This document shows, one piece after another, positions 1-64,000 of a stretch of DNA of 64,000 bases. The stretch is from Chondrosia reniformis (Eukaryota; Porifera; Demospongiae; Chondrillida; Chondrillidae). The DNA is taken from assembly GCA_947172415.1 (NCBI GenBank), contig OX359200.1:6078501-6142500 (forward strand). Reading direction: 5' to 3'. Every line of letters starts with the position of its first letter. Within the stretch, counting starts at the first letter, position 1. The notes beneath the pieces were generated by a model, which saw nothing but the letters and a program-made list of their open reading frames with translations, made no database searches and was not told where the DNA came from. The translations under genes and the position numbers were made by a program.

Positions 1-614
1 TACAACCTCCTCCGGTCTCACCCACTTTGCCTCCAAAAACTGTAATGTGCATTTGTGGACTGTTTTGCATGCGAGTTTGGCTGTGTTGTGTAAACTGTGT
101 ATTACATAACTCTGTGTCCTTCACACTGTTATTGAAATGCTGCTAAATTCCCATTGTGGTGATGGTTTGTTATGCAACAGCTAGACACTTCACTACTTCT
201 GTATGTTACTGTGCATTCTTTATGATGATCAGTTACTAGGTGAGGTATCAATTACATACGTTCTCACTCAGATGAGCTCAAATATCAAAGTTTAGTAATC
301 CAAGAAAGGCCTATAGGGAACTAAACCTAGTGAGAACTTTGGATGAGGATACAAGAGTCTTCTCTTTATTCTTCTGCTCCAATATGATGCACATCACAGT
401 GAAGCATAAAAATAAAGAGAAGCAGGCTAATACGTAGCTCCATAGCATTTGTGTCAATTGTTGTTTGTATACTTTCTGTATATAGTCCCATTTGAAATTT
501 AAAAAGTACCTTGCTGTTTTAGCAGGGTCTTCAACTATCCCCCTTTCTTTATTACTGGTAACTGTAACATACGTACGTATTCTCCTACCATTGTGAACCT
601 ACGTATGTACGCAG

Positions 615-2751
615 GTGTTGGTGATGCTACCGAGAATGCTATTGACCTCCTTTCCAACTACCCCAACCTGGGGGATGGAGGGAGTCAGAGCAGTGGATAC
701 TACTCTCAGAACAGTTCCTTTCGTAGCGAATCTGGCAGCTTTTGGGGAAGACCCTATAATCAGTCTCCTGGTTAGTACATTACGTATAGCACCTCATGCT
801 ATAACACCGTGTCAATGTAGTTTCATTAAACTTCTTTGAAACATTTCTGTATTGTATTGCTGTCATAGAATAGGGTATACAGAGACAATACCAGTTTTTA
901 ATGATAGGAAATTTCTTTTAACTGTGCCAAACTTATCTTTGAGATGGTTCATCATTAGTCCTTTGAGCATCTAGAGATGCAGCTTGTTTCTTGATAATCG
1001 GATGTTTAAATCCTGAGGTATTCTTCAGTGTCTTCAAAAGACTTAAGAAGAACCGTAAGATAATACCAGCCTTGTATTCCAGTGTTTCTCCTTCCTATAA
1101 TACTTTTAGTTACTTCTGCCATAAACAGAGGTAGTAGAGACAGACAGAGTGGATCACAGTCTCCTAGGGGAACCCCCATCAGCTCAGCTGGACCTGTTGG
1201 GCCATACTCATATAACTGGCCTTACCAGCCAACAAAAGCAAGCAGCTCTGCCTCCCTGGTACTGCACGCAGGGGGAGGTGGGCAGGACAGTGACACTGGA
1301 AGTTATTACAGTCCCAGTCCGTGGTCTATGATTGATGAGAATGATAGTATGGACGAGCAGCCAATGGCTGGCAGTGTTACAAGCCTGGCAGCAGAGAGAT
1401 TTAAAGAAAACATGGCAACCAGAAAAGCAATCAACCACCCTCCTCCAATAGGAATGAATCGGTCAAGAAGCTTAGATGACATCAGAAAACAGGTACCTTA
1501 TATATATACACATACATGTACGTATGTACAATACCGTTTATTTGCTGGATCAGACGCCGAATGCGGTAGATAAAGCAATTCTCACCGACTATAACGTCAC
1601 TTAATTTATGCCTAATTTTCGAACGGTGGTAGTTATAAGAGTGTCAAAATTGTCTTTGGGACCTAGAAAAGTGGTTGTTATGTAGAGGTGGTCGTTATAT
1701 ACGAATTCTATTCATATTCTTTTATACGGTGAAATTCGGGACCGAGAAAAGTGGCCATAATGGAGCGGTAGGTCATTAGCACAGGTTCCATTGTATATAT
1801 AATGTGTGTTTACAGCCAGTACATTAGCTACGTTCGCTACTCTCTCATTTCCTGTGCTGTAAGATGTACCATGCATATACATATAAAACAAGGTTTGACT
1901 ATTCCAAGGTGACATATATATATATATATCTTCCTCCTCAGACAATGTCCCCAGCTATCAACAATACTTGGGATTCAAATACTAGCCTGGCAGCCATTGG
2001 GGAAAAGAATTTTCGAGCATTCCCAGATCCTAGTGATCCACGTTCCAGAGGCCAAGCTCACGGCAAGGACTACAGAAGATCTTCATCAAGAGACAGTTCC
2101 ATCGACAGACCAAAAGGCCCACCTCACCCGGAAGGCCAGACTATGCATCCTCATGGTCCTCCCAAGTACATGCACCCAAGAGAATATCCATATGATCGCC
2201 CGACTCATCAATACTCTGATTATCCTCCCTCCGGGCCCATCGGACCAATTGGTCCACATGGACCTGGTCCTATGGGACCAATGTATGGCCCCAGGGGTCC
2301 TCATCCAATGGCCCCAGGCCCCCAAACTGGGCCCGGTCCACAAGGTGGTAGTGGCCCTATGTATTATGGTCCCCCACCACCAATGCAAGACACACGATGG
2401 GAGCAACACCAGTTTAGACCAGTACATGGACGTTACAACCAGGGCTCTCCCTATTCCATGACTCCAAGCCCTCGGCCACATGCCACTCCTCCCACCACAC
2501 CTCCCCCACCCCATAAGGACATGTACCCCCACCCCCTACCCCACAGGCCACCAATGCCGTATCATCAGAGGGGGCCACCAATGCCCTACCACCAGAGAGG
2601 TCCTCCCATGAGAGAAGGTGCTGGAATGGGGCCAATGTTCCATCATGAAGGACAACACTATGTTGGACCCATGCCCCCACGGGCCAGCCCCGGACCCCCT
2701 CCCCCACCTAGTGTCCACCACCCTCACCCTGGGCCTTACAGGGAGCTATAA
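615..2751 (+). CDS. Proline-rich protein, 3' part, unidentified
   Basis: Three terminal exons joined in phase: 615-770, 1131-1492 and 1942-2751 (stop TAA 2749-2751). The 5' end lies upstream; bases 2-40 may hold a further Pro-rich exon, but that is weak. The product has a Ser/Gly/Tyr-rich part, a short motif NRSRSLDDIRKQ that looks like a basophilic kinase or 14-3-3 type site, and a last exon of about 270 residues dominated by Pro, Gly, His and Met, including GPIGPIGPHGPGPMGPM and a twice repeated MPYHQRGPP. It looks intrinsically disordered, with many PxxP-type segments able to bind SH3 or WW domains. I do not recognise the family. Several antisense reading frames over the last exon are by-products of its Pro-rich composition. 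Confidence 0.7.
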
Positions 2752-4016
2752 ACTTACCAAAGCATTCTCTTTCTTTAAAACTTTAAGATTAAGTAAATTT
2801 TAAGCAAATTAGCGATAAATTACCAGATAAAGCATGACAATTGGAGTGTAAACTGAATAAGATAATCATTATGTAATTTTTAGCCCTCAATCATCTGCTC
2901 ACATCTAAAAGAATTACTTTACAACAACATTATGTATGAAATGATTAAATTAAGGTAGCTAGCATAATATATTACTCTTATTTTTGTAATAATTCTGCTG
3001 AAGTTAAATCACTAAATGTTGAGTTATTTAAAATATGGCAATACTAGTGTATACACTAACAAGCTAAGCACTAAGACTATTGCTACTTTCAGGATGGTGC
3101 CAAAGGCTGATCCATTATCTTGCTTAGATGAAATCTTTGGAGCAGAAGGTCTGGGAGCATGAGACTAGGAGAAAAAAATGGAAAACTTTATAAAGACAGC
3201 ACTTCATTAAAATATTTATTTACAGCTCTTACGTATACTACATACAGCGAGACCCACATGACAACTTAAAATCCCATAATTATTTACACAAAATTGTTTA
3301 GATAAACAGGTAGTCTGGTTACTGAAAATTAACAACAAAGTCATCCCCTATATAGTGCCCGTCTTATTAAAAGTACACACATAACATGCAGAGTTCAATA
3401 TCTTAAAACCCCTACTGAAGATGATAAAATATTGCTAAAATCAATTAGAGAATGAGAAAAGTAGATATGAGGAGAACCTGCATACTGTAAATCCCTTTAT
3501 TTAAGCAGAACCAAAAGTTAGCGAAACTGGATTTTACCCCTACATAGCAGAATTTAATATTAATGACTTACAAAATGCATGGAAGTTTTGTTAGTTAATT
3601 ACAGTAATAAATAATTACAGTAGCACTCTATTTAGTAGTAATACTATATTTAGCGAACTCTAATTTTAGCGGTAATTGTCAAATCGCTAATATAGCTAAA
3701 TTTAAAAGCATGCTAATAATAAGGGATTTACAGTATATTATAGGTTCAAGTCTTCAACATTATAGGAAATGTGACTAGAATGACATTAAAAATCATGTGT
3801 ATTTCAGAAAAAGTTGAATATCAGAAGCCATGTACATATGTATGTATGTGACACTGAAGTAAGTGTATATTGCATCACTGTAGAGTGTGGTCATACATCA
3901 TCTCATATTCCGAGCCACATCTTGCGCAATTCTAAAGTTTGGTCACATAAGTGCACACTTGCGTACCGCTCACTAGCTATCTGTACTGGTAATGTTAAAT
4001 TCACCTATCTTTTTAC
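2752..4016. other. Intergenic: 3' UTR region with a MITE
   Basis: AT-rich sequence after the stop of the proline-rich gene. Apart from the MITE at 3483-3735 I see no coding potential. A membrane-anchor exon for the downstream cytochrome b5 gene was looked for on the minus strand and not found. Confidence 0.6.
3483..3735. mobile_element. 253-bp MITE, copy 1
   Basis: Begins CTGTAAATCCCTT and ends AAGGGATTTACAG, an inverted repeat flanked by TA on both sides, which fits a TA target-site duplication of the Tc1/mariner type. A second copy of the same length and nearly the same sequence is at 14907-15159. It has no open reading frame, so it is a non-autonomous element. Confidence 0.85.
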
Positions 4017-4432
4017 CTGGGGATTAGCTATACGACCAATTCGGTAGTCTTTCTGCAATGTTCTCGCGTCTGGGCTATGCCCGACATCTTCAAACGATTC
4101 GGTAGCGTCGCCACCTGTAAAGAGGTACAGTGTAGATACCATTAAATAAAATGGCCGCCATTCCCCTCCACTGTGATTACATGTACAATTTAACGCACCG
4201 GCCTGTTCCAGCAGCACTTCCTCGCCTCCTGGATGCTGTAGACACAATAACACACACAAAGAATTTGCTTAAAGTCTACAAGCACCAAAAAAGAAACAAT
4301 ATTCAATTCCCACAAGGGACTCACTTCATCCAGAAACTTGGTGACGTCATATACCTCATTGTTAATGACTACCCAGCAGGAGTCCTTTGTCTTGTGTTTC
4401 TTAACTTCGTCCCAAGTAATGATTTTGTCCAT
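4017..4432 (-). CDS. Cytochrome b5
   Basis: Three exons on the minus strand: 4325-4432, 4199-4235 and 4017-4114, in phase. The protein starts [13 protein letters not shown] and carries the haem-binding core: the HPGG motif at the start of exon 2 (first axial His) and GHSPDAR in exon 3 (second axial His). Small haem protein donating electrons to lipid desaturases and related oxidases. Known microsomal forms end in a C-terminal membrane anchor. Here reading through the last donor gives a stop after four codons (TAG 4005-4007), so the gene may encode a soluble form, or an anchor exon was missed. The head faces the tyrosine aminotransferase gene across about 730 bp. Confidence 0.85.
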
Positions 4433-5161
4433 ACTTGACCAGATAGAAACCGTCTCCTATGCACAAGGCTTTTAAGGATTGCGTCAGGCCGTGGGTGGGA
4501 ACCAGTCGCGTGCTGGGGCGTGACGGACATGGGGTCAAAAGGTCTTAATAAAATGGCCGTCAATTGCGGTCTATGAATCCATATAACTGATTGGTGTAAA
4601 CCTCTGATCATAATGCTAGATGAAAGAGGTAATTTGCATTCATTTGTAGCACGTTTTAATGAACTAGTAGATCTCAGCTGAGTGTTCTTGATGTTGCAAA
4701 TCTATATCTTTTTATACATCGATTAATGTTGCAGTTATATTGATCATGTATTAAAGAATTCATTAAATTTTTTTGCTTTGATAATGAATGTCCATATATG
4801 GTAGTGCTCCTTTACTAAGTGAATCACCCATCGATACTTTGGGCTTCCTTGTGAAATGGATGAGAACACTAAGAATACAAACTAATAACCATGCAGTGAA
4901 TGATTTCTTTTGAGAATTATAAATACTTCAAGGAAGTATCGATTTTGTATTCTTAGTGATCTCATCCATTTATCACAATTTGACTTTTTAGAGCTACTAA
5001 AGCAAATGTTTTCTTTTGAAATTACATAGTGGCACTTACTTGATAACTCGGTGATACACGGAAATTAGACGAATTGACTCCCGAAGGAATTTGGAAAAGG
5101 CGTTTTGATAGCTATATAGGGAGCTCAAGGGCGGTTCATGGGTGTGTGACTGATTAGGACA
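4433..5161. promoter_or_regulatory. Shared upstream region of cyt b5 (-) and TAT (+)
   Basis: Divergent intergenic region of 729 bp. It contains an imperfect fold-back at about 4826-4985: a stretch reading aatggatgagaacactaag is repeated in inverted form as cttagtgatctcatccattt. I see no obvious TATA box positioned for either gene. Confidence 0.5.
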
Positions 5162-8100
5162 ATGGCCTCGCACTTGACTGATGACCACCTTAATGGAGCT
5201 AACGGAGTCGCTAATGGTTCAGAACCAGTTAATGTAGCCAAAAAGAGAAGGATATGGGACATACGCGCCTCAAAAATGGGATACGAAACACACAACCCTA
5301 TTCGTGCTGTCGTGGAACGACTTAACGTTCAGCCCAACCCTAACCTGAAGCGTATCCAGTTGTCTATCGGTGACCCGACCGTGTTTGGCCATCTGCCTCC
5401 GCCAGCCAATATCGTCAAGGCCAGTTTAGAGGGACTGGAGGACCCAACTCTAGAAGGAGAGGGCCATCCTCACGGTTGGTTTGATAAGTAGTGACGTGCG
5501 TGCATATGCATTAGAATGGTTAGAATATTTATGTTTCTTTAAGTGGCCGTATACGTTTGTGGCTTACGGTATGCTAACCAAGTTATCTTATCAAATTATT
5601 TTGCCTCCTCAGGTTTACTTCACGCGCGTGAGGCCGTTGCTAAGTACTACTCAAAGGTGGCAGAGAAAGTTACCGCTGATGTTAGTAAACTCACTGTCTG
5701 CATTCATTTTCGAGTTACTTAATGTAAGAGTATACATTTAATTAGTTGCTATAGTACGTATATTCCAAGGACTTGACGATATGGCTCTAAAGTTGAGCAT
5801 TTGTGACATTTTGTTGTTGCTTCACAAAGCAACTAATCCATAGCCATTATTAATTCTGGAGAAGTTTCAGTTTCAATTCAGTATGTGCCATTCTAAGATT
5901 ATTAAACTTCTGGTTATTGTGAAAGATTCAATAATGCTCTTCAACTTTAAGAAGAGATGTCTCTGAAGGGAATATTATCAGATGTACACACATACATGAC
6001 CACACTATGACCACACCCCTTTATCTATATCAATATCAATATCAATATCATGATTAGAGTGCACCACACCAACAGGTGCTAGGACATTACAAAAGTCCAA
6101 TGTAGCACTAAAAAATGACAATAAATATAAATAATATATATAATATAGTTTGTTCACATCACAGGCCATATATATGCAGACAAAGCTTAAAATTATTGTT
6201 CAATTGTGGGAGTTGTTGTGAGATCCTTTAGTACATCCACTTGGTTATCCAAACTAGACATGAATATATAAGTGAATTATGGTTGCTGAGTCATAGCTGT
6301 GTCTGCCTGCTGTCTAGGATGTCTTCATCACCTGTGGCTGCTCTGGTGCTATTGAGTTGGCAGTCCAGGCCCTCACTCAACCCGGAGACAACATTCTCAT
6401 TCCTACTCCGGGATTTGGCCTTTACAAGACTATTGCAGAACCTCTCGGAGTAGAGTGCATTGACTATCAGTTGAAAGTAAGGAAGATTTCACTTGGATTA
6501 CCAGATCCTGAGATCTTTTATAGGTGTGAAATGTAATACTTGAATAATGTAGGTAAACTGTAGCATTTGGTTGGTGCTAGGGAAACGATTGAATTTTTTA
6601 TATTTGGTTTTCCTAAAAGATATTGACTTTAGGAATTGTACTTAAATGAGCTATGCTATGAATGTAAGAAATTAGATTTTTTGACATTTGACACAATTCC
6701 AATTTGGTTCCTAATATCCTTTGTTTTACAGCCTGATTGTAGATGGGAGGCAGATTTGGAGGACTTGGAGTCCAAGATCAATTCCAGAACCAGATTCCTG
6801 GTGATCATTAACCCCTCAAACCCTTGTGGTTCTGTGTACTCTGATAAGCACATGAAGGAACTGACCAACATGGCCGCCAAGCACCGCCTCCTTATCCTGG
6901 CTGATGAAATCTACTATGACATGGCCTTTGAAGAATACCTGTGTCATATGGCTGTTAAAATGAATGAGGAAGTCCCTGTCTTAATGATTGGGGGCATGGC
7001 CAAGAGGTTTATGGTCCCTGGATGGAGAGTTGGTTGGATGGTGGTGTTTGATAGAAATAACATTTTGAAATCGGCAGTAAGGGAGATGCAATCAGTTGTA
7101 GACACATTCTAAATAATATTTCTTGTTAACATACGTACTATATATTAGTATAGTAGTCTCATTATTGTAGTTATGGCATACATATAGTACATAATGGCCA
7201 TCCCATAATATATTGTATGGGATTCACCAAGGCCAAGGATTCACAGAAGATCAAGATAAAGAAAAAGACAAAGACTCCCAGGATCACTGATGAAGGGTGG
7301 AATTCCCAGAAACAGCTGTCTGACCCAGTGGAGAAGAAGATGGAAAGAAAGAAGAAAAGACTCCTGTATCTTCATCCAAAGCTCTCTTCAGGTTTAGTTC
7401 CCCTATAGGCTCTTTTACAGAATAGGCATAGCATGTAGGAAAACGGTATCTTATGGGTAATGTGATACTGTTATTCTATGTAACTCAATAGGGTCTTCTG
7501 GATATCCTAGGCATGCTCACGTTGTCAATAGGCTCCGCCTGCACAGTCTTGCAGCATGCTCTGGTAAGTGGACTAGAGGAGACGCCACAACAGTATCACA
7601 AGTACAACATTGATACTCTACACGTAAGTCAGTGTATATAATCTGACACACCATGTTTCTTACACATGCTACATCTACTTTAGAGTAAAGGCCTATAGGG
7701 AACTAAACCTAGTGAGAGCTTTGGATGAGGATACAAGAGTTTCCTACTTCTCCTTCTCTTCTTCTCCACCCCGGGCCAAACAGCTATTTCTGGGAATTTC
7801 ACCCTTCATCAGTGACCCTGAGAATCTTTGTCTTCTTCTTGATCTTTTGTGAGTCCTTGTTATGGATATCACACAAGCTAGTGCTCTTTGTCAGTCATAC
7901 CTCCTCCGTCAGCTCAATCTTTCATAGTTACTGTTAAACTTTATTTAGAGAATTATATCTTTGATACCTCAGGGGGTGTTACTTTGTAATGCTTTCCCAT
8001 TCTTGTATAATTAGACCAGTGCCAAGTTGCTATATGACAAGCTGTCACAAGTGGAAGGTCTTTGTCCTGTGGTACCTCAGGGTGCCATGTACATTATGGT

Positions 8101-9157
8101 TGGTATTGAGATATCTAAATTTAAGGACATAACTGACGACCAGGACTTTACAAAGAAGCTCTTAGCGGAACAAGCTGTTGGCATATTACCTGGACAGGCA
8201 AGTGCTAGTGGATGTATAGAGATGTGTATTAGTTATATAGAACAGTGATAGAGTAGTCAGAAGCAGAGGACTTGTACGTACGTAGCTATGTAATCTATAT
8301 GCACTGAAGTACCATTGTAAAGATAGTATAGCATGCCAGGTTGTCATCCCTAGCTGCATAAGCAATGTAATTGTACACAAACAGCACAAAAAATAAGGAG
8401 AATTACTCCTCACTCCATGCAGAATATGTCTTAGTCTGGAGGAATAGGCCTGCTTTACTAGGAGCAATGATCCCCACATCATTTGTACACTAAAGATAAT
8501 GATCTGTGCTCTTATTGACAGAAGCTGAATGTCTACAGCCTCTAGTATGCTAAATATTTTTCCTCAAGATAATGTTTAGATATTGTGTGATTGGTTGGTG
8601 CAGTGTTCCTTATTGAGTAATTCCCCAAACCTGACATACATAGCAATACTCAATGCTCTTACGTATTTTAGTTATACAGTTAGCTATATGAGACCCCTAT
8701 ATTGATTTAGCACAGAGAACCAAGGACTCACAAAAGATCAAGAAGTACATGCCATGTTTGAGGAATTAATCAAATATTGTTTCCCAACCACAGAGTAGTA
8801 TATGCCATGTTTGAGGAATTAATCAAATATTGTTTCCCAACCACAGAGTAGTATATGCCATGTTTGAGGAATTAATCAAATATTGTTTCCCAACCACAGA
8901 GTAGTATATGTGACTAGTTACTTGCTTTGGAAGAGCTGTGTTCTTTAAACTTAAGTGCATCCTGCCAAACCTTATTATAATCAAATTTGTGTCAATCAAA
9001 TTGTGGTTATAGTCAGTCAATAAATATTGTTCTGTTCATACATTAGTGCTTTCGCTATCCAAACTTTGTGAGGTTGACAGTGTCAGTTCCTGTGGATATG
9101 ATTGAAGAGGCTTGTAAAAGGATTGAAGTGTTCTGTTCACAGCACAGAAAAGATTGA
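5162..9157 (+). CDS. TAT: Tyrosine aminotransferase
   Basis: Seven exons: 5162-5474, 5613-5680, 6318-6476, 6732-7076, 7492-7623, 8015-8197 and 9047-9157, giving 436 residues (human TAT is about 454). PLP-dependent fold-type I aminotransferase that moves the tyrosine amino group to 2-oxoglutarate, the first step of tyrosine breakdown. Visible landmarks: the TAT-type N-terminal block ASKMGYETHNPIRAVVE, the NPSNP motif (Asn210), DEIY (Asp238, Tyr241), the Schiff-base Lys271 in GGMAKRF, and PGWRVGW following it. The last exon supplies the NFVR segment expected to bind the substrate carboxylate. The intron after 8197 begins with gcaagt (GC-AG type). Introns carry inverted repeat copies and a 53-bp tandem repeat. 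Confidence 0.95.
7211..7440 (-). repeat. Interspersed repeat family A, inverted copy in TAT intron 4
   Basis: Contains cctgtatcttcatccaaagctc and aggtttagttcccctatagg in split form, the reverse complement of the family seen at 7660-7890. The family recurs at about 305-375, 19530-19620, 26487-26580, 32935-33040 (inverted), 55125-55275 (partial) and 59545-59715. Confidence 0.75.
7660..7890 (+). repeat. Interspersed repeat family A, direct copy in TAT intron 5
   Basis: Carries the family core ctatagggaactaaacctag followed by tgagagctttggatgagga and a pyrimidine-rich stretch. It faces the opposite way to the copy at 7211-7440, so TAT exon 5 (7492-7623) sits between inverted copies. Confidence 0.75.
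8749..8908. repeat. 53-bp tandem repeat, three copies
   Basis: Unit starts atgccatgtttgaggaatta and ends with cacagagtagtat. Three nearly identical copies lie in the last TAT intron. Confidence 0.9.
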
Positions 9158-9346
9158 ATTAATTCTACTGACATGCAGTATGTTGTTTCTGCACATTCCA
9201 AAACACATGCATGTGTATTATATACATGTGTACATATGTGTGTGTTTTGCAACTGTAAAATTATATATGTATCAGTTATATTGTTGTGTGTATTACTTAT
9301 GTATTGTTATTCAGAATTATTAAATTCAAAAAATAATAAATACAGT

Positions 9347-16912
<7,566 letters not shown>

Positions 16913-16937
16913 CCTACATTAAATAAATTGCATAGAC

Positions 16938-17310
16938 TGTTGAGGGGCCCTTAGCTATAAGCTACTCTACACAGGACCTGAGGGGCCCTTAACTATAAGC
17001 TACTCTACACAGGACCTGAGGGGCCCTTAGCTATAAGCTACTCTACACAGGACCTGAGGGGCCCTTAGCTATAAGCTACTCTACACAGGACCTGAGGGGC
17101 CCTTAACTATAAGCTACTCTACACAGGACCTGAGGGGCTCTTAGCTATAAGCTACTCTACACAGGACCTGAGGGGCCCTTAGCTATAAGCTACTCTACAC
17201 AGGACCTGAGGGGCTCTTAGCTATAAGCTACTCTACACAGGACCTGAGGGGCCCTTAGCTATAAGCTACTCCACACAGGACCTGAAGGGCCCTTAGCTAT
17301 AAGCTACAGA
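16938..17310. repeat. 38-bp minisatellite upstream of SPCA
   Basis: About ten copies of a unit containing gaggggcccttagctataag and ctactctacacaggacct. It starts roughly 25 bp upstream of the SPCA ATG, in its presumed promoter or 5' UTR. The rest of the gap to 17652 shows no coding sequence. Confidence 0.95.
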
Positions 17311-17652
17311 GCATGAACCATTTAGTCCCATTAACTGCCCCATCACATGATTCACAGTGGATACAGAAATGGAGCTTTATCCGAGTACTAACAGTGAAGG
17401 ATGTCAGTAAATAAATACATCATCTAAAGTGTAGGTGCTAATTTTCAACTTCCCCAACACAGTAATAAGCAGCCTGTACATGACACTGCCTGCATATTAA
17501 CACTTCAATGAAAAGGTTTATGATGAAACTATAAATAGGTAGGTGCTAAATTGTAATAATCTGCATGGGAAGGTTGTCATGGCAACAGTTAGGTGTAGCA
17601 GAAAATCAGTAGCAGCCAAAGTAGACATTGTGAAGACTGTGGATCACATAAG

Positions 17653-20018
17653 ATGAAATCCCTCCTTGTTTTACTAGCTTGTTTGGCTAGTGCACACCTT
17701 ACAAGTAAGCTCTATTACAGCAGTAATACAATAATAGTAGGAAATTAGCTTTTAGAATAGCTTTAGTTGTGATGAGGTATAGCCTTAGCTGTGATGAGGT
17801 ATAGCCTTAGCTGTGATGAGGTATAGCCATAGCTGTGATGAGGTATAGCCATAGCTGTGATGAGGTATAGCTGAAATATGGCTACTTACAGATGAAATAC
17901 AAGTCAGTGCAATGCAATTATTTCATACATCTGCAGTGGGTAGTCGAATGGTTCTGCCAAGAGGAGTATATACAGACAGAATATGGTCTGGTTCAGGTTC
18001 TGGATCTGGATCTGGATCTGGAATGGGATCAGGATCTGGTAAGCTTCTATTCAAATCTCAAATCAGACAAATCCTGAGTTCATTTGTCTGTTTTTCCTGG
18101 TAGGTATGCTGCTCTGTCCTGAATACAGAGGAATGCTTGTTGACAGTTCTCTATTAGACGATAATACAGTCTCAACGGAAATTGCAACATCTACAGTAAG
18201 TACCATGAGTAGATAGAAAAAAGTGGCTTGTTTGACCAAATTAGACTTACATTTAATCACTCGCTTTTCTGTACTAGTTTGGAGATGAAGAAGAGTGTCA
18301 ATTTAGAGAAGCAATAGGTTTTGCAGTTTCTAGTTTTTGTGGAATAGACCTTTGTGATACCAACAGTAAAAGCTCAAGGAAAAGGTAAATACATAGCATA
18401 GTACAAGTACCATTCTAATGTATAGCCCCTCAGGATTGATTATGCCCCCCCCTCCCTATACTTGTGGGAACTCCCTAAACTGCTTCGACACCCTCATACC
18501 ATTGCCCCCCTAAATTTTGAAAATTTTCATTTTGCCCCCTCTGGCCCCAAGTTCTGCATACAGCCCTGTATAATTACAGGGTGTGAAAATATGTATTATT
18601 TTCTCCTGTAGGAGACAGTCTGTGACCTTTACTGAAGCTGATGTGAATATCACTATGGTAACCAGCTCAGACAATGGGATAACAGTTTTCTTCTATGTAA
18701 CTCCTCCTCCTGGAAGTCCAACTTCAATTCAAGTGATTAACTGGGAGGGAGTGAGAGATGCTATAGTGATGAATGAGGTTGTCCTTGAGACCTTTCTTGG
18801 CTTTAGTGTAAGTTATTAAGAGTCACTGTTAAAATAAATCTCCAACAACTACATGCTGTAAAACCCTTAATATTAGCGCACCATTAATGTTAGCGAAATT
18901 AGCAATGCGATATCATTCGCTAACATTTATGGTCGCTGAATAGTGTGGAGCAAGTATATGCAACAAAACGCTAAATTAAATGGACACTAATAAGTCATAT
19001 ACGGTAAAACGCTACAGATGTTAATATTAAGGGTTTTATAGTAGGTTAAGGTTGCACTAAAAAAGATCTAGCCCGGTTTTCACATGAACACAGTATAATT
19101 AGTACAGACTGAACCAATACTGCTCTAAAAACAATCATCAAATCCCTCCCATCAAACTTGTATTGGACCTTAGAAACTTTCAAACATTTTAACTACTGAA
19201 ATTTAGTCTTTCTATGTAATTCCTAAATTTGTGATGATGCAATAGTCAAATGGCTCCATTATCCATTCCCCACAAATAATGTAGTTACTTAGCAACAGCT
19301 ATATGTATGTCCAATGATGTCACTGTTTGCCTCTCTACTCCTGCAGATCGTCAATGGGTCTGTGGGTCAAGCCAATGCCGCATCTCCAGTTGACCCAACC
19401 CTATCAATACTTGAGCAATACCTTCTGGTCATCATTATAGTGCCATCAGTGGTGGGCGGGGCCCTGCTCATAGCTGTCATCATAGCTGTCATAGTGATTG
19501 TTGTGTGGTAAGTAAGCTTCAGTTTCATGAATAATCTAACACACCAGTCTTCTTAAATGCTACACCTACGTACTCTAGAATAAAGAACTAATAGGAACTA
19601 AACCTAGTGAGAACTTTGTAATATACTTTATGTAATAGGTAAACCATCCCTTGAAAGTTGTAACAGATTTCCTTCTCAAGTCGTAGTTAATTTGTTTAAG
19701 TGTATTTTAATTAGACAATTTAATTATATCCTTAAGTCGAGCCGCTATTAGTAGTGTAGCGTAATTTGTAATCAACTTAGGTGAAATACTTTAGCAACAG
19801 AATACTATTATATAACTATTTACTTTCATTTCAGCGTCACTAAGAAGACACAGTCGACTAAAGTCCTCCCGGCGGAAGCGTGCAACACGATGGTCATTCG
19901 CAACACCAAGGCCTACCCAGACAACAAAGTGTACCCGCTGCTCGAAGGGGACGGTCCTCCTAGCTACAGCTCCATCCCGGAAAACAAGCTCCTTGACTTA
20001 GAATCTCATCCAGCGTAA
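17653..20018 (+). CDS. Orphan type I membrane protein with Gly-Ser linker
   Basis: Seven exons in phase: 17653-17704, 17892-18038, 18104-18195, 18278-18384, 18612-18807, 19347-19507 and 19835-20018; 312 residues. It starts MKSLLVLLACLASAHLT, a clear signal peptide. The extracellular part has a (Ser-Gly) run of about 16 residues encoded at 17985-18038, an acidic Cys-containing segment, a basic SSRKRRQS stretch that could be a furin-type cleavage site, and a domain of roughly 65 residues with many beta-branched residues. One hydrophobic helix (LLVIIIVPSVVGGALLIAV and on) is followed by a cytoplasmic tail with Lys-rich start and a PPSY motif (PPxY, typical WW-domain ligand). The SSRKR-R-QSV layout followed by a compact domain recalls SEA or ZP-type receptors, but I cannot assign a family. 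Confidence 0.8.
17752..17875. repeat. 21-bp tandem repeat
   Basis: About five copies of a unit like tagctgtgatgaggtatagcc, in intron 1 of the orphan membrane protein gene. Confidence 0.9.
18421..18575 (+). repeat. C-rich interspersed repeat
   Basis: Contains runs of C (gcccccccc, attgcccccc) and aggattgattatgcccc. An inverted relative is at about 46455-46590 (gggggggcaaaatcaatcct), so this is a dispersed family. Confidence 0.65.
18856..19041. mobile_element. Second MITE-like inverted-repeat element
   Basis: Starts ctgtaaaacccttaatatta and ends taatattaagggttttatag, about 20-bp inverted ends with one mismatch. The ends resemble those of the 253-bp MITE, so it may be a related subfamily. It lies in an intron. 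Confidence 0.75.
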
Positions 20019-20438
20019 CTCCAAATACAGTAGTACATGATTTCGACAACACATGTACTGCCACAAACACTTTCATTGCATGCCATTCAAAATACGTAGG
20101 CACACTTATTAAGACTGACTATTGTCACTAACTGCATTGTAATGTTTTGTTTCTTTATTTCTCCTGAATACAAAATGTAACCTCGATATTTCCTGATTCA
20201 AAGTCTACTGTTATTGACAACTAAATCTAACGCTTACGATTATTGCACAAATACAAAACGGATACTAACTCTGTATTCTCTAGTTCAACTTTTGTAACAT
20301 CTGTGGACTTGCAAGACTATCCTTAATCTGGATATACAGACCGCTCGATCACTGATGTCTCCAACGTCCTCTGGCTGAAAACGAATCCGTTACACGCAAC
20401 GCGTTTCGATTAAAAATCCTCGGGGACAAAATTACAAT
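20019..20438. other. Convergent 3' intergenic region
   Basis: Sequence between the converging ends of the orphan membrane protein and the SLX9-like gene. I see no gene in it. Confidence 0.6.
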
Positions 20439-22103
20439 TTACAAGAGTTTTTGAGTTGTTGCACTTTCAAGGTGCTTCGTAACAGTTTTAAGTGGATCTA
20501 CTTGAAAGTCTGGATGCATACAGAGTTTCTCAAACAGTTCAAGATCCTTGCTTCTGGTACTACATATAAGAAACACAACCAATCAACTTGAGGTAAATTT
20601 GTTTGACACAAAGATGCACTATCCAACATTTAAAGCAGATCATGAATTGGTGATTGGCTCTCTTAAAGACAAATAATTTTCTTGGCAATATTTTAGATCA
20701 TAGGATAGCCTAAAATTAGAAGTTCCTGCATGACTTCTATTCAGGTGTAATCATGCATATTGGTGTTCGCTCGCATGAATAGCACTACACAATCTTTATA
20801 GGATTTTTCACTTTCACATTTATATTGTACTTTACATTGTTCCAACCTAAGGGTCTAGTACTTAAAGCTTTAATTGTTGTTTTTAGGGTACATTTAGGCA
20901 TATTTACAACTACAATGTGCAGATTAGGGAGTGCTGTTGTTAACCCTTCACTTCATCATGCTCAGAGAATCTTTCTTGTAAAGTGCTTATCCAACATGAA
21001 TACCATTTAAGGCTAAACATATGAATAGACTTATTTTCAGAAAAATAGAAGACTATTAAAAGATCTGAAGCTTAAAGCTGGTGATGTCTCATCATTTGAT
21101 TCATATTTCTTAACTTTGGATGATGGTACAGTTTCATACGTACAACTTTTCTATTTCTTCCATGATCCCAATAAGAACATGGTTGAGTCCAATTTCAAAA
21201 GAGTACCTTTTGCTATATTTCCCATGTCTCTTCCCTTGGCCAGCCTTCTTGGCTATCTTGCCTTCCTCCTCCTTCACAGCCACATGGCGCTCAAGCTTTG
21301 GAAGGGCTGCTGCTAAAGGTCGAAGGTCGCCTGTGACTGGAGTCTTCCTTCGTTGTTCTGAAGCTATCTGATTAAACTCATTTGTACGGATTCCTTGTAA
21401 CTCTGCACATAAAAAATGGAAACACATTTGCTATATTCATCACAATATTGAATAGGTAAACTTTACATACTGATGAAATACCAGCTAAAGCATTTGTAAT
21501 TCCTCTAATTGGATCTACCATACAAGGCACTATTCATCAAGTGACAAAGGAGGAAAATGAGAATACAAAGGATTTGAAGCATGAAATAAAAGTCAATTTC
21601 AAAATGAGGAAACCGAAATGTGAGATTGGAAAAAGTATTCAACATTAATCATTATCCAAAATAGGTCAACTGAATAACATAATAGCTAAAGGTGCGGTAT
21701 TGGGTTTAGGGATGCAAAGAGATAAACACTTTCAAAAGGCCATTCGTAATATGTATGTATGTATAATATATGACTGATAGGTGACATTTACTCAAGTATG
21801 CTATAAGATACATCATCAAAAATGCCATATACTAGAGTATATAAGATCTATATAATAGTAATATTTTTTTATTCTTCACTTTTTAAAAGCGTGTTCCTCT
21901 TCTGGTTTCTCTTCATGGCCTTCCTCAACTTGACACTCGAAATGGTTTTGGGTACTGACTGCGAATGTGCCTCGCCGCGAAGGTTTCTCTTAAACGGAAA
22001 ATTCGTACCATAAAAATCTAATCGGATCATTGATGCTGTGAAAACTTACTTGCTCATTTGCAGTTTTCCTGTCTGTTGTATGCTGTTTCAAGTATCTCAC
22101 CAT
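20439..22103 (-). CDS. SLX9-like ribosome biogenesis protein
   Basis: Four exons: 22050-22103, 21880-21988, 21207-21402 and 20439-20559; 159 residues, very basic. Two blocks point to SLX9/FAM207A, a nucleolar factor in 40S pre-ribosome processing and export: TPVTGDLRPLAAALPKLE, matching the family's VVGDLxPLxxALPxL segment, and the C-terminal LFEKLCMHPDFQVDPLKTV, matching the family's conserved HPxFxxDPxxxI helix. The exon 2 acceptor (aag before 21988) was chosen because it alone keeps the frame; a second AG at 22018-22019 would lead to a stop. An upstream ATG at 22114 opens a five-codon uORF whose TGA overlaps the chosen ATG. Its start codon lies only 34 bp from that of ISCA1 on the other strand. 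Confidence 0.75.
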
Positions 22104-22137
22104 GACGCCGCCATTTTGAACATGATGCAATTATAAA
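22104..22137. promoter_or_regulatory. Very short divergent promoter SLX9-like / ISCA1
   Basis: Only 34 bp separate the two ATG codons (22103 on minus, 22138 on plus). The two 5' UTRs must be tiny or overlap. Both starts lie in ATGGCCG/ATGGCGG-like contexts. Confidence 0.7.
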
Positions 22138-22919
22138 ATGGCCGTCCGGATAGGAGCTACTGTTCGTAGAACAGTCCAAAAATTCCCTCAAACAAGAAAG
22201 GCAATGAATATTGTGAGATTTTGGAAACTTTATATGTATTATATATAATTATTAATGACTCTTGTATTCCTAGACACCAGCTGCTGCTTCTAAAATCAAG
22301 GAAATTCTAAAGACTGACGATAAAGCGGTAGGCCTTCCGTAGTAGAACAAACACACTTATGAGCCAATTTTTGAGCCACGTACAACTTTTCGTAATCATC
22401 ATCATTCAATAAGGGCAGGAGGTAGCCTTACGTATAATAGGGTTAAAACAGTGCATTACTAATGGTCTGTAATCACAATTCTACGTACAACATTATAGTT
22501 TAATAAAACATACAAAGCCATTTGTATAGTCATTTATAGAAATTGCTGCGTCTACAGTCTCTACATATGTTCCAAGCTAGGAAAAAATGTTGACTGCAAC
22601 TACCTAGTGGTTAGGTTTATATGTCTAAAGTCCACATGTATGTTGTATGTATGTATTGCTGTAGATTGGAATTAGAGTTGGTGTCAAAACTAGAGGATGC
22701 AGTGGTCTCTCATACACATTAAATTTGGCCTATACAAAAGAGAAGTTTGATGAAGAGGTTGACGAAGAAGGAGTTAAAGTGCTGATAGAGCCAAAGGCCC
22801 TCATGAGTATTATTGGCACTGAAATGGACTTTCTAGAAAATAGACTCGGCAGTGAATTTGTGTTTAATAATCCAAATGCAACTGGTACTTGTGGTTGTGG
22901 AGAGAGCTTTTCAGTGTGA
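22138..22919 (+). CDS. ISCA1: Mitochondrial iron-sulfur cluster assembly protein ISCA1
   Basis: Three exons: 22138-22212, 22274-22327 and 22665-22919; 127 residues (human 129). A-type Fe-S carrier acting late in mitochondrial [4Fe-4S] assembly. The Arg-rich, acid-poor N-terminus (MAVRIGATVRRTVQKF) is a good mitochondrial presequence. The three cluster-binding cysteines are present: Cys55 in RGCSGLSY, and Cys119 and Cys121 in TCGCGESF. The block SEFVFNNPNATGTCGCG is close to invariant in ISCA1, which separates it from ISCA2. Confidence 0.97.
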
Positions 22920-23784
22920 TAACAGCCTGGAGCAATCTCGCTCTTGTACAGTCATTCAATCATTTCCTATAAGGCAATCAAAGCTATTATATTTATACAG
23001 TGTAATATTTATTATACATAATATATGTAATAAAAAAGTGAAATCTAAATAAAATGAAGCTTTTGGGTGCAGAAAAAGTAAAGTAAATATGTCCAAGTTA
23101 TCCTCTCAGAGATTCATCCTCTGATTCTCCAAAGTGTCTAAAGACGCAGTTGCAGGGGCAGATCTAGACATTTGTAAAGAGGTGCTAGGTTATGTAGGAG
23201 TGTGACAGCTAGTGAAAGGGAGGTGGCTTGACAAGTATTTTGCTTTGGTACGCAGAGCACCCTGGCCCCAGATCTGTCAATGAATTATTAAGAACCCTTA
23301 GATGTCCGGCATTTGATGCAGTGATCTATTCCCTGAAGAAGACCACCAGGCCTGAAATAAAGGAGGATATAACTGCCTGTGTCTTTAGACACTCTGGAGA
23401 ATTAGAACATGAAATTCTCAAAGATAAGAAGTCCAAATTATATATAATATTAGTGGAAATTTGTTTTGAATACATGGCAATACATATATAGTAGGATGTG
23501 GTCACAGTACAACGTATATATTGACTAATCCAAGTGATAAAACAAACCACAAGTAATTCCTACATTTCACACATTACACCAAGAAGTTCAATTTAACCCT
23601 ATGAGAATTCATGACGAGATAGATGAAAACACTATTATATATATTTGGCCAAAAAAATTACTTACTCTCTCAACACAGTATGCTCATCAATGCCAGCCTT
23701 TTCATTTTCACATATTCTATTGTAAATGTATACAGGCATTCAGTATGTGTGTAGAAATATTTCGGACCGGAAGTAATCTGGAAA
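22920..23784. other. Intergenic region with element remnants
   Basis: 23090-23410 holds a remnant with the family end gtgtctaaagacgcagttg and its inverted partner ctgtgtctttagacactct, around a hammerhead-like core at 23333-23359. The short open frame inside it is not supported as a gene. The remainder shows nothing recognisable. Confidence 0.6.
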
Positions 23785-26227
23785 ATGCTGGCGATTTGGC
23801 TTGCTAGCTTCTTTGCTGTCTTTGTCTCTTTTCTGGCCTATCTCGGATCAAAGGTGTTTCGTTGGTGGGGAGAACGTGGCGCCAGACCAGAAATCTACCA
23901 CAACAAGGAGTCTAAACAAGTGGAACTGATATTAGCTCGATGTCCGGCCCTGAGGAATACGTAAGTTGTTAGCTACGACGTTTTTTACCATAATTTACGA
24001 CTTATAAAACAGACACTTGTGCGCTACATGATAGATTAAAGCGATTATACCTTGACTTTCATGTGGTTTCTGAATATTGATCATGGTAGAGTTGTACTGT
24101 TTCTAAACCTTTGCTTATCAAGAGAACGTCGACGGATTGTGTTATTCTCTTATGTATATAGCTACACTCCTCCTCTGGTGTGGGGCTGGTTCGGCCAAGC
24201 CCAGACCTTCTTCTATGGCATGGTTGGCAGATTTGGTATTGCAAAGCAGTCAGGAGAGAGAATTACACAACAGCTTCCAGACCAGTCTACCCTCCACTAC
24301 GACCTGTACCTTCCTGAAGCTCTCTCTTCTGACATTACAGTACTGGTGTGTCCTGGCATTGCTAATACTAGCGAGATGTCCTACATCCAGTCACTGGTGA
24401 AGCACTGTCTTGAGCAAGGCTATCGAGTGGCAGTGATGAACCACATGGGAACAGTTAAGGAGGACGCCATTACTGCCCCTCGCATCTTTACATACGGTGA
24501 ATACTGCATAGCCCTTACATAGCACCTTGATGAGTGTGCATACTGTATTTGTCCAAATAGAGCCCTAGGCCTCTATTTCATTCCAGTCATTTTACTAAAC
24601 GAGAACTAACTTCTATACAAACAAATGTAGTATGAGTCTCATGTGACAGACCTCTTTCGTCCACCATTTTGCTGAGTTTGTGTAGTGAGTGAAACTAATT
24701 AATCCTACTTAATGTATTGGTTTAATTGTTAAGTTTCTGCTCAATGGTGTGTCACACTATAACTATGAGAGACCTTGAATGGAAATATGTTTTGACTTGT
24801 ATGGTTTGAAGAAATTTAATTGTCTCACTTTTAAGGAAGCAATTGTCTGTTAGATCCTTCACCATTACACTGGCTTCCTTGTCTGTTGATTAGGAGGGAC
24901 AGCTGAATTTACAGCTATGTACAAGGATATCAAGGAGAGGTATCCAAAATCACCTCTAGTTGGAGTGGGACTTTCCCTTGGTGGTAACATAGTCCTCAGA
25001 TTCTTGGGGGAAAAACCCAGCAGACAGAATGATTTCCTATGTGCTGTATCTGTCTGTCAAGGCTATGACCCTACCAAGTTAGTTCACCAGCACAACGCAT
25101 GCCTGGTGACCTTTCAAAGTTACCATTTGTAGAACCAATACTATACATTGACCTTTGATAATCGTAATTGACTGTAAAATTTTCATTGTAGATGTATGCC
25201 TTGCTTCAAGCAACTTGAAAAGTTTAGAATTTTCTACAATTGGCACATAACAAGAAAAATGAAAAGACTAGTCAGTCGTCATGGCAACCATCTCCTTGAT
25301 AGAGTAACTGAGCAAAAGTTCTTAATAGGAGAAGGTTATCATTGCCATGGAGATCGTGACTGTAGTGGTTACCATAGAAACTCAAGGGAAGAGGTAGATT
25401 TTAGAGGCCTAAAGAAGGCATGGCTTATGGAGCACTTTGATGAATCCTACACAAGGTAAGTATATTCCCTGGGTGGGTAGGAGGAGTAACTGTTGTATAC
25501 ACACATGTGAAGGTACCCCTGGGTGGGTAGGAGGAGTAACTATTGTATACACACATGTGAAGGTACCCCTGGGTGGGTAGGAGGAGTAACTATTGTATAC
25601 ACACATGTGAAGGTACCCCTGGGTGGGTAGGAGGAGTAACTATATCAGTGGTATTTGGTAGTAGACAGTTCACCTAATTGTTTTTATTTCTCTGGCTCCA
25701 TCTCTTTTCATTTAGGAGAGTGTTAGGGTTTTCCTCTGTGGAGGAGCTCTATAGGTGGTCTGGCTGCTCGGAACTCATGAATAAGGTAAGCTAACTGAAT
25801 ATGAAGACAAGTGACAGACTGTGTGTTGCAGTATACACACCCAACATCACAATACAATATACAGAGATTATATAACCTGTTTCCACTTTTAGATTTCAGA
25901 TTTCCCAGTTTTACTTATCAACGCAAAAGATGATCCTTTGGTTGATGAAGAGATTTATCACATTCCACTCAACTATGTTGGTGAGTCATACCTTAAATAT
26001 ACCGATTAACTGTATATATCACCTTATCTATACCATTATATTTACCTATAACTGCATCTCTCATTTATGTTACAGAGAATGTCAATGGGAAGGCAATATT
26101 CGTTGTGACAAAATATGGCGGCCATCTTGGATTCTTTGAAGAGGGGTTTCTGATACCAAATCCAATTAGCTGGTTGGATCGAGTGATTGTGCAATACATA
26201 GCAGCAGCTGACCAGAAAATAAAATGA
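23785..26227 (+). CDS. ABHD2: ABHD2-type alpha/beta hydrolase
   Basis: Seven exons: 23785-23960, 24162-24496, 24894-25077, 25192-25455, 25716-25785, 25893-25980 and 26076-26227; 422 residues (human ABHD2 425). ABHD2 is a membrane-tethered serine hydrolase acting on monoacylglycerols. Residues 1-20 form a single N-terminal membrane segment. The catalytic triad is visible: Ser198 in GLSLGGN, Asp356/357 in NAKDDPLV, and His389 in YGGHLGFFE. CPGIANTSE, a block typical of the ABHD1/2/3 group, is present. Intron 4 carries a 50-bp tandem repeat. Confidence 0.93.
25470..25640. repeat. 50-bp tandem repeat in ABHD2 intron
   Basis: More than three copies of a unit containing cctgggtgggtaggaggagt and tatacacacatgtgaaggta. 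Confidence 0.92.
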
Positions 26228-26833
26228 ATTTTAATATATTTTTTAATTTTATAATTTTATGTATATTTTTGACTTGTTGCACTATTCTGTAAGTCCTCCC
26301 TGGGTTATCTGAGAGTGGCTGTACATTATTTAGTCTGAGGCTTCAGTTAATAGCTATAGCTGTCCCAACTCATTGATATGAAACTTAACCTCTTTCTCTG
26401 CAGGTCCAGAGTATTGGAAGAATGTAAAATGAGTCATCTATATAGCTAGGACACGATTCCCTACATGCTATAGATACATCATTCTACGGTAAAAGACCTA
26501 TTTGGAATATAGTGAGAGCTTTGGATGAAGATACAAGAGTCTCTCTTGATAATTCTTCTGCTCCACTGACTGGATCAATGCAACACACTATTCATCTCCA
26601 AATTAGGAAATTCTTGTGTCTCACTAGAATGCTATATATACATAGCTATTATGTTTTATACCTAAAAGTTTAAGCTAAATATATAGCCTATGAAATGTTA
26701 CTGCATGTTTACTAATTCTGGTAAGTACAATGTATTTCAGCTCATCAGCAGTCAAATAAGGCAAAATGAATCCATTTTTAAAAAAAGTCTGAAATTTGAG
26801 TCATCAAAATCCTGTAATTTGTAAATGGAAATG
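26228..26833. other. Convergent intergenic region
   Basis: Between the 3' ends of ABHD2 and RTRAF. It holds a family A repeat fragment at about 26487-26580 (gagctttggatgaagataca). Nothing else seen. Confidence 0.6.
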
Positions 26834-27589
26834 TTAATGTCCTACTTTCCCAAGTTTATGGTCAGTCTTTGGATCAGCAGTGAGTGACTGCACATTCATA
26901 ATTAATCTATTGACTTCAGTCTGAAGCTGCCTTAGTTCCCTAATATGGAGAAGTCGCAATGCCTTTGCAGCCTCATTCAGGACTGGATCACCAAATGAAA
27001 ACCCACACTCCTTGGCTGATATCTTCAATGAAGGTGCTTTCCGCTTCACTGATTGAGGTGGGCTGTCTTTGCCCTCTGTAGTCAATCTCTCTTCAATCAT
27101 GGTGCAAACAGCTTCCAGCAAGATGCCAACATTTGGGTGAGGTGCAACTTTAAGAAGGTCAGCTAGAAGGGAAGTTCCTTTAATCAAGTCTGCATCACAA
27201 GGGTCGATGCTCAGACGCGAGAAATCCACTTCAGTGAAGCTGGTGGGAGCTTCCTGGGTTTGTCTGTGAATGCCACATCTAAGAGTAGAATCTTCTTCGC
27301 GAAGACCGTCATATTCACAACAAACCGCGTAACCGATTAACCACTCAGATATTGTATCCGCATCTACCTTTCCTGCAAATGGACATTCTAAATCTGTTAG
27401 ATATTTCTGCAAGGATATTCTCCATTTTTCCCCAGATGTTTCTCTCAAATCTTGTCTGTCCTTGATCTGGTAGTGTCTTATCTTCTGGTCCTCCAACCAA
27501 ACCACAAGGTTCTTAAACTGTTCTGGATCCTTGACATCTAGCTGCTCTGGGCTATGATAACCAAGCGACTTCAGTTTCCTTCGGAACAT
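26834..27589 (-). CDS. RTRAF: RTRAF (hCLE/C14orf166 homologue)
   Basis: Single uninterrupted frame of 251 residues (human 244). RTRAF is a subunit of the tRNA-splicing ligase complex with RTCB and also binds RNA polymerase II and RNA. The start MFRRKLKSLGYHSPEQL, the block VVWLEDQKIRHYQI and the end ADPKTDHKLGKVG match the family along its length, with a middle insertion-prone region. It has no introns although its neighbours have many. Confidence 0.96.
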   Translation of the reverse strand: MFRRKLKSLGYHSPEQLDVKDPEQFKNLVVWLEDQKIRHYQIKDRQDLRETSGEKWRISLQKYLTDLECPFAGKVDADTISEWLIGYAVCCEYDGLREEDSTLRCGIHRQTQEAPTSFTEVDFSRLSIDPCDADLIKGTSLLADLLKVAPHPNVGILLEAVCTMIEERLTTEGKDSPPQSVKRKAPSLKISAKECGFSFGDPVLNEAAKALRLLHIRELRQLQTEVNRLIMNVQSLTADPKTDHKLGKVGH

Positions 27590-27961
27590 GGTTTGACCAT
27601 AGATTATCTATACTACGTAACCGGTTACGTAAGTATATAAGATCTTAGTCTCGCGTAGCCCAGACCGCTATCTCGCCTCCATATTTATATTATGACGTCA
27701 CACGGTCGGCGAGATCGGTCTATCTCGCCGACCGTGTGACGTCATAATATAAATATGGAGGCGAGATAGCGGTCTGGGCTACGCGAGACTAATAAGATAT
27801 CTATGGTCTATGGTTTGACCACAGCTTACAAAATAACCCGATAAAAAACCCGTCCCCGCCCACGCTGAAAAATTCGCAACCCTTTGATCAGTTGATCATA
27901 TGACCGGTGGTTCGGTGCACGCCTACGTCAACGCCTCTATCCTTCAAGCTAGCACGACAAG
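27590..27961. promoter_or_regulatory. Divergent upstream region RTRAF / ML gene 1
   Basis: A 372-bp head-to-head region that contains the long palindrome 27645-27792, leaving only about 55 bp and 170 bp of other sequence on its two sides. The palindrome brings two TGACGTCA (CRE-type) sites. Confidence 0.6.
27645..27792. repeat. Perfect palindrome, 71-bp arms, 6-bp spacer
   Basis: Left arm 27645-27715 is the exact reverse complement of 27722-27792, with spacer cggtct. Arms start ttagtctcgcgtagcccaga and each holds one TGACGTCA. Flanks carry taagatc and taagata, possibly a slightly eroded target duplication. It looks like a recently inserted fold-back element. Confidence 0.93.
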
Positions 27962-28659
27962 ATGAAACTGCTCCTCCTCCTAGTTTTGGTTGCCTATTCT
28001 ACAGCTGTTCCTATCTCCTTAAAATCAGCTGTAAAACCGAAAACGGTTGAATGGACAAGTCTTCATGAGGCCAGACACAGCAACGGACTCGGAGACATTT
28101 GGTCAAGCTGCTGTAAGAAATTCCTTTCTGAAGAAACCTTTTAGTATACTACCTATTTTTCTCTTTATAGCTAAATCTGGTGATCCATTTGAGATTAATA
28201 AGGTAACAATTACACCAGATCCGCCAGTGAAAGGTCAGGGATTGACTGTCGTTGCAAATATTACCTTCGGTGAGTGAATGATGCGGATAAATGTTAGCAC
28301 GATGCGTTATAACAATTGTCTCACTTCTCTTGTTTACAGATGAGAGTGTTACTAAGGGCAATATTAAAGTTTCAGTGAAATATGGATTTTTACCAATCTA
28401 CAGTGGCACATTTGATCTTTGTACTGAACTCTTGGATGTTGGTATCAAATGTCCCACTGCTAAAGGGCCGCAGATACTTAAACATTCAGTTACTATTCCT
28501 TCCTTAGTTCCAAGTGTAAGCTGCAGCCTAATTGGTTTATTTTACTAAGTGATGCTTGACATTTCTGGTACTTTCTAGGGTCACTATACTGGAAATGCTG
28601 AGGTGACAGACGAGAATGGGAATGAGCTTGTCTGTGTCAACTTTGATCTGCATCTTTAA
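27962..28659 (+). CDS. ML-domain lipid-binding secreted protein 1
   Basis: Four exons: 27962-28112, 28171-28269, 28340-28515 and 28579-28659; 168 residues. Signal peptide MKLLLLLVLVAYSTAVP. The mature part is an ML (MD-2-related lipid-recognition) domain: VTITPDPPVKGQ, VKYGFLPIYSGTFDLC, IKCPTAKGPQ and SGHYTGNAEVTDENG are hallmarks of the NPC2 / phosphatidylglycerol-phosphatidylinositol transfer group. Its cysteines can form the usual disulphides. Likely a lumenal or extracellular lipid carrier; the exact ligand cannot be told. It is the first of three paralogues in this cluster. Confidence 0.9.
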
Positions 28660-29609
28660 GGAGAAAGGCTTAAGACTGTTTTAGAAATTAATGATAATTA
28701 ATAATAATAACTGACGTGATTGTACATGTTTAAATAAATTGCTATTATTATTGAATATGTATAGTAATTTAAATGTGTTTGCAAAGATATTTTCATTTGG
28801 GTACCCAACTCTTGTTAACTGTTCCTTTGTCGTGTTCCTGTGCACGTGGTTGAAAAGAATAAGAGTCCCCATAAGAAAAGCTACTGACACTCCTGGGAGG
28901 AGAAGACTATGAATCAGATTCTTCTGGTGAGAGAAGCTCAAGTGCATCAAACCCATTAGAGTAGAAGGGGAACATGCATTTGAGATTATGCTTGCATCAG
29001 TATGTAGATTACAGTACTATAGTATTACAAATAAGTAGCCTAAAGGATTTCATGCATAGTGTAATATAGCTTTGATGTCTGTAATCAAAATAACTCAAGA
29101 TCTAATTAACCACAAGCAGTGAAGCCAGCTAGTAAGTGCATATAAATGATTTCAACATACATTCCAGCTAAATATGTAAACAGAGTTTATCACTATGCAT
29201 AGTAGTGACATCCATGTACCTATATATGTGTTACTACTATAAGACCTATATATAAAAGGGTAGACCTATATACTGTGCCCTACATGTGTCTTGTAATAGA
29301 TGTACATGAGTTTGTTTGTCAGTACAAGTCAGATTACTAATATAATTCACTTTACCCCAAACATATATAATATATATAGTATTATGTAGCAATGTTCTAT
29401 ATAGGTCATTCTCTCATTCTATACCCTGCAGCTGGCCAGGTGATCTCAAATTGTTGTAGATCTTATACACTTTTTGAGAAATATTTTCCCAAATATATAT
29501 GTTACAAAATATATGGTGAATTCGAACTCAGTCAACATATTATAGACATCTGGCCTGAATGGCCTAACAACATAACATGTAGGAACCACACTCAATCATA
29601 CCAATAAGA
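28660..29609. other. Intergenic region between ML genes 1 and 2
   Basis: Convergent 3' region of 950 bp, AT-rich. A minus-strand open frame at 28681-28956 contains a hydrophobic stretch, but I see no splice partners or family match. Nothing else recognised. Confidence 0.5.
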
Positions 29610-30436
29610 TTACAAACGAAAGTCAATAGTGACACAAATAAGTTCTTCACCATACTGGTCTGTTGCAATACCTTTTGCATGGAAATTACCCTGCAATAAT
29701 GAGTTTGAGTTATACAGTGGTACCCCTTTCGATGATAGATGTGTATAAACCAACCACATTATTATATTATACGAGTTCTACATGCATGCGCCTTAATTGG
29801 TTGAAAACACCGTACAAATACACTGAAACCAACTCACAGGAGGAGTTCTTGGAAGCACCTCTCTGACAGTTATGATATTTACTCCTTTAGGCAAAGGACA
29901 CTTTGTTCCTGCTCGTAATAACTCACTGCACAGGTTAAATGTGTTACTGTATACTGGAAGAAATCCGTACTTTACAGAAAGACTGATTTCGCCATCAGTT
30001 ACTTCTTCGCCTGAAGAATAAACAGATTCAGCAGCAATTAGAAGGAAATTAAAGATTATTATATGGAATTGACAAGCCACTTATGCTATTATTATTATTA
30101 GTATATATGCATTGTAACGTAACGTACTTAGAGTGATATTTATGAAGACGGATAGGGGTTGGCCGCTCTGAAGAGGGAATGGTGTTACCTCAACTCTGTT
30201 AACCTTCAGAGGATCGCCTGCTTGAGCTGTAAACAAGGAGGCGAAAATGATACAAAGTGTGAATAGTACCTGATCAACTTACAGCAGTCCTTCACAATGT
30301 CTCCAAAATCATTTCTGTAGTGTTCTTCAGGAACGCTCAACCATTCTCTTGGCTGAAGTGTTGGAATGGACTGGAGCGTGGTAAGACTAGCCATAGAGCC
30401 AGCTATGGAAGCTAGGAGGAATACTACCGCCCTCAT
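29610..30436 (-). CDS. ML-domain lipid-binding secreted protein 2
   Basis: Four exons: 30283-30436, 30128-30226, 29838-30010 and 29610-29690; 168 residues. Signal peptide MRAVVFLLASIAGSMAS. Same domain plan as gene 1: VTPFPLQSGQPLSV, VKYGFLPVYSNTFNLC, TKCPLPKG and the last-exon ATDQYGEELICV. The exon 3 acceptor is the tcttcag before 30010. Exon lengths 154/99/173/81 match gene 3 exactly. The typical GHYTG at the start of exon 4 is changed to GNFHA, so ligand or folding may differ. Confidence 0.88.
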
Positions 30437-31029
30437 CTTCTGTTATTCAGACAATGACGAGATGTAGAGCCGACAGGGGGTCATGCTAGCGATGCACACA
30501 TTTAATCAGTCACTTTGGAATGCAATTTTCTGGTGTTTCTGGTCACATAATTTATTATTTCACATTCCTGTAATTTTTAACTTTCTGAGATCCGTCGGGC
30601 CTTTCGGTCGTTAGGCCTACTGAAAGAAAAAGACTTTATTTTGATGATAATGATATAGTATGGACATGTTTTCAACATGTATATGGTTAAGCAGTATTGG
30701 AAAATCATCAACACATCAGTAATAATATGTATACAAAGGCAAATAGACAAACTGGAATTGGTCCAGCAACCCTCAATCAGCTCACTCACCTCCTGTCAAT
30801 ATGGAACTCACCTGCACTGAGGACAGAGTTCCACATGACTGACATTCTGAGATACGGCCTGACCACTTAACCATAAAATGTCTACATTACCTTTATCCTA
30901 TTTAATGTTCACCATTACTGCCAAAATCATATATTAAATGAAAACTACATGAGAGAAATGCTACTACATTTCAGTGTTATGTATGCAGAATGTGTAGTAA
31001 CGATGTACAATAATAAGAAGGTGGCAGGA
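30437..31029. other. Intergenic region between ML genes 2 and 3
   Basis: 593 bp upstream of ML gene 2 and downstream of ML gene 3. No gene recognised. Confidence 0.5.
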
Positions 31030-31168
31030 TTAGAAATGCATGTTTAAAGTGATGCAAACGAGTTCTTTGCCATTTTGATCTGTTGCAGTGGCTCCTCCAG
31101 TGTAATGACCCTGTAATGCAAAAAAATTGTATTAAATCACATGCAGTATCAAGAGTTTCTTATGTAGT

Positions 31169-31204
<36 letters not shown>

Positions 31205-31901
31205 GTTTAGGTAGTATAAATACCGTGCGATAGATCATGAGAGATTTGAGTTTTGCACATTGCAACAGGAATGAGGATGCAAGTTAAGCAGCAATTATAA
31301 AAACCGACTTACTGTAGGGATTGTTGGAAGTGTTTCTTTAATAGGTAAGATATTAACTCCTTTGGGCAACGGACACTTGGCTCCTGCTAGTGGTAATTTA
31401 CTGCACAGATCAAACGTGTTACTGTATATTGGGATGATTCCATACTTCAAATGCACCTTAATCTCTCCACTTGTTACTTCCTCGCCTGAAGAAAAACAGA
31501 TACAGCAATAATTAGAAGTAGGCATTAATACTTTACAATTTACAAGATATTTGTTTAGCAGCTAATGGGTGAGTATAAATGGTGACTTACTGAGAGTGAC
31601 ATTTATGGTAACTGATAGCGGCTGTTGGCTTTTAGGTGGATCTGGTAATATCGTAACTTTATTAATCTTCAGCGGATCGCTTGATGAGGCTGTAAGAGGG
31701 AAGATGGCCATGGTACAGAGTGTTAGCGGGGGACCAGGTCAACTTACAGCAGTCAGACCAAATGTCTCCGAGTCCGTTCCTGTGTTTTGCTTCCAAAAGA
31801 CTTGTCCATTCTACCGTTTTGAACTTTGAAATGGACTGAAGAGAGACGGGACTGGCTGTAGAGTAGGCTAGGAAAGCTAAAAGTAACACTACCACTTTCA
31901 T
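31030..31901 (-). CDS. ML-domain lipid-binding secreted protein 3
   Basis: Four exons: 31748-31901, 31591-31689, 31313-31485 and 31030-31110; 168 residues. Signal peptide MKVVVLLLAFLAYSTASP, then FKTVEWTSLLEAKHRNGLGD, nearly the same as gene 1. Core motifs: ILPDPPKSQQPLSV, LKYGIIPIYSNTFDLC, AKCPLPKG, GHYTGGATATDQNGKE. By its N-terminus it is closest to gene 1, by exon 3 to gene 2. Intron 3 contains a (tcta)n microsatellite at about 31168-31204. Confidence 0.9.
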
Positions 31902-32505
31902 CTTGTGCTCAGCGATGTCTCCTAGAGAATATATAGTCATATGACCATGGTCTATAAGACGCAGTCTATAAATCATATATAGTCTATGGTCATATGACTG
32001 AATCACATGATTGATTTCACTGGACTCGCGCATTCCTGTGTTGTCTAACATTTGTGGGTGCTTCTTTTAAATTAAAACGTTTCACTGGGCTTCAATTGTG
32101 TTGACTAATTTCATTAGAGAAACCATATCCCTGATAGTTATATAACTGATCTATGGTTAGCCTATACCATTTACATATGCTGTGCTTATAAACTATATAG
32201 ATCTATCCATCTCTCTCTGGCCTATATCCCTAAGCTATATGGCAAGCTGTGCGTATTCTTACAGTATATGAAAAACTTACTATTCATCTACATGCATAAT
32301 ATGTACATAGAAAAGGAACCTGAAGCTGTCTTCTGTAGTTGCATCTTATTCTACAATTTAATTTAGACATTTCAATTACTGTATTACCCAAAACACTGAA
32401 TATACTGTGTAAATATAAGCTCATTCGTGTCATGATGATAGTGAAATTCTCTTGATCTCTGATATGATCAAAAGACCTGTTATGTATATATTATACATAA
32501 CATTA
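31902..32505. other. Intergenic region ML gene 3 / ORC6
   Basis: About 600 bp. Near the ML gene 3 start there is a local inverted repeat (atatagtcatatgaccatgg and atagtctatggtcatatgac, around 31929-31998). No gene recognised. Confidence 0.5.
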
Positions 32506-34333
32506 TCAACTGTTTTCATTGAGTATCTTCTCTTTAGCTTCCTTTAATGTCTCTGATTTCCAAGCTTGAAAATCTGCACTGAATGGAGAATACAATACCA
32601 TGTCTTCCACCGTCTCCATTTTAAACTTCTTATTCAAGACTTCAAATTTAGTTTTCCTAGTCTTTGCCTCTTTCAAAGTTCCTATAAATATGGAGCGTGA
32701 CATTAGTATATATAAAGGACATGAAAGAATATGTAAGGTACTTTTTCCTTTGCCTGCACTTTGAGTATTCCTCTCCACAACAGGTTTACTTTGATCACCA
32801 AGTTGAACTGCATAAAATATAAACTGCAGGACATAACAACAACCACACTTTCTGGTGCTGCATTTGCAATTGTATATATATCATCTGGGTTACTATATTT
32901 GGTATTTGGTAAAGGAGTTAAGCTTATGTATTACAGGGTTTAGTGGAGCAGAAGAATAAAGAGAAAATTCTTGTATCCTCATCCAAAGCTCTCACTATAG
33001 GTTTAGTTCCCTATAAGCCTTTTACTGTAAGAAAACGTTATTTTTGGATTACCCATGACAGTGTTTCTTTCAGAGTATTTAGCAAGGGAGGACAAAATGA
33101 TGATAATAAAAATGAAGGGGGGCATAGTGCATCAATGTTCATTCAGGTACATACGTATATAGTGTGGAATCATCTATAAAATTTGTCATTTTCAAGGAGG
33201 GGCTGAAAGAAACCCTGCATGGTATTGCTATGTAAAAAGACTTGCACAAGCCCACTGTTGTAGTTTATAAGCTGTATTATTATAACCATCAACTATACTT
33301 ACATCACTTAAAGAAATAAACGTGTTATTGTACAATTACCAAATTTGTGCATTAACCAAATTATATAAAAATGCCACTGAATCCATAATCACCTAGTAAA
33401 CTGTACATAGCAAAGGAATTACCTAGTAATGATGACATCTCCTCAAATACTGGTTGAAATACCTTTGGGGCCAACCTTGACACCGAAAGAATCTTCTTCT
33501 TTTCACATTTGATACCAATTTTTCTATGAAAAGAGCAACAATTTATTACTAAACAAAACAGGCTCAAACACACTAAATGACAGTTGTACATACTTGCAGG
33601 CTGCAAGAAGTGCCGCTGACAGATAGATTGGTAAGGCAAAGTTAATGCATAGGAATCTAGCTTCGCCCATCTCCTTCTTCTTTTTGTCTTTGTACAAATC
33701 AAGTACCTGTTCAGCCAGGTCTTCAGCTTCAGGACTTCCAAATCTGACAGCTAGATCCTTTAAACTGAGCACCTTCTCAAGATCCAAGTTCTTCTCAACC
33801 ACTTGATGAGCAGATGAGTAGGATTGTGATTTTAACCCTGACAGCCGCAAAGCAAGATCCTGCAAAGTATTTTAGTGTATTGATTTGTGTTGATTACCCA
33901 ATTCTGTGGCTACTGTAATGTCCCAAACTGCATACACATACAAGTACACTGAGTGTATGAAAGATATTAATTAAAGGGACACTTAATGATGAAATCATAC
34001 ACATTCGTTACACAACAATTGCTCTGGAATAATATGGCAGCTGATTTATACACGGATCGGCTATAGAGATACGACGTGGATCATACAAGACCTTTTAACT
34101 ACGCATCGATTATTTTTTTGTTTAATTTAGAGTAACTCTGAACTCACTTTATCAAACTGAATGTCATCCTTCGCACATGCTAATTCAATGCAAACTGTAC
34201 TAACGGCTTCTGAAGACAATTGCCGCATCCAATTCGAACACTTTACGTTAAATATGCGATAATACTCGTGAGCCTGTCCAAGAGTACCTCCGGATATGCC
34301 AAACTTCTTTGCAAACTGAGAAATCTGCTCCAT
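32506..34333 (-). CDS. ORC6: Origin recognition complex subunit 6
   Basis: Five exons: 34148-34333, 33594-33859, 33423-33523, 32742-32807 and 32506-32681; 264 residues (human 252). ORC6 is the smallest ORC subunit; its TFIIB-like cyclin folds bind DNA and its C-terminus binds ORC3. Matches: EYYRIFNVKC near the N-terminus, RLSGLKSQSYSSA, VLSLKDLAVRFGSPEAEDLA and PIYLSAALLAACK in the second fold, a Lys-rich linker, and the final helix FQAWKSETLKEAKEKIL, resembling the ORC3-binding end. The small fourth exon was placed by phase. Intron 4 contains an inverted family A repeat (about 32935-33040). The gene is head-to-head with actin-like gene 1. Confidence 0.93.
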
Positions 34334-34511
34334 AACAACTTACACGTCTCGAACCCAGACCGTTTCCGCCATTTTCAATGGCTTTCCCGCAAAATGGATT
34401 TTGAACTGAACATAAAATTATTAACCTTCGACCTTCGACCTAATTAACTGAGGACCCATTAGTCGGTAAACAGAATTGAAACCTGACTGAAGACGACTTA
34501 CACTTGGCGGA
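34334..34511. promoter_or_regulatory. Divergent promoter ORC6 / actin-like 1
   Basis: 178 bp between the two ATG codons. On the plus strand it holds aaccttcgaccttcgaccta, repeated TCGACC half-sites. A similar ttgaccttcgaccc lies upstream of actin-like 2. Confidence 0.6.
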
Positions 34512-35633
34512 ATGGCTCAAGATGTTTCTGCAATAGTTATTGACATTGGATCAAAGCTGACCAAAGCTGGATTCGCAGGAGACGATGCTCCACGAGCCGT
34601 TTTCCCAACACTCGTAGGGAGACCTCGTCACGCCGGTGTCATCGTCGGTATGGGCCAGGGGGAGTCGTACGTCGGAGAAGAAGCGCTCAGCAAGCGCGGT
34701 ATACTCACTCTTAAGTACCCAATCGAGCACGGAACTGTAACCAACTGGGACGACATGGAGAAGGTACTACATCATACCTTCCACAATGAGCTGAAGGTGG
34801 CTCCGGAGAGTCACCCGGTACTACTCACTGAACCTCCACTGAACCCCAAAGCCAACAGAGAGAAGATGGCCCAGATCATGTTCGATACTTTTAATTCTCC
34901 AGCCATGTTTATAGCTAATACAGCAGTGTTGGGCTTGTATGCTTCAGGTCGTGTAACTGGCATTGCAGTAGATTCAAAGGATGAAGTTACTCATGTAGTA
35001 CCCATTTATGAAGGCTATGCACTGCCTCATGGTATCGTTCGCTTTAATCTGACCACTCCTGACTTGACCGGTTACCTGAAACATTTATTGAAGGAGCGTG
35101 GTTTTTCACTCAGTACTACTCCGGCTGAATATGAAGACAGTGTTATTCAGTCTATCACTGAGAAACATTGTTATGTGGCCATGGATTTTGAACAGGAACT
35201 GCAGCTTTCTTCAAATGTGGAGGAGAGCTACGAGCTTCCTGATGGGAAGGTCATCACACTTGGGAAGGAGAGGTTTACTTACCCAGAAGCTTACTTCCAG
35301 CCTTCATTTTTGGGTATAGAATCTGCTGGTATCCATCAAGTTATATACAACGCTATAATGAAGTGTGACGTTGACGAAAGAAAGAAATTTTATGAAAATA
35401 TAGTTCTTTCTGGAGATAGCACTTTGTTACGGGGTTTTGCTGAACGATTGGAAAAGGAGCTTACAGCTCTAGTTCCTCCAACAATGAAAGTCAATGTTAT
35501 CGCTCCACCGAAGAGAAAGGATGCTATTTGGATTGGCGGTTCTATTCTGGCTGCTCTGTCCAACTTTCAGCAAATGTGGATCAACAAAGACACATATGAT
35601 GAATCTGGACCATCAGCAATACACAGAATCTGA
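34512..35633 (+). CDS. Divergent intronless actin 1
   Basis: Single exon, 373 residues, colinear with conventional actin (375). The fold-defining blocks are kept: [73 protein letters not shown]. Key ATP-site residues are changed (conventional numbering): phosphate loop 1 DNGSG becomes DIGSK (Gly15 to Lys), the hydrolysis residue Gln137 becomes Thr, phosphate loop 2 DSGDG becomes DSKDE, and the late GGTT segment becomes GDST. Asp11, Asp154 and His161 remain. The usual KCF end is missing (ends IHRI). So this is an actin-fold protein that probably binds or hydrolyses ATP poorly. Lack of introns suggests origin by retroposition. Confidence 0.9.
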
Positions 35634-36325
35634 ACAATTTATACTTCTGTAATACTGCATGTACGTGTATGTCTACTTAATTGTATATACGTACTTGATT
35701 TAGTGAGAATTCAATTTCAATTTAACTGTATACTCTTTAGCTTCTCTTGTTATGCACTCTGTAATCTCATCAATGTATATAACTATATTTGCCTATATCA
35801 CTCACCATATGTGTAAGATATTGTATGAGATTTTATGATCAAGAATGGACGTGTACAGTAACTGGCAATTATACACCAACCACCAAAAAAACAGACAGCT
35901 GCTTCGCCCTCCTTGGGGCTCATCAGTACGTGTGTCCTTTGGTGGTGGTGAGTTGAGATGACCAATTAATCCATCACAAGTGAAACATGAAAGGTACACA
36001 GTGAATTTAAGAGGGAGATTGATATTCAATTTCTGTTATGTATATATATATATTAATGTTAATTTAGAGCTGCAAATGAACTGCATGAAATGCATATTAT
36101 GTCAACATTTACTGACATCCATGTATGTTGTGTGAGTTTTTCTAATTCAGTATATGGCTATATAGCTGTAGTTGGCAAGTGAGACAGCTGTATTATCCAC
36201 AGTGAAAGGCGACGTAACCTAGTTAACCTTTGACCTTCGACCCAACTAATTAGGCTTACAAATTGTCCGATAAAAACTAGGATTGAGCATTTTTAAAAGA
36301 ACGACTCATAACTACACTTGGCGAA
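35634..36325. other. Intergenic region between actin-like genes
   Basis: 692 bp containing the 3' UTR of gene 1 and upstream DNA of gene 2, with gttaacctttgaccttcgac at about 36220-36240. No further gene seen. Confidence 0.55.
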
Positions 36326-37441
36326 ATGGCTGAATATATCTCTGCAATAGTTATTGACATTGGATCAAAGCTGACCAAAGCTGGATTCGCAGGAGACGAT
36401 GCTCCACGAGCCGTTTTCCCAACACTCGTAGGGAGACCTCGTCACGCCGGTGTCATCGTCGGTATGGGCCATGTGGAGTCGTACGTCGGGGAAGAAGCGC
36501 TCAACAAGCGTAGTATACTCACTCTTAAGTACCCAATCGAGCACGGAACTGTTACCAACTGGGACGACATGGAGAAGGTACTACATCATACCTTCCACAA
36601 TGAGCTGAAGGTGGCTCCGGAGAGTCACCCGGTACTACTCACTGAACCTCCACTGAACCCCAAAGCCAACAGAGAGAAGATGGCCCAGATCATGTTCGAG
36701 ACGTTTAATTCTCCAGCCATGTTTATAGCTAATACAGCAGTGTTGGGCTTGTATGGTACTGGCAGTATCACATGTACAGGCATTGTAGTGGATTTGAGGG
36801 ATAAATTTGTCAATATTGTACCAATTTACGAGGGCTATCCACTTGCTCATGCCATCCTCCATTTTGAGTTGTTTGACTTGACAGATTTCCTTGCAAGAAT
36901 GTTGAGAGAGCGTGGATATTCTTTTAGCACTAAGGCTGAATATGCAATATTAGAAGACATTATAGAAAAACATTGTTATATTGCCTATGATATTGAACAG
37001 GAACTGCATTTTTATTCAAATGTGGAGGAGAGCTACGAGCTTCCTGATGGGCAGGTCATCACACTTGGGAAGGAGAGGTTCACCTGTCCAGAGGCACTCT
37101 TTAACTCTGCTTCTTTGGGTGCACAATCTGGTGGTATTCATGAAATGACATACAATGCTATAATGAAGTGTGATGTTGACATAAGAAAGGACTTGTATGC
37201 CAGTATAGTTCTCACCAGAGATAAGACCATATGGAAAGGTTTTGCTGAACGATTGGAAAAGGAGATTACAGCTCTAGCTCCTCCCATGATGAAAGTCAAT
37301 GTTACTGCTCTATCAGAGAAAAAGCATGCTATTTGGATTGGTGGTTCTATTCTTGCTGCTAGTCCTCACTTTCAGAAGATGTGGATCAAAAAGGAGGAAT
37401 ATGACGAATCTGGACCATCATTAGTTAACAGATATTTCTGA
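36326..37441 (+). CDS. Divergent intronless actin 2
   Basis: Single exon, 371 residues. The first ~145 codons are almost identical in DNA to actin-like 1 (about ten differences in ~415 bp after codon 7), while the rest has diverged strongly. ATP-site changes go further: DIGSK in loop 1, Gln137 to Thr, loop 2 reads DLRDKFVN (Gly to Arg, Gly to Lys, His161 to Asn), and the late loop is LTRDKT. The region after loop 2 is closer to conventional actin in places ([26 protein letters not shown]). The full-length open frame, and a tail [13 protein letters not shown] ending in Phe, suggest it is still under selection. Confidence 0.88.
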
Positions 37442-37747
37442 ACCTTAATAGATATATATTGTGCATTTTTGTATTCTCATTTCTTACTATATTCAGCATT
37501 ACGACCTTTTTGTAAATAAGATGAATATTAATGAGGAATGACCATGGGATTTCCCTGTTCTATAATTAGTAACAAAAGGTTGTCATTCTGAGAAATCCCG
37601 TGCGAGAACAACGACATAACAACAGTCATTCGATAATTTTGGACCAATCGTGAGAATAAATATCCGTAAGGTAATCAGTCGTGTATAAAAAGTGTATTGG
37701 TGTTACAGGACGATGTAATTTAATCGCTTCTTTTCCATAGGAGCAAC

Positions 37748-44115
<6,368 letters not shown>

Positions 44116-44457
44116 CACTAATCATGCATGATATAAGTTACTATGATTTAGCTATTTGTTTGTGTCTTTTGTGATTAAACACTGCATTTATAATATGTTA
44201 ACGTTATTATTCAAACACAAGAACATTTTGTAAAAAGCTATATATTTTATATATCAATTAATTATATATAATCTCATATTGTCAGCTTGCTAAATAATTT
44301 TTTATATACCAGCAAGTTTCAGCATTTTTAAGGGATGACTTTTCTAGCTCAGAGTTGGCGAGACACTTTAGAGACACCTTATTTTTATGCTGTACACAGG
44401 TGTGTGAGTAAAAGTATAAATCTAGTGCAATAAAGAAAGGAGATTAACCATAAGAGT

Positions 44458-44640
44458 AATTGAAATCAAAGCGATAAAACAATTTATGGGTCAATCCTCC
44501 TCTTCTTCATCAAATGATAATAGTCCTCTGTTTTGAACAGTCTTGTATTCCTTCTCACTTGGTACAGCCTTCTTATTGTGAGAGTCTTCACTTTTACTCT
44601 TCTTGCTAGTCGCACTGATACCTGACGGAGAAGATCTCTG
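44458..44640 (-). pseudogene. KIAA1143 3'-end relic 1
   Basis: Closely matches 56830-57020, the 3' end of the intact KIAA1143 gene (shared cctcctcttcttcatcaaat and cgcactgatacctgacggag). Only the last ~50 codons are present. It stands right after the HOIP 3' end, as the intact gene does after the third array member. Confidence 0.88.
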
Positions 44641-44814
44641 ACATTAATTATGATATGCATGATATAAGTTACTATGATTTATAATTAGCTATATAAACAT
44701 TGCATTTATAATAATATTATGTTAGAGACATCATATTTTTACAGGTTTACATGTGTGAGTAAATTTAGTACAATATATGTCAAAGTGATATAACAATTTA
44801 TATGCAACTATATA

Positions 44815-44955
44815 TATATATTGGTCAGTCCTCCTCTTAATTCTTCGTCAAATGATAACAGTCCTAGGCCTCTGTTTTGAACAGTCTGGTGTTCCTTCTC
44901 ACAGCCTTGAGTCTTCATGATCACTTTTACAATTGCTAGTTGCAGAGTTACTAGA
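44815..44955 (-). pseudogene. KIAA1143 3'-end relic 2, more decayed
   Basis: Second, more diverged copy of the same segment (ggtcagtcctcctctt, then cctctgttttgaacagtctg), with small insertions and deletions. It points to an earlier duplication or a tandem copy of relic 1. Confidence 0.78.
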
Positions 44956-45271
44956 TAAACACAGAAGTGATGTGTATAGTTAAGTTTCAGTATGCCACTT
45001 CTGCAATGTTAGCCTTACCATATGATCACTGTCTTGTGTCATTACTTTTTCTAGATGTGCCAGTCACTGTTGCAACACTGTCAATACATAGCCTTTGCAC
45101 AATCATTGTGACCATAGACTAACCACTACATAATGACGTCATTCGTTTCCAGTCCCGATGTAGTGGTTAGCTATGTTGTGACAGTATCAGGAAAGGGCGT
45201 GGTCATTCGTTATCAGGAAAGGGCGTGGTGGAATATCTGAACACGCGTCCGGCCCTCCTACGGTACAGACG

Positions 45272-48200
45272 ATGGCTTATTCTGTCCTGGAAGCTGTTAC
45301 TGAAACCAAGAATGTTCTGGGTAGAGGATCGTACGGTGAAGTTATTGAAGTAAAATGGTGTGGAACAATTTGTGCTGCTAAAAGACTGCACGATATCTTT
45401 CTAACTTCGCTTTCCCAAGCCGAACTGGATAAAATGGTTAAAGATGTTGAAAAGGAGTGTCAGACTTGGTCCAATTTGAAGCACCCGAACATCGTTCAAG
45501 TTCTCGGATGTTACTACCAAATTAGTAGTCGTTCGCGTGTGCCTATTTTGGTGATGGAAAGAATGGATACGTCTCTTCGTCACTATTTAGAAGTCCATAC
45601 TAAGAAGGACTTCCTTCTCCTGGACAAAGTGTCCGTCCTTCTCCAGGTTGCTCAGGGGTTGTGCTATCTTCATTCGCAAAAGCCACGTCTCGTCCACCAC
45701 GACCTAAGTCCCAATAATATCCTGTTGAACGATTGGACCTTTCTGACCAAATTGACAGATTTTGGTATGACCCGAGCGATCAATCAATCAAAGCTGACCC
45801 GTCAGTCATCCGTCAAAGGTACTCTGGCTTTTATGCCTCCTGAAGCACTTTACATCCCTCCACGATACACCGAAAAGCTAGATATCTTCTCGTATGGGGC
45901 TTGCATTGCAACAGCATTGACCCACCAATGGCCTAGCTTATCACATCCCGTAATATATGAAGGTCGCCAAAGAATCGTACTGACAGAGCTGGATCGCAGA
46001 AAAGCACAAATTGAAATGCTGAGTGTCAAAGAGAAGAATTTGTTTTTACCTCTTATCAAAAGGTGTTTGGAGGACGACACAAGCTTTCGTCCAAATAGCA
46101 AAGAATTGGTACGTGAAATGATGCAAATTGATTCTGCTTGCAAAAGATCAAACAAAGCAGGGTCATCAGCAATTTCCAGAGCTCAGCAAGCCATGTCCCA
46201 GCTACCTCTTGAACAGCAACAGAAAGCAAGGCTTCAACAACAATTGGAAATAAAATCTCAATGTGTGCTTGATTTAGAAAAGATCATTCAACGTCAAAGA
46301 AGACAACTAGAAAAGCTAGAAAAGGAACTTCAGCAACAGCAGCTAAATGTTGACAAAGCACTCGTTACACAAGTAAGTTCTTTCTAGATTATAAGTTTAA
46401 TTTTATATGTATAATAATACTGTATACCTTAAAATTGATTGTTAAAATAGAAGACACAATCACAGGGCTGCGTGCCATGGACAAAATGAAAATTTAGGAG
46501 GGCAATGGTATGAGGATGTCGAAACAGTTTATATTAACTTCTCAAAAGTCTAGGGGGGGCAAAATCAATCCTGGGGGGGGGTGCTGAACATATACATTTG
46601 ACAGATTTGGACATTTCGACCCGGAAGTCTTCATCAGCAATAATAAGGAGAAGATACAAGCCAGTTTATATAATGTCATTCCATATGGCATCCAGGTTCA
46701 TTCCTTGGTCCATGTTCATGCATGGTGTTGTCTTGATGAGGATGGCCGCTTTGATTTTTCTTCTCATCCTGTGTTGTTCTGATTAGATCAAGGAGAGTTG
46801 CATTGTCTTCGTCAGTTGTTGTGTAGTGTCTTCTGTACATAGACAGCAGGGAGTTGTTGTTGTCGGATCTCCTGACAGCTCTCTTAGGTTCACTCATTCT
46901 TTGGTTTAAGGATTTTCCAGTGTCACAAATATATATTTCACCGTGCACATTGGCAAGATATCTGATAGATCACACCTGCATAGTTTGTGATGGTCATCAG
47001 ATGGTGTTTTCACTTTGGTTAGGATCAATGGTGTTTTCATAATTAATCTGAGTGTGTTGTTGGATTTATGGAATACTCTGATGTTCCGTTTGCTGCATGT
47101 TCTTTTGTATCGTTTCGCTCAACCCTTTGATGTATTATAACAGGTACTGATTTACTGTGTTTGGCGGGTATTGTTAAACAATTTAAGATGTGAATACTAA
47201 ATTATATGTTAATTAAATTTCTGGTTTAAAATTGAAAATATTTGACTGCCAAAGAAGAAAAAAACATATTTGAAATACTTATTAGCATGTACATACTAAG
47301 CCAGGACCATTGCGGCAATGACATAGCTCTATTTTACTCATTATCTTTCCTAATATCTATATATTATGAATGGTAAGAGTACTTATTACCTTTAGTGGGA
47401 GGAACAACATCAAGGAATCACTTGTGTAGATTTTCCTAAATGGAAAGCTGAAAATGATGAAGAAAATCAACAGAAAGGTCCTGCTGCCTTCTTAAAGGAG
47501 AATATGTGTAATCAAGAGTGTCCTCTTTGCACTGACACATACTTTATTGACGATGTAAGTTCCTTCCTGTACTCATTTTACATTTGTCAATTACCTTGTA
47601 ACCTCTACTCTATAGATGGTCACAATGCTCCACTGTGCTTGTTCTGTGTGCAAAGATTGCTTCAAAAGGCATTATTCCGTTGTGGCCAGAGAAAAGACAT
47701 TGGGCCATTTCAACTGTCTACTGTGTAGTCAGCCGGACCTCTCTGCAACTGACATTGACAAAGATGACTACTTGACACTGTTTTCTGTTCTTCTGAAAGT
47801 ACATCTATCCAACGATGATTATCAGCTCTTTCAAAAGAAGGCCACAGACTATGTATTGCTGAAGGATCCAAATTTTAGATGGTGTCCAAGTGTATGTTAT
47901 AACCAGTTCTCATAGTCTACAAAGTACTTACTGAATTTGGATTCTCTCCTGCAGTGTGGTCAGGCCTTCATTCACGAGCCTCCTGCAGCTGGTAACCTAA
48001 GAATAGCTTGTCCTCACTGTGACAAGAACTCTTGCTTCAACTGCAAGAAAGTGGTAAGTGGTGTGAGACGTATTTACAATATCTACAGCATGTACATACT
48101 AAGCCAGGACCGTTGCGGCAATGACATAGCTCTATTTTACTCATTATCTTTCCTAATATCTATATATTATGAATGGTACTATTATGTGAGTACTTTTTAT

Positions 48201-50401
48201 TACCATTAGTGGGAGGAACAGCATCAAGGAATCACTTGTGTAGATTTTGCTAAATGGAAAGCTGAAAATGATGAAGAAAATCAACAGAAAGGTCCTGCTG
48301 CCTTCTTAAAGGAAAATATGTGTAATCAAGAGTGTCCTGTTTGCTCTGAAAATATCTTTATTGACGATGTAAGTTCCTTCCTGTACTCATTTTACATTTG
48401 TCAATTACCTTGTAACCTCTACTCTATAGATGGTGACCATGCCCCACTGTGCTTGTTCTGTGTGCAAAGATTGCTTCAAAGGGCATTATTCTCTGGTGGC
48501 CAGAGAACAGACATTGGGTCATTTCAACTGTCTGGTGTGTGGTCAGCCGGACCTCTCTGCAACAGACATTGACAAAGATGACTACTTGACACTGTTTTCT
48601 GTTCTTCTGCAAGTACATCTGCCAGACGATGATTATCAGCTCTTTCAAAAGAAGGCCACAGACTATGCTCTGTCACAGGATGCCAATTTTAGATGGTGTC
48701 CAAGTGTATGTTATAACCAGTTCTCATAGTCTACAAAGTACTTACTGAATTTGGATTCTCTCCTGCAGTGTGGTCAGGCCTTCATTCACGAGCCTCCTGC
48801 AGCTGGTAACCTAAGAATAGCTTGTCCTCACTGTGACAAGAACTCTTGCTTCAACTGCAAGAAAGTGGTAAGTGGTGTGAGACGTATTTACAATATCTAC
48901 AGCATGTACATACTAAGCCAGGACCATTGCGGCAATGACATAGCTCTATTTTATCTTTTTTAATGTACGTATATGTTATGAATGGTATTTGGTTAATTCC
49001 TGTAATATTATATGAGTATTTTTTATTACCTTTAGTGGGAGGAACAGCATCAAGGAATCACTTGTGTAGATTTTACTAAATGGAAAGCTGAAAATGATGA
49101 AGAGAATCAACAGAAAGGTCTTGCTGCCTTCTTAAAGGAGAATGGAATAGGTATGTATGTGTATACATAGGCGGTGGAACCGGTGGGCAGGGGGGACTTG
49201 CCCCATCATAATTTATGAAGGGGTGGCAATGCCCTCCCAACATTCTGTAGCAGTAGTATACCATAACAATATGGAATACATGATAATAAGGCAAAAACTT
49301 ACTTAGATGCATGTCATTGGTAGATTGTATATAATACTGTCAACACAAAAATTTTAGTATGTCATGAATTTTACAGAAGATCCACTAGCTTGTAGAGATT
49401 TGCAGGGAAAATATTTTAGTGCAGTGGACTATTTATATTGGTATATTGTTGACAATATGGCCGTTCTTCCTGTAGCTCAGGCTTCAATTCACGGTCTATA
49501 TGCCTTTCTTATTTGTCTTATCTTCAGAGTGTCCAAAATGTCACTATCGCTATGACTTAGCCAAGGGAGGGTGTCTGCACTTTACTTGTACCCAGTGTTT
49601 TGTCAAAACTGAATTCTGCGGTGGTTGTGGTTCTATTTTTGACAAGGTAATTATAATATAACATTGAAAGAGTAGCAATTATTTTAAATTTTTTATTGCT
49701 TATGCATATATAATATATAGAATTGTCATAAATTTAAAGCTTGTACAACTAAAGCCTTCCACACTCATCATCCAAGGGACTGCCTCTTCTACATCAGAGA
49801 CTGGGAAGTTGAGAGACTACAGAAAGCTCTGGAAGATAGTAAAATTGAATTTGACACTGACCCACCTGAGAAACAGGTTAATGCAGCCAAGGAAGGAGGC
49901 ATAGAGGAGGCAGGACTGTTGAGGTGTAGAGTTATTCTGCAGAAAGAGGTAGGGGATGATAAGGTTGATGAAGAATGTGGAGATGGTTGTGAAGCTGGTC
50001 ATGCTGGACTTTGCAAGTATGTGAAACATATACGTAGGATACCAACTGGTATACTGGAATGTTGATATTATAAATATATTTGTATGTCTATTTGATTAAT
50101 GTGTTTGAATTTTACAGAAAGCATTATAAGGAATATCTTGTCTGCAAGCTAAATGAAGCTTCAGTTGATCCTGCTGACTTTATGGATTTGGGTGAATTAA
50201 CAGCTGTGTTAGGAAGAGAGGAGAAGGAGTTACCACCAAAGAACAATCCAAACGAAGGAGATGATGACTATTTGAAGAGAATGAGAGAGGTAAGTTTTCT
50301 AAACTACAACAACTGCAATATGGTATTATCTTCTAATTTCCTTGTTACAGCATGTCAAGAAAGAGTTGCCTTTGGAGAAGAGGGGAGCATTAAAATTCTG
50401 A
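45272..50401 (+). CDS. Protein kinase - HOIP-type RBR ligase fusion A
   Basis: Twelve exons in phase: 45272-46372, 47396-47554, 47616-47891, 47955-48053, 48210-48368, 48430-48705, 48769-48867, 49036-49150, 49528-49646, 49721-50016, 50118-50289, 50351-50401; 973 residues. Exon 1 is a complete kinase: glycine loop GRGSYGEV, Lys37 in [13 protein letters not shown] with Asp144, DFG (Asp163), MPPEALY, then a Gln-rich coiled coil (~300-367). It resembles TKL-group kinases. Next come RING1-IBR twice, RING2 with catalytic Cys777, and a complete LDD, 90% or more like the neighbouring HOIP gene. Exon 2 is chimeric: an IBR-linker start (WEEQHQG) joined to the RING1 start (CNQECPLC). The link between exon 1 and exon 2 rests on matching phase and splice signals across a 1-kb intron; transcript proof is lacking. 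PUB and UBA domains are absent. Confidence 0.8.
46455..46590 (-). repeat. C-rich interspersed repeat, inverted copy
   Basis: Inverted relative of 18421-18575 (gggggggcaaaatcaatcct), next to the Penelope-like fragment in intron 1 of the fusion gene. Confidence 0.6.
46609..47130 (-). mobile_element. Penelope-like retroelement 3' fragment with GIY-YIG
   Basis: On the minus strand 46948-46676 encodes [18 protein letters not shown] followed by an Arg/Lys-rich RAVRR segment, matching the GIY-YIG endonuclease that ends Penelope-like reverse transcriptases. Just upstream, in a shifted frame, [10 protein letters not shown] gives the preceding GIY-type segment and SNNTLR the element's usual block before it. 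Frame breaks show it is dead. A hammerhead-like core (46609-46637) lies 3' of the endonuclease. Confidence 0.75.
47145..47395 (+). repeat. Duplicated HOIP intron DNA with internal deletion
   Basis: 47145-47280 copies 40870-41005 (ggtactgatttactatgttt in the source) and is joined to a copy of 42630-42748. The exons in between (UBA region and first RING exons) are missing. It marks the breakpoint of the duplication that built fusion gene A. Confidence 0.8.
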
Positions 50402-50933
50402 CACTAATCATGCATGATATAAGTTACTATGATTTAGCTATATGTTTGTGTATTTTGTGATTAAACATTGCCTTTATTATGTTATTATTCATACACAAGA
50501 ACATTTTGTAAAAGCTATATAAATAATCTGGCTCCTAGCTATATAACTATAGCTGAAGGAGGCATGATGCGCCCAAATACAGAAGTGATCATTTATGATG
50601 TGTATGTTTATATATCCTTGTCATGATCCCTTTCTTAAGCTGGTTTTGTTAGCTACTTTTCCAGATGGTGGGTGGTCACGAGATTGGGGAATACACAGTA
50701 TATTCCCGGATACCCTTAGCCTAGCCATAGATTGAGTTATTCTCCTCCAATCTTTGGCCTAGCAGTGACACCCCCTTTGTCACTTCAAATTTTAGTCAGA
50801 CACCCATAAATTTAGGCAATAGAAACTTACGGCCAATTTGCAAAAGAGGCGTTACCATACTGACCAAAAAAATTCCTCACATCGCTATTATAGGAAGGTA
50901 TTTTATTAATTAAGTTGAGGGTCTGATTTCATC
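50402..50933. other. Intergenic region between fusion genes A and B
   Basis: 532 bp with the 3' UTR of fusion A and the promoter of fusion B. Unlike the gap after HOIP, it holds no KIAA1143 relic. Nothing else recognised. Confidence 0.55.
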
Positions 50934-53900
50934 ATGGCTTATTCAATCCTCGAGGCTGTTACTGAAACCGAGAATGTTCTGGGTAGAGGATCGTACGGTG
51001 AAGTTATTGAAGTAGAATGTTGGGGAACAATTTGTGCTGCTAAAAGACTGCACGATCGCTTTGTAAGTTCGCTTTCCCAAACCGACTTTGAAAAGGAGTG
51101 TCAGACTTGGTCCAATTTGAAGCATCCGAACATTGTTCAACTTCTCGGATGTTACTACCCAGTAGGTAGTCGTTCACGCGTGCCTATTTTAGTGATTGAA
51201 AAAATGAATACGTCTCTTCGTCTCTACTATGAAAACCATACTAAAGTGGACTTCCTTCTGCTGGACAAGGTGTCCGTCTTTCACCAGGTTGCTCAGGGAT
51301 TGAACTACCTTCACTCTTTTAATCCTCCCCTGATCCATCATAGCCTAAATCCCAATAATATCCTGTTGAACTATTGGACCTTTCTGACCAAATTGACAGA
51401 TTTTGGTATGGGCCGAGCGATCAGTAAGCTGGCCTATCACTCCTCCGGTACTCTGCCTTTTATGCCTCCTGAAGCACTGTACATCCCTCCACGACACACC
51501 GAAAAGCTAGATATCTTCTCGTATGGGGCTTGCATTGCAACAGCATTGACCCACCAGTGGCCTAGCTTATCACATCCTGTTATTTTTGAGGGTGATCAAT
51601 GCAAGGTATTGACAGAATTAGATCGTAGACAAGGGCAAATTGATGTGCTGGATGTCACTGAGAAGGAATTGTTTCTGCCACTTATTAAGAGGTGTTTGGA
51701 GTGTTATCCTGAATTACGTCCAAATAGCAAAGAGCTGTTGTCCGAAATGAGGCAAATAGAGCGTGGTCTCTATGCTACTGGAGAAATAAGAGCAATCTCT
51801 AAGGTCAAATCACAATTACTACTTGAACAACATCAGAGAGCACAACTTCAGCAGCAATTAGAAGAAGAGCGTCAGCGTGTTACTGAATTAGAAGAAAGGC
51901 TTCTGCTACAGGAGAGGAGTAGAAAGGACCCTCACCCTGAAGAGTATGGCTACCAAGTGCATCAAATATTCCATCATGAGATTGATAAATCTCTGGATCT
52001 TCAAGAAAAGAAGTTGCCAGCTAAGATACACTCATCCCTTTCCATACCTATTGAAAAGGGGGTAAGTGAAGAAATAGATATAAGCAGGCCTGATACATAG
52101 TAATTATTAAAATGGCAAAGGAAAACAATCCTTTGTAGGGGATTTTTGTTTACGTATATGTATGTATGGAGGTATATGCATTAAATTTTGGTAAATTCCT
52201 TAAGACAAATGTCTTGTTACGTACCGAATTTTATTTTGTTACCCGGTTATATCAAGCATTGATAATGTTAAATTTGTAAGATTATTTTAAGGGAAATACC
52301 TCTTAGCCTGTTATTCTACCTCATTATACTGAAAAGCGAAACTATCTTTATTTAGCAAAGCAAAGCAAAGCAAAGCAAAGTCAGCTACATATACGTACAT
52401 ATGTATATATACAGCAGAAGTTGTATTCTTTGTCCCAGTTATATACGTACTTTCTTTTTCTGTGTACAGTAACTAGCCACTAGGATGTTTGTCTATCTAT
52501 CTTTCCTTACAGTATACGTGTCTCACAAATGAATGTCCTATTTGCTATGATCAATTCCCTAATGATGATGTAGGTTACGCCTCTATACAGCATGCAGCTC
52601 CTTCAGTCAAACTGTTTAAAGATCTTTTCATTTTTTATGCCTATTGTAACCTCTACTCTATAGATGGTGACCATGCCCCACTGTGGTTGTTCTGTGTGCA
52701 AAGACTGCTTCAAAGGGCATTATTCTCTGGTGGCCAGAGAACAGACATTGGGTCATTTCAACTGTCTACTGTGTAGTCAGCCGGACCTCTCTGCAACAGA
52801 CATTGACAAAGATGACTACTTGACACTGTTTTCTGTTCTTCTGAAAGTACATCTGCCAGACGATGATTATCAGCTCTTTCAAAAGAAGGCCACAGACTAT
52901 GCTCTGTCACAGGATGCCAATTTTCGATGGTGTCCAAGTGTATGTTATAACCAGTTCTCATAATCTACAAAGTACTTACTGAATTTGGATTCTCTTCTGT
53001 AGTGCGTTCAAGGCTTCATTCACGAGCCTCCTGCAGCTGGTAACCCAAAAATCACATGTCCTTATTGTAACGAGGACTCCTGCTTCATCTGCAAAAAAGT
53101 GGTGAGTGGTGGCATACAATGCAATGTACGTACACCTATGCTAGGGCATACAAATTAGCCTCGCTACAGCAGTACATCTAGCCACTATAATTGCTACATA
53201 TAGTAGCCAAAGCATATAGACGATATAGATGTAACGGGGACTCCTGCTTCATCTGCAAATGGTGAAAAGAATATAGTAGTTGATACATGTACATATATTT
53301 AATGAAGCCTGCGTTACTCTTTATTGTTCCTTAGCAATATTGTTGCATAGCAAAGAAGGCTTTTTCTGATCGTATAGATTACTCAATCGAGAGAGGTGTC
53401 CTGACTGGAATGAATATATACGTATATATATATACACGTATATATAAACGGGGCCATTTTTGCTTCAGGATTACTTGCCTATAAACAATGAAATTACAGA
53501 CACCACAAGACTAAACATTCTGGCAACCTTACATTTGCAACTATAATTCTGTTAAGAAAATACAGTTCTATATATAGCTATATGCAATCAATTTGCAGTT
53601 GAATTTGTGATTTCAGTTGCCTGCATGTTTATATTATATATATTTAGTTCTGAATTTTCATCATGTAGACTCATTTTCCCCATAATTATCTAGTATACGT
53701 AGTACTTACTCTGGCAGTTTTCGCTGTATAATCTTATGTATGTATATGTATTCAGTGGGAAGAACAACATCAAGGAAATACATGTGCAAATTTTTCAAAG
53801 TGGAAGGCTGAAAATAATTTCAACAAGACCTATGAATGTAATGTTTGCTTTGAGCCTTTTTATATTGATGATGTAAGTTAATATGTAAGCATATTACTTC

Positions 53901-56391
53901 TTCCATCCAACAATTATATACATTATTTAAAGGTTAATGCTTTCAAATTTATCAATGTTGTTTGACTTGTATTACTTTTATAGATGGTGGCGATGGTTAG
54001 CTGTACATGTTCTGTGTGCAAAGAATGCTTCAAAAAGCACTATTCCCTGGTAGCCAGAGAGCAAACATTAAGTCATTTCAACTGTCTAATATGCAGACAA
54101 CCGGATCTATCTGTCATGGATATCAACAAGGATGACTACTTGACATCATTTTCCCACCGTCTAAAAGCAAACCTGACAAGTACTGACTATGAATGCTTTC
54201 AAGAAAAGGCAACTAATTATGCATTGTTTTGCGATCCTGACTTTCGTTGGTGTCCAGATGTAGGTAATACGCCACTACCATGGGTTGTGTGATGTTCATT
54301 AAAGTTGTTTTATTACCTGTAGTGTGGTGCTGGCTTTATTCACGACCCTCCTGGAGCTGGGAAATCCATAATATATTGTCCTAAATGTCTAAGGATGCTT
54401 TGCTTTTACTGCAAGAAATTGGTATGCTTTGATATTTGCATGTATGTAACTGCTTGGATACGTATATGTTTTGTACACACTTGTATATAGTGGGAGGAAC
54501 AACATGAAGGTGTTGCGTGTGTAGATTTTGCTAAATGGAAAGCTGAAAATGATGAAGAAAATCAACAGAGAGGTCTTGCTGCCTTCTTAAAGGAGATTGG
54601 AATAGGTTTGTGTACCTATATGGATTTGTACTCTGACAAATAGCTACGTAGTATCATCTATAAACTGAGTCTTAATTTTCAGAAATATTCAATTTGAACA
54701 TCCTAATAAACTATTACTGTGTATATAAAAATATATTTTTAATTACATCTGTGGCTTCTTGCTACATTGGTAGTGTATAACATTTAATCCATTAGAGGGT
54801 ATTCAGTTGTGGAGCCAAAATCTGTCCGCTTACTTTAATTCTTTTATCTATCACTTTACATTACATATACGTACGTATGTAGTGTTTTCTCTTATCTTCA
54901 GAGTGTCCAAAATGTCACTATCGCTATGACTTAGCCAAGGGAGGGTGTCTGCACTTCACCTGTACTCAGTGTTTTGTTAAAACACAATTTTGTGGTGGAT
55001 GTGGATCAATTTATTATGAGGTACGTATATGACACTAATACATACGTACATATACAGTAGTATGAGTGTACGTCTGTACAACATATATTGTAAAATTCAG
55101 AGGAAAATGATTGATAGTCAAAGTTTTTTGTTCCATTGGGCCAGACAGCTTTTTCTGGGCATACAACCCTTACCAAGAATTTTAACCTTAGTGCATGAAG
55201 TTACAGCTCTAGCCAGACTTTGCCTGGTTCCACTCCCAAACTCCAGAATTAAAGAAATCAAAACCTTTTTGGCACAGTAAAAGGAAATTATTTTTCTAGT
55301 GATTTAATTAGCTACATATATAATACATGGACATATACGTATATATGTATGTAATATAATTGATTGCTAATTATGTAATTACTCTGTGTCATATTTTTAT
55401 TAGTTCTGCCGCAAATATAAAGCTTGTCAAGCCTTGGGCTTCCACACTCATCATCCAAGGGACTGCCTCTTCTACATGAGAGACTGGGAAGTTGAGAGAC
55501 TACAGAAAGCTCTTGAAGATAGTAAAATTGAATTTGGCACTGATCCACCTAAGAAACAGGTTAATGCCACCAGAATACGAGAAAGGGGGATAAACATGTT
55601 TTTCAGATTGTTTAGAAAAGCTCCTAAAGAAACTTTGAAGTGCAGAGTTAAACTGCAGAAAGAAGTAGGCGAAAATAAAATTGATGAAGAGTGTGGAGAG
55701 GATTGTGAAGAAGGTCATGCTGGACTTTGCAGGTTGGTTTGATGTAATGAGCTAGTCAAAAGTGAAAATCTACATATGTATATATATATATGTAGATAGG
55801 TTTTTCAGGCCTATACTAGGTATGTTGGCTAGAAATAGTTGATTGCCTCATTTTACATTGTGTAGAATACATTACATAGAATATCTTGTCTGCAAGCTAA
55901 ATGAAGCTTCAGTTGATCCAGCTGACTTCATGGATTTGGATGAAATAAAACTTGTGTTAGGAAGAGAGGAGAAAGAGTTACCACCAAAGGATGATCCAAA
56001 CAAAGGAGATGATGACTATTTGAAGAGAATGAGAGAGGTAAGTTTTGTATAAAAATTGATCTTACTTTAATGGAATCACTTACGTAGTTATTATAATTAT
56101 TATAAAAGAAAGGTACATTTAAAGGTACTCATGCATTGCGGTAAACTATAGCTCAGTAGTAACAGAGCACTGGTGGCTAAATCAACTGTCACAGGTTTGA
56201 TTCCCAGCAATATTTCTTTTTTTTATTTTCTCTACAATGTGGATGATATACGTATGATTTAAACAGTTGTGGTTGGGATTATCATTTTGATTATTAATGT
56301 GTTATTACTTCTCCTATTCCAGCACACCAAGAAAGAGTTGCCCTTAGAGAAGAGGGAAAGCATTGGATCTTTGACACTGCATTACACATAA
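50934..56391 (+). CDS. Pseudokinase - HOIP-type RBR ligase fusion B
   Basis: Twelve exons in phase: 50934-52061, 52513-52569, 52664-52939, 53003-53101, 53756-53872, 53984-54259, 54323-54421, 54491-54605, 54902-55020, 55404-55732, 55866-56037, 56323-56391; 951 residues. The kinase is homologous to fusion A (same start [28 protein letters not shown] at Asp156), but HRD is HHSLNPNN: the catalytic base is Ser137, so phosphotransfer is unlikely. After a coiled coil ([17 protein letters not shown]) come RING1-IBR twice (the two copies well diverged), RING2 with catalytic Cys738 in GGCLHFTC, and the LDD, which has an extra basic segment ([19 protein letters not shown]). The exon 1-2 join is inferred from phase and splice sites. 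RBR sequence is more diverged than in fusion A, so this copy is older or has escaped conversion. Confidence 0.8.
53230..53259 (+). pseudogene. Fragment of the IBR exon inside an intron
   Basis: Thirty bases (tgtaacggggactcctgctt and on) repeat the end of the IBR exon at 53066-53095 with one change. They are followed by a stop, so this is a small duplicated relic rather than an exon. Confidence 0.7.
56141..56212 (+). repeat. tRNA-derived sequence (SINE head or tRNA relic)
   Basis: Box A-like TAGCTCAGTAGT (56149-56160) and box B-like GGTTTGATTCC (56194-56204) are spaced as in a tRNA gene and followed by a T-rich run. The acceptor ends do not pair, so it is not a working tRNA. It lies in the last intron of fusion gene B. 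Confidence 0.6.
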
Positions 56392-56869
56392 TTACAACAT
56401 ATATATGAATTAATAAAACCCTATGTATATAATATTTATTTCTGTTTTCTAATAAACATTGTAAATGTAGTTTTTAGGACTTGCAGTATATAATACATAA
56501 AGAGTGCACTTTATATATAGCCATTTAATGATTTAAATCATGTCTGAATCAGAAAACGCCAGTACACATATAAATGGAGGAGCTATATATTATAGGCAAA
56601 GGGGGTATTTCAATTATACCTTTGAATTTTTGTATGTGATCCCCTGGGTCAATCCCACTATCATAGATAGTAGAGAACATTACCTATTCCAAACCAGAAT
56701 GGAAAGGGTCTAACAATTAAACTGGATGCTACAAGAGGCTTGCTACTAATTTTAATATATCATGACAAAAGGGTAGGTATACTGTAGGGAATAATGGAAG
56801 GAGCTTAACTGTGCTACAGAAAACAAGAAATCAAAGCGATAAATAGATGCATGTAACAGACTACATGGG
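56392..56869. other. Convergent 3' region fusion B / KIAA1143
   Basis: 478 bp between converging genes. Its right part (about 56820-56869) is what the relics at 44458 and 44775 copied. No gene. Confidence 0.55.
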
Positions 56870-57493
56870 TCAGTCCTCCTCTTCTTCATCAAATGATAAT
56901 AGTCCTCTGTTTTGAACAGTCTTGTATTCCTTCTCACTTGGCACGACCTTTTTTTTGCGAAAGTCTTCACTTTTACTCTTCTTGCTAGTCGCACTGATAC
57001 CTGACGGAGAAGATCTCTTCTGTGCGGGTTTCTTGAAGGATACTTTCAAAGTAAGATCAGCTTTAGGTAGTTCTCTGTCACTCGAGTTGTCTCTATCATG
57101 AAGGTCCCGACTGCTCGAGTTGTCTCTATCATGAAGGTCCCGACTGCTCGAGTTGTCTCTATCATGAAGGTCCCGACTGCTCGAGTTGTCTCTATCATGA
57201 AGGTCCCGACTGCTCTCGTTCGAAGTGTCATCATCTCTGGTAGCATTCTTCTCGATCAGTCTGATTTCATCATACTGCTCCTGCGTCAGGTCGCCCGGCT
57301 TCAAAGTGACTACAGTCGGTTGTTCGTCTTCTCGCTCCTCTCGATCGTCCAACTTGGATTCGTCGATTTTTGGCGCTTCAAACTTGGCGTCGATCGGATC
57401 TGGTTCTTTGTAACCAATTTTTTCTTTAAAGGCTTTTATAAAGTTTGGCTCTGACGGTCTATCGTATGCTACATTTCTCTTGGGAGCGGCCAT
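56870..57493 (-). CDS. KIAA1143 homologue
   Basis: Intronless, 207 residues (human KIAA1143 154). Function of the family is unknown. The N-terminus (KRNVAYDRPSEPNFIKAFKEKIGYKE), the EDEQPTVVTLKPGDLT block and the acidic end RGLLSFDEEEED match the human protein's layout. A family-atypical insertion of four 11-residue units (DLHDRDNSSSR) is encoded by a 33-bp in-frame repeat at about 57080-57212. Last ~50 codons are copied as relics after the HOIP gene, 12 kb away. Confidence 0.9.
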   Translation of the reverse strand: MAAPKRNVAYDRPSEPNFIKAFKEKIGYKEPDPIDAKFEAPKIDESKLDDREEREDEQPTVVTLKPGDLTQEQYDEIRLIEKNATRDDDTSNESSRDLHDRDNSSSRDLHDRDNSSSRDLHDRDNSSSRDLHDRDNSSDRELPKADLTLKVSFKKPAQKRSSPSGISATSKKSKSEDFRKKKVVPSEKEYKTVQNRGLLSFDEEEED

Positions 57494-57747
57494 TTAAAAC
57501 TTAATAGGGGAATTCCGTACGCTAAATTTGAATCTATGAATAAACTTATGCAGCGGCCCGTAGATTAGGCTAGGATTAGACGGAATTTAGAGGAACGACC
57601 TTTAGAGGACTGTAGGCATTCTGTGTGTTCAGAATACGAGGTGATGGAGCATACGGGAAGGTCAGAGCTGACAGTGTCTGTTAACAGTCTTATTCTACCC
57701 GGCTAGGCTTATTTAAAATGTTTTATTGTCGTGAATATTATTGAAAG

Positions 57748-60700
57748 CTGATGCTGAATTTAATGGAACTTACTCTGAATTGCGTAGCGATGAGTCTATT
57801 AAAGTATTTGTTCGCGTGAGGCCTCCAGATGCCAATCTTCAGACGGACTTCGACAACACGTTATTGTTAGACGTCTCGCCTCCAGACACAATTATATTCA
57901 ACGGACAACAGGACGGAAAGACATTCACTTATGACAACGTAGCAGGCATCGATGCTACGCAGGTTAGTACAAGCTACGTGTGCACACTTGGGAGCTACGA
58001 CCGCGTATTAGATGGTTGCCTATAGTAGGTTACGATAATTGCATAATCTCACAACTCTGTGACGGACCAACCTACAGAAGGGTATAGCCAATGTACAAAG
58101 ACAAGTATGCCTTAAAGCGCCATATTCCTGTAGAATGGTTGACGTGTATATGGGGCTAATGAAACATACAAATAAATTAGATTAAACACTATTTCCTAGA
58201 ATTACGTATTACTTGGGGAAACCTGTTTGGATGAGGATACCAGGGGCAACGGCAGCTCCTAAAAAGAGGGAGGAGGTCCATCTTACATGGAACTGGATGG
58301 CAAACATTTTTACTACCACTACACTACTACTACTACCACTGAATTTGTTGAAAAGTCTCATTAGTGAGAGCCTGGCCTATAAGCTTCAGAGTGGGGGCTA
58401 ACCCCCCTCGTCCCCCATCTGCCACTGGCCATGGATACAGTTTTCAAAAACCAACTTTCTTTCCTTCTCCACTGGGTCACATTACATGTAGTACTCCTCT
58501 CTACTATGTAATAGCTTTATCTACAACCTTTAATTGTATTCTTGACTACATAATTTGAACTGAAGTGTTAAGCATGTGTGCACTTGTATATAGAATGCGG
58601 ACAGTCAGTAAAGCTCTGTATACTTTATAGAATTTATATTTCCTGATGGTTCAATATAATTATCATTATACAAATGTATGTACGTAAGTGTATACGTATG
58701 TACTTAATTAGTGTAATTGTATGACAAATCCAATTCTATCTTTCATATCAAATATAGTGAATCCAATGACCCAGTATATTAATTTTATAAGTCTGATGTA
58801 CCAGAATTAATTAATTATACCATGCCATGATATTTGATTGTTATTCTAGTTGGTGTACATCAAAGATGTTAAATTTATCCAATTAAACAGTGCATCACTG
58901 TCCTGTTAGCAGAACAGGCCATAGATACAGTGTCAACCTTTTATTTGATTATTAGTTTGAAAACCTATATTATTTAGTAGTCTCCTCTCTTGACCTGCCT
59001 TTAAATTTTTCTTAACCTCTCCTTCTGTTTAATTTCCTTCTACTCTTTTAGATTCTTCTTAACCTCCCCTACTATTTATTGTTTCTTAACCTAGCTTGCC
59101 TATTACAGAGGAATCTCATTATAGTGAAGCTCAAAGGAGACCAAAATTAGTTCCTTATATTGAATATTCACTATACTGAATGTATATAATGGTATACAAC
59201 TTTTGCTGGGGCTAGCAAAGTACTTCACTAATACATTCACTATAAGCAATTTCGTTATAATGAGATTCAACTGTATTTTAGATTTCTCCTACTTGTACAA
59301 ATGTCATAAATCACAGGTTTCCAAGGAAACAAGATGTGACTCCTCTTTGAAGTGGCTTCTGTTATATTTAATGTAACAGTTCAATTTCCTCTTCATTATG
59401 TATGTTTTCACTTGTTAACTGCTAGATGTATACACTAGTTATCCTTATATGGATGTAGTTAATAGTTACTTCAGTTGTTAAAGTGGGTGATATAATGTGT
59501 TGTCTGAGGTCTCTATTGTACATACACACATCTGCCTACATACGTATAGGGAACTAAACCTAGTGAAAGCCTTGGATGAGGATGCAAGAGTTTTCTCCTC
59601 CTACTTCTCTTCTTTTCCACTAGGCCAGATACATAGCTCTTTCTGGGAATACCACCCTTCATGAGTGACCCTGGAAATTATTCTAGAAGCTCTTCTTTGA
59701 ATTCTTTGATCCTTCCTTTATATGCTCTCAGTATGTACATACGTATACTATTAATCTGACAACAATTGCAACAGTACAGTACAGTGGTATGTACGTACAT
59801 ATGTATATATTGGGCATAAAGAACCAGCCCAAAGACTGTACATTTCCTAGCGACAAAGGTTCTGGTTTCATGTTGATAGAGTGGGTGTGTGTTGGTAGAA
59901 AGTGGGCGTAACTTCCTGAGCGTCACAGTCTGAATACTGCATTTTTGGAAGCTACCTACATTGCATTCCATTGCATTACATATGACCTATACCTCAGTAC
60001 ATTCTTCTAATACCTTTGCCTGTTATATCTGGGGCTTTTATAGGACAGCCATATTTATACCAAACAGCTCAGGTTAATGAGGATGGTCAAAGGTTGTATG
60101 ACTTCAATTCCTATGTGCATATGTACATATATAGTCGGTAGTTATTTGAGCATTGGCCACACTTATAGAACAGATCCATTTGGACCCTTATATCTTCATC
60201 AGTGATAATAATTAGTTTACAAGCCTGTTCAATAAGTGTTGCTGATGCTCTAAGTAATAAGAATATGCTAGGAACTGAAAGAAGTGGTTAAGTTGTGTTT
60301 TCTCTATTTTTCTAGGAAGAAGTGTTCTCTGTTGTCGGTCGTCCAATCATTGACAGTTGCATGTGCGGTTACAATGGAACTATATTTGCATAGTTAGTGA
60401 AAGTACACAATTACATACGAATAATAAAGTTGTTATAATCTGTTTGTTTTAGAACATGCATAGCTTTGCTGATAACAATATTTAACAATAACCATTTATA
60501 TTGAAACAATCCTTTCGGATTTGGGAGCGTTAAGAGACGTATTCTGTTGAAGAGAATTCTTCATCTTGAACATTTCTACCCTGAGGGGGTCGTCACCAGC
60601 AAGTCAGAGTGTCACAAAGAATGCCCTCCCTATATATCTGTATCCCTTAACGCTCCCAAATCGGAAAGGATTGTTTCAATATCATCTGAAATCAACACAG

Positions 60701-63700
60701 TCCGAAATCCCTACTCGCGTAACCATTTAGTGCACCTGTTGTTGCTTAGTTACAGCCTTCCTATATTTCATAATGTACGCATGAGAGCTTGGAATACAGT
60801 GTCTCTTTATACGTAAGTAAGTACGTATATCTTTTCCTCTGACTCTCTGAGTGAGAGAATGTTTTGCTAAGACTTTCAAGGATTCTGAATTCTTTATTCC
60901 TTCAGAGTTGTGCCATTCCACACTCTTAAGTATTTTTGTATATACGTACCTAATTTGTATACGTACATACATGTACATATGCTGTATATTTAGTGTATGA
61001 TGGTCTCTACCTTCTTTGTAACTGCTAGTGGTCAAACGGGATCTGGCAAGACCTTCACTATGATAGGTAAGTGTGGGAGACAGTGTCACTAACTGGACAC
61101 GGTATCGTCACTAACTGGACACATTACATTTGATCTGCTGTTAATAACCATTTTCAATATATTTCATTTCATGTTGTTGATTGGTCGCATTATGTAGGTC
61201 CTCCTGAAGAATCTGATTCCTTTACACATGAGTTGAGAGGTGTCATTCCAAGAAGTTTTGAATGTCTCTTTAGTCATGTGACTCATCAGAAACAGATGGT
61301 ATGCAGTTCACTGTACATGTGACATCCATTACACAATCCTCACCTCCATTCCTCATCTCAAGTCCACTTCACCTCCATTCCTCATCTCAAGTCTGCTTCA
61401 CCTCCACTACTCATCTTCCCTCCACCCATCATCTTCACCTCCACTACTCATCTTCACCTCCACTACTCATCTTCACCTCCACTACTCATCTTCACCTCCA
61501 CTACTCATCTTCACCTCCACTACTCATCTTCACCTCCACTACTCATCTTCACCTCCACTACTCATCTTCACCTCCACTACTCATCTTCACCTCCACTACT
61601 CATCTTCACCTCTACCCCTCATCTTCCCCTCCACCCCTCATCTTCCCCTCCACTACTCATCTTCACCTCCACCCCTCATCTTCCCCTCCACCCCTCATCT
61701 TCACCTCAACCCCTGTAGCATGGTGAACTTGCAGAGTATCTCTGCAAGTGCTCCTTTCTGGAGATATACAATGAACAAGTGTATGACCTGCTAGACCCCA
61801 CATCAGCCGGACTGCACCTGAGGGAGAACATTCAGAGAGGGGTCTACGTGGATGGGCTATCAGAACAGAGTGTATCCTCAGCCAGAGATGCCTATGAGGT
61901 ACGTATTATACTGCTACATGTATAGGACAGTGTATGTACCTATGTATGTATGTACGTACCTACGATATATACATACGTATACGATCTTATCTTTATCTTG
62001 ATCTTCTGTGAATCCTTATGTACGTATATGTGTGTAGGTGTTAAGTCAGGGCTGGATAAATAGGAGGGTCGCTTCCACTTCAATGAACAGGGAGAGCAGC
62101 AGAAGTCATGCTGTGTTTACACTGACCATCGAATCAAAAATAAAGGTATACACCCCTTGACACACCCACTCTTTAACACACCCACTCACATGATTATGTA
62201 AAAGTACATTTATAAAGTAAATGAAATCAGAGACCAAGATAAACCATACACACTCACTAATGTCATCACTTTCCCTATATTATATATTATACGTACATAT
62301 GTACGTACATACATATTGGTACGTACATACGTACGTATGTATGAGGCAGACCCTATAATTAGACTGCCCTTTTAGGAGTCTTCCAATGGAGCTGCCAAGA
62401 TAAGGTCTTCTCAGTTAAACCTTGTAGATCTGGCAGGTTCTGAAAGACAGCGTGACACTCATACCATCGGACTGCGGCTAAAGGTACGTACGCACTACAT
62501 GCAATCTCACTAATTCAGTGATCACTCGTTAGCTTTTAACCTTCCACTGTGACCACAGGAGGCCGGCAGCATTAATAAGTCACTCTCCGCCCTTGGGAAC
62601 GTGATCATGGCATTGGTGGACATTGCACACGGAAAGTCTCGCCATGTACACTATAGAGACTCTAAACTTACCTTCCTCTTAAGAGTGAGCGAGGACTGAA
62701 TGTTACGTCATCTCCTTTGGATTTAGACTTAATTACTTCCTGTTTTCTGTCTCCAGGACAGCCTTGGAGGGAATGCAAAGACTTGTTTGATAGCTTGTGT
62801 ACATCCAAGTGCCAAATGCTTCGGAGAGACACTCTCTACACTGAACTTTGCCAAAAGAACTAAAATGATTAAGAACAAGGTTTGCACAACTATAGATACG
62901 TACGTACGTATTTACCAATGTCCTCCCGTGTAATGCAACACATATATATATAATGCCTATGTAAAATAGAATTGTCATAAATAACTTAGCTATATTATTG
63001 AGTACAAGTTAATTAAGGTTTTAGATCTCTAAAAATGTACGTCATGTGCATGTACATATGTAATAATTGCTGAGATCATATACAGTGTTTCTATGACTTT
63101 TGCATGCGTACATACAGTATATTGTATATACGTACGTATTATGTATGTACATGCATATACGTATTGTACGTATTATGTATTATATACATATGAATATTGT
63201 GTGTATAGGCAGTTATTAATGAGAACACTACGGGCAACATACTTCAGTTGCAAGCTGAGATCAGAAAACTAAAGGAGCTGCTTGAAAAGGCTAGATGTAC
63301 GTAGGTGTCTGTTTATCATCTGTGATTGCTTCATAAAACCTGGAATGATAATAATACTTTCATCTTGATTGCATTGAGATTACTTCATATGTCTGTGCAC
63401 TTGTTGTATTTCAATTGCATTCTTCAATACGTATAATATTTCCATCGTGTCTACATATGTACATATACGTACTTATATGAATGTTTAATGTACAAGGTAT
63501 ATATATGTACGTATGTGTGTATTAAATCATTTAACTTTTGTATTTACTATGAAAGTAAAATGGAGTTATAGAAGGGTCTAGCATGTTAATATTATCATAA
63601 TTGTATGATACTGTGTGTGTGTTCTATACTTATGTACGTACGTATATACTGTACATCTACGTACGTATGTATATCTGGATCTGAATCTGTATTGTATGCA

Positions 63701-64000
63701 TAACTGTAGTTAATTCTGTTGTCTTCAGCTGGTATTCCTGTACAGCCAGCCCAGGTCACTATGGCCTCACCATCACAAGCCTCACAGCCAATCACTGGCA
63801 ATGGTAAGCTCAGCATAGTCTCTCTAGCCAGACCCTTCAGCAATCCATCTTGCCATATATGTACACTATACATAAAATGGAGTAGCTAAAGTAGGGTCTA
63901 GCATGTGAGAATGGACACTTGTGATGGTGTACATATGGTTGCTGGTGTAGTACAAGTGATCTGTTAATTGCTGTATGTTTGAAGGTCAGAGTGCTAGAAG
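57748..64000 (+). CDS. KIF15: Kinesin-12 (KIF15-like) motor, 5' part
   Basis: Partial: continues past the window. Exons: 57748-57962, 60316-60392, 61029-61066, 61198-61298, 61719-61898, 62038-62145, 62376-62483, 62559-62684, 62757-62879, 63209-63296, 63729-63803 and probably 63985 onward. This covers the whole motor: [11 protein letters not shown] at the start, P-loop GQTGSGKT, switch I NRESSRSH, switch [10 protein letters not shown], then [17 protein letters not shown] and the first coiled coil ([16 protein letters not shown]), which is the KIF15 neck pattern. KIF15 is a plus-end motor that supports spindle bipolarity. The first exon has an in-frame stop upstream (57732) and no ATG, so the start codon is in an exon I could not place; 57643-57680 is a weak candidate. 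Confidence 0.93.
59545..59715 (+). repeat. Interspersed repeat family A in KIF15 intron
   Basis: tagggaactaaacctagtga then agccttggatgaggatgcaa, a pyrimidine run and tctttctgggaatacc, matching 7660-7890 along its length. Confidence 0.75.
60497..60682. mobile_element. Fold-back element with hammerhead-like core
   Basis: attgaaacaatcctttcgga / tttgggagcgttaag on the left is matched inverted by cttaacgctcccaaa / tcggaaaggattgtttcaat on the right, ~35-bp arms. The core at 60571-60599 (minus) is a diverged member of the hammerhead-like set. Confidence 0.8.
61375..61715. repeat. 19-bp minisatellite in KIF15 intron
   Basis: Unit cttcacctccactactcat, more than ten copies with variants. It reaches the acceptor of the next exon, where its pyrimidine content may serve as the polypyrimidine tract. 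Confidence 0.95.

Follow-up and report, generated by a model that had tools for sequence, protein, structure and literature searches.

Vertebrate kinases come together with the linear-ubiquitin writer through complexes. Kinase and E3 domains do occur in one chain in plant U-box-kinase and RING-kinase (KEG) proteins and in MAP3K1, although to our knowledge none of these is of the RBR type, carries an LDD or performs linear-chain chemistry. Closer in architecture are Drosophila LUBEL and other RBR-LDD proteins, in which the RBR-LDD is kept beneath different N-terminal halves, and LUBEL is reported to make linear chains in a species without predicted HOIL-1L or SHARPIN (PMC5413910). Kinase control of HOIP itself has been described in trans: STK4 phosphorylates HOIP at T786 and thereby inhibits it, as explained in 2025 (PMC12441119). 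Here we describe a 64-kb stretch of the Chondrosia reniformis genome (the window) in which the canonical HOIP gene (copy 1; PUB, UBA, RBR and LDD) is directly followed by a gene model that joins a kinase to a HOIP-type RBR-LDD (copy 2, the fusion gene), and this in turn by a second complete kinase-RBR-LDD gene (copy 3). On contig 12 of the assembly, copies 2 and 3 occupy 6123772-6128901 and 6129434-6134891. From the gene models and their comparison we conclude that copy 2 is most likely a genuine fusion that arose by exon shuffling.

Table 1. Positions of the three RBR-LDD genes and their parts within the window.
Feature	Position	Strand	Evidence
Copy 1, possible HOIP first exon	37748-38005		no Pfam match
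Copy 1, canonical HOIP/RNF31	38814..44115	+	PUB exon 38814-39566; UBA_HOIP 41080-41352; RING1 start 41882-42079
Copy 1, rest	RING1-IBR 42153-42590; linker/RING2 42749-43361; LDD 43445-44115	+	
Copy 2, fusion gene 45272-50401, all exons	45272-46372, 47396-47554, 47616-47891, 47955-48053, 48210-48368, 48430-48705, 48769-48867, 49036-49150, 49528-49646, 49721-50016, 50118-50289, 50351-50401	+	
Copy 2 exon 1: TKL-like protein kinase (Pfam 12-282) and C-terminal helix 299-366, phase-0 donor CAA/GTAAGT	45272..46372	+	Pfam, motifs, AlphaFold2; donor score 4.6
Fusion intron, 1023 bp: dispersed repeats (46489-46578 and about 46670-47103) and HOIP intron pieces	46373..47395	+	sequence comparison
Copy 2 exon 2: orphan IBR-RING2 linker (WEEQ...LKEN) and first two RING1 cysteines	47396..47554	+	
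Copy 2 exons 3-4: remainder of RING1-IBR unit 2A, Thr497 in place of human HOIP Thr786	47616..48053	+	
Copy 2 exons 5-7: linker and RING1-IBR unit 2B, Thr675 aligned with HOIP Thr786	48210..48867	+	
Copy 2 exons 8-9: linker and RING2, catalytic Cys777 and His779	49036..49646	+	RBR-LDD piece vs human RNF31 chain 5EDV, E 6e-93
Copy 2 exons 10-12: LDD and stop	49721..50401	+	Pfam E3_UbLigase_RBR E 1.2e-22
Copy 3, second fusion gene 50934-56391, exon 1: kinase and tail, HHS instead of HHD, phase-0 donor GGG/GTAAGT	50934..52061	+	
Copy 3 exons 2-12: two RING1-IBR units, RING2 (Cys738), LDD; frame open	52513..56391	+	

Splicing and translating copy 2 reproduced exactly the 12-exon, phase-keeping model of 973 residues put forward in an earlier note on this DNA, with GT-AG introns throughout, a single stop at the end only and the domain order kinase, coil, two RING1-IBR units, RING2, LDD; several inner donors in both fusion genes have low scores. 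Pfam recognizes Pkinase (E 7e-37), IBR (E 1e-19, two stretches), IBR_1 (E 2e-13) and, for the LDD, E3_UbLigase_RBR (E 1e-22). Since only these kinase, IBR and LDD models match at E 0.01, no death domain or CARD is seen in the copy 2 model, nor does PUB, NZF or UBA match there at the same threshold. The splice model and the Pfam matches thus support the note's claim that one gene model unites a kinase with a HOIP-type RBR-LDD and lacks the PUB/UBA half, and a motif search confirmed the kinase Lys37, Asp144 and DFG163 and the RING2 catalytic Cys777, in GGCLHF, that it had named. The kinase has the full residue set of an active enzyme (K37, E62, D144, N149 and D163), invariant across 24 aligned rows; of the RING1, IBR and RING2 ligand motifs searched for, none is missing. 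Copy 2 resembles HOIP/RNF31 in its RING1-IBR-RING2-LDD order, its catalytic Cys and His, its LDD motif HHPRDC and the Thr at the Thr786 place; it differs in that the model is without PUB or UBA, has a kinase and coil in front and has RING1-IBR doubled. We also note that 36 residues that normally form the IBR-RING2 linker (WEEQ...LKEN) are found again, as an orphan, ahead of the first RING1. The AlphaFold2 model of exon 1 (mean pLDDT 83.9, below 50 at residues 165-180) places a single helix at 299-366. In two hand-picked stretches a heptad a/d pattern beats shuffles (17 and 48 of 5000 reach the observed value); over the whole copy 2 tail it is weak (308 of 5000).

For the upstream HOIP gene, the domains of the N-terminal half were placed by Pfam on pieces, with exon borders there approximate; the PUB match falls under the Pfam cut-off (22.8 of 34.3 bits), UBA_HOIP matches at E 6e-16, and no NZF was found in the six upstream pieces scanned. 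All 6 LDD matches and all 24 RBR-LDD matches of the genome search lie inside the window. Although it has diverged, the second fusion gene, copy 3, has its 12 exons in the same order and an open frame of 951 aa, and this takes the structure of copy 2 beyond chance. The kinases of the two fusion genes are sisters, with support of 100/100, in a tree of 27 of the 30 family loci (three short ones dropped) and 10 other proteins, in which many deeper branches are open. The copy 3 kinase is probably a pseudokinase, because the Asp of HxD is replaced by Ser, leaving the active-kinase residue set incomplete.

The kinase exon is one of a large family in this sponge, and the copy 2 kinase is 54-67% identical to its members at the 22 best-scoring places outside the window. 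In readable loci the kinase and coil lie on one exon that usually ends in a phase-0 donor, as in copy 2, and an NHL propeller follows where copy 2 has the RBR-LDD exons; in other relatives that place is taken by ankyrin repeats, a Cul7/CPH exon or a piece of a Ras-type GTPase. From 30 loci we set aside four with the propeller in the same exon, one with ankyrin repeats and one that is almost tailless. Of the remaining 24 loci, 21 have a phase-0 donor as the best one behind the kinase, against 8 expected by chance, and the count is 17 of 19 when a score of at least 2 is required; both counts include the two window genes, the paralogues are not independent and the donor matrix is a textbook one. 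A propeller is present in 18 of the 30 loci, within the kinase ORF in 4 and downstream within the locus in 14, that of locus L030 being counted from its own separate match, as the tabulated one belongs to a neighbour. Thirteen propeller starts were examined and 11 gave a row: a phase-0 AG lies within 21 bases in all 11, directly at the start in 7, and AGs in other phases are also near most of them. A leftover NHL exon in the window was considered and rejected, five propeller exons having no match there (tblastn, E 1e-3).

The fusion intron contains HOIP intron sequence (47135-47280 resembles 40864-41008 at 90%, and 47289-47395 resembles 42637-42748 at 84%), and for this reason the breakpoints look intronic. 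The splice from kinase to RBR is supported by copy 3, by the phase-0 donors of the family, by the phase-0 AGs at the propellers and by the HOIP sequence in the intron. Copy 2 might instead be two neighbouring genes, a single-exon kinase and a separate, kinase-free RBR-LDD ligase. The unspliced kinase ORF does stop at 46385-46387, four codons beyond the donor, an in-frame Met at 47504, ahead of the first RING1, offers the second gene a possible start, and in copy 3 an ATTAAA at 52106 lies just beyond the kinase stop (52098-52100); ATTAAA also occurs at 52180 and 47212. We consider this arrangement unlikely, however, as most relatives of the kinase exon show a phase-0 donor followed by a propeller exon, and the first RBR exon of copy 3 has no Met ahead of RING1 or its first cysteines, so that an upstream exon is needed. 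No AATAAA occurs between the kinase stop and the first RBR exon in copy 2 or copy 3, but this is a weak argument: the LDD stop of copy 2 has only an ATTAAA behind it, so the absence of AATAAA behind the kinases says little.

Less probable still is a decaying partial HOIP duplicate that came to rest beside a kinase and has no working product. Such decay would fit the dispersed repeats filling the fusion intron, the orphan linker and the recent age of the copy 2 RING2-LDD, which against copy 1 shows no constraint because it is too recent (dS 0.04; dN/dS 0.53, P 0.23, not different from 1). Yet neither fusion gene has a frameshift or a stop, and the searched ligand motifs and the catalytic Cys are retained. 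Copy 3, moreover, has kept its RING2-LDD frame at a dS of about 0.4 with a dN/dS of about 0.3 (0.30 against copy 1, P 4e-8; 0.27 against copy 2, P 1e-9), the RING1-IBR units give 0.19-0.35, and the kinases of copies 2 and 3 give 0.40 (Fisher P 2e-9). That the copy 2 RBR exons, adjacent on the same strand, compatible in phase and 92% identical to the 3' half of HOIP, are an alternative 3' end of HOIP rather than of the kinase can be given almost no weight, since HOIP is complete at its 3' end, with exons and a stop of its own and both ATTAAA and AATAAA ahead of the copy 2 kinase, and the kinase exon with its donor sits in between.

The earlier note had drawn a parallel with RIPK1 and RIPK2, which found no support: no RIPK appears among the best 60 of 2177 PDB chains by sequence or the best 50 of 2000 by fold, and on these best-ranked matches we reject a RIPK-like origin. 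In the same two sets TAK1 is the top match by fold, and by sequence it comes second to a chain labelled EGFR; the fold scores of many kinases are almost equal, and the best 50 also include IRAK4, IRAK1 and MLKL. In line with the note, which knew of no described kinase-HOIP fusion, none was found in literature titles and abstract openings among the matches listed. In a protein search, the kinase models PF00069 and PF07714 were absent from the best 120 of 228 RBR-LDD relatives, whose N-terminal partners include PF05743, PF00041 and PF00635 (which we take to be UEV, fn3 and MSP), and RBR models were absent from the best 120 of 2809 kinase relatives (7992 candidates scored). Over the stretch compared, five collection proteins (P0122-P0125 and P0127) match kinases of this genome identically or almost so, while the canonical Chondrosia HOIP is absent among the matches listed, the best being 66% identical. 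The collection seems to be without spliced proteins of this species, and hence the absence of the fusion from it says little. By-eye comparison of 27 IBR places with 112 kinase places, both lower bounds, brought the two within 50 kb in this window alone, and the closest pair elsewhere, on contig 10, is about 60 kb apart. Of the five RING1-IBR units in the window, the IBR model had picked up just one. OTULIN and NEMO families gave no match in the genome, an uninformative result since no control genome matched either.

We suggest that a kinase-coil exon of the family ended up upstream of a partial tandem HOIP duplicate. If that duplicate was cut inside introns, its first usable exon would start at a phase-0 acceptor; a phase-0 donor would then meet a phase-0 acceptor, and the kinase exon would splice to RING1-IBR-RING1-IBR-RING2-LDD where its relatives are joined to a propeller. 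Two such kinase-RBR-LDD units stand in tandem: the one beside HOIP, whose 3' half is almost identical to that of HOIP, was either recently duplicated from HOIP or overwritten by it afterwards, and the distal one lost its kinase base. In the resulting protein, the coil may cluster the chains, RING1 would accept ubiquitin from an E2, the RING2 Cys777 would hand it on and the LDD would position the acceptor, giving Met1-linked chains made without a UBA. The lack of a UBA would mean no docking of HOIL-1 or SHARPIN and no UBA-RING1 inhibition, and the absence of a PUB should let the fusion escape OTULIN and SPATA2-CYLD docking. The kinase may phosphorylate the RBR in cis or across the oligomer and so tune the ligase, with Thr497 and Thr675 as first candidates. 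The action of STK4 on HOIP T786 is the precedent for this step, Thr occupying that place in four of four RING1-IBR units of the two fusion genes; the equivalent is also kept in the canonical HOIP of the sponge, and thus the Thr in the fusions is not evidence for control in cis.

Taken further, and only tentatively, the locus may encode a one-polypeptide circuit from kinase to linear ubiquitin, in which two allosteric-site threonines let the kinase set the HOIP-type ligase of its own chain, with the pseudokinase paralogue as a regulatory partner in mixed coils. The circuit might then be one outcome of a sponge system in which a phase-0 kinase exon is coupled variously to a propeller, ankyrin repeats, a Ras-type GTPase, CPH or an RBR-LDD.

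If expressed, copy 2 would combine in a single chain two signalling enzymes that usually exist as distinct proteins. With Thr at the HOIP Thr786 place in both of its RING1-IBR units, this natural fusion would make control of a linear-chain ligase in cis directly testable, and it would show that the catalytic half of HOIP can be re-wired without the LUBAC-docking half. The kinase family as a whole clearly illustrates how modules have been exchanged repeatedly behind a single 5' exon.

The copy-2 gene model proposed in the earlier note, a kinase fused to a HOIP-type linear-ubiquitin ligase, proved exact to the base, with 12 exons, separated by GT-AG introns, that encode 973 residues. A motif search confirmed all three kinase residues named there (K37, D144 and D163), and it also located E62 and N149. 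Every zinc-ligand motif searched for was found, and the catalytic Cys of RING2 is residue 777, as had been read, with His779 alongside. A 390-residue RBR-LDD piece could be aligned to human HOIP/RNF31, chain 5EDV, over residues 2-383 (E 6e-93). For the kinase, TAK1 ranks second by sequence, after a chain labelled EGFR (best 60 of 2177 PDB chains), and first by fold (best 50 of 2000), with many kinases close behind; no RIPK was found among the best 60 of 2177 by sequence or the best 50 of 2000 by fold. The window (contig 12, 6078501-6142500) contains no N and belongs to an assembly of 15 contigs and 117,379,552 bases; the published genome is described as 14 chromosomes and 117.37 Mb, assembled from HiFi reads (~70-fold coverage) and Hi-C, with RNA data deposited (PMC12181767).

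Features of the window and Pfam domains of the copy-2 model
Feature	Position	Content
Tandem intronless actin genes	34512-35630, 36326-37438 (+)	~84% DNA identity
Copy 1, canonical HOIP	38.8-44.1 kb, start perhaps 37.7 kb (+)	PUB, UBA_HOIP, RBR, LDD
DUF4604-like pieces	44486-44639, 44817-44902	resemble DUF4604 3' end (95%, ~81%)
Copy 2, reported fusion	45272-50401 (+)	
Fusion intron	46373-47395	1023 bp
Dispersed repeats in fusion intron	46489-46578, ~46670-47103	
HOIP-like piece in fusion intron	47135-47280	HOIP intron 40864-41008, 90%
HOIP-like piece in fusion intron	47289-47395	HOIP intron 42637-42748, 84%
Doubled RING1-IBR, copy 2	47396-48867	
Copy 3, second fusion	50934-56391 (+)	kinase, coil, two RING1-IBR units, RING2, LDD
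Doubled RING1-IBR, copy 3	52513-54421	
DUF4604 gene	56873-57493 (-)	
Copy-2 kinase	residues 12-282	Pfam
Copy-2 IBR	two stretches	Pfam
Copy-2 IBR_1	best stretch over RING2	Pfam
Copy-2 HOIP C-terminal domain	residues 832-933	Pfam

We propose that the kinase exon is probably spliced to the RBR-LDD exons, because kinase exons of its family mostly end in a phase-0 donor, because a C-terminal module (mostly an NHL propeller) usually follows in relatives, because the copy-2 fusion intron holds pieces of HOIP introns, and because copy 3 repeats the arrangement, with no Met ahead of RING1 in its first RBR exon. The HOIP pieces make the breakpoints of the HOIP duplicate look intronic, as if it had been cut inside introns. 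Most of the 50 genome matches listed for the fusion intron fall on its dispersed repeats. In a tree of 27 of 30 family loci (three short ones dropped), the copy-2 and copy-3 kinases are sisters with full support. If unspliced, the copy-2 kinase ORF ends four codons beyond the donor, and ATTAAA stands at 52106, immediately past the copy-3 kinase stop; ATTAAA is likewise the sole poly(A) signal behind the copy-2 LDD stop, and poly(A) signals are therefore not decisive on the splice. The matches listed from the protein collection include no kinase-RBR fusion, a silence of little weight since the collection seems to be without spliced Chondrosia models.

The kinase-exon family occupies at least 112 genomic places at E 1e-20, the two window genes counted, and its 22 best members outside the window show 54-67% identity. 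Thirty loci were examined, each with 1.5-kb flanks, and donors were scored with a textbook matrix. The donor counts leave out six loci: four whose kinase exon also carries the propeller, one whose kinase exon runs into ankyrin repeats and one that is almost tail-less. The best post-kinase donor was phase 0 in 21 of 24 loci, against 8 expected by chance, and in 17 of 19 where donors scored >=2, both counts including the two window genes and paralogues that are not independent. NHL propellers occur in 18 of the 30 loci, four within the kinase ORF and 14 downstream; locus L030 has its own propeller, and the hit printed for it in the propeller search belongs to its neighbour. A phase-0 AG lies <=21 bases from the propeller start in all 11 rows, directly at it in seven (13 starts examined, two without a row), and AGs in other phases also lie nearby. 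Judged from these donors and propellers, the usual build of the family is a kinase-coil exon, a phase-0 intron and a C-terminal module. Other modules are ankyrin repeats (L037, contig 14; its kinase and that of collection protein P0127 are identical), a Ras-type GTPase piece (on contig 7, matched by Pfam in L036 and recognised by eye in the closely similar L038) and a Cul7/CPH exon after the kinase exon (L026/L056, contig 11). A module was read within the flanked sequence in all but six of the 30 loci, and no NHL propeller was found anywhere in the 64-kb window. On this reading, the family is one with swapped C-terminal modules.

The three HOIP-derived genes lie consecutively and contain all 24 RBR-LDD and all six LDD matches in the genome. 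Copy 1 matches UBA_HOIP at E 6e-16, and its PUB match is weak (22.8 bits, below the Pfam cut-off of 34.3). Copy 3 encodes 951 residues with no stop in frame, has an exon order identical to that of copy 2 and retains the catalytic RING2 Cys738; its kinase is probably a pseudokinase, because HHS replaces the HHD or HRD of copy 2 and nearly all relatives. In both fusion genes, an exon joining the IBR-RING2 linker to the RING1 start precedes the second RING1-IBR unit, and these joints differ between the two. The DUF4604-like pieces between HOIP and copy 2 are probably a trace of the duplication.

Copies 1 and 2 share 92% DNA identity, introns included, across ~2.2 kb of their 3' half, and their RING2-LDD divergence is recent (dS 0.04). 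For the same region, dS is ~0.4 between copies 1 and 3 (dN/dS 0.30) and between copies 2 and 3 (dN/dS 0.27); the copy-2 and copy-3 kinases give dS 0.52 and dN/dS 0.40. The RING1-IBR units have dN/dS of 0.19-0.35, the second unit of copy 3 being the oldest (dS >1). That dS varies so much from one part to the next hints at gene conversion between copy 2 and HOIP. In Fisher tests on rounded counts, P was <1e-3 in five of six comparisons, and 0.23 in the sixth, RING2-LDD of copies 1 and 2.

Linear-chain synthesis is reported to be carried by RBR-LDD, and LUBEL to make linear chains in one species that lacks predicted HOIL-1L and SHARPIN (PMC5413910). In a model for HOIP, the UBA inhibits RING1; STK4 is reported to phosphorylate T786, within the allosteric ubiquitin site, and thereby to lower activity (PMC12441119). 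Thr occupies the equivalent place in all four fused RING1-IBR units and in HOIP itself, so its presence alone is no proof of control in cis. The copy-2 coil is a single predicted helix (residues 299-366, AlphaFold2 model), whose heptad pattern exceeds shuffles in hand-picked stretches and is weak across the whole tail. The coil could cluster the fused chain. Without the UBA, the ligase would be released from control by its partners, and without PUB it would have no DUB dock; the kinase may tune the ligase to which it is attached.
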